Below, piece by piece: positions 1 through 64,000 of a stretch of DNA of 64,000 nt. A model generated the notes under the pieces. The model was not told where the DNA came from. It searched no databases and worked only from the letters and a program-made list of their open reading frames with translations. Numbering within the stretch: the first letter of the stretch is position 1; the number at the start of each line of letters is the position of its first letter. Origin of the DNA: Candidatus Enterococcus ferrettii (GTDB taxonomy: Bacteria > Bacillota > Bacilli > Lactobacillales > Enterococcaceae); the NCBI RefSeq assembly GCF_017377655.1, contig NZ_JAFREL010000016.1:62001-126000 (forward strand). The letters are read 5' to 3'. A program made the position numbers and the translations under genes.

Positions 1-1104
1 GGAAATAACTAGTTGTCTATCTCCAGTAATATCATATCCGTCAATGTTAGGGGCTGTAGCAGTAAAATTGCTTCCTTCTTTAGGAAATTCAGTTGTTATA
101 TTCTGAATGTCATTGCCATCAAGATCTTGATATTTGATAGTAATCTCATAATTCGGAATCGGAATATACTGTTTCTCATAAACAAAAATTATCGTGCTAT
201 TTTTATTCACATTGCTAATGGTTTGACTTGCACTTTCAAGTACAAAATATCCTTCTATTTCTGGTGCAGCAGCCGTATAGCTGTTTCCTTTCTCCACTTG
301 AGTAACCAAAGATTTTTGAATTTCTCTATTTTCAGTATCTACGTATTTTACTGTAACAGTAAATTTTTGTATTTCTGGTTTAGCAGTCTCTTTCAAATTG
401 CTAAACGCTTTTTGCAAAGCTGATTTAGCATCGTCTACTTGTTTTTGGGTTGCCTGTTTATTGTCAATTGTAGATTTCGCACTTTTTAAAGCAGACTGAA
501 AAGCGTTCCAAGTTGCAGAAGTATAAGTTCCCTTAGATGTTCCCTTGTACTTGTTATACAAATTTTGCAAGTCAGTCTTCTTAACGGTTGCAGTTGGTTT
601 TTCATCGCCGCTGCCACGATGAGTCCCATACCAAGCTAACCCTTCATCCTTCCAACCAGCTCGTATAAGCATATCTTGTTCGGCACCATTGACTGTATAG
701 TTATGGCTGCCTGCTTTTGCATTCGGGTTATAGGCACGATATAATTTAATTGTTTTCTTTGTATCTGAGAACCACCCTACACCTTCGTAACGCCAACCAA
801 CTTTTACCAACATATCTTTTTCATTTCCATTTAAAGTATAATGATGGTCTCCAGCATTCGGATTGTACAGTCGATACACTGGATCGCCTTTGGTTGGCGC
901 GTACCAGCCGATACCCTCGTCTTTCCAGCCAACTTTTTTTAACATGTCTCGTTCTGCACCATTCTTTGTGTAGAAATGTTCTCCACTATTTGGATTGTAG
1001 AGACGATACATGTCATCAGTGGCAGCCTCTACCTCTGATGACAAAGTGAAGATTGCTATAATTGATATCACCAAAAATACTGTCCACTTAAACCTCTTTT
1101 TCAT
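1..1104 (-). CDS. Secreted adhesin-like protein, DUF5648-FIVAR-MucBP (partial, runs off left edge)
   Basis: Reading frame open from ATG at 1104 to the window edge (368 codons seen, C-terminus missing), preceded by AAGGAGTGG. Residues 1-29 form a signal peptide ending near VEA-A. Next come three tandem units of about 43 residues with the pattern YRLYNPN..GEHFYT..G.E.DMLKK.GWK.EG.GW, which I read as a DUF5648-type three-lobe domain found in secreted Gram-positive proteins. A helical FIVAR-like segment (roughly residues 175-240) and at least two MucBP-type repeats (pattern YVDTENREIQKS..G..Y) follow. Such modules are associated with mucin or glycan binding, so a role in host or matrix adhesion is inferred. 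The wall anchor would lie outside the window. It sits on the same strand just downstream of another surface protein gene. Confidence 0.85.
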   Translation of the reverse strand, partial: MKKRFKWTVFLVISIIAIFTLSSEVEAATDDMYRLYNPNSGEHFYTKNGAERDMLKKVGWKDEGIGWYAPTKGDPVYRLYNPNAGDHHYTLNGNEKDMLVKVGWRYEGVGWFSDTKKTIKLYRAYNPNAKAGSHNYTVNGAEQDMLIRAGWKDEGLAWYGTHRGSGDEKPTATVKKTDLQNLYNKYKGTSKGTYTSATWNAFQSALKSAKSTIDNKQATQKQVDDAKSALQKAFSNLKETAKPEIQKFTVTVKYVDTENREIQKSLVTQVEKGNSYTAAAPEIEGYFVLESASQTISNVNKNSTIIFVYEKQYIPIPNYEITIKYQDLDGNDIQNITTEFPKEGSNFTATAPNIDGYDITGDRQLVIS

Positions 1105-1146
1105 TCTACGTCCACTCCTTTTTAATATTCACTAAAAGTAAAATGG

Positions 1147-1171
1147 ACTCTCTTTGAAAATCAAAGAGAGC
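1147..1171 (-). terminator. Hairpin between the two surface-protein genes
   Basis: A perfect 10-bp stem (1148-1157 with 1161-1170) with a 3-nt loop lies just after the stop codon of the LPXTG gene. On the minus strand it is followed by a T-rich but interrupted tract, so termination may be partial and could allow read-through into the downstream adhesin gene. Confidence 0.55.
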
Positions 1172-1185
1172 TCACATTTTTACTA

Positions 1186-3825
1186 TTAATCATATTTCTT
1201 CCGACTTTTCAAAAACGCACCTGCCAAGGCAACACCTAGGGTTGAAATACCCATCAACGTTAATACGAAAGATCCTTCTTCCCCCGTCTGAGGAAGTCCT
1301 TTAGTTTCCGTTGCTCCTTGTGTATTAACCTGACTGTATTTATCTACATTTACAGTTTTTACTTTTCCATTATTTGATTCTTTGTCAGTATTTTTTGGTG
1401 CTGAATTATTCTGACCGCCATCATCTGTATTTTTGTTATCAGAATTAGTATCTTTATCTTTTGTTCCATTATTGTTAGCGTTGCCTGCATTGTTATTGGT
1501 TCCGCCATTATTACTTGCTCCTGAGTTGTTTCCATTATTTGATCCGTTGTTGTTTCCAGAACCATTATTACCGCTATTTCCATTATTTCCGTTATTACCG
1601 CTGTCGTCTTTTTTGACTAGTTCACTCATTGCTGTCTGTAGTGTTTCAGTCAGCCAGTCTAGCCATGATTGACTAACTTCCTCTGGATAAGTTCCATCAA
1701 TTATCGCTTGCAAAAATTCATTGACAGCTGTTTCACCAATTGCTTGATTTGCAAGGATTTGCTGCATCTTCTTCCATGATTCTGGTGTATAATCGGCTTC
1801 CTTCAGTCCATTAAACTGATTCATCGCTTCTTTTGCTTTTGAAAAATCTTCTGCTGGTTTTTCTCTTTCAAGAACTGAATAGCCGCTGCCTGTTTTATAC
1901 CCTTGATAAGTGATTTCAATATCTCGACGACCTACACCTTTAAAGATAATACCCTCTTCGGTAATTACATCCTGATCATTTCCAGTAGTAATGACGTAAT
2001 CATTTTTATTGAGATAGAGATTTTCATACGAACCATCAGAATAACTATGCTGAATCATAAAATTCGAAAATGGTGCAAGCTCTCCGTCAAATGACAGCCC
2101 TGGATAAGGAACCAGATTTATGCTGAATAAGTTTTTGGTGCCATCATTTCTTACCAAATTTCTGCGAGCATCCACCATACTTTGATAAGCTGTAAATAAT
2201 TCTCTTTCATACACACCATGATCTCTTGTTCCTTGTTCTAATAGTGTTTTTGTTTTCAAGTATTCTTGATCAAACAACTGTTTGGATGCACTAGTATAGC
2301 TTGTTGTATCTTGATAAATATCTTGCAATGAATCAAAAATCTCTTTGATGCGATGTTGTATTTTTTCTCCATACATAAAGTAATAGTCAACAAAATTCAG
2401 GTGCATTCCCCCTAAAGGTTGTGATAAAAAGTCTATTTCCTTCTGAGAGATATCTGTACGATTTCTAATTTCTAAATAATCCTGATAGATGCTGTTCCAA
2501 GCCTCCCAGTCACTCCACCATTGAAAATGTTCATAAATATCTTTTAATTGAACATATGCTTCATAATCTGCGAGAGAAGCGTCATACTTAGACCAATCTA
2601 ATTCACCTGCTTCAAAAACAGCTGTTAAGGTTATATCTTGATGTATCTCCATTCCGTAACCAGCAAGCCACTCTTGATTTTCTTTTCGCCATCCAAGAAA
2701 CCGGTGTCCTGCAGCTGGAGTAACCGTAGGCAATTCATCGTAAGATAAATAGTAGCCTGTTTTTCTTTCAATTGAATTAGCATCTGACAACAGTCCATTT
2801 CCTTCAACTGCAAAAGAAATGGTCGAATAAATCAAAGGAGCCCGTTGATCAGCAATTATTGTAATGTTGTATTTTGCTTCGCCTATTTCAAAGGTGATAG
2901 GTTGTCCACTTCGTCCACCGTTTCCTTCTACAGGATAATCAGAATCAATATCCCAAGCATACCAATAAAACTCATCGGAATCTTCATTCGGGAACGTACA
3001 ATCAAAGAACCCTACTTTCCAATCATCTTCATCATATATATTGAAGCTGTATCTTTCCCCGTTAGAGCTAATGTAAGGGGGAGTCTCACTTGTACGAAAA
3101 GTAGCAGAATAATTCTTTGGAACAATTTTTCGATAATTAAACTGAATTCGAATCGCCTCGTTCATTTCAACTCCACCAGGTGTTACAGTGTACGCTTTAT
3201 TCTGATAATCAGTTGTTACCATAGAATGTGGATCGTTAATCGCAGGAAAAGTATCTGCTACCGTGTAGCCTGCTATTTCTGGTGCCGTAATTGTCTTTGA
3301 TTCATTAACTGGCACTTGGAATGTTTCCTCATGTAATGTGTTGTTTTTGTTGTCGGCGCACCACAAAATTACGTTTACCCTACCAACTTTGAGTGCATTT
3401 TCTTCTGTTTCTTCCTCAGGTTCAAATTCATTTCCTTGAGCTTGAACTGTGGCAGTATCGCTAGTAACGGATTCTTGTTCTGCCGATTCCGTAACTACTA
3501 ATTCCTTAGCAGTATTACTTTCTGAAGTAGAAACTTCTGCTTCTTCAATAACGGAAACTTCAGGTGTTTCTGGTTTAGCTTCTGGCTCTTGTACGGCTGG
3601 TACTTTTGAGGGGGCAAGATCAGCATCTGGCAAAGTACTTTCTGTTAAATATGCCGCCTCGGCAGTTGCCTCCACTGAAAAAATTTCTTCAGCCATTACA
3701 CTTACTGAACCCAATACCATTGGACAGAGTAAGGTTACAACTGTGGTTACTTGATAAAAGCACTTATTCCGTCTGTTTTGCACTATTTTTTTCTTGTGGT
3801 AACGCATCATTCGTGTGTTTTTCAT
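1186..3825 (-). CDS. LPQTG cell-wall-anchored surface protein
   Basis: 879 aa, ATG at 3825 with AAAGGAG upstream. A long basic N-region and hydrophobic core (residues 1-45, cleavage near VMA-E) form the signal peptide. An acidic Pro/Glu/Thr/Ser-rich stretch follows (about 50-145), then a MucBP-like beta domain (about 148-235), an InlB-type B repeat ending in GHRFLGW...DITLTAVF (about 320-410), and helical FIVAR-like segments. An Asn/Gly-rich spacer of about 70 residues precedes the sorting signal: LPQTGEEG at residue 844, a hydrophobic helix and a KSRKKYD tail. This is a sortase A substrate presented on the wall; adhesion is inferred from the modules and no ligand can be named. The Asn/Gly codon repeats create a long Leu/Pro-rich reading frame on the opposite strand that is only a shadow. 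Confidence 0.9.
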   Translation of the reverse strand: MKNTRMMRYHKKKIVQNRRNKCFYQVTTVVTLLCPMVLGSVSVMAEEIFSVEATAEAAYLTESTLPDADLAPSKVPAVQEPEAKPETPEVSVIEEAEVSTSESNTAKELVVTESAEQESVTSDTATVQAQGNEFEPEEETEENALKVGRVNVILWCADNKNNTLHEETFQVPVNESKTITAPEIAGYTVADTFPAINDPHSMVTTDYQNKAYTVTPGGVEMNEAIRIQFNYRKIVPKNYSATFRTSETPPYISSNGERYSFNIYDEDDWKVGFFDCTFPNEDSDEFYWYAWDIDSDYPVEGNGGRSGQPITFEIGEAKYNITIIADQRAPLIYSTISFAVEGNGLLSDANSIERKTGYYLSYDELPTVTPAAGHRFLGWRKENQEWLAGYGMEIHQDITLTAVFEAGELDWSKYDASLADYEAYVQLKDIYEHFQWWSDWEAWNSIYQDYLEIRNRTDISQKEIDFLSQPLGGMHLNFVDYYFMYGEKIQHRIKEIFDSLQDIYQDTTSYTSASKQLFDQEYLKTKTLLEQGTRDHGVYERELFTAYQSMVDARRNLVRNDGTKNLFSINLVPYPGLSFDGELAPFSNFMIQHSYSDGSYENLYLNKNDYVITTGNDQDVITEEGIIFKGVGRRDIEITYQGYKTGSGYSVLEREKPAEDFSKAKEAMNQFNGLKEADYTPESWKKMQQILANQAIGETAVNEFLQAIIDGTYPEEVSQSWLDWLTETLQTAMSELVKKDDSGNNGNNGNSGNNGSGNNNGSNNGNNSGASNNGGTNNNAGNANNNGTKDKDTNSDNKNTDDGGQNNSAPKNTDKESNNGKVKTVNVDKYSQVNTQGATETKGLPQTGEEGSFVLTLMGISTLGVALAGAFLKSRKKYD

Positions 3826-3876
3826 TTTTTAACTCCTTTTTAGTACTTCATTTTTGTTTAAACAGTGTTTAACCAT

Positions 3877-4119
3877 TTGGTCATTCGAGTGTTCTTTACC
3901 CTATTACCACCATTTGTTACTATGCTTCCTTTTTAACAACAATAAAAATTGCCAATAATTTAATTTATTTTATCATCCCCCAACAATCAATTGTCGACCA
4001 ACCTTGACCAACTTTAGGACCAATTTGGCCAATAGCTGAAAAGACTGATATGGCTTAATTTTTGAGATCTATCTAGCAATTAATTTTCTCATTAGACTAT
4101 AAATAATCAATTTGACCAA
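3877..4119. promoter_or_regulatory. Cluster of GACCAA motifs between divergent genes
   Basis: The 386-base gap between the surface-protein gene (leftward) and the STAND gene (rightward) contains GACCAA at 3996, 4006, 4018 and 4114, GGCCAA at 4027, and an inverted copy (TTGGTC) at 3877. Four lie at 9-12 bp spacing, about one helical turn, which is typical of phased protein-binding sites. I infer an operator, possibly for the neighbouring HTH-STAND protein. No other gene is visible in this gap. Confidence 0.4.
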
Positions 4120-4211
4120 GATTTAAAATGTTATTCTGTTTTTTTAATTTTTGATTTAAAATAGAAGTTAGAAGTGCATTTTTCTTTTAGGCAGGGAGGG
4201 AGTTGGATTTG

Positions 4212-6938
4212 ATGGGAACAACTGAAAAAGAGTTACGTGAGATCAGAGAGGTTATTACAACAAATATTTTATTATTAGTTCCTGCTACAACCGATATTAC
4301 CAACAAAAAATTTGGAGTATCAAAATCATCAATAAATAACTATCGCAGACGTGAACATATTCCGTCAGAACAAACTTTAAAACTCCTGCTAGATAGAATC
4401 AAAGTAATTTGCAAAGCTGAAGACATAAAACTAGATGATGGGCTAAAAAATTGGTTAGAGGATTTCAATAAATCATTGCGAGCTGTCGGTGTCACCAGTG
4501 AATCTAATGGAGTAGCCTATATTGAACGTAACGAAAATATTTGTGAAAGAATCATTCCATTTTGTGAAGAACTACTTGCTAGTCGTCAAAAGTCGGTTTC
4601 TCAATGGTATTGCTACCGACCTAAAGACAAAGAGAAACTTAAATTTCCCGCTCACCTTTCACCTAAACTCATGGAAGAACGTGTGATTATTGGTAGAGAA
4701 AAAGAATGTCTCGAGATTGAGCAAATGATAGAAGAACATACACAGCCCATTCATATCTATTCTGTAGCAGGTTTGGGGAAAACAATCACTGTTTACAAGT
4801 ATGCATGTGAAGTAACTAAAAGAGAACCCATCTTAATCAGTATTCCCACCAGTTCAGTGAATATTGTTTATGATCTTCTTAACGAGTTAGAGCCTAATCT
4901 AGTGAAACATCTCAATACCGATGAAAGCCTCACAAAACATTTGGTCACTGCTTTATACAATTTTGCTGACAAAATGAAACACTATGATAATTATGTATTA
5001 TTGATCATCGATAATATTAGTAAAGTATCACAGCTGAAATCTTTAGAAAGATTAAAACCATTAATAGAAATTGGTTGGAAAGTTCTCGCTACAACGCGTG
5101 TAATACTTGATGAAAATAAACATAGAAAAATCATCGAGTTATTTCCCTTATCTGAAGAAGATTGCCTGAAGCTTTTCAAATATCATTATTTTAAAACTTC
5201 TACTGACAAGCAACTCTCTCAAGAAGAGGAAAATAGGCTAAAAAATATATTTTTAGAGATTGATTCACATACGTATTTAATAGAACTATTGGCAAAACTC
5301 GGCCGCCGTAGTGGATCTCAGATTTCTGATTTGGAAAAAACTATTACTCAACAGAAGCACGCAGCTTTTTTGCCGGACGAAATCTTAAACTCATCAATAC
5401 TTGTTGAAGATGAATATACGCACAGAAAGCTTCGAAACATCATTTTAAATTTGTTTGATAATAGTAATTTGGACGTACTTGAAAGACGCGTGTTGGGGTA
5501 CTTCACTATGACGCCAGATAATCCAATTCTTGAAGATGATTTAGTCAAATGGATGTCGGATACAGAAGATTTAAAATCAATACCACTGAAATCAATATTT
5601 ACTAATCTTTACGAACAAGGTTGGCTAATGATGGAAAAAGATAAACTAGCAAAACACGGCAACCGAAAATTTAAATGTCATTTTTTGGTTCAAAGTGCTC
5701 TAAGTTTAGATGAGGAAATTCGTCAGTCTATTGACTGTAGACCTTTCATTCAGAATGTTATAACTTACATGAATTTCCCTCATGACGGTATCGAGCGGAC
5801 TAATATTTTTCAAAACCTCACAACTCTTTCGGTTATCGTTTCTAAATATCAGGAAACATCTATTGAACGTTATCAACTAATCAAACAATACTTATCCTGT
5901 TGCATTCACTTCAATACTTTTGCTAAAGAATGTCAATCCTATACTGAAGAACTGTTAGAATTGCAGCAGAAATTTTATCCTGATAATTCAATGGAGCATC
6001 AGATCGAAAAAGTCATCTGCCAACACATTTATAATGATACTTTTTTAGGAATTTATGATGTACGAGGTAAAATGTCCAAAGTGTTAGAATTGCGTAAACA
6101 AACAGCGATTAACGCTGAACAAATTTGTGATAGGAAACCATTATTGTATATTCGTATTAAACAAAAATATGCAAACTCTTTAAGTAAAAGAGGAGATTTT
6201 GATGATGCTCTAGCCATTTTAGAAGAAATCGAGAGGCAGATTAAATCAGTAATCAAACAAGGACTAATTGAAAATAAGAAAGAATGGCAGTATGCTCTTT
6301 TTAGAAATTATGAGCAGCAAGGTGACATTTATAGCAGTAAATATAAACATCTTAATGATCGTATATGTCTTGGCAAATCTTTATCAATAAGAATTAAATA
6401 TCTAGCTTTAGGTGAAGAATTTTTGACCGATGATTCTTATAAATTGCGCTCTTGTCATAATGATTTAGGCTTAACTTATCTCAATCAATATGATCAGTTT
6501 AAAAATGACAAGCTTTTGAAAAAAGCAAAAAAGCACTTAAAGTATTCCTATAAGACAGCAATTGAACGATACGGAAAAAATTCGGTTCGGAGTGCTTGGT
6601 CTATTGAAAATTTTGCTAGTTACTTTAGAAGAAAACAAAATTTTAAAGCAGCGATATATTATGTAACTTATGCATATCGCCTTATAAAGCCCAGACCAGA
6701 TTTAAGTAAGAACCGTTCACTAATGATTACTGCTCGTTTTTTAGGAAAACTTTACTTAGAACATTTTCTTTTTCAACAGACAAAGGATAGATCGCTTTTA
6801 GAAAATGCACTCAATTATTTGAATGAATCTCTCGAAATATCTATCTTTCTTCATGATGGTGAGGATAATCGCGATAGCATTCTTAACAGTGATTTGATTG
6901 CTGAGGTTCACGAAGAGTTATCAAAATTAGACAATTAA
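4212..6938 (+). CDS. HTH-STAND (NB-ARC-like) ATPase with C-terminal TPR-like repeats
   Basis: About 908 aa. The start is ambiguous: ATG at 4212 (12 nt after GGGAGGG) or TTG at 4203/4209. Residues about 25-65 contain an HTH-like segment (FGVSKSSINNYRRR). A signal-transduction ATPase core follows: Walker A SVAGLGKT (G189, K190, T191; the first P-loop Gly is Ser184), Walker B YVLLIID (Asp267) and an ATTR sensor at 293-296. A winged-helix-like region (about 420-510) leads into helical, TPR-like repeats (about 590-900). This architecture belongs to STAND switches, which include MalT-like transcription activators and Avs-type antiphage sensors. The divergent position beside surface-protein genes and the HTH favour transcriptional control; no nuclease, protease or TIR effector is visible. 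The gene is noticeably AT-rich. It is unlike anything I can name. Confidence 0.8.
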   Translation: MGTTEKELREIREVITTNILLLVPATTDITNKKFGVSKSSINNYRRREHIPSEQTLKLLLDRIKVICKAEDIKLDDGLKNWLEDFNKSLRAVGVTSESNGVAYIERNENICERIIPFCEELLASRQKSVSQWYCYRPKDKEKLKFPAHLSPKLMEERVIIGREKECLEIEQMIEEHTQPIHIYSVAGLGKTITVYKYACEVTKREPILISIPTSSVNIVYDLLNELEPNLVKHLNTDESLTKHLVTALYNFADKMKHYDNYVLLIIDNISKVSQLKSLERLKPLIEIGWKVLATTRVILDENKHRKIIELFPLSEEDCLKLFKYHYFKTSTDKQLSQEEENRLKNIFLEIDSHTYLIELLAKLGRRSGSQISDLEKTITQQKHAAFLPDEILNSSILVEDEYTHRKLRNIILNLFDNSNLDVLERRVLGYFTMTPDNPILEDDLVKWMSDTEDLKSIPLKSIFTNLYEQGWLMMEKDKLAKHGNRKFKCHFLVQSALSLDEEIRQSIDCRPFIQNVITYMNFPHDGIERTNIFQNLTTLSVIVSKYQETSIERYQLIKQYLSCCIHFNTFAKECQSYTEELLELQQKFYPDNSMEHQIEKVICQHIYNDTFLGIYDVRGKMSKVLELRKQTAINAEQICDRKPLLYIRIKQKYANSLSKRGDFDDALAILEEIERQIKSVIKQGLIENKKEWQYALFRNYEQQGDIYSSKYKHLNDRICLGKSLSIRIKYLALGEEFLTDDSYKLRSCHNDLGLTYLNQYDQFKNDKLLKKAKKHLKYSYKTAIERYGKNSVRSAWSIENFASYFRRKQNFKAAIYYVTYAYRLIKPRPDLSKNRSLMITARFLGKLYLEHFLFQQTKDRSLLENALNYLNESLEISIFLHDGEDNRDSILNSDLIAEVHEELSKLDN

Positions 6939-6944
6939 AAAAAC

Positions 6945-6993
6945 AAACAGATCCCGTTATGTACACTAGTTGACACATAACGGAATCTGTTTT
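6945..6993. terminator. Bidirectional terminator
   Basis: An 18-bp stem with one mismatch (AAACAGATCCCGTTATGT against its complement), flanked by A-runs and T-runs, lies between the convergent STAND and tenA genes and can serve both. Confidence 0.9.
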
Positions 6994-6999
6994 ATCTAC

Positions 7000-7659
7000 T
7001 TAAATAGTCCACCCTTCCTTCATCATCGCCATTTCCCAAAAAGCATATTCCATTTTACTACTAATCACAAAAGCATCAATCATTTGCTGTTGTTCATCTT
7101 TCCCGCTCGCTTCATACAATCGGTCCAAAACCGCTCGCTCTTTCAATATTCCTTGGGCTGCTTCTTCACCTGAATAGGTTTCAATCCAGCGCTGGTACAA
7201 TGGATTTGGTGAACCTGATTGAATTAGCCGGACTCCAATTTCCTGATACAACCAAGCACATGGCAGCATTCCAGCAAAGGCTGCGTTAGGCGTCCCGTCA
7301 ATCAACTGACGATACATGTGAGAAACATAGTGATAAGCCGTTGGTGCGATTGGTGTTCCAGCAATTTCTTTTTCAGTAATTTTAAGTTCATCAAAAAAAT
7401 CTTCCCGAACCGCAATTTCTCCTAAACGAAGATTTTCCGCATTCTCTCTCAATAGAGCAATCACCTCTTGATCGTCTGCTTGATCGGCGATTAATTCATA
7501 AAGTTTGCTGAAGTGTTCTAAATAATAACGATCCTGCAACAAATAGAAACGAAAAATCTCTGGTGATAAAGTGCCATCTCCAATTGCTTGAACAAAGGGA
7601 TGAACAAAGCTTCCTTCCCAGTAAGACGCTGCCTCTTTACGTGCGATTTCTGTAAACAT
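7000..7659 (-). CDS. tenA: TenA aminopyrimidine aminohydrolase (thiaminase II)
   Basis: 219 aa, the family's usual length. TenA salvages degraded thiamin by hydrolysing 4-amino-5-aminomethyl-2-methylpyrimidine to the HMP precursor. The residues known from Bacillus subtilis TenA are present with a one-residue offset: Cys134 in MLPCAWLY, Asp43 in LQDRYYLEHF and Glu204 in SKMEYAFWE. The protein is all-helical and cytoplasmic. The gene stands alone behind a TPP riboswitch and terminator, so transcription should stop when thiamin pyrophosphate is plentiful. No other thi gene is in the window. Confidence 0.95.
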   Translation of the reverse strand: MFTEIARKEAASYWEGSFVHPFVQAIGDGTLSPEIFRFYLLQDRYYLEHFSKLYELIADQADDQEVIALLRENAENLRLGEIAVREDFFDELKITEKEIAGTPIAPTAYHYVSHMYRQLIDGTPNAAFAGMLPCAWLYQEIGVRLIQSGSPNPLYQRWIETYSGEEAAQGILKERAVLDRLYEASGKDEQQQMIDAFVISSKMEYAFWEMAMMKEGWTI

Positions 7660-7749
7660 TTATACCCTCCATATTTCTTATTTTGGATCTAAAAAGCACC
7701 CTCCTCAAAGTAAGCACACTAAGGAGACTGCTGGTGAAGGATGACAAAA

Positions 7750-7780
7750 TAAAACCCGATCACAAAAAAATGATCGGGTG
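7750..7780 (-). terminator. Riboswitch expression-platform terminator
   Basis: Stem CCCGATCA/TGATCGGG with an A/T loop, followed on the minus strand by TTTTATTTTG. It lies between the TPP aptamer and tenA, as expected for transcriptional control. Confidence 0.85.
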
Positions 7781-7807
7781 TAATAAAATTCTGCCTAAAA
7801 AATGTTA

Positions 7808-7888
7808 CACAATTCCCTGCGTCAGTACTAGCTGTTTCAGGTTCAATGGGTATAATCTCAGCTTCAAAAGCACCCCTAGTGTTCTTAT
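7808..7888 (-). promoter_or_regulatory. TPP riboswitch (THI element)
   Basis: On the minus strand the conserved blocks appear in order: CTAGGGGTGC, GCTGAGATTATACCC, TTGAACCTG and, at the 3' side, GACGCAGGGAA. These are the diagnostic helices of the thiamin pyrophosphate aptamer. It precedes a strong terminator and tenA. Confidence 0.95.
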
Positions 7889-7915
7889 TCGATTAATAAA
7901 AGTATAGCATATCCC

Positions 7916-8107
7916 TTAATGAAAAACGATCATAGGTTTAGCCATTGTATTCAAAAAGTTTCCATCTATGTCCAATAATGGACTAATCCCCGTAAAATTA
8001 ATAGGTGCATTGAAAACCAACCAATAGTGAACTCGGTTTTTCTCATCAGTGATTATTGAGTCGTAACAGTCATTTTTCTTCTGAAAGCTTGCTTTTATAG
8101 GTATCAT
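7916..8107 (-). CDS. Small protein resembling DUF6440
   Basis: 63 aa. The pattern IITDEKNRVHYWLVF...GISPLLDIDGN resembles the small DUF6440 family (D..TGV.YL....GGLTPLLD.DG), but the N-terminus is short and no good ribosome site precedes the ATG at 8107. It could be a real small gene, a diverged remnant, or chance. It lies just upstream of the TPP riboswitch on the same strand. Confidence 0.35.
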   Translation of the reverse strand: MIPIKASFQKKNDCYDSIITDEKNRVHYWLVFNAPINFTGISPLLDIDGNFLNTMAKPMIVFH

Positions 8108-8186
8108 TCATTTTGAATTTTTATTTGAGGTAAACTTTTAATGCTGTTTACAGAGGTATTTACTGCGTACTAATTAAAGTAAACCT

Positions 8187-8246
8187 TTATATAAGTCGAT
8201 CTATTAGCAAAAATAACGACCATCCTGTTATTACCCCTAACAACAT
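8187..8246 (-). CDS. Candidate 19-residue hydrophobic micropeptide
   Basis: ATG at 8246 lies 6 nt after a perfect AGGAGG (8253-8258). The frame encodes MLLGVITGWSLFLLIDRLI and ends in TAA: one transmembrane-like stretch with a short charged end. The same frame is open upstream to about 8336 but has no ATG there. This is the best content in the 8108-8421 gap. It could be a small membrane peptide or toxin-like product, or a chance SD-ATG pair. Confidence 0.3.
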   Translation of the reverse strand: MLLGVITGWSLFLLIDRLI

Positions 8247-8382
8247 CACAATTCCTCCTGAACTTCTTCTTGTACCTAGTCTACTCCCAATTGAAAAAAT
8301 ATAGTTGTTTATGTCCAAAACGGTTGTTTTTATGACTTAAATTACCGGCTAACTTTTTTTTTTGCGATAAAAGATCATGACT

Positions 8383-8415
8383 AAAAAAGACAAGCTCCCA
8401 TGTGGAAACTTGTCT
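8383..8415 (-). terminator. Terminator after the cyclodeaminase-family gene
   Basis: On the minus strand AGACAAG...CTTGTCT forms a stem with an extendable TTCC/GGGA inner part, followed by TTTTTT, just after the stop codon at 8422. Confidence 0.8.
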
Positions 8416-8421
8416 GCTCTA

Positions 8422-9405
8422 TTAGTCAGGAATTTCAGTGCCTAAGCCTTTCTCACGAGCCTTCTCAACAATCTGCCCTGCTACTACTAAATCTAGAACA
8501 GCAGTACCAACTGATTTGAAGATGGTAATTTCTTGATCAGAGGTTCGTCCTTCTACCTCGCCTAGCAAGATTTGTCCTAATTCACCTGAATACTTTTCTT
8601 TCGGAATATACTCTTCTTTCAGCGGAGTAATAAAATCTCCTGCTGCATTAAGCACGCCTTCCGTTGTATCAAAAATTACTCGATCTGCTCGTTTGATTAA
8701 TTCTTTAGGAATTTCGAACATACTTGGAGTGAAAGAGCCGATTCCATTGATGTGTGCACCATCCTTAACCCAAGCCGATTCGAAGGTTGGTTCATTGGAA
8801 GGAGTTGCAGTTGTGATGATATCTGCACCTTCTACGCATTCACGACTTGTTTTTGTTGGAATTAACCGAACTGTACAACCTTCTTGACGAGCCTTAGCAA
8901 AAGCTTCTGCCCGATTTTGATCTATATCAAAGATTCGGACTTCTTCCAAAGGGCGTGCAGCCATCATTGCTTCCAATTGCTTCTCAGCCTGACCACCCGT
9001 TCCGATTAAGGCGCCAATTTTAGCATCTTTTCTGGCAAGAATATCTGTCGCCACACCTTGTACAGCTCCAGTGCGTAACTGAGTCAAATAAGTACCATCC
9101 ACCATAGCATTTACCATACCCGTTTTAGGGTCCATCACAATCATCGTACCTGTTACACTAGGTAATCCTCGTTCGATATTGTGCAAATAAGTCGATACAA
9201 TTTTAACACCCAACGCTGGTTGTTCCCCACCAATATAGGCTGGCATATAAGAACTCACGCCATTTTCTTCACGAATATCCACATTAGTCCGCAGCGGCGC
9301 ATTGGTTTCTCCTTTAGAAAAGATCATCAAGGCTTGCTTATCTGCTTCTACTGCATCCTTCATGGTGAAGGTTTTGATGATATCTTCCTTTGTTAAAAAC
9401 AGCAT
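8422..9405 (-). CDS. Ornithine cyclodeaminase / mu-crystallin family protein
   Basis: 327 aa from ATG at 9405, which has AAGGAG 8 nt upstream; an in-frame GTG three codons earlier is less well placed. The family comprises NAD(P)-dependent enzymes such as ornithine cyclodeaminase, alanine dehydrogenase and ketimine reductases. Visible features are the N-terminal substrate region with LPSVTG and a TGAVQGVATDILAR segment, then a Rossmann motif IGALIGTGGQAEKQ, an acidic residue at the end of the second strand (FDID), and GIGSFTPSMFEI. Substrate cannot be read from sequence. It is monocistronic with its own terminator. Confidence 0.88.
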   Translation of the reverse strand: MLFLTKEDIIKTFTMKDAVEADKQALMIFSKGETNAPLRTNVDIREENGVSSYMPAYIGGEQPALGVKIVSTYLHNIERGLPSVTGTMIVMDPKTGMVNAMVDGTYLTQLRTGAVQGVATDILARKDAKIGALIGTGGQAEKQLEAMMAARPLEEVRIFDIDQNRAEAFAKARQEGCTVRLIPTKTSRECVEGADIITTATPSNEPTFESAWVKDGAHINGIGSFTPSMFEIPKELIKRADRVIFDTTEGVLNAAGDFITPLKEEYIPKEKYSGELGQILLGEVEGRTSDQEITIFKSVGTAVLDLVVAGQIVEKAREKGLGTEIPD

Positions 9406-9578
9406 ACTTTTCACTCCTTGTTATATTAATGAGGTGAATCACCTCATGGTTCCATTCATTTGAACAACTTAATGTAAGATAAAATTGAACAATTTAAGTA
9501 AAGTCTAAACCAAACTGTATTAAGCCTTTTTAAGTACATATAGATAATATTTATCATTCACTAATAGTTAAATTCCCT

Positions 9579-9797
9579 CTACTTTGTTATCGTCAAATAT
9601 GCAATAACTGGTATGTAAATCAGAAGCTGTTCCAAAATAATCAGAACGGCACCGATCTTAAAACCAATGGGCAAATTTTGTCGCAACAAATAAATACCAG
9701 AAATAATTCCAAGAAAAGGGAACGGAAAGAAAAAAGAAATGGCTAGAATGATTAGTGCAGCAATTCGTTGTTTGTCATCATGCGAAAGATTAAACAT
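9579..9797 (-). CDS. Small two-helix membrane protein
   Basis: 72 aa with a strong AAGGAGGG 6 nt before ATG. Two hydrophobic segments (about residues 13-36 and 48-68) separated by a short polar loop; the N-terminus is charged. No family recognised. The spacing and ribosome site support a real gene. Confidence 0.65.
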   Translation of the reverse strand: MFNLSHDDKQRIAALIILAISFFFPFPFLGIISGIYLLRQNLPIGFKIGAVLIILEQLLIYIPVIAYLTITK

Positions 9798-9959
9798 GGT
9801 TAACCCTCCTTGAAGCGTTTCTTTAATTATAGCATGCTGAGAATTGCCACCAAAGTTTTATTCTTTGAAAAACCATTGATATATCAATGGTATTCTATAG
9901 GTTTTGGCTATAGAAAAGGGTGATTATAACTTGGAGATGAACATTTAGTGATCACAATA

Positions 9960-9997
9960 AATAAGCTGAACGGTTAGTACGGTCCGTTCAGCTTATT
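9960..9997 (-). terminator. Perfect 14-bp hairpin after the GH43 operon
   Basis: AATAAGCTGAACGG pairs exactly with CCGTTCAGCTTATT across a 10-nt loop. The T-run is short on both strands. Its position downstream of the leftward GH43 gene suggests it is that operon's terminator. Confidence 0.7.
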
Positions 9998-10065
9998 CTA
10001 TTTAATATGACTTCATGCTTTTAAAAAAATTCTTTCTATTATACATAGAAGAAATCTTTTAAATT

Positions 10066-11037
10066 TTAGTTTAATGTCCTTTCACGATAAGCCGTTGGTT
10101 CACCGAAATCGGGAAACCCCTCTTTATCCCAAGTAAAGACCTGCGCATTGGCATGGCGATTGGGGTTATCTAAGGGATCCCCCACTTTATTTTTTTCGGG
10201 CCGTGCATGAAAAATCAGCACGTCTTCGGTGTCGTCTTCATTGCGAGTGAAGGAGTTATGTCCCGGCCCATACTGGGCATTTTTTTCTGATGATGTAAAG
10301 ACTGGCTCTTCGCTTTTATGCCAAGAAAAACCATCTAATAAATCACTGTCAGCATCCGCCCATAAAAGTCCCATTGCATAATTCTCATCGGTTGCACTAC
10401 CTGAATACGTAATGAAAATTTTGTTGTTTCGCTTGATGACAGCTGGAGCCTCGTTCACCCAAAAACCAATTTTCTCCCAATCGTACTCGGGAATGGCTAA
10501 TAACGTCTGTTTACCTTTTAAGGTCCAAGGATTTTCCATTTCCGAAATATACAGGTTCGAATTTCCTGGAATACGCGGATCAAGCTGTGCCCAAACATAA
10601 TACAGTTTGTCCTGATGTTCAAAGGTTGTCGCATCTAAACTAAAGCTTTCAAACTGTGTTTTAATTTGGCCTTTTTCTTCCCACTGGCCTTCTAAAGGAT
10701 TGGCACTATCGTTTTCAATCACAAACATTCGGTGGTGATGCTTTTGATCCCGAATTTCGCTATGATCGCTTGCTGCAAAATAAACATACCATTTCCCGTT
10801 GATATAGTGAATTTCCGGCGCCCAAATCAGCTCACTCATGTTTCCAGTATCATGTGCCTGCCAAATTGCTTGGGTTTCCGCTGTTCCAAGGTCATTGATG
10901 CTTTTCGCTCGTCGCAACTCCAGTGCTTGGTATCCTGGGACTGAACCCATAAAATAATAATAGCCATCTGTATGTTTGTATACCCAAGGGTCAGCTCTTT
11001 CCAAAACGATAGGATTGTTATATTGTTGTGTATTCAT
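10066..11037 (-). CDS. Glycoside hydrolase family 43 (arabinofuranosidase/xylosidase-like)
   Basis: 323 aa from ATG at 11037, chosen because GGAGG lies 9 nt before it; an upstream in-frame start at 11067 would bury that site. Single five-bladed propeller catalytic domain with the GH43 triad visible: Asp16 (ERADPWVY), Asp135 (SLDATTF) and Glu196 (VNEAPAV). The WAPEIHYINGKWYVYF block is family-typical. There is no signal peptide, so it acts on imported oligosaccharides inside the cell. It follows a LacY-type sugar permease by 19 bp, forming a two-gene uptake-and-cleavage operon. Likely substrates are alpha-L-arabinosides or beta-xylosides; specificity is not decidable. Confidence 0.9.
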   Translation of the reverse strand: MNTQQYNNPIVLERADPWVYKHTDGYYYFMGSVPGYQALELRRAKSINDLGTAETQAIWQAHDTGNMSELIWAPEIHYINGKWYVYFAASDHSEIRDQKHHHRMFVIENDSANPLEGQWEEKGQIKTQFESFSLDATTFEHQDKLYYVWAQLDPRIPGNSNLYISEMENPWTLKGKQTLLAIPEYDWEKIGFWVNEAPAVIKRNNKIFITYSGSATDENYAMGLLWADADSDLLDGFSWHKSEEPVFTSSEKNAQYGPGHNSFTRNEDDTEDVLIFHARPEKNKVGDPLDNPNRHANAQVFTWDKEGFPDFGEPTAYRERTLN

Positions 11038-11056
11038 TTGATTATTCCTCCAAATT

Positions 11057-12322
11057 TCAGGCTGCATCAGCTGCTGTTGTTTTTACTTTTTCTTCTTTTT
11101 GATCATTTTTTAAGGTAAAGATACTCACAACCGTTATGAGAAAAACGATCGCGGATAGTAAGAAATACGTTTGATGAAAACCGATAGAGTCATACAGTCT
11201 ACCACACACTGTCGAAAAGATGAATACAGACACTTGCTTGGCAAAGTTAGAAGCCAGCATATAAATTGTTGCATACAGCTTGCGATCAAAGGTATTGGAA
11301 ATGTACTTCATAATAGATACCAATAATAAAGGCATCTCCAATCCAGCTAAAATACGGAAAAAGATCAGCAGCTGATAATTTGGCGCAAGAGCGCTTCCAA
11401 AGATTCGAATGAATGTGATGAATCCAAAAATGATTAGTCCTCTTTTGGATCCAATTTTGTTAATTATATAAGGCATCGGAATCATTAGCAGCAGCTCTAA
11501 GCCTACCTGAGCCGAAGCCATGTAACTATAGATGATGGTGCCTCTGTTGGCGTTTTCAAAAAAACTTTGGAAATAGACGATAAACTGCTGATCAAATACA
11601 TCGTAGATTGCAGCAGCTCCAATGTAGAACAAAGCCAATGCCCAGAAGTTTTTAATTTTAAAAATTGACAGAATAGTCTTTTTGTCCAGCTTATTGTCTT
11701 CTTCTGTTTTAGCAGGTGCTTCTTCCTTGGAAACATCAACCTTGTCAAAGAAAATAACCAAAATAGAAAGGATCGTTGCCGCTGCAGAGCACGCCCAGAA
11801 AATAGCTGTCGGATTCCAGACAAACAAGCGTCCAGCGACTAATGTTGCTGTAATTCCGGCAAGAGAACCGCCCATCCGAGAGTGGCCATATTCAAAATTA
11901 TTTACCCAACTAGCACGCTCGATATATTGTTCAATAACGCCAACACCGCCATTTAAAACAAAGCTCAAATATAAACCCGCAACCGCTATACCTAGGTACA
12001 TGTTTACATCTAGTATTGGCAAAAAGAGCCACTGGAAAAACGGGCCGATTAAAATTGCACTTAAAGAAATGGTTGCTAGGAGCGTCTTTTTAAATTTCAG
12101 CCGATCGGACAAAATGCCAAAAGCCGGTTGAAAGAATAAAGAAATCCCTGCCATTAAAGAAAACAGCAGTCCTGCTTCTGTCCCTCGAAGTCCAGCAACT
12201 CGCTCTAACCACAAAGTTAAGTACCCGTAAATAACTGCCCAAGAAAAGAAATAAGAAAAATGGGTTCCAGCAAAGCTCCAAAAGTGTTTCTTCTGACTGT
12301 TTATATTTTCATTACTAACCAT
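11057..12322 (-). CDS. MFS oligosaccharide:H+ symporter (LacY-like)
   Basis: 421 aa from ATG at 12322, which has AAGGGAG upstream (an earlier ATG at 12340 would overlap that site). Twelve hydrophobic segments, with the LacY-family N-terminus FWSFAGTHFSYFFSWAVIYG and the loop FGILSDRLKFKKT. The C-terminus is Lys-rich and cytoplasmic. Coupled to the GH43 gene downstream, it probably imports the short oligosaccharide that GH43 splits. Expression is probably governed by the divergent ArsR-type regulator and a nearby cre-like site. Confidence 0.85.
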   Translation of the reverse strand: MVSNENINSQKKHFWSFAGTHFSYFFSWAVIYGYLTLWLERVAGLRGTEAGLLFSLMAGISLFFQPAFGILSDRLKFKKTLLATISLSAILIGPFFQWLFLPILDVNMYLGIAVAGLYLSFVLNGGVGVIEQYIERASWVNNFEYGHSRMGGSLAGITATLVAGRLFVWNPTAIFWACSAAATILSILVIFFDKVDVSKEEAPAKTEEDNKLDKKTILSIFKIKNFWALALFYIGAAAIYDVFDQQFIVYFQSFFENANRGTIIYSYMASAQVGLELLLMIPMPYIINKIGSKRGLIIFGFITFIRIFGSALAPNYQLLIFFRILAGLEMPLLLVSIMKYISNTFDRKLYATIYMLASNFAKQVSVFIFSTVCGRLYDSIGFHQTYFLLSAIVFLITVVSIFTLKNDQKEEKVKTTAADAA

Positions 12323-12334
12323 GATTTTCTCCCT

Positions 12335-12435
12335 TAACATTTTTATTAATCGTACATGTAAAGAGAAAGCGCTTTTCTATTACGAGATCATCATAATCCA
12401 TTATAAAAGCTTTGTCAATAACATTTTTATTAATC
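12335..12435. promoter_or_regulatory. 17-bp direct repeats and cre-like site in the divergent promoter region
   Basis: TAACATTTTTATTAATC occurs at 12335-12351 and again exactly at 12419-12435, 84 bp apart, between the permease and ArsR-type genes. AGAAAGCGCTTTTC at 12364-12377 resembles the CcpA cre consensus TGAAAGCGCTTTCA. I infer regulator sites plus catabolite control. Confidence 0.45.
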
Positions 12436-12547
12436 ATTTGAATTTTCCACAAATAAGATTAATATATACATTAACTTTAAACGTTTGCTTTTTCTCTGAT
12501 TTCAGATATCATTAAGGTAATTATTAATTCAAAGGAGACGCTGCTTT

Positions 12548-13441
12548 ATGCAATTAGATATTTCTAACGACTCGCTGCCAGTCTATGAAGCACTGGCAAG
12601 TGCTGTTCGTTTAAAAATTATTCAGCTGCTGTCCGTCAATAAAATGAGTGTGAAAGAACTAGCTGCCGAGCTAGGGTTAAGCAGCGCGATAGTTACCATG
12701 CACGTAAAAAAATTAGAAACAGCAGGTTTGATTAGTACCGATCGCCTGGGACGATCCAAAGTTTCTAGCTTGAAGATTGATTCTATTACCGTTAATTTCC
12801 CTAAAAAAATCTATACCACTTATAATACGTCGAATACTTCTATTCCGATTGGGCAATACACCAACTTTTCGATTGTAGCTCCGTGTGGTTTAGCTACCTC
12901 AGAGGATTTTATCGGTATTAATGATCATCCCAAATATTTTATGGACCCCAAGCGAATGAATGCACAGATTTTATGGTTTACGCAAGGCTTCATTGAGTAT
13001 CAAATCCCCAATTTACTGGAGGAGGATCAGCACTTGGAAATGTTGGAAATTTCAATGGAGATCGCTTCAGAATTTCCTTTTTCCAACAACAATTGGCCTT
13101 CAGATATCACTTTTTCTTTGAACAATAAGTATTTGGGTACCTGGACCTCGCCAGGTGATTTTTCAGATATTCGAGGCAAAAACAATCCGGATTGGTACCC
13201 GGACAATTTGAATCAATATGGCCTGCTCAAAACAATTCGTATTTTGGAGCATGGAACCTATATGGAAGGAGAACCGATGTCAGATACAAAAATCTCTGAT
13301 TTTGCTTCACCGGATAATCAATTGTGGACATTGCGGATTGAAGTGAAAGAGGATGCCAAGCATGTAGGTGGCTGCACGATTTACGGCAAGCATTTTGGAA
13401 ACCACGATCAGAATATCAACTTCTCTTTATTTTATAGTTAA
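12548..13441 (+). CDS. ArsR-type winged-helix regulator with large C-terminal domain
   Basis: 297 aa. Residues about 10-70 are an ArsR/HTH_20 winged helix (ALASAVRLKIIQLLS...LAAELGLSSAIVTMHVKKLE). The remaining 220 residues are a beta-rich domain, far longer than a classical ArsR metal sensor and lacking metal-binding Cys clusters, which suggests a sugar-type ligand. Divergent orientation to the permease/GH43 operon implies it controls that operon and probably itself. Good AAAGGAG ribosome site. Confidence 0.8.
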   Translation: MQLDISNDSLPVYEALASAVRLKIIQLLSVNKMSVKELAAELGLSSAIVTMHVKKLETAGLISTDRLGRSKVSSLKIDSITVNFPKKIYTTYNTSNTSIPIGQYTNFSIVAPCGLATSEDFIGINDHPKYFMDPKRMNAQILWFTQGFIEYQIPNLLEEDQHLEMLEISMEIASEFPFSNNNWPSDITFSLNNKYLGTWTSPGDFSDIRGKNNPDWYPDNLNQYGLLKTIRILEHGTYMEGEPMSDTKISDFASPDNQLWTLRIEVKEDAKHVGGCTIYGKHFGNHDQNINFSLFYS

Positions 13442-13493
13442 AAAAACAGCAGCAGCTAGTCGGTTTACGGACCACTAGCTACTGCTGTTTTAG
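13442..13493. terminator. Bidirectional terminator
   Basis: AAAACAGCAG...CTAGT pairs with ACTAGCTACTGCTGTTTT around a 13-nt loop between convergent genes; A/T runs flank both sides. Confidence 0.88.
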
Positions 13494-13503
13494 TAAGTCA
13501 AGA

Positions 13504-14409
13504 CTAATCTTGGGCTAAAAATGTCTCTACGTTCTTAATTACTTTTTGTGCTAAACGAACCTTTGCCATCGAGGTTAATCCAGCACTGTGGTCTCCAGCA
13601 AAAACGTTTGGCCGATCCACAACTGCCTCCCCAATTCCATTGGTTGTATCACTAAAAGCATAGGTTCCTGATAAGTCGAGCCAGTTAGCTAATGCTTCAA
13701 TATCATGAGAGGGTGCAATTGACAAATTCATCAGAATCTTGCCGGGGCCCATTAATTTGAATTGCTCAGATTCCAGCAAGACAACATTTTTATTTAGAGC
13801 GGTAATGACGATATCCACCTGAGCTAATAAGTCATTCAATGGATAGTAAGACATCGCCAATTTTTCTTCTAATTCCGGTTTGCGGGTACGACTGTAATAC
13901 GAAACATCCGCACCGAAAAAGTGGAGTGCTTCAGATACCAGTGATCCCACAGTGCCCATACCGATAACGCCTACCCTCACACCGATCAATTCCATCGGTT
14001 CGTTTTTCCACATCGCCTCTCCTCGCCCTTGAAGCAAGCGAACTAGTTCGCTGATGACATATTCCCGAACCCCTTCGTCACCATAATCTCGAATCCCCGT
14101 AACCACAATTCCCATTTTCTCAGCAGTTAGAATATCAACATTGGCACTCTCTGGAGAATATAGACTGCAGCACATACCAATGTAGCGAATATTAGGACAA
14201 GCTTCTAAAACAGCTTGATTAATAAAGCTGGTAAAACTCAACATAACACAATCAGCATCTCCGATTCGGCGAATAATTTCAGCCTCATCCTCTGGAATAT
14301 CTTCATAGAAGAACGTTTCTTCGGCGTATGCCTTCAACTTCTCGTCCCATTCAGGCAATAGCTTAGTCGGTTCAATCGCAACCATTTTTTTAAACTGTGT
14401 CTCTTGCAT
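13504..14409 (-). CDS. 2-hydroxyacid dehydrogenase-like protein, atypical active site
   Basis: 301 aa. D-isomer-specific 2-hydroxyacid dehydrogenase fold: N-terminal substrate domain, then a NAD-binding core with GVIGMGTVG (Gly150/152/155) and SRTRKPE. The usual catalytic Arg in NTARG is replaced by NLSIAPS (228-234), the catalytic Glu motif is not evident, and the His motif SPH appears only as GDHSAG (His274). It may act on an unusual substrate or be a non-catalytic relative. Strong GGGAGG ribosome site; terminator shared with the ArsR-type gene. It could form a unit with the winged-helix gene upstream (71-bp gap). Confidence 0.8.
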   Translation of the reverse strand: MQETQFKKMVAIEPTKLLPEWDEKLKAYAEETFFYEDIPEDEAEIIRRIGDADCVMLSFTSFINQAVLEACPNIRYIGMCCSLYSPESANVDILTAEKMGIVVTGIRDYGDEGVREYVISELVRLLQGRGEAMWKNEPMELIGVRVGVIGMGTVGSLVSEALHFFGADVSYYSRTRKPELEEKLAMSYYPLNDLLAQVDIVITALNKNVVLLESEQFKLMGPGKILMNLSIAPSHDIEALANWLDLSGTYAFSDTTNGIGEAVVDRPNVFAGDHSAGLTSMAKVRLAQKVIKNVETFLAQD

Positions 14410-14480
14410 AAAATCCTCCCTTTCTCTCCATCACATCATATCGCGTAGCTGAGGGCAGAGTCAAACAGAAGTTAAAGCAA

Positions 14481-15173
14481 TTAGACAATTGCCTGCTGCA
14501 GATTTTCTTGTGTATTATTTTCTGCAGATTCATCCCAATCATGGGCGTCCTTAATATAGTAGCCTTGTCCCCAAACCGTTATAATTTTATACCAATCAGG
14601 TTCATACTTTTCCAACTTATCACGAAGATGCTTAATGAGATTTGAAACATGACACATCCGAGATGCTGTAGGCTCCCCATTCCACAAATACAGCGAAATA
14701 TCCTTTTTAGAAACCGTTTCTCCTTTAGCTTCTCTTAAGCAATCCAGCAGTTTTTTCTCCTTTTTGCTTAAACGTAAATAGAAAACTTCTTCTTCATTCT
14801 TCCCAGCTTGAATTATCGGACGTTCTCGATACATCGGCTTCTTCAATTTTGATACAACAGCAAGACTGTTTCCTAAATCTTCTAGGTCACACTCTGGATT
14901 AAGTACTCCTCTGAAAATTTCAGTTGGAGCAAATGATTCCTCAGATGTCATCTTCATAATTGGAACCTGAAAGCTTAACATTTTATTCGCAATAATCAAT
15001 TGTTGGTCGACTGGCAACGTGTCGCTTAAAATAATTATGTCAAAAAATCGTACCATAGTCAGTGAGTCGGATAACAGTGCTTTACTGATAAACACCTCAT
15101 TACCCAGCAAATGAAGCTGTTCCTCTATTAGTTTTTCTCTGAAAATACAGTTTGTCAGTACAAGAATTTTCAT
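14481..15173 (-). CDS. Orphan OmpR-type winged-helix regulator with degenerate receiver
   Basis: 230 aa. Residues 1-115 have the alternating strand/helix layout of a receiver domain (MKILVLTNCIFREKLIEEQL) but lack the acidic pocket and the usual phosphorylatable Asp. Residues about 130-212 form an OmpR-type DNA-binding domain (LRLSKKEKKLLDCLREAKGE; VSNLIKHLRDKLE; WGQGYYI). No histidine kinase is adjacent. It is probably a phosphorylation-independent regulator, as seen in enterococci. The target is unknown. Confidence 0.8.
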   Translation of the reverse strand: MKILVLTNCIFREKLIEEQLHLLGNEVFISKALLSDSLTMVRFFDIIILSDTLPVDQQLIIANKMLSFQVPIMKMTSEESFAPTEIFRGVLNPECDLEDLGNSLAVVSKLKKPMYRERPIIQAGKNEEEVFYLRLSKKEKKLLDCLREAKGETVSKKDISLYLWNGEPTASRMCHVSNLIKHLRDKLEKYEPDWYKIITVWGQGYYIKDAHDWDESAENNTQENLQQAIV

Positions 15174-15263
15174 TTCTTCTTTCTCCTTTCCTAGGGTTAA
15201 GCACCCTGATATAAATTACGCATTTTTATCCAATTCCTTTTTCTATTTTCTCTTTTTTAGGCA

Positions 15264-15292
15264 AAATAAAAAAGCAGGAAAATTTTCCTGCT
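15264..15292 (-). terminator. ABC exporter operon terminator
   Basis: A 20-bp perfect palindrome (15273-15292) centred on AAAATTTT with GC-containing arms is followed on the minus strand by TTTTTTATTTT. It lies just after the ABC permease gene. Confidence 0.85.
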
Positions 15293-15310
15293 CTAATAGC
15301 AATCTGTTGC

Positions 15311-16027
15311 TTATTCCCATTTGAAGAAACGAACAGCGATTGCTGTTCCAGCTAACGTAATTATTATCAACAAAGCCACAATGGGCATAATTTGTGCCTG
15401 CTCATGAAAAGTAATGGCTTTAAGTAGTTTTATTCCTTGAGTTAAAGGCAAGACACCCGCAATTTTTTGTAAACCATTGGGTAGAATCTCAAAGGGCACT
15501 GTGGCACCTGAAAGAAAAAACATGGGAAAGAACACGGCCGAATTAATTGCACCTGTTGCTTTTTCACTAGGAGAAAGACTGGCAATAATCAAACCAATCG
15601 CATGAACTGCCAGCATCACTAATAAATATGCTGGAATAAATGCTGCCCAGCTGCCTTGATAATGAAAGTTAAAAACAACCGTAAGCAGAGTAAAAATTAA
15701 AAGCATCGATACCAAACTGAGTGTAAAGCAAAAAAATAAATGAGCTAAAAGCAGCTGAATCGGACTTATCGGGGTTACCTGATACCTTTTTAAAATTTTG
15801 CGTTCTCGATAAGAAGACAGAGCTAACGGCAGTCCCATAACACCTGCAGAACAGATACCGACAGTAGTTACCGAGGCAAAAATTCGATTTAGAGCCTCAT
15901 TACTATTTTCCATAAAAGCCATTAGCACCACAATTCCCACAGGAACACACACGCCAAAGATTACTGAGGACATTTCGCGAATGGATAACTTCGCTTCTGA
16001 TTTATACAACAACCAAAAAGTTTTCAT
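15311..16027 (-). CDS. ABC-2 type transporter permease
   Basis: 238 aa from ATG at 16027 with GAGGAG upstream (a TTG at 16045 is in frame but lies inside the ATPase end). Six hydrophobic segments in ABC-2 layout, with SYRERKILKRYQVTPISP in the cytosolic loop and SPSEKATGAINSAVFFPMFFLSG as the family signature near the fifth segment. One base separates it from the ATPase stop, so translation is coupled. Probable exporter of a drug, peptide or lipid. Confidence 0.88.
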   Translation of the reverse strand: MKTFWLLYKSEAKLSIREMSSVIFGVCVPVGIVVLMAFMENSNEALNRIFASVTTVGICSAGVMGLPLALSSYRERKILKRYQVTPISPIQLLLAHLFFCFTLSLVSMLLIFTLLTVVFNFHYQGSWAAFIPAYLLVMLAVHAIGLIIASLSPSEKATGAINSAVFFPMFFLSGATVPFEILPNGLQKIAGVLPLTQGIKLLKAITFHEQAQIMPIVALLIIITLAGTAIAVRFFKWE

Positions 16028-16028
16028 T

Positions 16029-16748
16029 TTATCGCTCCTCTCCAATTAATTTGATAAATGCTTCATCCATACTCTTTTGACCACTGCGAGCAACCACCTC
16101 AGCCACCGTTCCGCGTTCAATTTCTTGGCCAGCCTTGATTATTAGAATTTCGTCGCAAAGAATTTCTACCTCATCCATGTAATGCGAAGTCAAAAAGATC
16201 GTTACCCCTCGTTCTTGTAAAAGCTTAAGATAACGCCAAACTTCGCGCCTAGCCATCGGGTCCAATCCCGTCGTCAACTCATCCAAGAAAATAATTTCTG
16301 GATTTCCCATTGCTGCCAGCAGAATACATAATTTCTGCTTTTCCCCACCAGATAAGGTTTGAATAAAAGCATTCTTCTTAGTTTCTAATCCGAATTCCAG
16401 CAGCCCCTTTTCCCAATTAATTGGCTGCTGATATAAGGAATGAGTGATTTCACAAATCTCCTTTACCTTTAATTGTCCTTGAAAAGCGGACTCTTGAAAC
16501 TGTACGCCTACTCGCTGAAACAATGCTTTTCTTTGCTTGCGGGGATCCTTTCCTAACAATAGAATCTCCTCTGCCTGACAGCTTTTCGTACCTAGAATAC
16601 AATCAATCGTAGTCGATTTTCCTGCTCCATTGTGTCCTAGCAAACCAAAAATACTGCCTCTTTTTACCGTGAAGCTGAGCTGATTCACTGCTGTTTGATC
16701 TCCGAACTTTTTGTTGAGATTTTTTACAATAATTGCCTGATTTGTCAT
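16029..16748 (-). CDS. ABC transporter ATP-binding protein
   Basis: 239 aa, ABC-2 exporter class. Walker A GLLGHNGAGKSTTI, Q-loop VQFQES, signature LSGGEKQK, Walker B IIFLDELTTGLDP, H-loop LTSHYMDE. It pairs with the permease gene and lies divergent from a double-MerR regulator that probably controls it. Confidence 0.93.
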   Translation of the reverse strand: MTNQAIIVKNLNKKFGDQTAVNQLSFTVKRGSIFGLLGHNGAGKSTTIDCILGTKSCQAEEILLLGKDPRKQRKALFQRVGVQFQESAFQGQLKVKEICEITHSLYQQPINWEKGLLEFGLETKKNAFIQTLSGGEKQKLCILLAAMGNPEIIFLDELTTGLDPMARREVWRYLKLLQERGVTIFLTSHYMDEVEILCDEILIIKAGQEIERGTVAEVVARSGQKSMDEAFIKLIGEER

Positions 16749-16878
16749 TTTTTAGCCTCCAATCACTAAATGAATTCTTAGTATAGCTGGAAAATCAACC
16801 TTGGTGGCTTAGTGTAGGGTAGCCTTTTGCAAAATTATTTGATAGAGTAAAAGAAGAGCTTGTTACAGGAGGAATTGA

Positions 16879-17631
16879 ATGATTTATCACACTTCGGAGG
16901 TTGCCAAGTTAGTTGGTCTTCATCCTAATACAATTCGACGATACGAAGAATGGGAGTTGATTCCCAAGCCCCAACGAGCAGCTAATGGTTACCGAATCTT
17001 CACTCAGTACCATATAGAGCTGATCCGCTTGGCTCAAGTAGCTTTCCAAATTGAAGTACTGCAGTCTGGCTTGCGGAGAAAAATGGTGGACGTGATTAAA
17101 GCTCTTGCGCTTTATGATTTCAGCTTTGCGCGCCAATTGATCCTCGACTATCAATACTTAGCCAATCATGAGATCGCTCAAGCGCACGAAGCAATTGAAA
17201 TTGTTGAAGGAATAATTAGACCTGGAGCTGATGAAGATACGCAGCCTCCTCTAACTCGTAGTGAAGCAGCCGATTATTTAGAGGTGACGGTTGATGCTTT
17301 ACGTAATTGGGAGCTCAATGGCTTATTGATGGTTAAGAGAAGGACAAATCGTTATCGCATATACAATCAGGAAGACTTGAAGCGATTAAAGATTATTCGC
17401 ACCTTACGAGGAGCCAATTATTCATTAGAAGCCATTCTCCGTCTGCTGCTGACCATGGATCAAAAACGTGTTTCTTCTATTAAAGAAGTGTTGAATACCC
17501 CTGAGCCAGATGAAGATATCATCGCTGTTTGTGATCAGTTGCTGACCTCATTAGAGCAGGCAAAGAAAAATGCAGAAGATATCATGCAGAGAATTGATCA
17601 TTTAGAGGAAACTGCTAAAATTACTCATTGA
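16879..17631 (+). CDS. Regulator with two MerR-type DNA-binding domains
   Basis: 250 aa. A first MerR helix-turn-helix at residues 1-70 (YHTSEVAKLVGLHPNTIRRYEEWEL) and a second at about 124-190 (LTRSEAADYLEVTVDALRNWELNG), each with a wing (NGYRIFT; NRYRIYN), followed by a helical dimerisation segment. Two MerR domains in one chain are uncommon. There is no obvious metal-binding Cys pair. Divergent from the ABC exporter at 130 bp, so it is likely the exporter's regulator. Strong AGGAGG. Confidence 0.85.
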   Translation: MIYHTSEVAKLVGLHPNTIRRYEEWELIPKPQRAANGYRIFTQYHIELIRLAQVAFQIEVLQSGLRRKMVDVIKALALYDFSFARQLILDYQYLANHEIAQAHEAIEIVEGIIRPGADEDTQPPLTRSEAADYLEVTVDALRNWELNGLLMVKRRTNRYRIYNQEDLKRLKIIRTLRGANYSLEAILRLLLTMDQKRVSSIKEVLNTPEPDEDIIAVCDQLLTSLEQAKKNAEDIMQRIDHLEETAKITH

Positions 17632-17849
17632 AAAATGCAGAACCATCTACTAGATTATTTAGCAAAGGGATGTGCCCTGTCTTACCCTGCATCCAGTGGA
17701 AATCTCTCATTTACAATTTGGGCTATGGAGCAGCATATGTTTTTTCGTTAATAGTAGGTTTACTTAGTTTTATGGCGTTTAGTTTCCCATGGGCAGTAAA
17801 GCAATGGAGACTAATGAAGTCTAATAATGCAGCCAAGATACTGAAATGA
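17628..17849 (+). CDS. Possible small membrane protein
   Basis: 73 aa if started at TTG 17628, overlapping the MerR stop; an ATG at 17670 preceded by AAAGGG would give 59 aa. One hydrophobic segment (LGYGAAYVFSLIVGLLSFMAFSF) and a basic end. No family recognised. Position downstream of the double-MerR gene suggests the same transcript. Confidence 0.35.
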   Translation: MKNAEPSTRLFSKGMCPVLPCIQWKSLIYNLGYGAAYVFSLIVGLLSFMAFSFPWAVKQWRLMKSNNAAKILK

Positions 17850-17855
17850 TTTTTA

Positions 17856-17993
17856 TTGATAAAATATATATTATTGCTATTAGGATTTTTGGCTCTAACG
17901 TATGTCTTTACTTTTTTTATTGGGATCTATGGGGCTCTTGTCCCATTAGGTATAACAAAAAGATCCCTTAGATTAGTTGCGACTAACTACTAA
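17856..17993 (+). CDS. Possible 45-residue membrane peptide
   Basis: TTG-started frame of 45 aa, seven bases after the previous small ORF. One strong transmembrane segment (YILLLLGFLALTYVFTFFIG) and a basic tail; its last codons run into the terminator stem. The ribosome site is poor, so it may be chance coding, although two hydrophobic small frames in series are notable. Confidence 0.25.
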   Translation: MIKYILLLLGFLALTYVFTFFIGIYGALVPLGITKRSLRLVATNY

Positions 17994-18003
17994 GAGATCT
18001 TTT
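17957..18003. terminator. Bidirectional terminator
   Basis: AAAAGATCCCTTAG pairs with CTAAGAGATCTTTT, with an inner TTAGTTGCGACTAA stem. It serves the rightward MerR unit and the leftward DUF3114-like gene. Confidence 0.85.
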
Positions 18004-18005
18004 AA

Positions 18006-19016
18006 TTATTTATGTTTTCTAATCAGCAGTTTGGCCATCAAAAAGAAAATGATGAACACGCCCCACTTTTTACCTATATTCTTTCTATGAGCATACGGTT
18101 CTGGATTGCGATCAACTTCTCGCCAATGATACTCCAGCTTGTCCTGAGGGTTGTTCCATTCCTTCCCCAACTTTTTCCTTAAAGGATAATCCAAATGAAT
18201 TGGCGGCAAACTATCTAAGCGTCGATGAACATTATCGTTGCGATCGGCATAATTAAAGGACTCCCCATTTAGAATCTGCTGTTGAAAATAGTGCCATTCT
18301 GCATAAGTAGGATATCGTTCCTTATAATAGAAGAAATCCGTTATTACTTTCCCAACTTCATCCATTTCCAATACATTCCACTGACTGACAAAACGTCCCG
18401 CAGGATCCAAAATAAATTCAGAGTGAAAATCCGGAGTAACCCTCTTGCGGTTCTCATTCCCAGCCAAATAAGTTGTTTGGTATTTATTATGAAGCCTTGC
18501 ACGTTCAGCTCTCAGTCCGTGTCCACCTAGACCACCTGCTTTTTTTGGCGCATGAACATAGGCTGCTAGCGCATCTTCATCTGCTTGGCCTAGTATTCCA
18601 AAGTTTTTTCGGATATATCGGATATTTTGACGATCCAAATACATTCGCAGCTGATGAACTCGAGGATCATCCAAAAGCTTTCCTTGGTAGGCCTGTTGAA
18701 TTGTCTTTGCCAATAAGTTCAAAAAATCGTTGTGTGGTGCCAGTTCTGGATCAATTTTATAAGGACCGGTAAGCTGTAAAGTTCCTTCTTCTATTTGCGC
18801 ACCTAACTGTTCCAGTAATAGAACTACCTTTTCACTAGCCGTATGATTGGATGCTCTAAACATCTTAGTATAAATCGTTGAACCGACCAAACGACTTTGC
18901 TGAATTATTTCTTGTTCCTTCTCCCGAGCTTCTTTTAAGGACAAACTGCGAACTGCTCGTGTTGTTTCACTTGAAAGGGCACGTTGAGCTGCATCGTCCC
19001 AAATTATTGGTCTCAT
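18006..19016 (-). CDS. Conserved hypothetical, probably DUF3114
   Basis: 336 aa. Mostly helical, charged, with a conserved-looking core (QLRMYLDRQNIRYIRKNFGILGQADEDALAAYVHAPKK region at about 120-165) and a hydrophobic C-terminal segment (GVFIIFFLMAKLL) followed by RKHK, so possibly tail-anchored. The overall pattern resembles DUF3114 proteins of streptococci and enterococci; function unknown. Good GAGGAG ribosome site and a terminator. Confidence 0.65.
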   Translation of the reverse strand: MRPIIWDDAAQRALSSETTRAVRSLSLKEAREKEQEIIQQSRLVGSTIYTKMFRASNHTASEKVVLLLEQLGAQIEEGTLQLTGPYKIDPELAPHNDFLNLLAKTIQQAYQGKLLDDPRVHQLRMYLDRQNIRYIRKNFGILGQADEDALAAYVHAPKKAGGLGGHGLRAERARLHNKYQTTYLAGNENRKRVTPDFHSEFILDPAGRFVSQWNVLEMDEVGKVITDFFYYKERYPTYAEWHYFQQQILNGESFNYADRNDNVHRRLDSLPPIHLDYPLRKKLGKEWNNPQDKLEYHWREVDRNPEPYAHRKNIGKKWGVFIIFFLMAKLLIRKHK

Positions 19017-19095
19017 TATCTGCTCTCCTCACCTGTTGTCATCAAAAGAACTATGTTTACGCTAGATGACCAGCATGAACATAGCTCTTTTGCTT

Positions 19096-19446
19096 TTAAC
19101 TAAAAAAGTAATTTTTCAATTTGATGTTGCTGTCGACATACTGATTATCACACATTAACTGGAAGCTGTTCAAGCGTGGATTAAAATCCATCAGAACTTT
19201 TTCAACTAATAGTGGTGCAGCTTCTTTGGAAGAATAAACAGTAAAGATGGGGTTTTCCATTGGTATTAGCTCGACCTCCCCTTCCGTAAATAAAGGGATG
19301 ATCTGGAACTGACTTCCTTTGGCACACGAGTGATCGCTCATGGATGTCGCCTCAATTTCTTTAGTTAGAGCGATCAAGAAAGCTTTTTTATCGCCAACTT
19401 TATCTAATAATACTTCCGCTGCTTGATCAGATACTACTATTTGCAT
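19096..19446 (-). CDS. HesB-like iron-sulfur biosynthesis family protein
   Basis: 116 aa. Opens MQIVVSDQAAEVLLDKVG like A-type carrier/HesB-like proteins of Firmicutes. The three Cys of true A-type carriers are absent; only Cys in DHSCAKG and LMCDN are seen, so a scaffold role is doubtful. Strong GAGGAGG ribosome site; single-gene unit. Confidence 0.65.
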   Translation of the reverse strand: MQIVVSDQAAEVLLDKVGDKKAFLIALTKEIEATSMSDHSCAKGSQFQIIPLFTEGEVELIPMENPIFTVYSSKEAAPLLVEKVLMDFNPRLNSFQLMCDNQYVDSNIKLKNYFFS

Positions 19447-19534
19447 TATTTCTCCTCCTCACAGCCAAGCTTATGCTTTTATTTGTAAAGGGTTCACTAC
19501 TTAATTGTTTCCATGATTAATCTCAGTTGATGAA

Positions 19535-19563
19535 AGGCTGTTATCTCTGAATTTTGACAGCCT
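19535..19563 (-). terminator. Weak hairpin after the GT8 pair
   Basis: AGGCTGT and ACAGCCT form a 7-bp stem around a 15-nt loop, with a poor T-run on the minus strand. Confidence 0.4.
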
Positions 19564-19602
19564 GCCGCAGCAGTTCCTGTCCGTCAAATAATCAGAATAT
19601 GT

Positions 19603-20502
19603 TTATCGTGCAACCTTGCCATAATGTGTAGTGGAAACATAAGTTACTGCATTTTTTTTATAAAGAGGCTTTTTTGAAAAGGCTGTCTTTCTAGCATATT
19701 TTAAATAGTACCCTTTTAGTGGAGAAGTAAATTCATCACTCCAAGGTTTTACATGTCCAGAAAAGTGAATAATACTTGGCGCTTTACGTGTTTCTTCGTA
19801 CGTTTTTTCGCCGGTTGGATTAGGATGCGTTACTTCCTTTTTCATAATATAGCTTTGTGCATTCCATTGTGGGTGCAAGGGCAGCCACTGATCAAGCAGA
19901 ATTGCGTTTAAAGCATCTTGGTCATGAAACTTCAGCTTTTCTGGATTGTTTTTGATGAAGTCCAATACTCGCCTCGTAACATTTTCATCTAACCATTTTT
20001 TTACATTGATTAGCATTAATCCAGAATTGAAGTACAGCTTAGAATCAGTATCTATCCCCATAAGCTCCAAACGATTATGGAATCCAGCATCTTCAACTGC
20101 TGCTAAGGTATAGTTCCCTAAGTCCATTTTCCACAGTTCGTCAATATCAGTTACTGCAATCATATCACAGTCTAGATATAACAACTTATCTACCTTTTTG
20201 CCCCGGAATAATTCAGGAATAGCAATTCTGAAGTATGCTGTTTGTGGAATCCGGTCGCTTTCAACAACGTTTTTGAAATATTTCTTGTTGATATTTAAAA
20301 ACTGAAGGGTTGCTTGATAATTTGCCATCGTGTCCAGCATTAGTTGTTTGCTCTTGTAATCGATGTTGTCGTCAATTACGTAAAAATCAAAGGTTGCTTG
20401 CTTATTTTTACAGTTTTCTAAGATTGAAACAAACAGGGCAGAAACATGAGGTGCAAAGGCTGCATTACTGCTTGAAACAATCGTAATTCTCTCTTTACTC
20501 AT
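19603..20502 (-). CDS. Glycosyltransferase family 8
   Basis: 299 aa. GT-A fold retaining transferase with DxD metal motif at 111-113 (LLYLDCDMI), FNSGLMLINVKKW and HFSGHVKPW. GT8 enzymes of this type in Gram-positives add glucose or galactose to surface glycans or glycoproteins. Its ATG overlaps the upstream GT8 stop by one base (TAATG), so the two are translationally coupled. Acceptor unknown. Confidence 0.9.
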   Translation of the reverse strand: MSKERITIVSSSNAAFAPHVSALFVSILENCKNKQATFDFYVIDDNIDYKSKQLMLDTMANYQATLQFLNINKKYFKNVVESDRIPQTAYFRIAIPELFRGKKVDKLLYLDCDMIAVTDIDELWKMDLGNYTLAAVEDAGFHNRLELMGIDTDSKLYFNSGLMLINVKKWLDENVTRRVLDFIKNNPEKLKFHDQDALNAILLDQWLPLHPQWNAQSYIMKKEVTHPNPTGEKTYEETRKAPSIIHFSGHVKPWSDEFTSPLKGYYLKYARKTAFSKKPLYKKNAVTYVSTTHYGKVAR

Positions 20503-21353
20503 TATGCTTTCACCGCTTTCTTAAAAATACTATCTGCTAATAAATCCATATATTGTTCTTGGTAAGGATGTCCTTCTAATGTGTTCCAGGGTTTATCGTG
20601 CCCAGTAAAGTGGACAATCGCAGGTGTTTCATTGCCTTCCTTGTACAATATTCTATATAGAGGATTTGGGGCCGGATGTCGGTTGAAAATAAGTGACGAC
20701 TGCATGTTCCATTTAGGGTGAAGTGGTGCCCAGTCTTCGTATAAGACGGCGTTCAAGGCATCTTGATCGTGATAAATGATGCGATCTCCGTGATTTCTTA
20801 AAAAATCAATCGTCTTCTCCGTAATCTGACGATTGTTCCAACGTTCGATATCAATTACCATGACGCCTGAGTTGAAATAATAATCTTTGGAATCAATCCC
20901 TAACCGTTCCAACGCCTTAGTTTGCCCTGGATCAATCACAGCTCCGATGGTCTTTTGCTTTAAATTTTGTCGGTAAAGCTCTGCTACATCATCTAGAATC
21001 AATGTATCCGCATCTATATAAAGCACTTTTTTATAGTTGTATTTTTTCAAAATTTTAGGTAAGGAAATTCGGTAGTAGGCTGTCGTAGTAATATGGTCAC
21101 TGACCAAGAAGTCTTCATACACTTGACCATCAACAGTTAGGTACTGGATAGTCGCCTTGTCTGATTTATTTTGAACTGTTTCCTTCAGTTTTTCTTTACT
21201 GGCTGTAGAAATTTCATCATCAATTACATAAATATTCAATGAAACCTCTTTTGATATATGATCCAGCAAAGAACCAAGCATCACGCTCAGGTAAGGAGCG
21301 TAATTCTCATCTGATGCAGTTACCACTGGTATCGTATTTTTCTGGGATAACAT
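20502..21353 (-). CDS. Glycosyltransferase family 8 (second copy)
   Basis: 283 aa. DxD at 114-116 (LYIDADTLI), YFNSGVMVIDIERW, HFTGHDKPW. Clearly paralogous to the downstream GT8 gene but diverged, so the two probably add successive sugars to one acceptor. Good AAAGGAG site. The 304-base gap upstream (21354-21657) shows no gene. Confidence 0.9.
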   Translation of the reverse strand: MLSQKNTIPVVTASDENYAPYLSVMLGSLLDHISKEVSLNIYVIDDEISTASKEKLKETVQNKSDKATIQYLTVDGQVYEDFLVSDHITTTAYYRISLPKILKKYNYKKVLYIDADTLILDDVAELYRQNLKQKTIGAVIDPGQTKALERLGIDSKDYYFNSGVMVIDIERWNNRQITEKTIDFLRNHGDRIIYHDQDALNAVLYEDWAPLHPKWNMQSSLIFNRHPAPNPLYRILYKEGNETPAIVHFTGHDKPWNTLEGHPYQEQYMDLLADSIFKKAVKA

Positions 21354-21657
21354 AAAATATCACTCCTTTGCTTAATTATGTTCGTCTTTTACCCTATTTC
21401 TATAACATACATTAGACCCATTCTTTTCTTTTAGCAAAAAAATTGCTTGTTATCCCTATCATTTTGTCACCAAATTCGGAAAAAATTGATCGAATCGACG
21501 TTTTTTAGCGGTATAACAACAGTTAAGATTCTTTAAACATTTAAGAAATTACTTGTCTCTGTTCAACTATTTTGCCATTATTAAGCATTAAACTTCTCAA
21601 ATAGGAAAAATTGGACTACCCTTAAAATAGAATATTTTCTAAAAAGGATGGATAAAT

Positions 21658-22467
21658 ATGAAGTTAGCAGCAATCGATCTTGATGGTACGTTACTGAATC
21701 ATCTAGGTGAAATCCCTAAGAAAAACCAGGAGGCTCTGCAAACCTTTAACCAGCAGGGAGGCACAATTGTCCTGGCTACTGGACGATCGATCCTTTCTGT
21801 TAAAAAGGTATTTGCTCAGCTTTCCATAGATGGTTATGTTTTAGCTTCCAACGGCGCCTACATAGCAAAGGTAGAAAAAGGGGAAACGACTTCTGTGTTA
21901 AAGCGATTCGATATCCCTGCAAAAACGATTAATCAAGCTTTCCATTTGGCTGAACAAATTGGTGTAACCATTGTAGCTAGTCGTGAAACACAGGATGACC
22001 GGATTACTTTTGATGCTTCCCCAGTCGAGGTGGACAGTCCTTATTATGCGCAATTTCAGCTACAAGATTCTTCTACCGAAGAGTTGTTAAAGAAGATCAA
22101 TGATGGTAGTCTCAATTACTTTAAGCTGGCCTTTAACGATACAGATGTTGATAAGTTGGCCGTTTTGCGGAAAATGTTTGAATCGGCGGGTATTCCTTCA
22201 GTTTACACGGATATTCACTGGCTGGAGATTATGGCTGATGGAGTAAATAAAGGCACCTCTCTTACGTTCTTGGCTGACTATCTTCAGATTGATCCAGAAG
22301 AAGTCGTAGCCTTTGGTGATCAGGAAAATGACATTGAAATGTTGAAAGTCAGCGGTGTTGGTGTGGCGATGGACAATGCCTTAGAGCCAGTCAAAGCAAT
22401 TGCCCAACAAGTCACTACCTCTAATGAAGAAGCAGGTGTAGCTGAAGTCTTGGAGGAATATTTATAA
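21658..22467 (+). CDS. Cof-type HAD-IIB phosphatase
   Basis: 269 aa. Motif I AIDLDGTLLN, motif II VLATGRS, motif IV FGDQENDIEML, with the C2B cap between. The family dephosphorylates sugar phosphates and cofactors such as FMN or PLP; substrate not inferable. Monocistronic, AAAGGATGG ribosome site. Confidence 0.92.
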   Translation: MKLAAIDLDGTLLNHLGEIPKKNQEALQTFNQQGGTIVLATGRSILSVKKVFAQLSIDGYVLASNGAYIAKVEKGETTSVLKRFDIPAKTINQAFHLAEQIGVTIVASRETQDDRITFDASPVEVDSPYYAQFQLQDSSTEELLKKINDGSLNYFKLAFNDTDVDKLAVLRKMFESAGIPSVYTDIHWLEIMADGVNKGTSLTFLADYLQIDPEEVVAFGDQENDIEMLKVSGVGVAMDNALEPVKAIAQQVTTSNEEAGVAEVLEEYL

Positions 22468-22475
22468 GTGCAATG

Positions 22476-22505
22476 AAAGAGGACAATCTGACGATTGTCC
22501 TCTTT
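22476..22505. terminator. Bidirectional terminator
   Basis: AAAGAGGACAATC pairs exactly with GATTGTCCTCTTT (4-nt loop), with a T-run on the plus strand. Lies between convergent HAD and mannosidase genes. Confidence 0.92.
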
Positions 22506-22513
22506 TTTGCGTT

Positions 22514-25189
22514 TTATTCTACATATAAAGTGATGAACTTGGCATGAGCAACCTCAGGTAAGCTCACCGTTTGATCTTGCAGTTCCAGTTCTGCTACTGT
22601 CTCTTCTTTAAGATTTACCAATTCCACTTTTTGAACTTCTTGTTTAAACTTAATCGCGGCATGACAAGTTTCCTTAAGTTTTCCGTTATACAGTCGAATA
22701 ATACAGCCCTCCCGTTTCTCGGCCTTCTTGACTACACTTAGCGTCAAATCACCAACAACTTCTGCCATACTATAGCTAGTTGCTAGAGTTTTAGGCTCAT
22801 CTCCCAAAGTGAAGTTCAACCGCGAGTTTAAGAATTCAGCAGCTTGATACAACTGAACCGGGGATACTGCTATCTTGGCAATATTTGCCACATCAGCCTG
22901 GTTGAAGCTGCCAGCAAAGTAGTAAGCAGAAAATGAGAATTCCAGTCTTTTGTGCAGCTGAGCATCAGGGGTGGCAATAACTGTTTCCCCAGAAGCACGG
23001 CCTGGACGATACATCAGGTTTTCTTTACCCATGAAGCCATAGGTTCGAAAGATTGTTAAACGAATAGTATCGTAATTTTCTCCAACAATTTCATACTCTC
23101 TTACCCCTTTTGGCAGAATTGCAGCACCTCGCTGGTCATTAAAAAGACTGACAAACGTCTGGCAGGTTTCAATCGCAATTGGTTGTTCGTTCCATTGCTC
23201 TTTATTCGCCTCCCACAGTTTCATTTCTTTTTCAAAAACCACCGGTCGCTGAATTGTGCCAAATTGCTGATCCGCTGTCGAGAATTTTGACGGAATATTG
23301 GTATCAAACAAGACACAAATACGATGACTATCAACAGACTGATTGTCTGCCTTTAAATGGAAATCAATAACTGGCGAATCCTGCTTCACTGTTACTTCCA
23401 GTGAAATCGGCAGCTGGACGGTTGCTTTTTTTGCTGCTCGTTCTTCCAAATTAGCTGGTACTTGCAGCACAAAAGAACTTTTAATCGTTTTTAGTACGCT
23501 CGATTCATGCACCTCGATTACCGGTTCAAAATCAATGGATGAGATTACCCAATCCTTTTCCGGTGGAGAATAATTAAAGGAATCACCATTATCGCCATTT
23601 TCTTCGATAATCCCTTGTTCGTTATAAAGTACCTGAGCTGCTTTGTCGAAGATGTCAAAGGAGCCATTGGCATTTACGGTAATTCGATAATAGTTGTTTT
23701 CAATCGTACGATTAGTGGTCCTTTCAAACGTCTGGTAACTGTTACCGGATAGATCAATAGTTAGCTGTGTGTAGCCTAGACTCGGCAGTTGACCGGCAGC
23801 TACCGCAATTTTGGCTTTGTAAACCTTTGTAGGATGGTAATAATCCTTGGTTGGATTTAATATATTTCCTTGATTCAGCACATAATCAGTCTGATCAATC
23901 ATTTCCAACACAGTGTAGGAAACCGACTGCCCCGCTTCATCTAGAATGGCGAATTCTTTTTGCGGTAAGTAGACCTCCGCTTCCACAACTTCATTCCGAG
24001 GATGGTCATAAGGATTAAACAACGTAAAAGTTATCGGTGTATTCTTCGACTCTTTAATCGTTGTCGCAATTTGGCGCATGGTCAATTCCACTAAATTCAT
24101 AGCAATATCGCGAGCCTGCTTATAGCGCATATAAACATCCTCGTTCGTGTTGTCGGATACACAAGAACCAATGGAATCATGCGCAGCATTCTCGAACATC
24201 AGCTTCCAAATTTCCTTAACCGTTTCCACTGGATACTCAAAACCTAGCTGCTTCGCAATGGTTAATATAGGTTCCATCACATTGGTTAAGTAATGCTGAA
24301 TCTGTGTATTTAAGGCCTTTAAATCAGAGCGGGAAGAGAAGATGGTCTTATGAATCCGCATTAGCTTTCCGTTAATCAGCTCACCAGCAATTTCCTCCAG
24401 CTCTGGCTGCTGCTCTTTAATGGCCGCGATATACTTTTCAATGGTCGATATATGCAATTCGTATTCGTCTTGATACAACGCATTCATTTGTTCGATTAGT
24501 TCCGGTAAGTTTTCGCGAACTGGCGCTTGGTCGAAACCGTTTGGAAAGTACACTTGATCAGTGGCGCTGCGCGACCAGGTAGTTTTGAAAGGTTCTTCGT
24601 GAAGAAAATCCGCTAAAGCTTCCTTGTTCTCAGGAATTGCTCCGCCAATGTAATAGCCGCTAGGTATTTGAAAGGCCGTAACGCTTGAACCGTCCTCCCC
24701 TTTCCAAACAAACTCTGTCTGCTTCACTTCGTCATCACTAACACCCCGCCAGAACAGCGTATCCTCAATGCCGAACTGCTGATAAATTTGTGGCATACTA
24801 GCTGCTTGACCAAAGGAATCTGGGACATAGCCGACATTCATGTAATCACCAAACGCTTCACAAACCTGCATACCATAAAGCATGTTGCGAACAATACTTT
24901 CGCCAGAAATTACTAGCTGGTCGGTCTGAGTATACCAAGGTCCGATAATCAGTTGACCAGCTTGAACCAATTTTCTTATTCGGTTTCGATCTTGGGGACG
25001 CCAGTTTAAATAGTCATCCAATAATGAAGCTTGGCCATCTAAAATAAAATGATCATACGTGTCGTCCTTTTCTAGCTGCGTCAAAACTTTTTGCAAATCG
25101 TGCATCAAATATATTTTGGAACGACTAGTGGTAAAATACCACTCCCGATCCCAGTGACTATGGGGAACTACGTGTACAGTTTTTTTCAT
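22514..25189 (-). CDS. mngB: GH38 alpha-mannosidase (mannosylglycerate hydrolase-like)
   Basis: 891 aa, full length for bacterial GH38. Zn and catalytic motifs: HSHWDREW (His10, His12, Asp14) and nucleophile Asp124 in VPDSFGQA; NAAHDSIGSCVSD further on supplies another metal ligand. Cytoplasmic, with a C-terminal beta-sandwich. In E. coli MngB hydrolyses 2-O-(6-phospho-alpha-mannosyl)-glycerate delivered by the MngA PTS. Here it lies last in an EIIA-EIIB-EIIC-mannosidase operon, which fits that role; another alpha-mannoside is possible. A hairpin precedes it and may lower its expression relative to the PTS genes. Confidence 0.88.
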   Translation of the reverse strand: MKKTVHVVPHSHWDREWYFTTSRSKIYLMHDLQKVLTQLEKDDTYDHFILDGQASLLDDYLNWRPQDRNRIRKLVQAGQLIIGPWYTQTDQLVISGESIVRNMLYGMQVCEAFGDYMNVGYVPDSFGQAASMPQIYQQFGIEDTLFWRGVSDDEVKQTEFVWKGEDGSSVTAFQIPSGYYIGGAIPENKEALADFLHEEPFKTTWSRSATDQVYFPNGFDQAPVRENLPELIEQMNALYQDEYELHISTIEKYIAAIKEQQPELEEIAGELINGKLMRIHKTIFSSRSDLKALNTQIQHYLTNVMEPILTIAKQLGFEYPVETVKEIWKLMFENAAHDSIGSCVSDNTNEDVYMRYKQARDIAMNLVELTMRQIATTIKESKNTPITFTLFNPYDHPRNEVVEAEVYLPQKEFAILDEAGQSVSYTVLEMIDQTDYVLNQGNILNPTKDYYHPTKVYKAKIAVAAGQLPSLGYTQLTIDLSGNSYQTFERTTNRTIENNYYRITVNANGSFDIFDKAAQVLYNEQGIIEENGDNGDSFNYSPPEKDWVISSIDFEPVIEVHESSVLKTIKSSFVLQVPANLEERAAKKATVQLPISLEVTVKQDSPVIDFHLKADNQSVDSHRICVLFDTNIPSKFSTADQQFGTIQRPVVFEKEMKLWEANKEQWNEQPIAIETCQTFVSLFNDQRGAAILPKGVREYEIVGENYDTIRLTIFRTYGFMGKENLMYRPGRASGETVIATPDAQLHKRLEFSFSAYYFAGSFNQADVANIAKIAVSPVQLYQAAEFLNSRLNFTLGDEPKTLATSYSMAEVVGDLTLSVVKKAEKREGCIIRLYNGKLKETCHAAIKFKQEVQKVELVNLKEETVAELELQDQTVSLPEVAHAKFITLYVE

Positions 25190-25210
25190 TGGTCAACTAC
25201 CCTTCTTGTA

Positions 25211-25256
25211 ATAAAAGAGGCACTTGACGATTTTCCACCGTCAGTGCCCGTTTTTT
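25211..25256 (-). terminator. Intercistronic hairpin before mngB
   Basis: GGCACTGACG/CGTCAAGTGCC stem on the minus strand followed by TCTTTTATT. Located between EIIC and the mannosidase; probably a partial terminator setting stoichiometry. Confidence 0.6.
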
Positions 25257-26358
25257 AATTTTCAAAACTAATATCAATATCCTCTATATCGACTTCTTCG
25301 TCACCTTCAGCATCTACTTTGTTGAAGTTTACAAACAAAGGGGCTAAAAATCCGATGAAAGCAGCGCCAGCAAATAAACCAACTAGATATGCCCAGCCGT
25401 TACCAACTGTAAAGAAGCCATAAATCCCACCTACTGGCGGCATTTTGTCATACATACCTAAAGCAATCCCTAGACCAGAGGCAATTGCACCGCCGATCAT
25501 ATTAATCGGCACTAATTTTAGTGGACTAACTAAAGTAAAAGGAATTGCTCCTTCGGTAATACCTATAAAACCCATGATAAAGTTGTTACGGCCGGCATCC
25601 AATAATTCGGCATTGAAGCGTTTCTTATGGAAAACAGTCGCTAAAGCATAACCAAACGGTACGGCACAAATGGCTACATTGACAATAATTGCTGGTAAAT
25701 AAACACCTTCTGCTAATAGAACATTACCGGCCATCCAGGCAGCTTTATTGACTGGTCCACCTAAATCAGAACCAATCATGGCACCCATAATCATTGCCAG
25801 CAAGACTTTGTTTACATCATTAGCAATCATTGAACGAATCCATTCAACTAAGCTAGTATTAATCCAGGCTAATGGTTCTGACAGCAGCGCTCCCATAACG
25901 ATCGCCACCGATAAAGTAGCAATTAAAGGTAAAATCACTAATGGCATTACACCTGAAAAAGATTCTGGCAGTTTAATTTTATTTTTTGCAATTTTCACTA
26001 AGTAACCTGCTAGGAAACCAGCGATTACCGCTCCTAAGAATCCGGCATTCGTACTGGTAGCTACTGCTCCACCAATAAAACCAGCTCCTAATGCTGCTTT
26101 GTCACCGATAGAATAAGCAATAAATCCAGCTAACACAGTATTAATAAGTCCGATTCCGGTCCAACCAACTTGTTCAATTGCATATAGTGCATGCTTGAAC
26201 CCTTCTGCTTCAGCGTAAGGGTCCAGACTGGTCAAGCCCATTCCTAAAGCGATCATCTTAGGTATCGCAACTACTAAGGATGCCCCAATGATCAGCGGCA
26301 GAACAAAACTGATCCCACTCATCAAGTGTCCTTTTACTTCTGCTAAACTTTTCTTCAC
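25255..26358 (-). CDS. PTS fructose-family EIIC (mannosylglycerate-type)
   Basis: 367 aa, starting at GTG 26358 with AGGAGGAG 10 nt upstream. About ten hydrophobic segments with fructose-family EIIC features: SGISFVLPLIIGASLVV, the GGPVNKAAW cytosolic motif and GITEGAIPF. EIIA, EIIB and EIIC are separate chains here, unlike the fused MngA of E. coli. Acidic C-terminus (EGDEEVDIEDIDISFEN). Confidence 0.9.
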   Translation of the reverse strand: MKKSLAEVKGHLMSGISFVLPLIIGASLVVAIPKMIALGMGLTSLDPYAEAEGFKHALYAIEQVGWTGIGLINTVLAGFIAYSIGDKAALGAGFIGGAVATSTNAGFLGAVIAGFLAGYLVKIAKNKIKLPESFSGVMPLVILPLIATLSVAIVMGALLSEPLAWINTSLVEWIRSMIANDVNKVLLAMIMGAMIGSDLGGPVNKAAWMAGNVLLAEGVYLPAIIVNVAICAVPFGYALATVFHKKRFNAELLDAGRNNFIMGFIGITEGAIPFTLVSPLKLVPINMIGGAIASGLGIALGMYDKMPPVGGIYGFFTVGNGWAYLVGLFAGAAFIGFLAPLFVNFNKVDAEGDEEVDIEDIDISFEN

Positions 26359-26382
26359 TTTGTATTCTCCTCCTGTTTATTG

Positions 26383-26709
26383 CTAGTTTGCGGCGCTTCT
26401 TTGCTGAACCGCTGCGACACATTTTTTCAAAACAGCTTCTGGTGCTTTAATACAGGTATTAATGTTTACTCTTAGCTGTGGTTTTCCTTCAAAGCGATCC
26501 AGGCCTTCTACTTTTTGATCGGTTGCCAGCAAAACAAAATCTGCTTCATTGGCTTCCTTTTGACTAATTTTGTTGACTTGGCCTAAAGAACCTTGTTGTT
26601 CAATTTTTACATCGTAGCCTAATTTTACTCCGGCTTTTTCTAAAGCCTTAGCGGCCATTGGTGTGTGGGCCAAACCGGCAGGACATGCTGAGATTCCGAC
26701 AATTTTCAT
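26383..26709 (-). CDS. PTS fructose-family EIIB
   Basis: 108 aa. MKIVGISACPAGLAHTPMAA carries the phosphorylated Cys9 in the fructose-type EIIB loop CPAGLAHT. Overlaps the EIIA stop by 4 bp (ATGA). Transfers phosphate from EIIA to the incoming sugar. Confidence 0.93.
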   Translation of the reverse strand: MKIVGISACPAGLAHTPMAAKALEKAGVKLGYDVKIEQQGSLGQVNKISQKEANEADFVLLATDQKVEGLDRFEGKPQLRVNINTCIKAPEAVLKKCVAAVQQRSAAN

Positions 26710-27167
26710 ACGATTTTCTCTCCAATCATTTCTTTACTAATACGTTGAGCCAAAAAGCTTTTATCCTGGTGCTGCTGAATATCCTCAATAAAAGTTTCTT
26801 CCATTAAAGCAGTTGCTAAACGGCTTAACATTTCTAAATGCAAGGTACCAGCTTCCTCTAATGGTACTAATAAGGCAAATACATGCTGAACGGCTGAATC
26901 ATCAAATGTCTCCCAAGGCACTGATTGTTTCAATCGTGCATATAAAACAGTTGGGGTTAAAACATAAGCAGACTTGGCATGGGGAATCGCAAAGCCTGCT
27001 TGCAGACCAGTGGAAAATTGCTGCTCTCTCTCCATAAAGGCCGCACTGACTTTTTCGGTTTCTTCTACCACATTTAACTCTTTGGCATAATTGGCCAGGA
27101 GCATGAATAGTTCTTCTTGACTGTCGGCTGATACATCTAATAGTATATTTTTTTCGGTAAAGTTCAT
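26706..27167 (-). CDS. PTS fructose/Ntr-type EIIA
   Basis: 153 aa. His63 in GFAIPHAKSAYV is the phosphorylation site. First gene of the operon, with AAAGGAGG upstream. It accepts phosphate from HPr, and could also signal the sugar to the PRD regulator encoded divergently. Confidence 0.93.
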   Translation of the reverse strand: MNFTEKNILLDVSADSQEELFMLLANYAKELNVVEETEKVSAAFMEREQQFSTGLQAGFAIPHAKSAYVLTPTVLYARLKQSVPWETFDDSAVQHVFALLVPLEEAGTLHLEMLSRLATALMEETFIEDIQQHQDKSFLAQRISKEMIGEKIV

Positions 27168-27241
27168 GTTGAACCTCCTTTCCGGTTGGTTATTACATGC
27201 TTAACTTTACGGGATCAAGCCTTAGGTGTAAACACTTCCAA

Positions 27242-27307
27242 TTTCCAATACAAGTGGAAACGAATTGATAAAACGCTTTCCAAGTTTGCTTCCACTTGTA
27301 TTGGAAA
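27242..27307. promoter_or_regulatory. 18-bp perfect inverted repeat, likely PRD-regulator operator
   Basis: TTTCCAATACAAGTGGAA (27242-27259) recurs as its exact reverse complement at 27290-27307. Each arm is itself a near-palindrome (TTCCA-N7-TGGAA), so this reads as two operator sites 48 bp apart, between the divergent PTS operon and regulator. Confidence 0.65.
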
Positions 27308-27328
27308 ACTGCTGGATACCTTAGATAT

Positions 27329-27342
27329 TTCAATCGCTTTCA
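27329..27342 (-). promoter_or_regulatory. cre-like site
   Basis: On the minus strand TGAAAGCGATTGAA matches 12 of 14 positions of the CcpA cre consensus TGWAANCGNTNWCA. Its place in the mng control region fits catabolite repression. Confidence 0.4.
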
Positions 27343-27388
27343 AATTACGGTATGATGACAATGAAGTAGTCAGTTTGGAGGTGATACC

Positions 27389-29326
27389 ATGTCAAAGTTA
27401 TCTTATCAACGCTTAGACGAATTGCTGGAACATTTTATCCAACAACCAAATCCGACTCCTATGAAGGAGTTAACTGCAGCATTTGCGGTCTCAGATCGAA
27501 CAATTCGTACCGACATTACTAATCTAAACGATACCCTGAAAAATGTGGGAGCTGTTGTCTCGTTGATTCGCGGCAAAGGATACCTCTTAGCTGTTAACAA
27601 TCAAGCTGTTTTTGAAGAATGGTGGAAGGAAAGCACAGATTCCGTGGAGACTAGTTTAGCTTCTACAGAAGAACGGCAGCATTATTTATTGTTTACTTTG
27701 TTTAAAGCCACTGAGCCGTTGAATTTAGATGCCTTTTTAGATCAGCTTTATGTCAGTAAGAATACCTTTTATTCCTATTTAAAGACAATTCGCGATCAGC
27801 TTTTGCCTTATGGCTTGAAAATTGTAAATCGGCCGAACATTGGCTTTGAGGTTGTGGGTAATGAATTTGCCAAGCGTCAGGCGATTAGTGACCTATTAAT
27901 CGGTAAGGATTTGCAGGAATATTTAATTGGTTTTACCGAAACCGAGCTGGCCCTATTCGATAACATTGATTTGTCATTGCTGCAGGAGCTGGAGCTGACT
28001 TATCTGACTCCTTTGGATTTGCTAGAATCGGATTATTACCACAAGAATATTTTGTCCCATTTCGCCTTAGCTCTAAGCCGCTTGATCGATGGAAAATCCA
28101 TCTCCGAAATGCCGGTTAAAATCCCTCAGTTGAAAAAGAACGCACAACAATTGATGCAGCAATTTTTCACTAAGCTGGAGGAGTCTTTTGAGAGTCAGTT
28201 GCCTCAGGAAGAACAAGATTATTTGATCTATTATCTGTCGGTGAATGCCCCTCGTTTTGTAGTAAGCGATCCGGCAATAATTCAGTCAGAATCGATAGCA
28301 GATGAAATTGTGGAGGACTTGCTGCAGGGAATTAAGCATACGTCTAATTATGATTGGACTCAGGATGCGATCTTGATCAAAGATCTGACCTCACATATTG
28401 AAGGCTTTATTCACATGAACAGCTTAGACGCAGGTCACAGCAATCCTTTACTGGAAACAATTAAACAATCCTTTCCTCTCGCCTATGACCTATGCCTTAC
28501 TCATCTGGAGTCCATTGGAACCGCTCACGGACTGTATTTTTCTGAGGATGAAATGGGGTACATTGCCCTGCATATTGCCGGAGCTTTAGAACGTAGCTCA
28601 ATGCTGGAAAATCGTAAATACAAAGTGATTTTGGTTTGTGGTACTGGTCGCGCCATGAGCCGCATTATTGAAGCAAAAATCAATAAACGCTATCAGGACA
28701 AATTTGAGATTGTTGAGCGGCTTTCTTACGTAGAACTGCAGCAGCAGCCTTTAGCGACGATTGATTTTGTTATTACCACGATTCCTTTAGACCAGTTGGA
28801 AATACCTTTTATTTATATTCGTATGGGTCAGCTAGATAAGGACATTGAGAAAATCGATCAGTTTTTGACAGCCTTTGAAACCCATGCGTCCACTGTTATG
28901 GACTTATTTCAAGAGGATGCTTTTCACTTATTCGAGGGGGTAGTTACAAAAGAGGCTTTGCTAAAAACAATGTGTGCGTCATTAGAGGAAAAAGGATTAG
29001 TACCTGCAGAGTTTTATGCGAGTATTCTAGCTCGAGAAGCGATAAGCCAAACCAATATTAATCAGCTGATTGCTATCCCCCATCCAATGTCTCTGCTAGC
29101 AAATCACTCCCGATTATCAGTAGCAATCGTGCCTGATGGTGTGGATTGGGGCAATCAAGAAACAGTTCAATTTGTCTTTCTGTTTGCAATCACCAAAGAG
29201 GATTACGAAGACACCGGAGATATTTACAGTTTATTATTAGACTTCATGGAGCGCACAGATCTTCAACAGGCGATCTTATCTAATCCCAGCTTTGAAGGCT
29301 TCCTTGCACAATTTAAAGAACTCTAA
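27389..29326 (+). CDS. PRD-containing transcriptional activator (BglG/MtlR-type)
   Basis: 645 aa. Order: N-terminal HTH (residues about 5-60), a second winged-helix region (about 90-160), PRD1 and PRD2 (about 185-400; His in SHFALALSR, GHSNPLLE and ALHIAGAL), EIIB-like domain (VILVCGTGRAMS, about 405-490) and EIIA-like domain (LIAIPHPMSLLA, about 500-645). PTS phosphorylation of these domains switches DNA binding. Divergent from the mannosylglycerate-type PTS operon, so it is its probable regulator. GGAGGTGAT ribosome site. Confidence 0.93.
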   Translation: MSKLSYQRLDELLEHFIQQPNPTPMKELTAAFAVSDRTIRTDITNLNDTLKNVGAVVSLIRGKGYLLAVNNQAVFEEWWKESTDSVETSLASTEERQHYLLFTLFKATEPLNLDAFLDQLYVSKNTFYSYLKTIRDQLLPYGLKIVNRPNIGFEVVGNEFAKRQAISDLLIGKDLQEYLIGFTETELALFDNIDLSLLQELELTYLTPLDLLESDYYHKNILSHFALALSRLIDGKSISEMPVKIPQLKKNAQQLMQQFFTKLEESFESQLPQEEQDYLIYYLSVNAPRFVVSDPAIIQSESIADEIVEDLLQGIKHTSNYDWTQDAILIKDLTSHIEGFIHMNSLDAGHSNPLLETIKQSFPLAYDLCLTHLESIGTAHGLYFSEDEMGYIALHIAGALERSSMLENRKYKVILVCGTGRAMSRIIEAKINKRYQDKFEIVERLSYVELQQQPLATIDFVITTIPLDQLEIPFIYIRMGQLDKDIEKIDQFLTAFETHASTVMDLFQEDAFHLFEGVVTKEALLKTMCASLEEKGLVPAEFYASILAREAISQTNINQLIAIPHPMSLLANHSRLSVAIVPDGVDWGNQETVQFVFLFAITKEDYEDTGDIYSLLLDFMERTDLQQAILSNPSFEGFLAQFKEL

Positions 29327-29361
29327 AGTAAGAAGCCTAGGCTGTTTACTTTAGAGTTCTT
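29318..29361. terminator. Terminator overlapping the PRD regulator stop
   Basis: GAACTCTAAAGTAA pairs exactly with TTACTTTAGAGTTC. The stem starts inside the last codons of the gene; loop 14 nt. Confidence 0.8.
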
Positions 29362-29367
29362 GTCACT

Positions 29368-29589
29368 TTAATCCTCACTTTTAGTATAACGATAAAAGGA
29401 GCCGGCAGCTCCGGCAAGCGCCAAGCCAATAACCAAGATAGAAGCATTGTTTCCTTTCCCTCCAGCTTGAACGTTCAGTTTCTTTTCAAAAATTCCTTGA
29501 GACGAAATTTGATTGGCAGTATCATGTGCAATTGCCAGAATTCCTACTATAATTATTCCAAGTAACAGGATCAATACAAGTTTCTTCAT
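29368..29589 (-). CDS. Small exported/membrane protein
   Basis: 73 aa from ATG 29589 (AGGAG 8 nt before). N-terminal hydrophobic helix MKKLVLILLLGIIIVGILAI, a polar middle, a Gly/Asn stretch and a second hydrophobic segment ending RYTKSED. No family recognised. Confidence 0.6.
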   Translation of the reverse strand: MKKLVLILLLGIIIVGILAIAHDTANQISSQGIFEKKLNVQAGGKGNNASILVIGLALAGAAGSFYRYTKSED

Positions 29590-30145
29590 TTGAGTTGCTC
29601 CTAACATTTAGGTATTGACTGATCAATCCACTGCTTCATCTATATTTTTTTAAACTTTTCTTGAAAGAAAAATTGTGCAAATCCCACTCAACAACGATCC
29701 TTCTGAAATCTACACTCACGCTATTTTCGTTGTCTAATTGGAAAGAGCAACAAAAAAGCAGCTTATCCGTAAAGATAATAAACCACTTTTCACAGTATTT
29801 CTCAATGATTTTGCTTAAATGTAGGGGTTTTCATCAACTGGTCAATCAAAATTTCCATTTCCTGCGTCATTCTGATTGCTTAACGACTATACTTTTTCTA
29901 AGAGTCTGCATTTTTCATGACCCTCATCTTCTTTATAAAAAACGTCTTTAGATACCTAACTAAAGAAACAGCTTCCCCTTATCCTATTTTAAGATTCTCC
30001 TTGTTAGAACCCATATAAGTGCCATTATCCATTGGCGGTAATTACTATTAAACAGCCCCAAAAAATTAGCATTGAAAAGTGCACGAATAATTAGCCGACT
30101 TTTGATGCTTTTTGCGTAAATTTGTTATCTACAATTCCACATCTA
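29590..30145. other. Gene-poor gap
   Basis: About 560 bases with no convincing gene. A 96-codon plus-strand frame at 29661-29951 lacks a ribosome site and has no protein-like pattern. The promoter of the next gene lies at the right end. A small RNA cannot be excluded. Confidence 0.4.
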
Positions 30146-30159
30146 AATGATAAACTAGT
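30146..30159 (+). promoter_or_regulatory. Conserved -10 region shared with the paralogue at 43.1 kb
   Basis: AATGATAAACTAGT, 36 bp before the GTG start; the paralogue has AATGATAAACTGGT at 43069-43082, 39 bp before its GTG. Conservation of this block supports it as promoter -10 sequence and supports the GTG starts. Confidence 0.5.
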
Positions 30160-30194
30160 GATAGGATTACTATTCATGAAAGAAGTGATACAAG

Positions 30195-31307
30195 GTGGAA
30201 TTGCTTTATAAATATGATGTAAAACATTCTCAGTTGAAAAAGGAATTGATGCAGCAGGTAAACAATGGGGATAATCCTTTCAAAGTTGCTTTGTTTGCTG
30301 CTACACAGATTTTTCTGTCGATCGTTAACGATAAAAAATATATTGATGATGAAGAAGCAAGTGATTTTTATCATTTTTTATACAATATGACAAAAAATGA
30401 ATTGTCTCCCAAAGCTAATTACGAAGGTGAAACAGCAGAATTTTTCGATTTATTAGTTGTGTATTATCTCTTAGTAGAGCATGTAGATATTATGCGCGAT
30501 TTCCCTGATACTGTCTGCTGGGTACCTGGACTAACTCCAAGTCAACGAAGGATCATGCTAACCTGGCCTAAAACATTTGTATTGAGTTTGTTTGAAGTCA
30601 AGCAGCAGGGAGAAACCGTCGTCTATAGAGATCTGAATACTAGAAAATTGCATGACATAGATTTACCGGCATCTAATATTCATTTAACTGTTGACGAAAA
30701 TAAGCAAAATACTGTTTTGGCTCTCCTTGTCCCCATTGGAAAGACCTACCTGTCAACACAGCCTATTTTCTATCCGATTGATGACTTTACCTTTGCCGAT
30801 ATAAAGTGGATGGAGAGATATAAAGCAAAAGGATTTGAAGAAAGCTGCTTTTACGGTGATGATCTTTTATCCAGCTATTACAGGTATTCTAAACAGAAAA
30901 ATCTTTGCATGAAAAATACTCAAGCAACTAAAAGTGAGCTGGAAGATCTCTCTTTTTATCCGGCCAACAGAGTCCTGCGGGAAACAGATCAAGTAATGGC
31001 GCAGCGTTTGTTGAAACAGCATGTCTTCTTCCGTGAATTTGAGCATTATGCCCAGGCTGAAAAACTATTAACCAAGGTAATTAGTACTTTTCCGCAAATG
31101 TTCCATTCCTATGCCAATGCCCTTGACCTGACGGAAGCGTTGCGGCTTTTATTTGTTGGTGAAAAATTAACTGCCGAAGATTTGAGAGACAGCTCAGATG
31201 AAGTATCCATTTTCTGGTATACATTGATTTGCCAGAATTTAGAAGAAGAGGTGCGAGCAATTGAGGCCTATATTGTACCTGAATTATCTGATAATCCTCC
31301 CTTCTGA
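30195..31307 (+). CDS. Unknown protein, paralogue of the gene at 43121
   Basis: 370 aa, GTG start. Soluble, mixed helix/strand, no motif I can assign. Shared blocks with the 43121 protein: LKKE...NPFKVALF, L..YYLL, LTPSQRRIMLTWPK.FVLS.F, D.SFYPANR, FP...HAEKLLTKV..TFPQ, and the C-terminal PELSDNPPF. The two genes bracket the opuC and ygc-like loci. Function unknown; the shared LTP.QR..L.WPK block is a good search anchor. Confidence 0.75.
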   Translation: MELLYKYDVKHSQLKKELMQQVNNGDNPFKVALFAATQIFLSIVNDKKYIDDEEASDFYHFLYNMTKNELSPKANYEGETAEFFDLLVVYYLLVEHVDIMRDFPDTVCWVPGLTPSQRRIMLTWPKTFVLSLFEVKQQGETVVYRDLNTRKLHDIDLPASNIHLTVDENKQNTVLALLVPIGKTYLSTQPIFYPIDDFTFADIKWMERYKAKGFEESCFYGDDLLSSYYRYSKQKNLCMKNTQATKSELEDLSFYPANRVLRETDQVMAQRLLKQHVFFREFEHYAQAEKLLTKVISTFPQMFHSYANALDLTEALRLLFVGEKLTAEDLRDSSDEVSIFWYTLICQNLEEEVRAIEAYIVPELSDNPPF

Positions 31308-31317
31308 TGAAAAAAGT

Positions 31318-31356
31318 AAGCCCAAGCCTTTTGTGACCAAGGCTCGGGCTTTTTCT
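31318..31356 (+). terminator. Terminator
   Basis: AAGCCCAAGCCTT pairs with AAGGCTCGGGCTT (one mismatch, 8-nt loop) followed by TTTTC. Confidence 0.9.
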
Positions 31357-31408
31357 GTTGCTCTAGCAAAAAAAGGAGTTAAGATCAGTTATCCCACTGT
31401 GTCGCAAA

Positions 31409-31426
31409 ACGATTTTTAAAAATCGT
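31409..31426 (-). terminator. Possible opuC operon terminator
   Basis: An 18-bp perfect palindrome (ACGATTTTTAAAAATCGT) is followed on the minus strand by TTTTGCG. It is AT-rich, so efficiency is doubtful. Confidence 0.45.
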
Positions 31427-31456
31427 CCAAATTTTAGTTGGATTAGTCCTGACAGC

Positions 31457-32074
31457 TTATTTCATCAACCAGTTAAATAATCCTTCCATTCCTAACGCAA
31501 TTATCACACAGAGGAATGCTCCGACAAAAATAATCGGCTCGCCACCAGTAATATTGATTCCTCTAAGAATGATATCCCCTAACCCTCCGGCACCTACAAA
31601 GGAACCAATTGTGGTAATCCCCACTGAAATCACCAAAGCATTTCTAATTCCAGCTAAGATAACCGGGGCGGCCAGTGGAATCTTGATTAAGTACAAAACT
31701 TGTAACCGGCTCATGCCAATTCCTCTAGCGCTATCAATATAGACTGGATCAACATTATTCAGACCCACATAAGTATTATTCACAATTGGCAGCAAGGAAT
31801 ACAAAACCACCGTTGCAATGACTGTATTTTTTCCCAATCCCATTAAAATAAGTAAAATTGTCAACATACCAATTGATGGAATCGTTTGAACAACATTAAT
31901 CAAACCAATCACAAAAGAGGCTGCCTTTTTATTGTCCGACAGAAAGATTCCAATCGGAAAGCCAATTAAACAGGTTAGCACTACACCAACGATAGAAATA
32001 TAGATATGACTGAGAAACTGACTAATAATGTACGAGGAGTTATCACTCAGGTAATTCATTAAATTCTGGATCAT
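31457..32074 (-). CDS. opuCD: Quaternary-amine ABC transporter permease
   Basis: 205 aa, six hydrophobic segments, with the inner-membrane-component motif around GAGGLGDIILRGI. Overlaps the binding-protein gene by 4 bp. Last gene of a four-gene opuC-type operon for glycine betaine, carnitine or choline uptake in osmotic stress. Confidence 0.88.
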   Translation of the reverse strand: MIQNLMNYLSDNSSYIISQFLSHIYISIVGVVLTCLIGFPIGIFLSDNKKAASFVIGLINVVQTIPSIGMLTILLILMGLGKNTVIATVVLYSLLPIVNNTYVGLNNVDPVYIDSARGIGMSRLQVLYLIKIPLAAPVILAGIRNALVISVGITTIGSFVGAGGLGDIILRGINITGGEPIIFVGAFLCVIIALGMEGLFNWLMK

Positions 32075-32982
32075 GGGTTGTCCTCCTCAAAATAGTTATT
32101 GGCTTCCAAAAATTGACGAGCTACCAAGGCCGGCTCTAAAAGCTGACTATCGGATTCATCATTCATGCGCTGCATCGCTTTTGTGTCAATCGTATTTTCT
32201 AGTCGCTCCAAAATTTCCTTTAGCTCAGGATTTTCCTTTAAGGCTTCATCAGAAACCACTAAGCTGCAGGTATACGGTGGGAAAAACTGTCGATCGTCCT
32301 CCAGCATGACTAACCCGTAACTACCTACTCGTCCATCAGTAGAATAGCCTAAAATGACATCTAATTCCTTAGCGGCCAAAGCATCGTACAACAAACCTAC
32401 TTGCATCGGATAGACTCGTTTGAAGCGTGTATCGTATTCCTCAGTGTAAGCTTTATAGCCATCGCCCTCTCTTTTATACCAGGTTTGATCGGTACCTAAG
32501 CTGAACTGATCCGCATATTTTTGCAGATCACTCACCTTTGACAGTTGGTATTTTTCAGCCGTTTCCTTCGTTACCATAAAAGTAAACTGATTGGAAAAGC
32601 CATAGCTGGGAAACCAATCAAAGTTGTAGCGCTTTTGAAACTCCTCCTGAACAATTGTTAATGCCTTGTCAGGATCTTTTTCAATCGGTAAATTTAACGT
32701 TCCTACTAGGTCCGTTCCTGTATAACGTGTTGACGCAATATCCAAATCACCACGTTCCATTGCTGCCTGCATTAAGTTGGCGGAAGCCAGATTGTTCAGA
32801 TAGACGACCTCTTTGTCTGTATAATGAGTCAAAAATTCCACGACAATATTCCCTAAAATTTGTGATTCCGAGGTCACACCACCGCACACCGTGATTTTGT
32901 CCTTTCGGTTGGATAGATTGGAAAAAACAAACAGGCCAAACAGACAAATAAACAAAAGAAAGACACTAAATTTCTTTTTCAT
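32071..32982 (-). CDS. opuCC: Quaternary-amine ABC transporter substrate-binding protein
   Basis: 303 aa, OpuAC-type periplasmic-binding fold with GGVTSESQILGNIV, TDLVGTLN and a Tyr-rich ligand region. The N-terminus is a hydrophobic helix; the only early Cys (13) is in its core and no standard lipobox (LxxC after the core) is evident, so it may be membrane-anchored by an uncleaved helix rather than a lipid. Most OpuCC proteins are lipoproteins. Confidence 0.88.
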   Translation of the reverse strand: MKKKFSVFLLFICLFGLFVFSNLSNRKDKITVCGGVTSESQILGNIVVEFLTHYTDKEVVYLNNLASANLMQAAMERGDLDIASTRYTGTDLVGTLNLPIEKDPDKALTIVQEEFQKRYNFDWFPSYGFSNQFTFMVTKETAEKYQLSKVSDLQKYADQFSLGTDQTWYKREGDGYKAYTEEYDTRFKRVYPMQVGLLYDALAAKELDVILGYSTDGRVGSYGLVMLEDDRQFFPPYTCSLVVSDEALKENPELKEILERLENTIDTKAMQRMNDESDSQLLEPALVARQFLEANNYFEEDNP

Positions 32983-32991
32983 TTACACCCC

Positions 32992-33615
32992 TCACCCTCG
33001 ATCCACGGTTAATTGACTTTCAACAAAACGCAAAACAGCATCTGTTCCCAATGCTAAAAACGTGATGGGAATGGTTCCCATCATAATCAAATCAATACGA
33101 TACAAAGTTAATCCGTTGAAAATGAAATCCCCTAAACCACCCGCTCCAATATACGCAGCCAACGTCGTCCAAGAAATTACATATACTGCTGATACCTTAA
33201 TCCCGGAAATAATCACGCTGGAGGCTAAGGGTAATTCGATTTGCAGCAGCCGCTGCCATTTCGACATTCCCATCCCCTTGGCTGCATCCAAATAGGTCGG
33301 ATTGACCGACTGAATGCCCACATAAGTATTGCGCAAAATCGGCAGCAGCGAATATAGAAACAACGCTGCAATCGCCGGTACCTTGCCGATTCCTAAGAAA
33401 GGCACCATAATCGACAGCAGAGCCAAAGACGGAATCGTCTGAAAAAAACCGACAATGCTGATAATCGTTTCTGATCCCTTTTTGATTCGTGTCAGCAAAG
33501 CACCCAGTGGCACTGCTACTAAGGTTCCTAAAAGAATAGCGCTGAAAGAGATATAAAAATGCTCCCACAATTTAAACAGGATTTCGACACCATATTGATT
33601 CCAAAAATTTTCCAT
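32992..33615 (-). CDS. opuCB: Quaternary-amine ABC transporter permease
   Basis: 207 aa from ATG 33615 (AGGTG upstream; a GTG at 33624 is also in frame directly after the ATPase stop). Six hydrophobic segments with TTLAAYIGAGGLGDFIFNGL as the ATPase-contact loop. Paralogous to the distal permease. Confidence 0.88.
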   Translation of the reverse strand: MENFWNQYGVEILFKLWEHFYISFSAILLGTLVAVPLGALLTRIKKGSETIISIVGFFQTIPSLALLSIMVPFLGIGKVPAIAALFLYSLLPILRNTYVGIQSVNPTYLDAAKGMGMSKWQRLLQIELPLASSVIISGIKVSAVYVISWTTLAAYIGAGGLGDFIFNGLTLYRIDLIMMGTIPITFLALGTDAVLRFVESQLTVDRG

Positions 33616-33624
33616 TCTCTTCAC

Positions 33625-34737
33625 CTACTTCAGCTTGTCGTAAATCAAAGACACCAAAGAAGATCGGGTCAAGATTCCTACAAGACAATTTTCGTCATCC
33701 ACTACCGGCAGATACTTCAGCTCCATGTTAAACAAAGGTGCCACTACATCTGACAGCTTCTCGTTTTGATTGACACTGGCAGTTTCAGTCCGCATGATTT
33801 CATAAATGTTAGCAGCCTTATTAATATTGTGATCAACATCTTTTATGTCAATGAAACCTTTTAAGTGCTGTTCATCATCTACTACCAGCAAGGTGTCCAC
33901 TTTTTTATGCGTCATTTGCCGAATTGCTTCGATGATCGATTTGCTTAAAGAGATGGCTGCCACCTGAGGCTTCATCAGATCAACTACTCGCAGTTCATTT
34001 TCCACGTATGTTTGCTTCTTACGTTTACCTAACAGCTCGCCGACAAAAGAGTTGGCAGGGTTTTGGATAATATTATCCGCTGTATCGTATTGCACAACTT
34101 TTCCGTGATCCATAATGATGATTTTATCTGCCAGTTTGATCGCTTCTTCCATATCATGGGTGACAAAAACCACCGTCTTCTGCATTTCTTGCTGTAATCG
34201 TTTAATCATCACCTGCAAAGCTTCTCGTGTGATGGGGTCTAATGCCCCAAAAGGTTCATCCATTAAAATAATATCCTGATCCGCTGCCAGCGCACGAATA
34301 ACACCGATTCTTTGCTGTTGTCCACCAGAAAGATTCTTCGGTTTGCGTTCTAGGTAGTCTACGGGCAGCTCCACTCGTTCAATCAGTTTTTCTGCAATCC
34401 CTTGCTTCTGACTTTCTGTCCATTTCAACAGTTTTGGTACAATCATAATATTGTCGCGAATCGTCATATGAGGAAACAGTCCAATATTTTGAATCACATA
34501 ACCGATCTTCCGTCGAAGCTCGTCCTCGTTTAGGCTGATGGTATCTTTGCCATTAATTTTGATGCTGCCGTTGGAGGGTTCCACCATCCGATTAATCATC
34601 CGCAGCAGGGTAGTTTTTCCGCTGCCGCTAGTACCAATCACGCAAATAAACTGATTGTCTTCAATTGTTAAGTTCAACGTCTCTACCGCCGCGGGTGCGC
34701 TCCCGTATTTTTTCTCTACCTCTATAAATTCAATCAT
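33625..34737 (-). CDS. opuCA: Quaternary-amine ABC transporter ATPase with CBS pair
   Basis: 370 aa from ATG 34737 (GAAGGGG upstream). Walker A GTSGSGKTTL, signature LSGGQQQR, Walker B IILMDEPFGALDP, H-loop VTHDMEEA. Residues about 250-370 are two CBS repeats (MTHKKVDTLLVVDDE; LPVVDDENCLVG), the osmosensing/c-di-AMP-responsive part in this family. First gene of the operon. Confidence 0.92.
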   Translation of the reverse strand: MIEFIEVEKKYGSAPAAVETLNLTIEDNQFICVIGTSGSGKTTLLRMINRMVEPSNGSIKINGKDTISLNEDELRRKIGYVIQNIGLFPHMTIRDNIMIVPKLLKWTESQKQGIAEKLIERVELPVDYLERKPKNLSGGQQQRIGVIRALAADQDIILMDEPFGALDPITREALQVMIKRLQQEMQKTVVFVTHDMEEAIKLADKIIIMDHGKVVQYDTADNIIQNPANSFVGELLGKRKKQTYVENELRVVDLMKPQVAAISLSKSIIEAIRQMTHKKVDTLLVVDDEQHLKGFIDIKDVDHNINKAANIYEIMRTETASVNQNEKLSDVVAPLFNMELKYLPVVDDENCLVGILTRSSLVSLIYDKLK

Positions 34738-34764
34738 CAAGCTGCCCCTTCCCGAACTGTACGT

Positions 34765-34808
34765 AAAAAAGCTTTTCGAACTGGTGAACAAGTTGGAAAA
34801 GCTTTTTT
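34765..34808 (-). terminator. Long inverted repeat upstream of opuCA
   Basis: AAAAAAGCTTTTC pairs exactly with GAAAAGCTTTTTT, and the inner AACT/AGTT extends it. It lies 28 bp before the opuCA start. It may be a second terminator of the upstream operon or a leader structure controlling opuC. Confidence 0.5.
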
Positions 34809-34815
34809 AAATGAC

Positions 34816-34855
34816 AAAAAGGCTAAAGCCAAAATTGGCTGTTAGACCTTCTTGT
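34816..34855 (-). terminator. Terminator of the ygc-like operon
   Basis: AAGG..TAACAGCCAA pairs imperfectly with TTGGCTTTAGCCTT, then TTTTTG on the minus strand, right after the FGGY kinase stop. Confidence 0.75.
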
Positions 34856-34869
34856 CACATCTTTCTTTA

Positions 34870-36312
34870 CTATGCTTCTGGATGCAAAATAGCGAAGCTC
34901 TTTTCTAATACCTTATCGGTGTGAACCGTTAAGCCTTGATAAACCTCTTCATTTAATTGCTTATAGATCGCAACATTTTCAGGAATCGGCGTAAAGACGT
35001 CTTTCACCTTAACCATCTTTTCTACCGCTTCTTCATAAGAAGGATAAATGCCCAAACCGACGGCCGCATTAATTGCCGCCCCAACACTGGCACTGCCATT
35101 TACCACATTACGCTTAATTGGCAGATTGAAAACATCGGCAAAAATTTGCATCAGTAAATCACTATTAGAGCCGCCGCCAGTTACGATGACCTCGTCAATG
35201 GTCTTGCCCAGCTCTTCCGTCATATTGGTAACATTGTTTTTCATAGTATAAGCAATGCCTTCTAAAATAGAACGATACATATAGCGGTAATCGTGATGGG
35301 CATTAAAGCCAATCATGACACCCCGTTTGTAAGGTTCCCAAGGATTCGCCAACCAATCCAATACAGTCATTAACCCATCGCTGCCGGCAGGAACATGTTG
35401 TGCCTGTTCATTCAGATATTCTTCCTCAGAAATCCCCTGATAATTGGAACGAATACTTATTTTTTCACCCAATAGATCTTTGAACCAGGAAACAGTCCAC
35501 ATTCCGCGACGGATACCATAGCCCTCATAGGCATATTTACCCGGAATAGATGACATAATACCCCAATAGTTCACTGGATTTTCCGGCATTTCGGTTCCAG
35601 TCACCATGCTGCTGATGTAGGTTCCTAAAGAAACAAACGCGCTAGTGTCGCGAATCAAACCGGCACCTAAGCCTTCTACTGCTTTGTCACTAGTTGTAGC
35701 AAACAGCGGCAATCCTTCAGGCAATCCGGTTTTTTTACTGGCTTCTTGAGTAATATGGCCCAGCACATCGCCAGGTTTTACCGGATCAAACAGCATGTCT
35801 CTTGGTAATTTATAGCTATCCAGCACTTCCGGATCAGTAGACCAATCCCAGTTGGCATAATCCACTGGCCACTGGCCAAAATGATTTCCAATATTATCCC
35901 TAAACTCTCCGGTTAGCTGATGAGTTAAATATCCGTTTGTTGAGGTTACATATTGAACCTCCGGATTATCCTGAACATGGGGTGTTGCTGTCCGTTTATC
36001 CATCCAGCTGATGATCGGCTGAGCCAATGATCCGTCTTTTTTCAACAGCACCCGGCAGCAGCGAATCGAGCCCAACCCAATACCGACAATATTTTCTTTT
36101 CTAGCACCAAATTGTTCCATCGCTTTTTGCGAGGCCGCACACAACGAATCCCACAAATCGTCACCCGGATGCTCTACCACTACGCCTTCAGCCAAATGCA
36201 TTGGTCGCAGATTTTCCTTGCCTTCTCCAACCACATTTCCTTCGAGATCGAAAATGACGATCTTAGTACTTTGGCTGCCGCCGTCAATCCCGACGATATA
36301 TTTCTTTTCCAT
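34870..36312 (-). CDS. FGGY-family carbohydrate kinase (YgcE-like)
   Basis: 480 aa from ATG 36312 (GAGGGAG upstream). FGGY/ASKHA fold: phosphate-1 motif IVGIDGGSQSTKIVIFD, phosphate-2 region LFATTSDKAVEGLGAG, adenosine motif VTGGGSNSDLLMQIFADVF. Phosphorylates a polyol, pentulose or similar. It is the last gene of a kinase-SDR-EtfA-EtfB-FAD-oxidase set whose content matches E. coli ygcE/ygcW/ygcQ/ygcR/ygcU from memory. Substrate unknown; xylulokinase and erythritol kinase are relatives. Confidence 0.88.
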   Translation of the reverse strand: MEKKYIVGIDGGSQSTKIVIFDLEGNVVGEGKENLRPMHLAEGVVVEHPGDDLWDSLCAASQKAMEQFGARKENIVGIGLGSIRCCRVLLKKDGSLAQPIISWMDKRTATPHVQDNPEVQYVTSTNGYLTHQLTGEFRDNIGNHFGQWPVDYANWDWSTDPEVLDSYKLPRDMLFDPVKPGDVLGHITQEASKKTGLPEGLPLFATTSDKAVEGLGAGLIRDTSAFVSLGTYISSMVTGTEMPENPVNYWGIMSSIPGKYAYEGYGIRRGMWTVSWFKDLLGEKISIRSNYQGISEEEYLNEQAQHVPAGSDGLMTVLDWLANPWEPYKRGVMIGFNAHHDYRYMYRSILEGIAYTMKNNVTNMTEELGKTIDEVIVTGGGSNSDLLMQIFADVFNLPIKRNVVNGSASVGAAINAAVGLGIYPSYEEAVEKMVKVKDVFTPIPENVAIYKQLNEEVYQGLTVHTDKVLEKSFAILHPEA

Positions 36313-36358
36313 GAAGTTCTCCCTCACCCAATAAATTTTTTATGGCTATTTGACGTGA

Positions 36359-37135
36359 TTAACGAACCAAGAATCCGCCATCCACTGTCATAATATGTCC
36401 ATTTACGAAATGAGAGGCTTCAGATGCCAAGAAGACTGTCGCACCCATTAAATCGGCTACATCACCCCAACGTCCTTCAGGTGTATGGTCCACAATCCAT
36501 TTGTTACGTTCTGGATCATCAATCGATGCTTGAGCTACTGCCGTTTTAAAGTAACCAGGTGCAATTCCATTTACTTGAATGTTGTATTGCGCTAACTCAT
36601 CGCAATATGCTTTGGTTAACCCAGCCAGACCATGTTTTGAAGCAGCGTAAGCCGGTGCCCATTGACCGCCTAAGAAAGAGAACAAGGAGCAAATGTTAAT
36701 AATTTTACCGCTCTTTTGCGGAATCATAACCTTAGCGGCTTCATGACTCATGTCAAAGGCAGCAGTTAAATTAATGTTGATCGTTGGGTCCCATTTATCT
36801 CGGCCGTAGCTCAAGACATCATCACAAGGACAAATGCCCGCACAATTCACCAAAATATCAACTGAACCAAATTCTTTGACACAGGTATCAATAATCTCCT
36901 GCGGCACGCCATCTTTCGTAATATCCGCATGCATATAGAAGGTTTTCGCTCCACGATCCTGCAATGTTTGACTAAATTCTGCATCATCCGGCATAATTGA
37001 CGGCATAAAAATATTCGCTCCCGCTTTAGCTAAAGCTAATGAAAAAGCTTGACCTAAGCCAGTATTTCCGCCGGTAACGATTGCATTTTTTCCTTTGATC
37101 GCAAACATACCCATGTTAAAGTCTTTAATTTCCAT
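36359..37135 (-). CDS. SDR-family dehydrogenase (YgcW/KduD-like)
   Basis: 258 aa. Cofactor motif VTGGNTGLGQAFSLALA, NAG in NCAGICPCDD, catalytic Ser in ICSLFSFLGG and YxxxK in AYAASKHG, then IAPGYFKT. Most like 2-deoxygluconate/gluconate 5-dehydrogenase-type SDRs, so it probably oxidises or reduces a sugar or sugar acid in the same pathway as the FGGY kinase. Confidence 0.9.
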   Translation of the reverse strand: MEIKDFNMGMFAIKGKNAIVTGGNTGLGQAFSLALAKAGANIFMPSIMPDDAEFSQTLQDRGAKTFYMHADITKDGVPQEIIDTCVKEFGSVDILVNCAGICPCDDVLSYGRDKWDPTININLTAAFDMSHEAAKVMIPQKSGKIINICSLFSFLGGQWAPAYAASKHGLAGLTKAYCDELAQYNIQVNGIAPGYFKTAVAQASIDDPERNKWIVDHTPEGRWGDVADLMGATVFLASEASHFVNGHIMTVDGGFLVR

Positions 37136-37203
37136 TTTTTTACCTTCTCTTCTTTATATTTTGAAGCTATCGCTCCAAGTTTCCTTTTTTTAAAATGTGC
37201 CAA

Positions 37204-38130
37204 TTACTGATTTAATCGTGCAGTGAGCCGTTCCGCAAATTCAACCGCATCACCGATAACTGCAATAGTGGCTAAATAGTTCATCGGTGCTCCTTTGTCA
37301 GTGTTAACCGAAATAATATCTGTAACCTTTTTAAGACCTTCCACATGCTGCATTGAGCCATAAATACCTAAGGCTACATAAAGCTGAGGACTCACCGTTT
37401 TTCCAGATTGCCCCACTTGGATTTCCCGTGGGGCGCGATTTTGCTCCACCAGCGGCTTGGAAACAGCCACGGCTCCTTTTAGCTGGCGGGCTAATTCAGT
37501 GAGTTGATTTACCTCGGCAGTATAGCCTGCTCCCGCTGAGACTAATACCTTGGCCTCACGAATATCTTGAGTTTTTTCTGACACGTCAACCGAAAGCACC
37601 TCGATTGACGACGCTTTCAATTCCTTCACAGGAAAATGAATCTGTTCCGGAATCTTTGAGGATTCCTTTGTATGGAAAACGTTAGGATGAACACTAGCCA
37701 TAATCGGCGTCGAAGTACAAAGAATACTCGCTAATATATTGCCGGAAAATGCCGGTCGAATCAGCTTGCGCCCTTTTTCATCTACTTCAATAGCAGTAAT
37801 ATCTGCCACAAGTCCAGCCTTTAATCGCATCGCCAATCTCGGTGCCACCATTCGGCCAAAATCCGTTGCCAGCACAATGACACTATCAAATTGCCAGTGC
37901 TGCTGAACCTGTTCTAAGATGTCCGTAATGACACGACTGTCTCGACTTTGAATCGATGGATCGTCCACACAAATCAGTGAATCGAAGCCGTTGATTGCCT
38001 TATTTTCCAGATTAATTCCTAAACCGTAAACGGCCAATTCCTCTTCACCAGCCAAGCGTTTGGCCGCTTCTATCAAATCAACGGAGTAATCAATGGCCTC
38101 GTTATCAACTAGAATGAGTGCTTTAAACAT
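37204..38130 (-). CDS. Electron transfer flavoprotein alpha subunit (YgcQ-like)
   Basis: 308 aa. C-terminal FAD-binding domain with VSAGAG, IQVGQSGKTVSPQLYVALG and ISVNTDKGAPMN, the usual ETF-alpha pattern. There is no N-terminal ferredoxin domain, unlike EtfA of bifurcating lactate dehydrogenase (LctC), so simple electron transfer is more likely. Overlaps the EtfB stop by one base. ETF in an enterococcus-like genome is uncommon; the acceptor is unknown. Confidence 0.92.
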   Translation of the reverse strand: MFKALILVDNEAIDYSVDLIEAAKRLAGEEELAVYGLGINLENKAINGFDSLICVDDPSIQSRDSRVITDILEQVQQHWQFDSVIVLATDFGRMVAPRLAMRLKAGLVADITAIEVDEKGRKLIRPAFSGNILASILCTSTPIMASVHPNVFHTKESSKIPEQIHFPVKELKASSIEVLSVDVSEKTQDIREAKVLVSAGAGYTAEVNQLTELARQLKGAVAVSKPLVEQNRAPREIQVGQSGKTVSPQLYVALGIYGSMQHVEGLKKVTDIISVNTDKGAPMNYLATIAVIGDAVEFAERLTARLNQ

Positions 38131-38918
38131 TACAAGTACCCCTTTTCTTTTAGAAATTGGACCACCGTTTCAATTCCTTCGTCATCTACAGACACTTGCT
38201 GAGTCATTTCTTTTGTTCGTTTGGCCACAACATTTTTGATTACCTTAGTTGGCGAACCTTTGCGACCAATTGCATCAAGAGACAGCTGCAGGTCTTCGTT
38301 TGTTACTAGAGAGAATTGAGCATCGACATTTTTATCAATGTTTTCATATCTAACGAAGCCTAATCGCAGATTCATTTGATGTGTTACGCTTAATACACAG
38401 GGAGTTGGAATTTTTAAGCGGAAAATTCGTTCCTCCTGCTTTGCTTTTACAATCGTATAGCCATTCGTCCACTCTTCAATTCCAATAATATTGGAATATT
38501 GATCAACCGCTAACAGCTCGGCCACCTGAGGACCAATGTGTCCCGTTCCTCCATCTAACGTGTGAGTACCGGTAAGAATCAGATCGTAATTCTGCTGCGA
38601 TAAATAGCTGGCTAAAATGACACTGGTTGCCAGTGAATCGCTGCCAGCGAACTGCCTGTCGCTTATCAAAGCGGCACGGTCAGCCCCTAATCGAATCAGA
38701 TCCTTTAACTCCTTTTCAACCTTGGACGGACCCATCGAAACAATCTCTACTTCAATCGAAGGATCTTGCTTCTTTTTTTGCAGCGCCCAGGCTATTGCAT
38801 TCCGATCATCAGGATTTAAAATCAGTTTAGATTTCTCCCGGTTAATTTTGTCCGTCTTGTAGTCATATTCAAATTGATCGGTATCGGGAACATATTTAAT
38901 GAGACAAATAATTTTCAT
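38130..38918 (-). CDS. Electron transfer flavoprotein beta subunit (YgcR-like)
   Basis: 262 aa. N-terminal MKIICLIKYVPDT and ILNPDDRNAIAWAL are ETF-beta signatures; LTGTHTLDGGTGHIGPQVAELL is the AMP/FAD-site loop. Forms the heterodimer with EtfA, accepting electrons from the FAD oxidase encoded just upstream. Confidence 0.92.
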   Translation of the reverse strand: MKIICLIKYVPDTDQFEYDYKTDKINREKSKLILNPDDRNAIAWALQKKKQDPSIEVEIVSMGPSKVEKELKDLIRLGADRAALISDRQFAGSDSLATSVILASYLSQQNYDLILTGTHTLDGGTGHIGPQVAELLAVDQYSNIIGIEEWTNGYTIVKAKQEERIFRLKIPTPCVLSVTHQMNLRLGFVRYENIDKNVDAQFSLVTNEDLQLSLDAIGRKGSPTKVIKNVVAKRTKEMTQQVSVDDEGIETVVQFLKEKGYL

Positions 38919-38946
38919 CGTAACCGCTTCCTAACCTTTGGAAAAG

Positions 38947-38980
38947 TTCCTTCAAGAACAACAGTACATCCTTGAAGGAA
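38947..38980 (-). terminator. Intra-operon hairpin
   Basis: TTCCTTCAAG pairs exactly with CTTGAAGGAA around a 14-nt loop between the FAD oxidase and etfB genes. No long T-run, so it is probably an RNA-processing or partial-termination site. Confidence 0.5.
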
Positions 38981-38987
38981 AATGTAA

Positions 38988-40475
38988 CTATTTTTGATAT
39001 TTGTAGCCTTCTTGCACAGGATAAATGTTGCCGTAGTTCATGATACCTTTTGGATCAAAGGCTTCTTTTAAAGTTTCCAGCATATAATAAGCTGATTGAT
39101 GCTCCTGTTTAGTCCACTCATTACGGTACTTGCCGATTCCGTGATGGTGACACATTGAGCCTCCCAATTTCAGCGTTTCCTCTACGATAATTGCTTGTAT
39201 TGGATGATGATAAATACGCATTTCATCTTCCGGTTCGCAATTAATGTCGTAGTTATAAACAAAGTACATGTTGGTTCCGTTAATATAACTGTGTGAAGAA
39301 TGGCCACCCAACATCGTCAAATCCTTCGCCCGTGGATACTCATTACGAATCCGATCAATCACATTGTTATAGATCTTAGTGATGGTTTCCCAATCAGCTG
39401 AAACTTCTGTTGTGTAGCCATCGTGCTTGTCATTGTCAATCATGCCTTGAACTTCGTCGTCAATGGTTTGCTGGGTCCAGTTTAATTGGTTAAACCAGTT
39501 AGCAATCAGCTGACTGTCTACCTGCTTGTAAACCCCATCCTTGAATTTTTCAACTGCTTCTTCGATTCCTTTACCTGTTGCCTCAACGATGCCTTCTGGT
39601 CCTTCTGCCATGAAAATCAATACACATTTATCTTCATAGAAGTGATAGAAATGCTGCCGAGCATCCTCTGGTGAATATGTCCGAGCAACAGATGGTCGGT
39701 ACCCGTTGGTAATAACTTCCCGCAATACTTTAATCCCAGTTTCTACATCATTCACTAAATAACCGAAGAATTTGTTGTTGTCTGGGTAATGTTTGAAAAT
39801 CTTCACAGTTACCTCTGTGATATAGCATAAGGTCCCTTCATTTCCGATGACAATATGACGAATATCTGGTCCACCGGCACGACGAGAAACGTTTTTAATG
39901 CGAGAAATATGGCCATTTGGGAAAACACATTCCAAGCCAACTACCATATCTTCAATTCCGCCATATAAAGTCGAGAATTGACCAATCGAACGGGTTGATA
40001 CTAAACCACCATATTGAGCAACTGGTTTTGATTGTGGTGAATGACCCGTGGTATAGCCAATTTTTCTTAATTCATCTTCTAAATCCTGCAGTCTTACGCC
40101 AGCTTCCACTGTTGCCTGCATATTATATGGATCGATTTTAATAATCTTATTCATCTTGGAGCCATCAATGACTAAAGCTAAATCCTTCCAATTTTCCAAG
40201 CCGCCCTCGGTTGCGGTTTTACCACTGCGTGGAATAACGTTGATGCCATTTTCATTGGCATACATCAAAAGCTCTTTAACTTCCTCTGCATTTTTAGGAT
40301 AAACAACCGCAGTCGGTATTGGATTATCTAATACTCGTTTCGCCTTCGCATACTTGCGGTAGCGATCGGAGGATGCATCATACAATGCCTCATAATCAGT
40401 TACCACTTGGTCTTCAGAAACAATTTTCTTTACATCTGCAACAATAGCTTCTTTTACTAATGTATCGGAATTCAT
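38988..40475 (-). CDS. FAD-linked oxidase, alkylglycerone-phosphate-synthase-like (YgcU-like)
   Basis: 495 aa, VAO/PCMH superfamily. FAD-binding half with PIPTAVVYPKNAEEVKELL, PRSGKTATEGG and QYGGLVSTRSIG; C-terminal cap with CHHHGIGKYR (His443-445), the triple-His block of AGPS-type enzymes rather than HGDGNLH of D-lactate dehydrogenases. Probably oxidises a hydroxy-substrate and passes electrons to the adjacent ETF. First gene of the leftward operon; divergent from an RpiR regulator. Confidence 0.88.
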   Translation of the reverse strand: MNSDTLVKEAIVADVKKIVSEDQVVTDYEALYDASSDRYRKYAKAKRVLDNPIPTAVVYPKNAEEVKELLMYANENGINVIPRSGKTATEGGLENWKDLALVIDGSKMNKIIKIDPYNMQATVEAGVRLQDLEDELRKIGYTTGHSPQSKPVAQYGGLVSTRSIGQFSTLYGGIEDMVVGLECVFPNGHISRIKNVSRRAGGPDIRHIVIGNEGTLCYITEVTVKIFKHYPDNNKFFGYLVNDVETGIKVLREVITNGYRPSVARTYSPEDARQHFYHFYEDKCVLIFMAEGPEGIVEATGKGIEEAVEKFKDGVYKQVDSQLIANWFNQLNWTQQTIDDEVQGMIDNDKHDGYTTEVSADWETITKIYNNVIDRIRNEYPRAKDLTMLGGHSSHSYINGTNMYFVYNYDINCEPEDEMRIYHHPIQAIIVEETLKLGGSMCHHHGIGKYRNEWTKQEHQSAYYMLETLKEAFDPKGIMNYGNIYPVQEGYKYQK

Positions 40476-40502
40476 TTAACTAGCTCCATTCATTATTTTT
40501 TC

Positions 40503-40617
40503 GGAAGCGCTTTTCCTATGACTTAGTATAGAGAGGTCACATCCCATTTACATTAAAATTTAATTATATTTTCCTTAAAATACATCTAATAATAAGTAAT
40601 TATGGAAAATTTTCCAT
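40503..40617. promoter_or_regulatory. RpiR-type operator palindrome and cre-like site
   Basis: ATGGAAAATTTTCCAT at 40602-40617 is a perfect 16-bp palindrome between the divergent oxidase operon and rpiR-type gene. A related TGGAAAATTA...TAATTTCCA inverted repeat lies before the MFS gene. GGAAGCGCTTTTCC at 40503-40516 resembles a cre site near the oxidase gene. Confidence 0.55.
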
Positions 40618-40684
40618 TTTTATTGCCTTGAAATGACTTTTTGTGCTATGCTGACCTTGTACATAACAGTAGGTGGTGAGGAAA

Positions 40685-41392
40685 ATGCGTTTGCAATTGG
40701 ATCGCTTAAATGAGCTGGAAACTCAAATTCATCAAAAACTCAGTGATATTAGTCAGGAGCGTCCCTCTATGACCATTACCGAGGCTGCGGAGGCAACAGG
40801 TGTTTCGCCTTCAAAAATTTCTAAGTTTGTTAAAAAGATCGGTTTCTCAGGCTATAAAGAATACTTTCGTTTCCTAACTGGGAAAGAATTAATTAAGAAG
40901 AAAAAATTGAATTCTGAATTTGCTCGAATCCAAGACTTTATGGAAAATTTTGATGCTGAAACGGTCAGCTACTTAGCTGAGCAAATTAAGACGCACGACA
41001 AGATTATTCTCTTTGGCTATGGGCCGACTAGTATTTGTATGGAGTATTTTGGGTATAAATTAACCTATATCATTGATAAAAATGTGATTCAAGCGACCCA
41101 ATCTTCTATGATACCCAGCCTGCTAACCGAAAATTCCCTGCTGCTGGTTTTCACAGTCGCTGGAAAATTTGCCCAATTTGACCATTTGTTTGAAGAAGCT
41201 AAGCGGCATCATACAAAAGCCTTACTGATTATTGAGGAATTTAATGCCAGCCTGAACTTAGATCAGCAGGAGATTATTTATCTAACGAAATCCCATCAGG
41301 ATGAGCAGCTCAATTCTCATGAAAAAACCCGAACGGTTCTGATGATGTTTATAGAAGAGGTTATTCGTGAATTAAGTAAACAAAAGGACTGA
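40685..41392 (+). CDS. RpiR-family transcriptional regulator
   Basis: 235 aa from ATG 40685 (GGTGAGG upstream; GTG at 40673 possible). N-terminal HTH_6 (ITEAAEATGVSPSKISKFVKKIGFSGYKEYFRFL) and C-terminal SIS sugar-phosphate domain (IILFGYGPTSICMEYFGYKL). Likely senses a phosphorylated intermediate and controls both the leftward operon and the MFS gene. Confidence 0.9.
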   Translation: MRLQLDRLNELETQIHQKLSDISQERPSMTITEAAEATGVSPSKISKFVKKIGFSGYKEYFRFLTGKELIKKKKLNSEFARIQDFMENFDAETVSYLAEQIKTHDKIILFGYGPTSICMEYFGYKLTYIIDKNVIQATQSSMIPSLLTENSLLLVFTVAGKFAQFDHLFEEAKRHHTKALLIIEEFNASLNLDQQEIIYLTKSHQDEQLNSHEKTRTVLMMFIEEVIRELSKQKD

Positions 41393-41420
41393 TCATTTTT
41401 GTTGATCTGTTCTTTTTTTT
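41383..41420 (+). terminator. Terminator after the RpiR gene
   Basis: AAGGACTGATCA pairs with TTGATCTGTTCTT then a run of eight T. Stem begins inside the last codons. Confidence 0.75.
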
Positions 41421-41463
41421 GGAAACTATTCAACAATAAGAATTATTTTAGTCCTTTATCCTT

Positions 41464-41592
41464 ATGGAAAATTACCGTGATAATTTCCAATTACAGAGCT
41501 ATTTACACCGTTTTAATGAGATTATGGTTAAAATTTGATAGCTGTTTTATTATAATAAAAGCGTTGACACCTCAAAAGAAAGCATTTACACT
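41464..41592 (+). promoter_or_regulatory. MFS-gene promoter with RpiR-like site
   Basis: TTGACA at 41564-41569 and TACACT at 41587-41592 with a 17-bp spacer. Upstream, TGGAAAATTA-N6-TAATTTCCA (41465-41489) matches the palindrome at 40602. Nothing else is seen in this 300-base gap. Confidence 0.55.
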
Positions 41593-41692
41593 GAATCTGT
41601 TACTAGAGAGGATAGAGAGCTCGAGAATTAAGCTTGGTGTTAAGCGGCGTCGGCTTAGTTCGGAAAAACACTTAATGGGGGTTTCTTTATCT

Positions 41693-42955
41693 ATGAACAA
41701 AACATTTGTGAAAAAATATGGCACTCTGTTACTCTTAGCGGCTGGTGCCGGGATTATTTTCCAGCTGCCTTATATCCGCGAGACATTTTATGTACCAATT
41801 CAAAAAGCGATGAACTTAACTAATGCTCAAATGGGTATGCTGTCTTCCGGTTATGCGACCATGGCAACATTCTCTTATTTTGTGGGAGGCATAGTTGCAG
41901 ATAAGTTCTCAGCTCGAAAGCTTTTGACGGTTTCCTTTTTGGCCACTGGCGTTTTGGGAATTTGGTTTTCTACCTTCCCTTCTTTTAACACAGCTCGGCT
42001 GATATTTGTTCTGATGGGAATTTCCACGATTATTACTTATTGGTCTGCCATGATTAAAGCTACTCGGATGTTGGGAGACTCTTCAGAGCAGGGTCGTTTG
42101 TTCGGCTTGCAGGAAGGGCTGCGGGGAATTTTAAATGCCTTGCTGGTTTTCGGTATGACTGCTGTTTACGGCATGTTCGCTAACGATATTTTAGGAACTG
42201 CTTGGGCGATTCGTACTTGTGCAATTGTAGTTATCATTATTGGAATCTTAAACTGGTTTATTATTGAAGATACCGATCAGGCAGAGAATGCTGAATCCTT
42301 AAAAGAAGTCATCGTAGGAACCTTTAAGCAATTAGCGATTCCTCGAGTGTGGCTGCTGGTAGCTATCGTATTCTTTGGATACAGCTTGTATGGGATTTTC
42401 GGATATATCAACACTTTGGCGATTAATGTTTACGGACTGTCGGTTGCTGGTGGCGCTACATTGGGAGGACTTCGTTATGTAATTCAAGCCTTCGGTGGTA
42501 TTATTGGCGGGTTTATTGCTGACAAAATCGGTTCTCGTTTGAAGGTAATTATTGGTGGTGCAGTACTGACAGCTATGTCTTATGGACTATTTTTAGTACT
42601 TCCTGCTGAAACAGGTCTATTGACGATTGTCTTGGGAAATTTCGTAGCGGGCATGTTCTTTATCTACTTAATTCGCAGTCAATACTTTGCAATTATTGAT
42701 GATGCCGGGATTCCTTTGTCACGAACTGGACGGGTATCTGGAATCGTTTCTTGTTTAGGCTATATGCCAGATATTTTTATGTATACCATGATCGGCGGCT
42801 GGTTAGACAACAACGCTGGAAAAACCGGTTTTAACATGATGTTTATTTACGCAATTGTGATGGCAGCTGGTTGTGTGGTTACTTGTCTGATTCTTTCTAA
42901 AGTTATTAAAAAGGATAAAGTTCCTGAAGAAACTACTTCAAAAGTAGTCTCCTAA
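41693..42955 (+). CDS. MFS transporter (YqcE-like)
   Basis: 420 aa from ATG 41693; ATG 41675 is an alternative and the frame stays open further upstream without a ribosome site. Twelve hydrophobic segments, with GGIVADKFSARKLL between TM2-3 and GGFIADKIGSRLKV between TM8-9. Presumed importer of the substrate of the kinase/SDR/ETF/oxidase set, by position and shared operator sequence. Confidence 0.85.
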   Translation: MNKTFVKKYGTLLLLAAGAGIIFQLPYIRETFYVPIQKAMNLTNAQMGMLSSGYATMATFSYFVGGIVADKFSARKLLTVSFLATGVLGIWFSTFPSFNTARLIFVLMGISTIITYWSAMIKATRMLGDSSEQGRLFGLQEGLRGILNALLVFGMTAVYGMFANDILGTAWAIRTCAIVVIIIGILNWFIIEDTDQAENAESLKEVIVGTFKQLAIPRVWLLVAIVFFGYSLYGIFGYINTLAINVYGLSVAGGATLGGLRYVIQAFGGIIGGFIADKIGSRLKVIIGGAVLTAMSYGLFLVLPAETGLLTIVLGNFVAGMFFIYLIRSQYFAIIDDAGIPLSRTGRVSGIVSCLGYMPDIFMYTMIGGWLDNNAGKTGFNMMFIYAIVMAAGCVVTCLILSKVIKKDKVPEETTSKVVS

Positions 42956-42978
42956 CTTGTTCAGGAAACTTAATCATA

Positions 42979-43023
42979 AGGCCAACACGCTCTTCTATGG
43001 GGAGAGAGCGGTTGGTCTTTTTT
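42979..43023 (+). terminator. Terminator of the MFS gene
   Basis: GGCCAACACGCTCT pairs with AGAGCGGTTGGTC, followed by TTTTTT. Confidence 0.9.
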
Positions 43024-43068
43024 ATTTCCGCTGTTTTCAGGCTGAACGTATTTTTTCTGCGAACATTT

Positions 43069-43082
43069 AATGATAAACTGGT
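43069..43082 (+). promoter_or_regulatory. Conserved -10 region shared with the paralogue at 30.2 kb
   Basis: AATGATAAACTGGT matches AATGATAAACTAGT at 30146. An ATG inside this block opens the reading frame further but is probably promoter sequence. Confidence 0.5.
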
Positions 43083-43120
43083 ACTATACAGTCTTTGCAT
43101 CACGAAAGGATGGTCATCAG

Positions 43121-44155
43121 GTGAAACCAATCAACAGCAACGATTTGAAAAAAGAAGTTCGTGAACTGATAGCTGGCGGTGAAGACCCTTACTCAGTTGC
43201 ACTTTTCGGCATTACCACCAAGTACCTGCTGGAATCGCAAACTAAGATTGATTTTGGCTTTTTTGAATTGCTAGATGAAGTCGATGTGATTGCTGGAACT
43301 CCCTCCAGCTTCGAAGGAGATGAAGGGCCTTACTTAGAATTATTAGCCTTCTACTATTTGATTGCTAGAAATACACTGACTTTTTCTCAAGGTGTTAACT
43401 GGATGACACATCTGACTCCTGATCAAAGACAGGTAATTCTAAGCTGGCCGAAAAACTATGTCTTAAGTGTTTTTGATTTAATTATTAAGGATGACTTGGT
43501 GCTGCACAAAGATCTAAAAACCGGGAAAGAATACCTTATGGATTATTCTCCAGAAGATATCGGCTTACCTGAAGACAAACTAAACATTCGATTGTTAACC
43601 ATTATCGTACCAACGGAGAAAAACTATTTATCTGCCATGCCCATTTTCTTACCCTTGGATGATCTCTCCTTAGCCAAGATTAAACGGTCTCCTAGCAAAC
43701 AGGAGTACGAGTTGGCCTTGCTGATAGAGTGTTCCAACTTTTTAGATGCTCAAGCCGAAGACAACTGGGAAAACGAAGAATTTTTACCTGAAGATGTTGG
43801 CTTTTATCCAGCAAATCGGAAAATCGGAGAATCAGACAAAGACTTCGCAAGACGTTTGCTGCTGCAAAGTAAATTTTTCCAGGATTTCCCTTACCATACC
43901 CATGCTGAAGCATTGATGACCAAAGTCGTACAAACTTTTCCACAGCTCTTTTTCAGCACCTCCAATGCTCATGCATTACTAGAGGCTGTCGAAATACTGT
44001 TTACCAAAGCTAAATTCAACAAGATGGACTTCGAATTGATGTCCGATGAGTTAGCCTTTTTCTGGTGTTTGCTGATTAAAGAACACTTACCACGAGAAGT
44101 AGAAGCTTTAGCACCTTATTTAGTACCTGATAAATTTGATGACCAACCTTTTTAA
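43121..44155 (+). CDS. Unknown protein, paralogue of the gene at 30195
   Basis: 344 aa from GTG 43121 (AAAGGATGG 10 nt upstream). Blocks shared with the 30195 product: LKKEVREL..GEDPYSVALF, LTPDQRQVILSWPKNYVLSVFD, DVGFYPANR, HAEALMTKVVQTFPQLF, VPDKFDDQPF. Soluble, no known domain recognised. Confidence 0.75.
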   Translation: MKPINSNDLKKEVRELIAGGEDPYSVALFGITTKYLLESQTKIDFGFFELLDEVDVIAGTPSSFEGDEGPYLELLAFYYLIARNTLTFSQGVNWMTHLTPDQRQVILSWPKNYVLSVFDLIIKDDLVLHKDLKTGKEYLMDYSPEDIGLPEDKLNIRLLTIIVPTEKNYLSAMPIFLPLDDLSLAKIKRSPSKQEYELALLIECSNFLDAQAEDNWENEEFLPEDVGFYPANRKIGESDKDFARRLLLQSKFFQDFPYHTHAEALMTKVVQTFPQLFFSTSNAHALLEAVEILFTKAKFNKMDFELMSDELAFFWCLLIKEHLPREVEALAPYLVPDKFDDQPF

Positions 44156-44168
44156 ATATGAACTAAAA

Positions 44169-44208
44169 AAAGACTGGAGTGCTTAATTTACTAAGCCTCC
44201 AGTCTTAA
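44169..44208. terminator. Bidirectional terminator
   Basis: AAGACTGGAGTGCTTA pairs with TAAGCCTCCAGTCTT, flanked by A-run and by A/T on the far side. Confidence 0.85.
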
Positions 44209-44210
44209 AA

Positions 44211-44241
44211 AAAGCACCCAACCCTTTGGATTGAGTACTTT
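44211..44241 (-). terminator. Terminator of the L,D-transpeptidase gene
   Basis: AAAGTACTCAA pairs with TTGGGTGCTTT (G-T pairs included), then TTTTTT on the minus strand. Confidence 0.7.
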
Positions 44242-44244
44242 CCA

Positions 44245-44919
44245 TTATTCTCTTACCACTACCCGCATCCCCACTGGTACTGTATCATAAATCCATTTCG
44301 CATCTGGAACAGACAAACGAATACAGCCGTGAGAGGTAGGTCGTACCCCTAAAGCCTCAGCTTCACTCTCAATATAATTCCCATTTTCATCAATTGGCAC
44401 TGTGTGGAACAAATAAACACCATGATCGCGCCAAGAAACCCAATAATTAGCTCCTTCACCTGAACCCGGATTATAAAAGGTTTCGCCTTTTTCCGTTTCA
44501 ATCGTAAACTCGCCTAAGGGTGTTGCGGACTCACCAGGTAAACCAGTTGAACAATTCATGGTATAAAGCACATCATTTCCGCGCTTAAAATAAACCTTTT
44601 GGTCGTTGATAGAAACGTCGATCCAATCATCCGGTCCCAATTCTGGATAAGGTTTAGCTTCGGAAGGCTCATTTAGCTTGCTTTTCGCCGGGTGCTGTTC
44701 TTCCGTCGAAGCCGTTGTTTCTGTTGTCGTCGATGACGTTTTTGTTCTGGACGTCTTACCGCTGGTCTCATTAAAAATTTCACTGAGAGAAATTGTGCTA
44801 ATAGAGACCGATCCAGAAGCTGCTATTTTATCATCCGCTTGTATAGTTTTAGCAAAATAAACAGCCACTGGAATAAACAGCATAAGCAGAACACTTATTA
44901 AGCCAGCAAATTTTCTCAA
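44245..44919 (-). CDS. L,D-transpeptidase (YkuD domain)
   Basis: 224 aa. N-terminal membrane anchor (residues 4-26), a Ser/Thr-rich linker (about 40-90), then a YkuD catalytic domain with HTVPID and SHGCIRLS (nucleophile Cys199). L,D-transpeptidases make 3-3 peptidoglycan crosslinks, which can bypass penicillin-sensitive D,D-crosslinking, or attach proteins. Single gene. Confidence 0.93.
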   Translation of the reverse strand: MRKFAGLISVLLMLFIPVAVYFAKTIQADDKIAASGSVSISTISLSEIFNETSGKTSRTKTSSTTTETTASTEEQHPAKSKLNEPSEAKPYPELGPDDWIDVSINDQKVYFKRGNDVLYTMNCSTGLPGESATPLGEFTIETEKGETFYNPGSGEGANYWVSWRDHGVYLFHTVPIDENGNYIESEAEALGVRPTSHGCIRLSVPDAKWIYDTVPVGMRVVVRE

Positions 44920-45047
44920 ACGAATTCTCCTTTCCGTAGAAAAGAATCAATCACTTCCCCAAATGATCTTGTTCATTATACATGAGTCAGCTTTACAATA
45001 GGATTACAGTTTATTTATGATTTAGTACAATTTAAGATGAAAGGGAA

Positions 45048-45575
45048 TTAATCAGCCAAGACTAATTCAAAAAAGACACAAGCATCGGTTCCCTCTCCTT
45101 GCCAAGAAGGCAGGTCGCCGGCTCCGCAATAGCGATAGCCCAATTTCTTGTACAGCTGCTGTGCTGGATGATTCGCCGCAAAGGTATCCAAACGAATTGC
45201 CTGACAATTTTGTTCCTTCGCCAAATGCTCAGCATAGTTCAATAATTGACGGGCAATCCCTCGATTTCTGTAGTTTGGACTGGTCATCAAGGTATGCACA
45301 ATGACTATCTGCTCAGCTGGTAACTGCGGATTTTGCCAAGCGATTTCTGCATATTCCTCATCTACATCATGGTTTAGAATGACCGATCCAACCACCCTGC
45401 CATCTAAAACAGCCAAATGCATCGTTTGTTCCTCAATTGCTTTTTCAGCCGTATCTATCGATGGATAGACTCCTGGAATCCAGCTGGTAATCTCAAACTC
45501 TATCGTTGGAACCACCTCTGCATAAAAAGTTTGAATAGCTGATAAATCAGCTGCTTCTGCCTTGCGAATCATCAT
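45048..45575 (-). CDS. GNAT acetyltransferase
   Basis: 175 aa. Acetyl-CoA-binding motif A VHTLMTSPNYRNRGIARQLLNYA and motif B FAANHPAQQLYKKLGYRYCG. Lies 19 bp after arcA on the same strand, so co-transcribed. Substrate unknown; the pairing hints at arginine or citrulline-related metabolism. Confidence 0.88.
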   Translation of the reverse strand: MMIRKAEAADLSAIQTFYAEVVPTIEFEITSWIPGVYPSIDTAEKAIEEQTMHLAVLDGRVVGSVILNHDVDEEYAEIAWQNPQLPAEQIVIVHTLMTSPNYRNRGIARQLLNYAEHLAKEQNCQAIRLDTFAANHPAQQLYKKLGYRYCGAGDLPSWQGEGTDACVFFELVLAD

Positions 45576-45594
45576 TTTTGTTCGTCTCCTTCAT

Positions 45595-46818
45595 TTAAAG
45601 TTTGTCCCGTACAAACGGCATACTCATACATCGAGGCCCACCACGGCCACGAACCAGCTCACTGCCCGGAATACGATGAAGCGTCACTCCGGCTGCTTCC
45701 AGCTTTTGATTGGTCATTGGATTTCGATCGTAAACAATCACCTCACCAGGGGCAATTGCTAAAGTATTGGACCCATCATTCCACTGTTCCCTAGCCGCTG
45801 CGGTGAAATCCCCGCCACCACAACGAATAAATTCCACCGCTGATAAATCTAAATAACGACATAAGATTTGTTCTAATGAATCTGTCTCTTCAACAATCTC
45901 AGGATCCCCCTGCTTCTTAGCAATCGAGTATACTACTAAATGCTCTTCAATCTCAGGATGAATTGTAAATTTATCATAATCGACCATAGTAAAGACCGTG
46001 TCTAAATGCATAAATTTCCGTTCTTCTCCAATATTAAAAGCTAAAATATGCTGAAAGCTTGCTTCACTGGCAAAAATATTGCGCGCAATTTTTTCAATTG
46101 AACTGACATCTGTTCGTTGGGAAATGCCAATTGCCAATACCTGAGGGGACAGTACTAAAATATCTCCGCCTTCAATTCGTGTATCAAAATCACGATTGTA
46201 AAGTAAGTTGATTGATTCTTTACTAAACATAGGATGATGCTGAAAAATATATTTTCCGTATAGAGTTTCTCGGCGACGGGTTTTAGCATACATCTTGTTT
46301 AATGACACGCTTTTGCCGATAATGGCAAAGGAATCTCGGCTAAAATAAAGATTAGGCATAGGATCAATATAAAAAGGATAATTGTCCTCCACCATATCTG
46401 AAAGATTCAAATTTTTACTGATAGAAAGCTGCTTCTTATGCAAGCCAGCCATAGTCTGATCAATAAATTCTCGGGTATCCTTGATTGCTAAAAAGAAATC
46501 TTCAATCTCTTTACGAGTTTCCTTACCGGTAACATAAGCTTCATCTAGGTACTCCGATAAAAATTGTTGTTTTAAACTATCTGTGTGTAACGCTTCTGCA
46601 GCCAAATCTTCTAAATACAATACATCGATTCCTTGCTCTCGCAATGTATTCGCAAAGAAATCATGCTCTTTTCTGGCCTGTTCCAAAAATGGAATATCAT
46701 CAAACAAAAGCTGCTCCAAATAATCTGGCAGTAAATTTTCTAACTCTTTTCCAGGCCGATGAAGCATCACTTGCTGCAATTTTCCTATTTCGGAAAAATT
46801 ATTTAAGGCATTCGCCAT
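45595..46818 (-). CDS. arcA: Arginine deiminase
   Basis: 407 aa from ATG 46818 (GGGAGG 8 nt upstream; ATG 46824 too close). Motifs [30 protein letters not shown] and [13 protein letters not shown] with the catalytic Cys eleven residues from the end. Converts arginine to citrulline and ammonia. Not followed by arcB or arcC but by a GNAT gene, so either the rest of the ADI pathway is elsewhere or this copy has a separate job. No arginine-repressor box seen upstream. Confidence 0.93.
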
Positions 46819-47060
46819 ATCCATGACCTCCCTTAGCTATCATGCTACCAAACCCTCCTCTCTTTCACAACGCATAAAACTTTTAGTTGAGTAAGAATAC
46901 CCTGAATTCATCCAATTAAGGAGAGGATTCGAAAGAAATAGTGGGCTATTTCTGAACTATTTTCGGTTTCAGATGAAAAAAAGATGAATTTTCAGTGAGA
47001 ATCTGGTACAATTCCACAAATAGCTTTATTTGAGTTTGCGGCAAAACTCGAGGTGAAGAT

Positions 47061-47864
47061 ATGAGAAAGTTTTTAAGTGAAGTAAACAGAATTGTTGTTA
47101 AAATTGGGACCAGTTCCTTAATCCATCCAAGTGGAAAAGTCAATTTTTCGGGAATTGATCAATTAGCCTTTGTGCTGACCGATCTAAACAACCAAGGCAA
47201 AGAAATTATTTTAGTCTCTTCTGGCGCAATCGGTGTGGGTATGGACAAATTACGTATGACCGAACGCCCAGATACGATCCCTGAGCAGCAAGCAGTTGCT
47301 GCAGTGGGACAATCAGAATTAATGCATTTTTACAACCAGCGCTTCTTGGCTTACAATCAACAAACGGCCCAGGTATTGATGACGCGGGACATCGTCGATT
47401 ATCCAGAAAGCCGTAAGAATGCCATTAATACGATGGAACAATTATTACACATGAATATTATTCCTATCATCAATGAAAACGATGCAGTGGCCGTTGATGA
47501 ACTGGATCATTTAACTAAATTTGGCGACAACGATGAGCTTTCAGCCATTGTCAGCCAGATGTTGGATGCTGATTTATTGATTATGCTTTCAGATATTGAT
47601 GGATTTTACTCTGATAATCCAAACAAGAACAAACAAGCAGTCCTCTACTCCACTATTTCTGCTATTACCAAAGAAACAATGGCCCAAGCTGGCGGATCAG
47701 CCGGCAGTAAGTTCGGCACCGGCGGAATGATCAGCAAGCTGAAGGCAGCCAAACGAATACTGGATGCTCAAAGTGCGATGGTCTTAGCAAATGGCAAGCC
47801 ACCAAGAATTATTTTTGACATTTTAGATGGTAAAGAAGTCGGAACCTTATTCAAGGGGGAATAG
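47061..47864 (+). CDS. proB: Glutamate 5-kinase
   Basis: 267 aa, amino-acid kinase fold without a C-terminal PUA domain. VVKIGTSSLI, LVSSGAIGVGM, NENDAVAVDE, FGDNDELSAIV, GTGGMISKLKAA. First step of proline synthesis. GAGGTGA ribosome site. Confidence 0.96.
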   Translation: MRKFLSEVNRIVVKIGTSSLIHPSGKVNFSGIDQLAFVLTDLNNQGKEIILVSSGAIGVGMDKLRMTERPDTIPEQQAVAAVGQSELMHFYNQRFLAYNQQTAQVLMTRDIVDYPESRKNAINTMEQLLHMNIIPIINENDAVAVDELDHLTKFGDNDELSAIVSQMLDADLLIMLSDIDGFYSDNPNKNKQAVLYSTISAITKETMAQAGGSAGSKFGTGGMISKLKAAKRILDAQSAMVLANGKPPRIIFDILDGKEVGTLFKGE

Positions 47865-47866
47865 CG

Positions 47867-49114
47867 ATGAGTGGGATAGAGCAATTAGGAAAAAACGCAA
47901 AACAAGCCGCTGCTGTATTAAACGGTTTAGATACAAAAACAAAGAATGACTGTTTACAGGTCATGGCTGATAAGTTAAGAAAGCATGCCAATCGGGTCCT
48001 ATCAGCAAATCGGCAAGACCTTGAACAGGCTGCCTCAAACGGTACCCGTGAAGTTATGCTGGATCGTTTACGACTAACGCATGCCCGAATTGAAGACATG
48101 GCCAAAGGAATCGAAGCGGTCATCGAACTGCCTGATCCGATCGGCGAAGTCGGTAAAATGTGGCGCAACGAAGCCGGCCTGCTTATTGGTCAGCAACGAG
48201 TCCCATTAGGGGTAATCGGAATTATTTTTGAATCCCGGCCAAATGTTACCACTGATGCAGCAACTCTTTGCTTTAAAACCGGTAATGCTGTAATTCTGCG
48301 GGGCGGAAAGGATGCCTTCCAATCCAATGAAGTGCTGGTCACTATCTTACAAGGAGCTCTGGCAGCTTGCAATCTGCCTCGCACCTGTATTCAATTTGTT
48401 AATGACACTTCATACGAAGTAGCGAATCAAATGATGACGGCTAACGAATTTTTGGACGTATTGATTCCTCGTGGAGGTGCTTCCTTAATTAAACGGATTA
48501 CAGAAAATGCGACAGTTCCAGTGATCGAAACGGGAACTGGTAATAACCATATCTATGTGGATCAAGCTGCCCAATTGGACATGGCCGCGAATATTATTTT
48601 AAATGCGAAGGTTCAACGTCCGTCAGTCTGTAACTCCATTGAGACGATTTTGGTTCACGACACCGTAGCAGCCGAATTTTTACCGCAGGTTGAACAACTG
48701 CTGCTGACTAATCAAGTAGAGTTACGAGCCTGTCCAAGATCAATCAAGTATTTAGAATCTGCTAATCCAGCGCAAACAGAAGATTGGGAAACTGAGTATT
48801 TAGACCTAACCTTAGCTGTTAAGGTCGTTGATTCCTTGGACGAAGCGATTCAGCATATTAATAAATACAACTCCGGCCACTCAGAGGCCATCGTCACTGA
48901 CAGCTACACAGCCGGTCAACGTTTCTTAAAAGAAGTCGATGCTGCTGCCGTTTACATTAATGCTTCAACCCGTTTTACGGACGGATTCATGTACGGTTTT
49001 GGCGCTGAAATCGGCATCTCAACACAAAAATTACATGCCCGTGGACCCATGGGCTTGCCTGAACTAACCTCTACCAAGTATATTATTTACGGTGATGGAC
49101 AAATTCGGGAATAA
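47867..49114 (+). CDS. proA: Gamma-glutamyl phosphate reductase
   Basis: 415 aa. NAD(P)-dependent aldehyde-dehydrogenase fold with GVIGIIFESRPNV, GNAVILRGGKDA, and the catalytic-Cys region QRPSVCNSIETIL; C-terminus RGPMGLPELTSTKY. Two bases after proB, so coupled. Product cyclises to pyrroline-5-carboxylate. Confidence 0.96.
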   Translation: MSGIEQLGKNAKQAAAVLNGLDTKTKNDCLQVMADKLRKHANRVLSANRQDLEQAASNGTREVMLDRLRLTHARIEDMAKGIEAVIELPDPIGEVGKMWRNEAGLLIGQQRVPLGVIGIIFESRPNVTTDAATLCFKTGNAVILRGGKDAFQSNEVLVTILQGALAACNLPRTCIQFVNDTSYEVANQMMTANEFLDVLIPRGGASLIKRITENATVPVIETGTGNNHIYVDQAAQLDMAANIILNAKVQRPSVCNSIETILVHDTVAAEFLPQVEQLLLTNQVELRACPRSIKYLESANPAQTEDWETEYLDLTLAVKVVDSLDEAIQHINKYNSGHSEAIVTDSYTAGQRFLKEVDAAAVYINASTRFTDGFMYGFGAEIGISTQKLHARGPMGLPELTSTKYIIYGDGQIRE

Positions 49115-49123
49115 AATAATACG

Positions 49124-49160
49124 GCAGTTCAGAGCTTGGGAGGCTCTGGGCTGCTTTTTT
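49124..49160 (+). terminator. proBA terminator
   Basis: GCAGTTCAGAGC pairs with GCTCTGGGCTGC, 7-nt loop, then TTTTTT. Confidence 0.9.
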
Positions 49161-49262
49161 CTTGTATAAAAGATGCCTGTTTCGACTGATGAGAAACAGT
49201 TAAGTATCCAGTCTGCCCTGCTTCAAACATCTCCTGTCATTTGCTAAACTCTTGCATCACAA

Positions 49263-49631
49263 TCACTTCTCGATAATGTGACGTCTTCGTATCACTTGCA
49301 GTAAGTTAATGAGATAGATTGGTATATTTAAAAAGATACCCACAATTAGTATCACCTGAATAGTTATCATGAAAAATACAATAGTTATAACTCTAAAGCG
49401 AACTGATTTTTTCTCTAGATAATGGCTAAAAAGCAGAATCCCTGACAAAATAGAGCTTATTAAGTAGCCCCCCGCAAGTCCTCCACCAATTGCTAACAAC
49501 ATTCTTTGCAAAAAAGATTGCTGACCGCCAGTAAAAAAAGCGAATAAGCCTATTCCTCCATAGAGGACAGCACCTGTAATGAAAGCAGCTGAAACATAAA
49601 TTATATATCTTTTTCTTTCTGCATAAGTCAT
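49263..49631 (-). CDS. Membrane protein of unknown function
   Basis: 122 aa with four hydrophobic segments and basic ends (MTYAERKRY...IRRRHIIEK). AAGGGGATATAGG precedes ATG. No family recognised. Confidence 0.6.
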   Translation of the reverse strand: MTYAERKRYIIYVSAAFITGAVLYGGIGLFAFFTGGQQSFLQRMLLAIGGGLAGGYLISSILSGILLFSHYLEKKSVRFRVITIVFFMITIQVILIVGIFLNIPIYLINLLQVIRRRHIIEK

Positions 49632-50066
49632 CCTATATCCCCTTCATCATTTACTTTTATGCATATACATAAAAATATACAAATAAATCACACCAGTCAA
49701 TAAGAAACGTGCTAGAAAATTTTCTTTATAGAAGCAACTGAAAAAAACAATTGTAAAATCCTTAAACCACATTATCCTTCTTTTGATAAAACAGAAAAAC
49801 TAGACGCTGTCTGCCGTGACTGAACCTAGAAAATACCGTCAACTCACCCGATCCCAATTGTATTTCTCACACCTTCACTTTGATAGTTTTGACCTTCTAG
49901 GTTGACGCTTATGACTATTTTTATTTTGTGGTGTTGATAGATGTGCAGCAGAATGACACTCATTGTGTCTCCGGTAACGAAAATACTGAGAGAATAAGTC
50001 CCTATGGATAAACTGATCTTCTATGTTGAAAAATTAGCACATGTAACGTATTAAAAAAGCGTCGAA
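49632..50066. other. Gene-poor gap with one weak short frame
   Basis: A 39-codon minus-strand frame (49844-49963) has GGAG before its ATG and protein-like ending (VNLEGQNYQSEGVRNTIGIG), possibly a gene remnant. Otherwise no gene is visible. A terminator sits at the right end. Confidence 0.3.
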
Positions 50067-50082
50067 TCACTTCGACACTTTT
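50051..50082 (-). terminator. Terminator overlapping the small-subunit stop codon
   Basis: AAGTGTCGAA pairs with TTCGACGCTT; the stop TGA lies in the 4-nt loop and TTTTTT follows on the minus strand. Confidence 0.88.
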
Positions 50083-50288
50083 CCCTTCTTCCCATAAGAC
50101 AACAAATAGCAAAGCATCCCTGTAATCGCGGCACATGGATATATCCAAGCAAACCACTGATTCGCCCGATCCATTAAATGACTATTACCAACTAATAATC
50201 CCGCCAACTGCAACATCACTAAACAGAATCCGCCAGCAATAAATAGAACAAATCCGACGATAATGATCGTTTCCATGACTTTTCTCAT
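50067..50288 (-). CDS. Small membrane protein, possible truncated DctQ-like subunit
   Basis: 73 aa from ATG 50288 (AAGGAGG upstream). Two hydrophobic segments (about 5-30 and 40-62). The end (ANQWFAWIYPCAAITGML) loosely resembles TRAP small-permease proteins, which normally have four helices. Lies 10 bp after the TRAP-like large permease, so it is probably its accessory subunit. Confidence 0.6.
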   Translation of the reverse strand: MRKVMETIIIVGFVLFIAGGFCLVMLQLAGLLVGNSHLMDRANQWFAWIYPCAAITGMLCYLLSYGKKGKVSK

Positions 50289-50298
50289 TTTTTCCTCC

Positions 50299-51645
50299 TT
50301 ACACAAACAAAGGCAAGTAACCCATCGCAATCAGCCAACCAACCAAAGTAATTGGAATAACAAAGTATTTAATCAATGGATAAAAAGTAGCTTCAGGCCG
50401 ACAGTCAGTTAAACCTGCAGCAATAAAGATAGAACCAGATGCTGGTGGCGAGGCTCCTTCAGTTGAAGCAAAAACTAAAATTGCGACAACAGCTTCTAAT
50501 GGAGAAACTCCTACACTGATTAATCCGGTAAAGGCAATTAAGCCAATTGACGTCAAGGTAGCCGTAGACGATAATGGACCCGCAACTAAAACTACCAGCA
50601 GACCAATCAGTAAAACCATAATCGGCTTTGCAAAATTCAAGGTTGCAAATAGCTCAACCAGTTCAGTGGCTAACCCTAGTTCACTAAAAATTTCACTGGC
50701 CGCAAAAGCAAACAACAAAACTCCGCCAATATTTTTGTAATGCGGAAAAAGAGTCTTCACTAAGTATTGCTTATTAGGAATGTTTTCTTTTAGCTTCTTG
50801 CGACCCAAAAGTAAAATGATTGCGATCATCAGGATCGGAATCCAAGTAAGCAGCGATATTGACCTCAGTGCTTCCCCCATCCCCAGATGGTCATAAACTT
50901 TACCTAGGGGCCCAACAGTTAATGTAATTGGAATAATTGCTCCTAAAAAGACCAGCAACGAGCGCCAATGATGAACAAATGCAGCCTGAACTGAGAGCTT
51001 GTCTTGTGAAGGAAGAGCTGCGATTTTTTCTTTGTGCATCAACCAGCCTACTAGAATTAAGCGGTAAATAACTTGATAAATTCCTGAAACAAAAAGAGTA
51101 ATATATAGTTGGCTCTCTGTGATAAGTTGATTAATTTGGGCAAATCCCAGCATAATAAACATTGAAGCACTAGGCGGAAACCCTGCACCCAATCCTCCAT
51201 TACCGGCTAATAGTGTAGCTACTGTCTCCTTTTTCCACCCCGTTTTGAGCATCCATTGCGCTGTGAAGGTTCCAGAAGTCGCTGTATTGGCAGAATTAGA
51301 GCCTGAGAGCATACCTAAAACTGCCGACAACGCGATATTGACAAATGCTGGACCACCTCGGACGTTTCCCAATAAAGAATCAAAAATAATTAGAATGCCC
51401 TTCAGCAAGCCTGACTCCTTAATCAGGTAGCTCATTAAGACAAAGGCTAACGAAGCAAACAATACCTCATTGGACAAAGCTTTTAGAAAACCAAATTTGA
51501 TCAGCTCTAGAAAATGGCTTCCACCAAACAGAGCCACTACAATAAAGCCTAAAATCATTCCTTCTGCCATGTTTCGTTTCACAACGACAGCCCAAAACAC
51601 GATTAATAAAATATAAACTACTAATGCCCCCACTGCATTTCCCAT
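50299..51645 (-). CDS. TRAP/DctM-like large permease
   Basis: 448 aa, about 12 hydrophobic segments. GNGGLGAGFPPSASMFIM and ASTEGASPPASGSIFIAAG are symmetric helix-breaking loops typical of DctM/ion-transporter superfamily. No DctP binding protein is nearby. Divergent from the PrpR-type activator with a palindrome between them, so it probably imports the organic acid sensed there. Confidence 0.78.
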   Translation of the reverse strand: MGNAVGALVVYILLIVFWAVVVKRNMAEGMILGFIVVALFGGSHFLELIKFGFLKALSNEVLFASLAFVLMSYLIKESGLLKGILIIFDSLLGNVRGGPAFVNIALSAVLGMLSGSNSANTATSGTFTAQWMLKTGWKKETVATLLAGNGGLGAGFPPSASMFIMLGFAQINQLITESQLYITLFVSGIYQVIYRLILVGWLMHKEKIAALPSQDKLSVQAAFVHHWRSLLVFLGAIIPITLTVGPLGKVYDHLGMGEALRSISLLTWIPILMIAIILLLGRKKLKENIPNKQYLVKTLFPHYKNIGGVLLFAFAASEIFSELGLATELVELFATLNFAKPIMVLLIGLLVVLVAGPLSSTATLTSIGLIAFTGLISVGVSPLEAVVAILVFASTEGASPPASGSIFIAAGLTDCRPEATFYPLIKYFVIPITLVGWLIAMGYLPLFV

Positions 51646-51684
51646 AACCTAAACTCCCCAAAAATCTTTATTTTTATGTATGAC

Positions 51685-51699
51685 GTTTCATTTTGAAAC
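51685..51699. promoter_or_regulatory. GTTTCA-N3-TGAAAC palindrome
   Basis: GTTTCATTTTGAAAC, identical to the copy at 58071-58085. TGAAAC half-sites recur at 51714 and 51728, next to the activator start. Probable activator-binding/autoregulatory site. Confidence 0.65.
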
Positions 51700-51734
51700 C
51701 CTCTGATGTAAAATGAAACAAATGAGGTGAAACG

Positions 51735-53600
51735 ATGAAAAATGAAAATATTGTTATTGTCTCTCCATCTAAGAGTTTTACCAATCAGGCAGTACACGTG
51801 ATGGAGGAATTGAAGCTGCACTTTCCAATTCTGCATGCCTCTGGGGGAAACTATTTCGAGAACATCCAACAGATGGTGGAGAATAACCAAGTTTATGCCA
51901 TTATTACTCGTGGGTACAATGTGCAATTTTTACGAGAGAAACTGTCCATCCCCATTGTGGATGTGCGATATACCTTCGAAGATATTTATCATTCGTTCCA
52001 GCATGCGCTGCAGTTTTCCAAAAAGGTTGCCTTTATTTCAACCGATGTGGCTCATGACCGGGCAAAAACCTTTCAGGCAATGACTAACCACTCTATGACA
52101 ATTCCAAAGGTGAATTCGCTTCAGGAAATCCCCATCTCAGTTCAAAAGCTGATTAATGAAGGGATTGAAGTATTTATTGGCGGACGTGCAACAGAAGCTG
52201 CAGCCAAAACTTTTGGTGCTCATTCTGTGGATATTCTGGTTGAAGAAAGCTCCATAAAAACCGCCTTAACTGAGGCCATTCACCTGGTACAGCTGGCGAA
52301 GGAAAAACAGCGAAATCAATCCTTTATCGATGCGATTCTGGAAACAACTGAGAACGGTCTGATTGCTGTTTCATTGGATGCTGAGATTACCTTTGTGAAC
52401 CAAAAAGCCCGCAGCTATTTTGGTGAAGAACTGGATACTTTTGTTCGTACAACATTAATGAATCTAATTCTGGAAGCTACTGAATCCAATTATAACTTGA
52501 TTAACCAGTTAGTGACGGTACATCATCAAAATTTTATTCTAAACATCTCTCCTATCACAATTGACTTTGAGACTACAGGTTATTTGGCCTCTTTAGAGAA
52601 GTTAGATGAATTGCAGGTTAAAGAAGGTGACGTTCGAAACAAGCTATCTGTAAAAATCAATGCCGCAAGACGTAGCTTTGATGATTTGATCGGCTCCAGC
52701 TCTACCCTTCAGCAAACAATCCAAATAGCGAAAAAATATGCCCGCACAGAATCTGTTGTGCTGATTAATGGTGAATCTGGTACTGGGAAAGAGCTGTTTG
52801 CTCAAAGTCTCCATAATGAATCACTTCGGAAGAATGAACCCTTTATCGCTATTAACTGTGCCGCTCTTTCTGAAAGTGTCTTAGAAAGTGAACTGTTTGG
52901 TTATGTCAAAGGTGCCTTTACTGGTGCAGCGAATGATGGGAAAGCTGGTCTCTTTGAAGCTGCTCATAAAGGGACCATTTTCCTAGACGAAATTGGCGAA
53001 ATCTCTCTTAGCTTTCAGGCCAAACTATTGCGGGTTCTGCAGGAAAAAGAAGTTACTCGCATCGGGGACACGAAATCTATTCCTGTGGATGTTCGAATAA
53101 TCTCGGCTACCAATCGCAATTTAATTAAGATGGTAGAGCAAGGCGATTTTCGAGAAGATCTGTACTATCGATTAGATGTCCTAAACTTAAAAATTCCACC
53201 TTTACGCGAACGGCGTTCGGATATTAAGGAGCTGGTGTTGTATTTTCTAAACAAAACGAAAAAACCACTAAAAATTTCTTCTTCAGCAATCCAGCTGTTA
53301 ACCGCCTACGAATTTCCAGGAAATATCCGACAATTGGAAAATATAGTCGAACGACTGATTGTTTTGTGCGAAAATGCCACCATTGATGATAAACTGACAC
53401 GCACCATTATCGCAAGTGAACCTCAGTTGAAAAAACAGATTGAGTTCTTTCCTTCCTCGACTTCTCTTCCAGAAGCTGAAAGGGAATTAATTACTCGTAC
53501 TTTAATTCGCTTTAACAACAACAAGACTCTAACCGCCAAGGAACTGCAGATCAGCAAGTCAACCCTATGGAGGAAGATTAAGCTTTATCAATTAGAATAA
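51735..53600 (+). CDS. PrpR-type sigma-54-dependent activator
   Basis: 621 aa. PrpR_N ligand-sensing domain (about 5-190), PAS-like domain (about 195-290), AAA+ sigma-54 interaction domain (about 315-540) with Walker A GESGTGKE (346-353), GAFTGA (393-398) and Walker B FLDEIGE (417-423), then a Fis-type HTH (LTAKELQISKSTLWRKIKLY). PrpR_N proteins sense small organic acids. In Firmicutes sigma-54 activators are usually LevR-type PTS regulators, so this one is unusual. GAGGTGAAACG ribosome site. Confidence 0.93.
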   Translation: MKNENIVIVSPSKSFTNQAVHVMEELKLHFPILHASGGNYFENIQQMVENNQVYAIITRGYNVQFLREKLSIPIVDVRYTFEDIYHSFQHALQFSKKVAFISTDVAHDRAKTFQAMTNHSMTIPKVNSLQEIPISVQKLINEGIEVFIGGRATEAAAKTFGAHSVDILVEESSIKTALTEAIHLVQLAKEKQRNQSFIDAILETTENGLIAVSLDAEITFVNQKARSYFGEELDTFVRTTLMNLILEATESNYNLINQLVTVHHQNFILNISPITIDFETTGYLASLEKLDELQVKEGDVRNKLSVKINAARRSFDDLIGSSSTLQQTIQIAKKYARTESVVLINGESGTGKELFAQSLHNESLRKNEPFIAINCAALSESVLESELFGYVKGAFTGAANDGKAGLFEAAHKGTIFLDEIGEISLSFQAKLLRVLQEKEVTRIGDTKSIPVDVRIISATNRNLIKMVEQGDFREDLYYRLDVLNLKIPPLRERRSDIKELVLYFLNKTKKPLKISSSAIQLLTAYEFPGNIRQLENIVERLIVLCENATIDDKLTRTIIASEPQLKKQIEFFPSSTSLPEAERELITRTLIRFNNNKTLTAKELQISKSTLWRKIKLYQLE

Positions 53601-53648
53601 GGGAAAACTGAAACACCAATCTTCGCAATAGGTGTTTCAGTTTCTTTT

Positions 53649-54347
53649 CTACAACTGGTACTCTTCATCCATATATTCGACGTTCTTTGCTTCTAATGTA
53701 CGATCTACCCAAGAACGATCCGCTGAACCTGTTGAAGCCTTTTGGACTTTGGCGCTGTCATTTGCTGCATTCGCTTCAGCTTCCTCAATTAAATTTGCAG
53801 CGTCATTTTTAGAAATAATGATTACACCATCACGATCACCTAATACAATATCACCAGGCATTACTGCAATTTCACCGATGGAAATCGGCACATTCACTTC
53901 ACCAGGGCCTTCTTTAAAAGGTCCTCCGGGAGTTGAACCCGTTGCATAGATGGGACATTTTTCGTGGGCCAACACATCTAAGTCGCGAATTGGACCATCA
54001 ATCACAATACCCGCTACCTTTTTGAAATCAGCTAAATACTTATACATGATTTCACCCATAATTGCCCGAGAACGGTCACCTTCATTAGAAAGAATAATGA
54101 CATCGCCTTCTTGCGCCATATTCAAAGCTTGATGCAACATCAAATTATCGCCAGCTCTTGCTTTGACAGTTAATGCAACCCCACACATTCTTTTTTCTGG
54201 GGAAGATTGTAATTGAATTTCTGGCGATAAAGCCGATGTTCGTGACATGCAGTCAGCTACGTTCGCCGCTGGCAGCTTACTAAAGCGTTCGACTAATTCT
54301 GGGGCCGGCAGCTTTCTTTTTAAATAGACGCGGTTTCCAATTGACAT
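53649..54347 (-). CDS. RraA-like aldolase/decarboxylase (copy 1)
   Basis: 232 aa, RraA/HMG-aldolase fold. GDRSRAIMGEIM and DGPIRDLDVL (Arg121-Asp122) correspond to the metal/oxoacid site of 4-hydroxy-4-methyl-2-oxoglutarate aldolases. True RraA (RNase E inhibitor) is shorter and irrelevant here. About three-quarters identical to the copy at 58303. Last gene of the sigma-54 operon; overlaps the dehydrogenase by 28 bp. Confidence 0.85.
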   Translation of the reverse strand: MSIGNRVYLKRKLPAPELVERFSKLPAANVADCMSRTSALSPEIQLQSSPEKRMCGVALTVKARAGDNLMLHQALNMAQEGDVIILSNEGDRSRAIMGEIMYKYLADFKKVAGIVIDGPIRDLDVLAHEKCPIYATGSTPGGPFKEGPGEVNVPISIGEIAVMPGDIVLGDRDGVIIISKNDAANLIEEAEANAANDSAKVQKASTGSADRSWVDRTLEAKNVEYMDEEYQL

Positions 54348-55348
54348 GATGGTTCCTCCTCCTTCAAATCAGTGTAAATAGTTGCTGCACTCCAGTCGAT
54401 AGCTTTTACTGGCCAGGTTGGTTCTTTGCCTTCTGCTACTTCCACGATTCCCATCGCTGAATACAAAGAAGCGCGATTGGTCGCTTCAGCTGTGGCAGCT
54501 CCAATATGCGGTGCAATTACCACATTGCCCAAGTAAAGAATCGGATTTTTTTTATCTACCGGTTCTTGTTGTAAAACATCTAAGCCGGCTGCCGCAATTA
54601 CGTTGTTCTTACAAGCTTCGTACAATTCTTTTTCGTTTACTACCGTTCCACGAGCAGTATTGATAAAGAACGCTGTTGGTTTCATTTTGGCAAATTCTTT
54701 TTCGCCGATTAATTCGCGAGTGACTTCAGTCGTTGGACAGTGCATAGAAACAAAATCTGACTCTTTAAAAATTCGATCCAAATTACGTACAACTTCTACC
54801 CCATCTGGAAAGTCCTTCGCTGGCTTGTATGGATCATAAGCTAAAACCTTCATATGGAATGCATCACGACATTTTTCAGCCACTCGAGAACCAATGTTTC
54901 CACAACCAATAATTCCGACAGTTTTCCCATCCAGCTCTGTTTTTGGTGTACGCAATTTTGCTTTGTAGTAATCATCGATAAAGGTACTGCGAACCTTTGT
55001 GAAATTTCTTGAACAGTAAAGCATATAAAAAACTGCTAGTTCTGCTACAGAAGTTGAGTTGGCTGTTGGACAATATAAAACCTGTACTCCGAATTCTTTC
55101 GCTGCTTCTAAGTCAACCGTGTCAAAACCAGCTCCGTGCCGAACGATCACTTTTAGCTGATCCGCCGCTTCAAAAACCTCACGGGTAATTTTTGACAATC
55201 GAACGACCATCGCATCAATCCCTTTAATATCACGAATGATGTCTTCTGTTTCCATTCCTGATCCCGTAATTAACTCGTGTCCACGACTTTCTAAATAATC
55301 GCGGCCCTCCTGCATAATTTCTTGTGGCAATAAAATTTTCCATCCCAT
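54320..55348 (-). CDS. D-isomer-specific 2-hydroxyacid dehydrogenase
   Basis: 342 aa, SerA-like. GIIGCGNIGSRVAEKC NAD-binding motif, catalytic Arg in NTARGTVV, Glu in LQQEPVD and His in APHIGAAT. Interconverts a D-2-hydroxy acid and its 2-oxo acid. Between the transporter and aldolase genes, it probably makes the 2-oxo acid cleaved by the RraA-like enzyme. Confidence 0.92.
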   Translation of the reverse strand: MGWKILLPQEIMQEGRDYLESRGHELITGSGMETEDIIRDIKGIDAMVVRLSKITREVFEAADQLKVIVRHGAGFDTVDLEAAKEFGVQVLYCPTANSTSVAELAVFYMLYCSRNFTKVRSTFIDDYYKAKLRTPKTELDGKTVGIIGCGNIGSRVAEKCRDAFHMKVLAYDPYKPAKDFPDGVEVVRNLDRIFKESDFVSMHCPTTEVTRELIGEKEFAKMKPTAFFINTARGTVVNEKELYEACKNNVIAAAGLDVLQQEPVDKKNPILYLGNVVIAPHIGAATAEATNRASLYSAMGIVEVAEGKEPTWPVKAIDWSAATIYTDLKEEEPSCQLETASI

Positions 55349-55361
55349 CGTTTCTCTCTCC

Positions 55362-56777
55362 TTACCAAATTCCTATTAATTTCCAATATGGCAGACCAAT
55401 GACGGTGAAAATAATCAACGCTACGCCTACCATAATTGTGCCGATTTTCCAAAATTCCTTTTGCGAAACATAATTTGAAGCAAAGGCGATCAAGCCGGCT
55501 CCATTTCCATAGTGAGTCAGCCATGACCCGTAGCTGGCAAAGAAGGCTAATAATAAAGTTAAGACCATCAAATCTGCCTGTGTTCCCATAGCAATTGCAA
55601 AAATTACCGGAAAGAAAGAAGCTACAAAAGCACTATTGGAAACGAAGAAATATCGAACTGCTAGACTAACCAGCAGCAAAACATACGTAACAAGTAAGCC
55701 GTTGACACTAGAAAGATCTAAAATCTTGTTTAATAAGTCTGCTAGCCATGTATAGAAACCGGCCTCAGCTAAACCAGAGGCTACACCGTAAAAGGCACCG
55801 TACCAAACAAAGACATTCCAAGCACCTTTAGCTCCGATTACGTCATTCCAATTTAAAATGCCGGTAACTAAAACCAATGCTAAGAAAACAAATCCAACAT
55901 TTTGCGTACCTAAAGCCACAAAAGTCAGCTTAGGCCCAAACATCCAGCCTAAAACAGCTAAAATAAAAATGATAAATAGTTTCTTTTCAGCAGCTGTCAC
56001 ACTGCCCATTTTCTCCAGGTTCTCTTTGGCTTGAATTTTAACATCTGTTAATTCCGTTAACTCTGGTTTATATAGCTTGTACACAACAAACGGTCCGACT
56101 AACAAAACCAAACCCGCTGGCACAACTGCTGCCATAAACCAAGTGCCCCAAGTTAATGGGATGTCTAACATTTCTAATGCCAATGAAGCGGTGATTGCGT
56201 TAGTAGCCATACCTGTTAAGAACAACGCTGACGTACTCTGTGAAACAATATAGGAAAGAATCGTCAAATATCCGCCTAATTTTCTTGGATTTTTATCCGG
56301 ATAGGAGTCAACTCCTTCCGCAATATTACGGAAGATCGGATAAATAATCGTTGTTCGCGAGCTGTTGGAGCCCGTTGCTGGACTTAAAATCAAATCAGTC
56401 AACATCATTAGGTATCCTAAACCCAAGGTCGAGTTCCCCGAACGACCTAGTAAAATGTAAGCCATTCGCCGACCCAAACCAGTTTTAACAAAAGCTGTAC
56501 AAACGATTGTTACTGTTGCTAGAAACCAAGCCATGCTGTCACCGTAGCCTGACAGTAAAGTAGCTGGTTCCATAAACATTACGCCAAAACCAATAATGAT
56601 CAGAGTAATAATCGGCTCAGACATTGGTTTGATAATCAACCCAGCCAATAAACCTAAATAAATTGCAACCAAATGCCAAGTATCCACAGCCAAACCGGCT
56701 GGAGCTGGAATGTTCCACAAAGCTATCGGAATCGCCAGCACCACTGTTAATTTTATAATTGTTTTCCTATTTAACAT
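55362..56777 (-). CDS. DASS-family anion:Na+ symporter
   Basis: 471 aa, about 12 hydrophobic segments. SNT-type motif GSNSSRTTIIYPI and the C-terminal YGNGAGLIAFA match SLC13/CitT-like transporters of di- and tricarboxylates. Second gene of the sigma-54 operon. Confidence 0.88.
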   Translation of the reverse strand: MLNRKTIIKLTVVLAIPIALWNIPAPAGLAVDTWHLVAIYLGLLAGLIIKPMSEPIITLIIIGFGVMFMEPATLLSGYGDSMAWFLATVTIVCTAFVKTGLGRRMAYILLGRSGNSTLGLGYLMMLTDLILSPATGSNSSRTTIIYPIFRNIAEGVDSYPDKNPRKLGGYLTILSYIVSQSTSALFLTGMATNAITASLALEMLDIPLTWGTWFMAAVVPAGLVLLVGPFVVYKLYKPELTELTDVKIQAKENLEKMGSVTAAEKKLFIIFILAVLGWMFGPKLTFVALGTQNVGFVFLALVLVTGILNWNDVIGAKGAWNVFVWYGAFYGVASGLAEAGFYTWLADLLNKILDLSSVNGLLVTYVLLLVSLAVRYFFVSNSAFVASFFPVIFAIAMGTQADLMVLTLLLAFFASYGSWLTHYGNGAGLIAFASNYVSQKEFWKIGTIMVGVALIIFTVIGLPYWKLIGIW

Positions 56778-56797
56778 CGTATGCTCCTTCCCATCTC

Positions 56798-57967
56798 TTA
56801 AAAATCAATTTGTCTAAAGACAACAACACCATTACGAACAGTCAATTGATTTTTAAATAGTTGCTTACCGACCATTGTTTTGCCCACAGTATCTTCGAAG
56901 ACTGTTTCCTTGTCGATAATTTTGAAAATAGAGACATCCGCTGCAGCACCTGGGTTCAATGTTCCTATTTCACCTTCAAGTCCCATAATTTTAGCTGGAG
57001 TTGTAGTTACAGCCTTCATAATGTCTTTTAAGGATAGGCCCATATTCAAATATTTCGACATAATAAATGGCAGATTTACTACTTTCGATGGATTGTAGCA
57101 GTTTTTACACGTGCAATCGGTACTGATTACATCTGGCAGAAAGCCATCTTCAAGCGCTTTATAGGCAACGTCGAAATCAAAGTGAGCAACACCGTTCGAT
57201 GAATCAAATATTACTCCCCGCTCACGAGCAGCCTTGATCTTATCTAAAACCTTGCCATTTTTATCCAAAGCAATATTGCCAACCCCGTGATAAATATGAG
57301 CGTATATATCACCAGGTCGGAAGTATTCCGCTAACTCCCCCGCATCAATCACTGGATCAGTCGTGTGTACACAGATTGGACAACCAATTTCTTCAGCAAT
57401 TTTAATGGTTTCCACTAATGGCTCCATATACAGATTGCGATCCTCTAACAAGTCCTTACTAAAACGCAGCTTCAAACCAATCAAGTTGTGCTTGTATTCT
57501 TCAAAAGTCTGAATAATTTTGTCACGATTAAAATTCTTTGGATCGATGTTTTCCAAGTAGCCAGTTGGTCCACCGCCCAAGGTTGCTAAACCAACATTGA
57601 CTACGTTCAAATAACTTTTAATCCGCACAACACTTGGAGTAATGATGGAGTTGTAAAAGCTGCGATAATTTCCCCAGCCAGCACTACCTGCATCAACCAC
57701 TGAAGTGACACCATTTGGTAAAAAAGCTGAATTGGGTTCCACACAAATCGGCGCTCCGTTGTAAAATACGTGAGCGTGAAAATCAATTAACCCTGGAAAA
57801 ACATAGCAGCCGCTAGCATCGATGACTCTTTCTGCTGACAGTGCTGCTTCATCCAATCCGGCAACATCGACGATCTTGTTGCCTCTGACTCCTATATTCT
57901 TCACTTCATCAACATCGCTGCTGGTGTCGTAGACTCTCCCGTTTTTAATCAAAATATCTAGCTCCAT
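56798..57967 (-). CDS. Amidohydrolase / deacetylase (EF_0837/Atu3266-type)
   Basis: 389 aa, dihydroorotase-like TIM barrel. Metal ligands His64/His66 (FHAHV), candidate carboxylated Lys166 (GLKLRF), His201 (VHTT), His224/His227 (AHIYHG) and Asp284 (STDCTC). The related Atu3266 was reported to hydrolyse acetyl-(R)-mandelate, an O-acyl 2-hydroxy acid; if this is similar it would release the D-2-hydroxy acid for the operon's dehydrogenase. First gene of the sigma-54 operon. Confidence 0.87.
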   Translation of the reverse strand: MELDILIKNGRVYDTSSDVDEVKNIGVRGNKIVDVAGLDEAALSAERVIDASGCYVFPGLIDFHAHVFYNGAPICVEPNSAFLPNGVTSVVDAGSAGWGNYRSFYNSIITPSVVRIKSYLNVVNVGLATLGGGPTGYLENIDPKNFNRDKIIQTFEEYKHNLIGLKLRFSKDLLEDRNLYMEPLVETIKIAEEIGCPICVHTTDPVIDAGELAEYFRPGDIYAHIYHGVGNIALDKNGKVLDKIKAARERGVIFDSSNGVAHFDFDVAYKALEDGFLPDVISTDCTCKNCYNPSKVVNLPFIMSKYLNMGLSLKDIMKAVTTTPAKIMGLEGEIGTLNPGAAADVSIFKIIDKETVFEDTVGKTMVGKQLFKNQLTVRNGVVVFRQIDF

Positions 57968-58001
57968 TTTGAATCCCCCTTTTTCTTATACTTCTCTATA
58001 A

Positions 58002-58018
58002 AGCAAGTAACGTGCCAA
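58002..58018 (-). promoter_or_regulatory. Sigma-54 (-24/-12) promoter
   Basis: On the minus strand TTGGCACGTTACTTGCTT matches YTGGCACG-N4-TTGCW exactly, with GG and GC separated by 10 bases. It lies about 35-50 bp upstream of the amidohydrolase start, and a gene for a sigma-54 activator is 4 kb away. Confidence 0.88.
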
Positions 58019-58070
58019 AATGGGAATCGCTAACAAAAGCTGTTTTCAATTGTCATAAAAGCGCATTGTC

Positions 58071-58206
58071 GTTTCATTTTGAAACAAACGTATCATTTTA
58101 AAACTATATTTATTCCGTTATAAAGCCCTATTAACAATTTTGCTTTTCCTTTTTTCTATAGGAAAGTCCGGAAACTATTTTTCGAAAGGTCGTTTCATTT
58201 AGAAAA
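58071..58206. promoter_or_regulatory. Activator upstream sites: one perfect and two imperfect palindromes
   Basis: GTTTCATTTTGAAAC (58071-58085) is followed 19 bp on by GTATCATTTTAAAAC (58090-58104), and GTTTCATTTAGAAAA occurs at 58192-58206. The first is 53 bp upstream of the -24 element, the usual range for enhancer-bound activators. This accounts for the 335-base gap between divergent genes. Confidence 0.7.
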
Positions 58207-58302
58207 ATAGCAGTGTACAATTACCTATATGCGCAAATTTTAAAATCAATTTCGCAGTCCATATCTTCACATCAAAAGCTGCATTTAAAAGGAGGAATTA
58301 TT

Positions 58303-59001
58303 ATGTCCATCGGAAATCGTGTTTTTTTGAAACGTCACCAAGCTGATCCGAAATTGGTTGAACGCTTTGGTAAGCTTCCTACTGCGGATGTCGCCGATTG
58401 TCTGTCGCGCACTTCTGCTTTGTCGCCTGAAATCAGACTTCAATCCTCGCCAGAGAAATACATGTGCGGAGTTGCTCTAACTGTAAAAGCTAGAGCTGGT
58501 GATAACCTGATGCTGCACCAAGCAATGAAAATGGCACAGGAGGGCGATGTCATTATTCTTTCTAATGAAGGAGATCGCTCTCGTGCATTGATGGGAGAAA
58601 TCATGTATAAGTATTTAGCCGATTACAAGAAAGTAGCAGGAATTGTAATTGATGGACCGATTCGTGACTTGGATGTGTTAGCTCGTGAAAAGTGTCCGAT
58701 TTATGCAACTGCCTCGACTCCGCAAGCTTCTTACAAGGAGGGACCTGGCGAAGTGAATGGACCCATTTCTGTTGGTGGGATCACCGTTATGCCCGGCGAT
58801 ATTGTACTGGGCGATCGAGATGGTGTTGTAATTATCCCCAAAAAGGATGCAGCACAGATTATTGATCAGGCCGAGGCCATCACCACAAATGATCGGGAGA
58901 AGGTTCAAAAAGCGAGTGTCGGTAATATAGATCATTCTTGGCTTACCAAGACCCTAGAGGAAAAACATGTGGAATTTATTGATGAGGAGTTTTCACTGTA
59001 G
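58303..59001 (+). CDS. RraA-like aldolase/decarboxylase (copy 2)
   Basis: 232 aa from ATG 58303 (AAGGAGG upstream; an earlier in-frame ATG at 58213 lacks one). Same active-site blocks as copy 1 (GDRSRALMGEIM; DGPIRDLDVL). It is divergent from the sigma-54 operon. I found no GG-N10-GC promoter before it, so it may be transcribed by the vegetative sigma factor. Confidence 0.87.
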   Translation: MSIGNRVFLKRHQADPKLVERFGKLPTADVADCLSRTSALSPEIRLQSSPEKYMCGVALTVKARAGDNLMLHQAMKMAQEGDVIILSNEGDRSRALMGEIMYKYLADYKKVAGIVIDGPIRDLDVLAREKCPIYATASTPQASYKEGPGEVNGPISVGGITVMPGDIVLGDRDGVVIIPKKDAAQIIDQAEAITTNDREKVQKASVGNIDHSWLTKTLEEKHVEFIDEEFSL

Positions 59002-59024
59002 GATTTCGTAATAAAGGCACAACA

Positions 59025-59064
59025 ACGAAGGAGAAGCGCTGTCGATAGCAGCCTTCTCCTTCGT
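59025..59064 (+). terminator. Terminator
   Basis: ACGAAGGAGAAG pairs exactly with CTTCTCCTTCGT, followed by TTCTTTT. Confidence 0.88.
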
Positions 59065-59385
59065 TTCTTTTCACCTCTTAATCAATAAGTTCGAAAGTAT
59101 TAAGTCTCAACTATCAGAAAAACTAGTCCATTTAGCTCAGCAAGACTATCCCTCCTTAAACCCCTATCAGTAAATCATTTATACAGCTTATCTATAAAAA
59201 ATACTGAAGCTAATTTCTTATGGTTACGTTCTTCCCTCATAAGAACATAATGGCTGTTAACAAATTCACTTTTTATAGGAGGACATCATTTCAACTCCCT
59301 TTTATGTTTACTGAGCTCCCTGTAAATAGGAATAAAAGGTTCCATTGATGTTAAATAAATGCTTACATCACAGCTTTTTGTTTCA

Positions 59386-59471
59386 TTTTGTCCCTTTTTT
59401 GGGACAAAACTGATCCTTTTTTTCTCAGTATGAAAAAATCTATTGAAATCCTTAAAACACATCGATACAAT
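59386..59471 (+). promoter_or_regulatory. Promoter of the lysine-tailed gene with upstream hairpin
   Basis: TTGAAA (59443-59448) and TACAAT (59466-59471) with a 17-bp spacer. Upstream, TTTTGTCCC/GGGACAAAA (59386-59409) forms a perfect 9-bp stem around six T, possibly an operator. The rest of the 59065-59510 gap shows no gene. Confidence 0.55.
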
Positions 59472-59510
59472 TCAGTTAAATAAATCAGATATTTTTTAAG
59501 GAGCGATATG

Positions 59511-60455
59511 ATGTCAACTATAAATCTCGGAACTCGTCAATTATTTTTAATGAAGCGCGAAAATTTATCTAAAAAATTTAATTCTTTTTTGGAAAATAGT
59601 GACGATGCGTCTTACGTAATCCAGTGTGCTGTTGCCGTTTTAGTACGTAATTCTTTCACCCCTAGTGACTTCTCAAATTTTGAAAAAGATCTAATTCGTG
59701 ACCTTTTTTTAACCAGTGACAAGGTTAAAAGTGCACGCAAATACTGTGTCTATTTCCGCAATTATTTTTCTGAGGACGAATGGCAAACAGTTGTAAATCG
59801 CTTATTTGATAGCGAAGAAGAGTTTTCACAAACAACTGAACGAACACGTTTACATATTGAAAAGCTGTTACCAATACTGCATTCTGGCGGCTGGGAAGCA
59901 CCTATAAAAAGAAGCTTAGTGACAGTTTTTAAAGATGAAACTGGTAAAAAACATGGCTGGACTTTAAGCAATGTGGATCGTAAATATTCTACTCAGGAAA
60001 ACTGTGATCTTTTAGCTATTTTGAGTACGCTAACAATTTTTGAGAAAAATGGGGTTCGTCGCTTCGCAGAGTTGGTAAAGAACAGCTTCGCTACTATTGA
60101 TATCGACTATAATAGTGAGAATGAAGAAGAGAAGATAGAAGTATGGACTGAACAGCCGAAATCCGCTGCTGACAAAACGGAGATTCACAATCCAGAAGAA
60201 GCGAACCTGCCTAGATCCTCAAAAGATACTCACCCAGCAAAACATGTGGACTCGGTTAAAGAAGAGAAAAAGCTCGAGGCAGTCAATGAAACTGCTGCGA
60301 CTTCGATTCCAAAAAATGAAAAGAAACGGCAGCGAAAAAGGCCTGAGGATCATCAGAAAAAACTGTACGCTAAAAATCCTTTCCATAAACAAGAAGAAAC
60401 TAAAAAACTAACTCAACCTAAAAAGAAAAAGAAACGTAAGAAGAAGAGAAAATAG
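59511..60455 (+). CDS. Unknown protein with highly basic C-terminal tail
   Basis: 314 aa from ATG 59511 (AAGGAG 7 nt before; ATG 59508 is closer). Residues 1-200 are a helical globular region with no recognised domain; residues 200-270 are acidic and low-complexity; the last 50 are Lys/Arg-rich, ending in PKKKKKRKKKRK. Such a tail suggests nucleic-acid or membrane-surface binding. Single gene with a clear promoter. Confidence 0.7.
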   Translation: MSTINLGTRQLFLMKRENLSKKFNSFLENSDDASYVIQCAVAVLVRNSFTPSDFSNFEKDLIRDLFLTSDKVKSARKYCVYFRNYFSEDEWQTVVNRLFDSEEEFSQTTERTRLHIEKLLPILHSGGWEAPIKRSLVTVFKDETGKKHGWTLSNVDRKYSTQENCDLLAILSTLTIFEKNGVRRFAELVKNSFATIDIDYNSENEEEKIEVWTEQPKSAADKTEIHNPEEANLPRSSKDTHPAKHVDSVKEEKKLEAVNETAATSIPKNEKKRQRKRPEDHQKKLYAKNPFHKQEETKKLTQPKKKKKRKKKRK

Positions 60456-60523
60456 GCAATCCCTAAAAACTCAGCCTTCCCTTCCAACTATTTTATAACT
60501 GTTAAAAAGGTTTTTACCTCTGT

Positions 60524-60571
60524 TTGACATTTAAACTAGGTACTGTATAATCTTAACTAATCTAATTAGTT
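60524..60571 (+). promoter_or_regulatory. Promoter with TetR operator
   Basis: TTGACA (60524-60529), 16-bp spacer, TATAAT (60546-60551). Just downstream AACTAATCTAATTAGTT (60555-60571) is a perfect palindrome with a 3-bp centre, placed to block transcription; a half-site TTAGTTT lies at about 60586. Likely bound by the TetR protein of the operon. Confidence 0.75.
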
Positions 60572-60604
60572 TAAAACTATCCATATTAGTTTCGGAGGGA
60601 TTAT

Positions 60605-61315
60605 ATGAAGGTTATCAAAAAGAAAAACTTGTATCAACTGACGCCTGCAATCTTTCCAGTCAATTGCTTTGTCTATGAGACAGCAACAAGTTTAGTCGTA
60701 ATTGACATGGGAAATAAACTGTTTATTGAAGAGGTTCGCAAGCTAGAGCTGAAAACAGAAAAAAAGGTGACGGTTTTGCTCCTCACCCATGCTCATGGTG
60801 ATCATGTAAATGGTGTGGCTAAATTCAAAAAAGTATTCCCCACTGTCAAAGTCGGAATTTCTGTCCGAGATAATAAATTGCTAGAAGGTGATTTTAGTCT
60901 TCTAAAAGATGAAGCGAATAAAAAAATCAAGGGGGGCTTTCCTAAAGAACCGATTCCAATTGATTTTATGTTTCAACCAGAGCAAGAAATTGAAGGTTTG
61001 AGGATCGTTGCCTGTCCTGGTCATACACCTGGTTCAGTTGCTTTTCTCGACAACGAAGGCGTGCTGATTGCAGGAGACGCGCTCCAACTATGTGGCGGTA
61101 TAGCTGTGGCTGGTATCGTTCGCCCCCTTTTCCCTTTCCCAGCTTTCGGTACTTGGGATGCTAGGACTGCATTAGCGAGTGCCAAAGTATTGGTGGAATT
61201 ACAGCCTAAGCTGTTAGCAGTCGGACATGGTACGATGCTTGAACATCCAGTTGCCGAAATGACCCAAGCAATTCGCACAGCTGAAAGGAAATTGCAGGAT
61301 GAAAAAGATTACTAA
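60605..61315 (+). CDS. MBL-fold metallo-hydrolase
   Basis: 236 aa. THAHGDHVNG (His62, His64, Asp66, His67), CPGHTPGSVAF, AGDALQ and VGHGTMLEH supply the binuclear metal site. Related to glyoxalase II/lactonase-type hydrolases; substrate unknown. First gene of a four-gene unit with an autoregulating TetR. Confidence 0.9.
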   Translation: MKVIKKKNLYQLTPAIFPVNCFVYETATSLVVIDMGNKLFIEEVRKLELKTEKKVTVLLLTHAHGDHVNGVAKFKKVFPTVKVGISVRDNKLLEGDFSLLKDEANKKIKGGFPKEPIPIDFMFQPEQEIEGLRIVACPGHTPGSVAFLDNEGVLIAGDALQLCGGIAVAGIVRPLFPFPAFGTWDARTALASAKVLVELQPKLLAVGHGTMLEHPVAEMTQAIRTAERKLQDEKDY

Positions 61316-61853
61316 ACAAGAAATAGTTGATGTAACTATAAAAATTTTAGATGAACAAGGGGTGGCGGGCGTTAGTCTTAAGGAGGTTGCCGGAAATCTG
61401 CAAATCAAGCCGCCCTCTCTCTATAACCATATAAAAAATCGAGAAGACCTGTTAGCACAGGCCGCTTATTTCAGTCTGGAAAATTTTTATCAAGCTCTGT
61501 TACTGGCCGGCGTTGGTGTAGAAAAAAAAGAAGCCCTTTTTGCAATGTCACAGGCTTATCGAAAGTTTGCAGTTGCTCATCCTGGTCAGTATGAACTCAT
61601 TCAAAAACAAGTTTATTGGGAAAATACCGAAGCTGAGCAAATCTCTAATCAAGTGGTGAACCTGCTGCAAAAAATCTTAGACGGCTTTGATCTGCCGAAA
61701 GCGGAACAAATTTATTTTATCCGGCTGCTGCGCAGTTATCTCCATGGATTTTCTTCATTAACCGGAAAAGAATCTTTCCAATTGCAGGAAAATATTGAGG
61801 AAAGCTTTATTTATGGATTAAGGATTATCCTTTCGAAACTGCCGCAGGAATAA
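61299..61853 (+). CDS. TetR-family regulator (WHG-type C-terminal domain)
   Basis: 184 aa. N-terminal HTH (TKQEIVDVTIKILDEQGVAGVSLKEVAGNLQIKPPSLYNHIKNRE pattern, residues 5-48) and a ligand domain with AYRKFAVAHPGQYELI. Overlaps the MBL gene by 17 bp. Probably represses its own operon. Confidence 0.9.
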   Translation: MKKITKQEIVDVTIKILDEQGVAGVSLKEVAGNLQIKPPSLYNHIKNREDLLAQAAYFSLENFYQALLLAGVGVEKKEALFAMSQAYRKFAVAHPGQYELIQKQVYWENTEAEQISNQVVNLLQKILDGFDLPKAEQIYFIRLLRSYLHGFSSLTGKESFQLQENIEESFIYGLRIILSKLPQE

Positions 61854-61866
61854 AGGGGGAGAAAAT

Positions 61867-62625
61867 TTGAAAACCTATCAACTGACTGTCAATGACTTAA
61901 TAATTGATGCAGACTTTGATGAAGAAAATATAGCCGCCATTTTTCACCCACTATTGAAGAAATGGACCGAGTTGCAAAGAACCCAGAAACAGCGGATTTT
62001 TGTTTTTCTTGCGGCTCCTCCCGGCTGTGGTAAAACCACCCTAGCACTTTTTTTAGAGCAGTTGTCGAAGAAGTGTTCCGATTACACACCGATTCAAACA
62101 CTTGGATTAGATGGCTTCCATTATGAACAAGCTTACCTAAACAGCCATGAGGCAGATATAGACGGACAAGTCGTTCCGATGAAAGATTACAAAGGACATC
62201 CGTCAACCTTTAACGTACCGATGCTGCTGAAAAAACTTACTGAGGCTCGCTTGGAAGACAATAAGTGGCCCATCTATAGCCGCAAGCTTCACGATGTTAT
62301 CCACGATCAGGTACAGCTTACTGAGAAAATTATTTTGCTGGAGGGTAATTATTTATTGTTAGACGAAGCACCTTGGAACCAACTTCATGAATATGGTGCT
62401 GATCGGGTATTTTTATATGCCGATGCTGCTGTCTTGGAAGAACGTTTAATTAAACGTAAAATGCAAGGTGGCCTATCTTACGAGAAAGCACGTATTTTCT
62501 ATGAACGAAGTGATAAAAGAAATGTTGAAATTGCTTTAGCAAATGATCGCTCGGCTGAAACCATCCTTTATGTAGAGAAGGGCGTTTTTCACCCAGTAGA
62601 ATTTGAAAAAGAACGTGAGGTTTAG
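61867..62625 (+). CDS. P-loop nucleoside/sugar kinase (YggC-like)
   Basis: 252 aa, TTG start with GGGGGAG upstream. P-loop LAAPPGCGKTTLA, GLDGFHYEQ, YSRKLHDVI and LLEGNYLLLDE are typical of the uridine-kinase/phosphoribulokinase-like YggC group. Substrate unknown. Confidence 0.85.
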   Translation: MKTYQLTVNDLIIDADFDEENIAAIFHPLLKKWTELQRTQKQRIFVFLAAPPGCGKTTLALFLEQLSKKCSDYTPIQTLGLDGFHYEQAYLNSHEADIDGQVVPMKDYKGHPSTFNVPMLLKKLTEARLEDNKWPIYSRKLHDVIHDQVQLTEKIILLEGNYLLLDEAPWNQLHEYGADRVFLYADAAVLEERLIKRKMQGGLSYEKARIFYERSDKRNVEIALANDRSAETILYVEKGVFHPVEFEKEREV

Positions 62626-62633
62626 ACAGAAAA

Positions 62634-62975
62634 ATGACGTTACTAGCAGGATTAACTTTAAGCATTCGTTTTATCTTGGAAATTGGTACTGTGATAGGAC
62701 TGGCTAGTGGAGTCTTTATTCAAAAACCTTTGTCAGAAAAGGTGCTCTTCTGTTTATTGGCTTCCGGCATAACCCTCGTCTGGGCAAAATATGGGGCTCC
62801 AAAATCGGCCACCCACTTAACTGGCATTTATAAACTAATCTTAGAAATAATTGTCTATAGTATTGGAATCTTCGGAATCTGGCGAATTTTTGGAATGCGA
62901 TTAGGTTTGATTTATGCCTTCTTTGTTGTAAGTGACTTAATGATGATGTATTTATTAGAACTGCAGGGAAACTAA
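62634..62975 (+). CDS. DUF2568 (YrdB-like) membrane protein
   Basis: 113 aa, four hydrophobic segments with WAKYGAPKSATHL between the second and third, a DUF2568 hallmark. Eight bases after the kinase gene; last of the unit. Confidence 0.8.
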   Translation: MTLLAGLTLSIRFILEIGTVIGLASGVFIQKPLSEKVLFCLLASGITLVWAKYGAPKSATHLTGIYKLILEIIVYSIGIFGIWRIFGMRLGLIYAFFVVSDLMMMYLLELQGN

Positions 62976-62977
62976 GA

Positions 62978-63020
62978 AACACAGGATTGAGTACCTTGTC
63001 TCAATTCGGTGTTTTTTTTT
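62978..63020 (+). terminator. Terminator
   Basis: CACAGGATTGAG pairs with CTCAATTCGGTG, followed by nine T. The next 340 bases (to 63359) show no gene; ACATT...AATGT around 63290-63310 may be an operator. Confidence 0.85.
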
Positions 63021-63359
63021 GATCTCCCGTCATTTTTTTACAAGCAGCTCCAAATCAAATAACCGGAGTCAGGTGATAAAGTTGGCTGCTATGTGAGAAT
63101 AATCCTGCTTTCAGGATGCGATTCCTCATGAATACCTTCGATGATTTCGCAAAAAGACAGGAGATATATGCTAGCCTCCTCCCTTCATTTTGAGGTAAAT
63201 TCAAGATCCGCACCTATCCCAATCCAACCCCATCATAATAAATACTAACAAAGAAGTGGAAAAGAAATGCTCGCAGCAAAAAAACAGTACATTATATTCT
63301 TCCAATGTAATATACTTGAATTTGTAATGTTTATTTAATTTTCGACGGGAGATGGATGG

Positions 63360-64000
63360 ATGAATTACCATTATTCAACAAAAGTACCAACGAGTGACAC
63401 TGATGCTGTAGGCGATCTTTTGCGGGTAGCTGCAAATCCGGAAATTATATCTTTTGCTGGCGGATTACCTGCTCCAGAGCTGTTTCCAGTAGAGAAGATT
63501 CAGGCAGCTGCCAATCAGGTCTTTCAAGAAAAAGGGATGACTGCTCTGCAATACGGCAGCTCGAAAGGAATACCGGAACTTCGAAAAATTGTCGTTGAAC
63601 GGTTAAAACAAGACGGCATCACAGTTGATGAAGAACAAATTATGATTTCCACCGGCTCCCAACAAGTGCTGGATTTAACCAGTAAAATGTTTATTAACGA
63701 AGGCGACACTGTTATCGTAGAACAACCAACTTATCTATGTGCCTTAGATGTCTTCAAATCCTATGAAGCGAACTTAGTAAGTGTGGAAATGGATGAAAAC
63801 GGGATGAAGCTGGATATGCTGGAGGAAGCTCTAAAAGCGAATCCAAATACTAAAATGATTTACACTATTCCAAATTTTCAAAATCCAACTGGACGAACCC
63901 TTTCTTTAGAACGCCGGAAAAAGCTGGCGCAATTGGCAGTTGACTATGACGTGTTAGTTTTGGAGGATAATCCCTATGGCGCTGTGCGCTTTGAAGGAAC
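63360..64000 (+). CDS. PLP-dependent aminotransferase, class I (partial, runs off right edge)
   Basis: About 213 residues seen from ATG 63360 (GGGAG 8 nt before). FAGGLPAPELFP, ALQYGSSKGIPELR, STGSQQVLDL, EQPTYLCAL, IPNFQNPTGRTLS and EDNPYGAVR place it with 2-aminoadipate/aromatic aminotransferases (LysN/MocR-like group without the HTH). The PLP-binding Lys lies beyond the window. Confidence 0.92.
   Translation, partial: MNYHYSTKVPTSDTDAVGDLLRVAANPEIISFAGGLPAPELFPVEKIQAAANQVFQEKGMTALQYGSSKGIPELRKIVVERLKQDGITVDEEQIMISTGSQQVLDLTSKMFINEGDTVIVEQPTYLCALDVFKSYEANLVSVEMDENGMKLDMLEEALKANPNTKMIYTIPNFQNPTGRTLSLERRKKLAQLAVDYDVLVLEDNPYGAVRFEG

What the first reader, a model, noticed from the sequence alone, without database searches (positions are those of the whole stretch)
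50067..59001. PrpR-type sigma-54 regulon for an acyl 2-hydroxy acid or branched oxo acid
A sigma-54 activator, an exact -24/-12 promoter on the divergent operon 4 kb away, and a matching palindrome at both loci tie amidohydrolase, DASS transporter, D-2-hydroxyacid dehydrogenase and RraA-like aldolase into one regulon. The order suggests import, deacylation, oxidation to a 2-oxo acid and retro-aldol cleavage. This use of sigma-54 in a lactic-acid-type Firmicute is unusual because LevR-type PTS control is the norm.
Basis: partly seen in the sequence, partly recalled or inferred. Interest (0 to 1): 0.78.

Follow-up and report, generated by a model that had tools for sequence, protein, structure and literature searches.

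The report
PrpR-type sigma-54 hydroxy-acid gene cassette
An Enterococcus carries a set of genes that probably imports an unidentified organic acid and breaks it down, switched on by a regulator and promoter of the type that controls propionate use in Salmonella; the same gene set, with the same DNA switch, also occurs on plasmids of Gram-negative bacteria.

Summary
A PrpR_N–PAS–AAA–Fis activator (51735-53600 +), an exact -24/-12 promoter (58002-58017 -) and an exact palindrome GTTTCATTTTGAAAC at both loci are real. No further exact copy of the palindrome is in the 5.4 Mb assembly. Against E. pallens, palindrome and promoter are conserved islands in a diverged upstream region.

The regulon is supported beyond the window. 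Dehydrogenase, RraA protein, DASS transporter, amidohydrolase and a PrpR_N activator lie together on four Pantoea plasmids and one E. coli plasmid. All seven amidohydrolase cassettes examined have an exact TTTCA-N3-TGAAA site 54-153 bp upstream of a sigma-54-type promoter (exact only in Enterococcus), although the activators are only about 31% identical. The half-sites are those of the published PrpR enhancer (CGTTTCATGAAACG), with three extra bases between them.

Corrections: the catabolic operon converges on the activator; the DctM permease gene is the divergent one. It is PrpR-type, not PrpR: both PrpR equivalog cut-offs are missed and no PrpD passes its cut-off.

The chemistry (import, hydrolysis, NAD oxidation, C–C cleavage) is plausible but unproven; the substrate is unknown. 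A paralogous E. pallens cassette has an HD-like protein instead of the amidohydrolase, suggesting interchangeable entry enzymes. New variant of a known kind.

The parts
50067..50288 (-). 73-aa protein, hydrophobic by eye, directly downstream of the DctM-type permease gene; no Pfam family over a cut-off
   Evidence: homologue (75% over 68 aa) at the same place in E. pallens L070
50299..51645 (-). DctM-type permease, divergent from the activator gene
   Evidence: Pfam DctM 150.2 bits (cut-off 23.8); NCBIfam dctM 59.4 < 268.45; 87% identical in L070
51685..51699 (.). operator GTTTCATTTTGAAAC between activator and permease genes; a further inverted half-site at 51710-51719
   Evidence: in E. pallens one base of the palindrome differs, in a region that is 88% identical overall
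51735..53600 (+). PrpR_N-PAS-AAA(sigma-54)-HTH_8 activator with GAFTGA loop
   Evidence: below both PrpR equivalog cut-offs
53649..54347 (-). RraA-family protein 1 (putative aldolase or decarboxylase)
54320..55348 (-). D-isomer-specific 2-hydroxyacid dehydrogenase, 66-67% identical to the Pantoea/E. coli cassette enzymes compared
55362..56777 (-). DASS-family sodium-coupled anion symporter
   Evidence: NCBIfam TIGR00785 340.5 bits (cut-off 198.6); nearest of three E. coli DASS proteins compared is YbhI, 38%
56798..57967 (-). amidohydrolase of the PRK12394 group
58002..58017 (-). sigma-54 promoter TGGCACGTTACTTGCT (-24/-12)
   Evidence: conserved in L070
58071..58085 (.). operator GTTTCATTTTGAAAC; its 13-bp core ends 54 bp upstream of the -24 element
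58192..58206 (.). weaker operator-like site GTTTCATTTAGAAAA; not conserved in E. pallens
58303..59001 (+). RraA-family protein 2 (78% identical to protein 1), divergent from the operon; probable start is the ATG at 58303 behind AAAGGAGG, not the GTG at 58213
   Evidence: retained in L070

Best explanation
This is a PrpR-type sigma-54 regulon for catabolism of one organic-acid substrate. Well supported by sequence: the activator uses a spaced PrpR-like operator (GTTTCA-N3-TGAAAC) upstream of the amidohydrolase operon, whose promoter is of sigma-54 type. Inferred: the same operator between the activator and the DctM permease gene gives feedback on the activator and/or control of the permease through an ordinary promoter. 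Inferred from families: DASS imports an anionic, probably di- or tricarboxylic, acylated or ring-closed (R)-2-hydroxy acid; the amidohydrolase hydrolyses it to the free (R)-2-hydroxy acid; the dehydrogenase oxidises this with NAD to a 2-oxo acid; the RraA protein cleaves it by retro-aldol reaction or beta-decarboxylation to pyruvate or a similar product. The pathway acid, or its oxo form, is the likely ligand of PrpR_N. The cassette has moved between phyla with its operator, and in E. pallens a paralogous cassette has an HD-like protein where this one has the amidohydrolase.
For: Exact promoter and operator, genome-wide rarity and rpoN. Footprint: apart from the ribosome-binding regions, a 17-bp block with the palindrome and TTGGCACG..ACTTGCTTTATAGA are the longest conserved blocks between the window and E. 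pallens in a diverged upstream region. Cassette DH-RraA-DASS-AH-activator contiguous in 4 of 4 Pantoea plasmid records with the amidohydrolase and in 1 E. coli plasmid, PrpR_N in 5 of 5 of those activators. Operator core plus a GG-N10-GC promoter in 7 of 7 cassette upstream regions, core end 54-153 bp before -24; 0.05-0.85% of first-order Markov resamplings of each region hold an exact core. Half-sites equal those of the published PrpR enhancer. Activator and dehydrogenase relatives share 12 longest-contig lengths (120 listed rows each; shifted controls 0-1), 11 of them long enough to hold both genes; amidohydrolase and dehydrogenase share 9 (controls 0-2). Second E. pallens cassette: PrpR_N activator, DH, DASS, HD-like protein, RraA with its own exact promoter.
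Against: No expression, binding or enzyme data. No family assigns a substrate; the RraA proteins and the dehydrogenase miss every function-specific NCBIfam cut-off among the hits shown. No -24/-12 match with up to 2 mismatches lies before the DctM gene or, in its direction, before RraA 2, so their membership is inferred. None of the five Gram-negative cassettes has an exact -24/-12: 9-10 of 11 positions match; searches at up to 1 mismatch gave a chance-level number of hits in L075 and none in L076. The core motif was defined after seeing L075 and L076, and L093 is nearly the same plasmid region as L075 (same DASS accession), so only L078 and L094 are independent tests. The 54-bp operator-promoter distance is shorter than the 80-150 bp given as general in PMC8262876. 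The paralogous E. pallens cassette lacks the TTTCA-N3-TGAAA core.
Confidence: 0.8

Rival explanations
1. A sub-version of the best explanation: the pathway handles a malate- or tartrate-like acid and the RraA protein works as a beta-decarboxylase (oxaloacetate decarboxylase type), not as a retro-aldolase; the amidohydrolase removes an O-acyl or N-acyl group first.
For: The best RraA match among solved chains is an aldolase/oxaloacetate decarboxylase, 3noj. After two phosphoglycerate dehydrogenase chains the dehydrogenase's best solved relative is McyI, recalled to act on a 3-methylmalate-type acid. DASS carriers move dicarboxylates (recalled).
Against: No substrate data; the DASS protein is nearer to YbhI, annotated as a putative tricarboxylate carrier (38%), than to TtdT (32%) or CitT (30%), which points slightly to larger acids.
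Confidence: 0.4
2. Another sub-version: the pathway handles a sugar-acid-like 2,4-dihydroxy acid or lactone; the amidohydrolase opens a lactone or deacylates, the dehydrogenase gives a 4-hydroxy-2-oxo acid and the RraA protein splits it by retro-aldol reaction.
For: A distant amidohydrolase relative (35%) sits with a dehydrogenase relative (36%) and, by eye from translations only, a kinase, PdxA and DHDPS-like aldolase set in L081; another PrpR_N activator with an exact sigma-54 promoter sits beside such a set, there confirmed by Pfam, in L091.
Against: Those enzymes are only 35-36% identical to the window's; a DASS carrier would be unusual for sugar acids (recalled).
Confidence: 0.3
3. The activator is simply PrpR serving propionate (2-methylcitrate) catabolism.
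For: PrpR_N domain, best NCBIfam hit TIGR02329, PrpR-like half-sites.
Against: 397.6 < 499.2 and 363.9 < 703 bits; no PrpD over the cut-off in the genome; extra PAS region; operator spacing differs from the published enhancer and from the K-12 prpR-prpB region.
Confidence: 0.03
4. The activator controls only itself and the DctM permease; the amidohydrolase operon answers to another activator.
For: The activator gene and the DctM gene share one intergenic operator; the amidohydrolase promoter is 4.4 kb from the end of the activator gene.
Against: The identical operator lies beside the amidohydrolase promoter and in no third place as an exact copy; in the five Gram-negative cassettes the activator gene is directly downstream of the amidohydrolase gene.
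Confidence: 0.05

Closest known systems
PrpR / prpBCDE of Salmonella and E. coli (sigma-54, PrpR_N activator)
   Same: PrpR_N + AAA + Fis-type HTH activator, sigma-54 promoter, one-component design, half-sites GTTTCA/TGAAAC (enhancer CGTTTCATGAAACG in PMC4987338, passage seen)
   Different: 621 aa with a PAS region against 528 codons for K-12 prpR; below PrpR equivalog cut-offs; three bases between half-sites; no PrpD over the cut-off; different enzymes
LevR-type (MptR, MpoR, LpoR, MphR, XpoR) sigma-54 regulons of E. faecalis
   Same: RpoN and an exact match to the E. faecalis sigma-54 consensus TTGGCACNNNNNTTGCT (PMC8262876, passage)
   Different: no PTS family among the seven proteins scanned here and a PrpR_N instead of a PRD-type activator; organic-acid enzymes and a DASS carrier
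PrpR_N-bearing sigma-54 activators of Clostridiales
   Same: PrpR_N domains are listed among the regulatory domains of 431 activators (PMC6615313, passages)
   Different: the passages seen do not describe this gene set, and the words aldolase and GAAAC do not occur in that main text; the rest of the paper and its supplements were not read
Five-gene cassette of Pantoea plasmids and E. coli pEc-JB2-4 (annotated only as hydroxyacid dehydrogenase, RraA, DASS, metallo-dependent hydrolase, sigma-54 activator)
   Same: same five families, 54-67% identity of the enzymes and carrier compared, same operator core and promoter type
   Different: gene order; activators 30-31% identical, with GAFTNA/GAFTSA instead of GAFTGA in the three aligned; no DctM permease or second RraA annotated in the stretches fetched
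Amidohydrolase group of Atu3266 (2ogj) and EF_0837 (2ics)
   Different: 25-27% identity in the structural alignments; EF_0837 model cut-off not met (220.9 < 432.15)
8je0, 'A novel amidohydrolase' (PDB title)
   Different: no paper found by its code, so no substrate is known to me

Membership tests
PrpR (propionate regulator) | PrpR_N sensor, sigma-54 AAA domain, Fis-type HTH | tested here: met
PrpR (propionate regulator) | NCBIfam equivalog cut-offs (TIGR02329 499.2; NF011953 703) | tested here: not met
   397.6 and 363.9 bits
PrpR (propionate regulator) | methylcitrate-cycle gene prpD in the genome | tested here: not met
   PF03972 best 21.1 bits < 32.1 in a genome rated 100% complete; prpB and prpC were not searched
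PrpR (propionate regulator) | enhancer CGTTTCATGAAACG | tested here: not met
   same half-sites but three extra bases between them
sigma-54 dependent operon | -24/-12 element matching the consensus, rpoN and an activator | tested here: met
sigma-54 dependent operon | transcription lost without rpoN / activator | not testable with these tools
   needs mutants
HMG/CHA aldolase - oxaloacetate decarboxylase (RraA-like) | equivalog cut-offs PRK09262 179, LigK 304.5 | tested here: not met
   126-132 and 113-117 bits for the two proteins
HMG/CHA aldolase - oxaloacetate decarboxylase (RraA-like) | Arg-Asp pair and the GDN...H motif of 3noj | tested here: met
   both align with 3noj for RraA 1; that these residues are catalytic is recalled
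DASS carriers | TIGR00785 cut-off 198.6 | tested here: met
   340.5 bits
PRK12394 metallo-dependent hydrolases | NF009060 cut-off 442 | tested here: met
   514.2 bits
phosphoglycerate dehydrogenase | TIGR01327 cut-off 454 | tested here: not met
   275.2 bits
TRAP transporter | DctM subfamily cut-off 268.45 | tested here: not met
   59.4 bits, (Pfam DctM is met)
TRAP transporter | DctP binding protein encoded | tested here: inconclusive
   no ORF of its size next to the permease gene (largest between 49115 and 50066 is 122 aa); the rest of the genome was not searched

The most novel reading that the evidence does not exclude
A horizontally moving, self-regulated catabolic cassette, shared by Firmicutes and Enterobacterales, for an undescribed route of acylated or ring-closed (R)-2-hydroxy polycarboxylates: a core (DASS, dehydrogenase, RraA protein, PrpR_N activator) with interchangeable entry hydrolases (amidohydrolase or HD-like protein), in which the activator's short operator (TTTCA-N3-TGAAA) has been kept while the activator itself diverged to about 31% identity.
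Probability: 0.4. Interest if true: 0.68.

Novelty: new variant of a known kind. Interest (0 to 1): 0.55.

Why it matters
It would show that PrpR-type sigma-54 control reaches an Enterococcus outside the PTS world, give a DNA signature (a spaced PrpR site) for mining similar regulons across phyla, and point to an unassigned organic-acid pathway, present also on plasmids of Pantoea and of an E. coli from a rabbit farm, whose substrate can be tested directly with purified enzymes.

Tried and rejected
Propionate/PrpR identity: rejected. Literature on the cassette: nothing for RraA + DASS + hydroxyacid dehydrogenase + amidohydrolase, at least three terms, nothing for E. pallens/RraA/dehydrogenase/symporter, at least two terms, one dihydroorotase paper for Atu3266/cog3964/PRK12394 (listing), two irrelevant papers for 8JE0, and nothing evident in the listings. 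The library holds open-licence papers only. Salmonella STM0649-0653 looked promising by memory, but the passages name a putative hydrolase and a 2-keto-3-deoxygluconate permease, not this cassette (search). Salmonella plasmid pPJT1 (L077) carries only a 43% amidohydrolase beside an MFS carrier. The amidohydrolase scan of genome contigs returned only E. pallens, but its patterns reach close relatives only and missed the Enterobacterales relatives that exist. Phylum draws found the amidohydrolase at E <= 1e-60 in 3 of 398 genomes (own, 42%, 36%) and the dehydrogenase at E <= 1e-90 in 1 of 398, the window's own. 2 of 105 genomes of the family have the dehydrogenase at E <= 1e-70, although the protein search names further Enterococcus strains, so one genome per species misses carriers. 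blastn with the Pantoea gene found the amidohydrolase in 1 of 5426 complete E. coli genomes; the protein search names other E. coli sequences too (P0056, P0063). The amidohydrolase model is weak around active-site loops (mean pLDDT 77.2), so no substrate was read from it. The sigma-70 scan gave the chance number (22 found, 22.0 expected), so no such promoter is claimed. The contig-length test used the 120 listed rows of 655, 7845 and 634 proteins found; one of its 12 activator-dehydrogenase coincidences, a contig of 2086 bases (P0178/P0268), is too short to hold both genes and must be chance or partial. In one search the promoter reported per region is the best-scoring window by construction.
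Full report
What is there. The window lies in a 5.4 Mb assembly (157 contigs) close to Enterococcus pallens: the E. pallens ATCC BAA-351 record holds the whole locus in the same arrangement, with protein identities of 75-97%. On the - strand run amidohydrolase, DASS carrier, D-2-hydroxyacid dehydrogenase and RraA protein 1 (57967 to 53649); the activator (51735-53600 +) meets this operon tail to tail; a DctM-type permease and a 73-aa protein (51645 to 50067 -) diverge from the activator; a second RraA protein (58303-59001 +) diverges from the operon.

Promoter and operator. The -24/-12 site TGGCACGTTACTTGCT (58002-58017 -) is the only match with at most 1 mismatch in the window and one of 25 exact sites in the genome, against 5 for the reversed pattern. 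Comparing the lists by eye, 20 of 21 strong sigma-54 activator genes have an exact site within 5.5 kb. RpoN is encoded, and the site with the T before it fits the E. faecalis consensus TTGGCACNNNNNTTGCT (PMC8262876, passages). The palindrome GTTTCATTTTGAAAC occurs exactly twice in the assembly, both times here; looser versions are less telling. Between the window and E. pallens the upstream region has diverged (72% mean column identity), but, besides the two ribosome-binding regions, a 17-bp block with the palindrome and the block TTGGCACG..ACTTGCTTTATAGA are kept. The second palindrome is kept with one change, in an intergenic region that is 88% identical overall and so says less.

Evidence from another phylum. 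tblastn in plasmids and blastn in E. coli genomes found the cassette DH-RraA-DASS-amidohydrolase-activator on four Pantoea plasmids and one E. coli plasmid. Enzymes and carrier are 54-67% identical to the window's (in which E. coli and one or two Pantoea records were aligned) and the activators 30-31%, yet all five activators have PrpR_N, the AAA domain and HTH_8. In all seven cassette upstream regions (window, E. pallens, four Pantoea, E. coli) an exact TTTCA-N3-TGAAA ends 54-153 bp before a promoter with GG-N10-GC spacing; between 0.05% and 0.85% of first-order Markov resamplings of each region hold such a core. Limits: the promoter is exact in the two Enterococcus loci only and matches 9-10 of 11 positions elsewhere; searches at up to 1 mismatch were at chance level in L075 and empty in L076; the core was defined with L075 and L076 in view, and L093 is almost the same region as L075, so L078 and L094 are the independent tests, and both pass. 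In the three Gram-negative stretches searched over their whole length, L075, L076 and L078, the core occurs 1, 2 and 1 times in 17-19 kb (0.02-0.04 expected), each time in that upstream region.

Relation to PrpR. The mini-review PMC4987338 (passages only) gives the PrpR enhancer as CGTTTCATGAAACG. The operator here has the same half-sites with three more bases between them; the K-12 prpR-prpB region shows the half-sites by eye in other spacings and no TTTCA-N3-TGAAA. The activator misses both PrpR equivalog cut-offs, has an added PAS region, and the genome has no PrpD over the family cut-off. It works like PrpR but is not PrpR.

How common. Nineteen of 21 strong activators in this genome are 819-990 aa, the length of LevR-type proteins (their domains were not scanned); two are shorter (621 and 579 aa). 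Of 395 genomes of the order, 29 with the window's own matched the activator at E <= 1e-60, but only two others (G361, G389) align over nearly the whole length, residues 5-615; in G361 Pfam confirms PrpR_N, an rpoN gene one small ORF away and a DUF1537-type kinase/Fe-alcohol dehydrogenase/PdxA/DHDPS-like set behind an exact sigma-54 promoter; G389 looks the same by eye. PrpR_N-bearing activators are also reported in Clostridiales (PMC6615313, passages). The dehydrogenase was found at E <= 1e-70 in 2 of 105 genomes of the family and at E <= 1e-90 in 1 of 398 of the phylum. Named relatives in the protein search include Enterococcus sp. AZ109 (87%), Clostridioides (80%), Neobacillus drentensis (80%), Fusobacterium russii (67%), E. 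gilvus (66%) and Salmonella enterica (65%), so species-level draws miss carriers. Twelve longest-contig lengths are shared between the 120 listed activator relatives and the 120 listed dehydrogenase relatives (0-1 in shifted controls), one of which is too short to hold both genes; nine are shared between the amidohydrolase and dehydrogenase lists (0-2 in controls). This suggests, without proving, that the genes are neighbours on those contigs.

A second cassette. Genome G799, evidently E. pallens itself (the dehydrogenase place G799:C1:588814-589839 equals that in the record of L070), carries a paralogous set: activator with PrpR_N (38% identical), exact -24/-12, dehydrogenase (63%), DASS (52%), a 187-aa protein with a sub-threshold HD-domain match (20.8 bits, cut-off 22), RraA (56%), and no amidohydrolase match at E <= 1e-4 in that 19-kb stretch. 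So the core is dehydrogenase + DASS + RraA + activator, and the first enzyme seems exchangeable.

Verdict. Observation confirmed, regulon very likely (about 0.9 on its own), substrate class open (each specific chemistry at or below about 0.4). The finding is a new variant of a known kind, of moderate interest, raised by the cross-phylum conservation of a short operator under strong divergence of its activator.

Noticed in passing
L071:9040-17867 (G000:C92, outside the window): Second short sigma-54 activator (579 aa, best NCBIfam hit PrdR, below cut-off) of the same genome, divergent from an exact -24/-12 site and an operon with a glycyl radical enzyme that passes the PFL2-3 subfamily cut-off but misses those of CutC (699 < 1050), HYPD (597 < 1100) and the other named types listed, plus activase, MFS carrier and a P5C-reductase-like protein (below its cut-off): substrate unassigned.
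   Followed up: partly
L090:6300-12077 (G799, evidently E. pallens): Paralogous PrpR_N cassette with an HD-like protein in place of the amidohydrolase and its own exact sigma-54 promoter.
   Followed up: partly
L075, L076, L078 activators: The three Gram-negative cassette activators aligned read GAFTNA or GAFTSA where the sigma-54 contact loop is normally GAFTGA (recalled); the window's protein has GAFTGA.
   Followed up: no
L091:7494-18612 (and L092 by eye): A PrpR_N activator gene lies one small ORF from rpoN, with an exact sigma-54 promoter and a DUF1537-type kinase/Fe-alcohol dehydrogenase/PdxA/DHDPS-like set, a BNR-repeat protein and a CitMHS-type carrier.
   Followed up: partly
window 50067-51645: DctM-type permease gene without a DctP-sized neighbour, followed by a 73-aa hydrophobic protein without any family over a cut-off; the pair is kept in E. 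pallens.
   Followed up: partly
window 53605-53645: Long inverted repeat between the ends of the activator and RraA 1 genes, read by eye, probably a two-way terminator; it was not listed by the terminator scan.
   Followed up: no
L078 (E. coli pEc-JB2-4 plasmid): The only cassette found by blastn among 5426 complete E. coli genomes; an IS110 transposase gene lies before it and a recombinase gene annotated as broken after it, which suggests acquisition.
   Followed up: no
window 58213: The listed GTG start of the second RraA gene is 90 bp upstream of a better start (ATG 58303 behind AAAGGAGG) that gives the same 232-aa length as RraA 1.
   Followed up: yes
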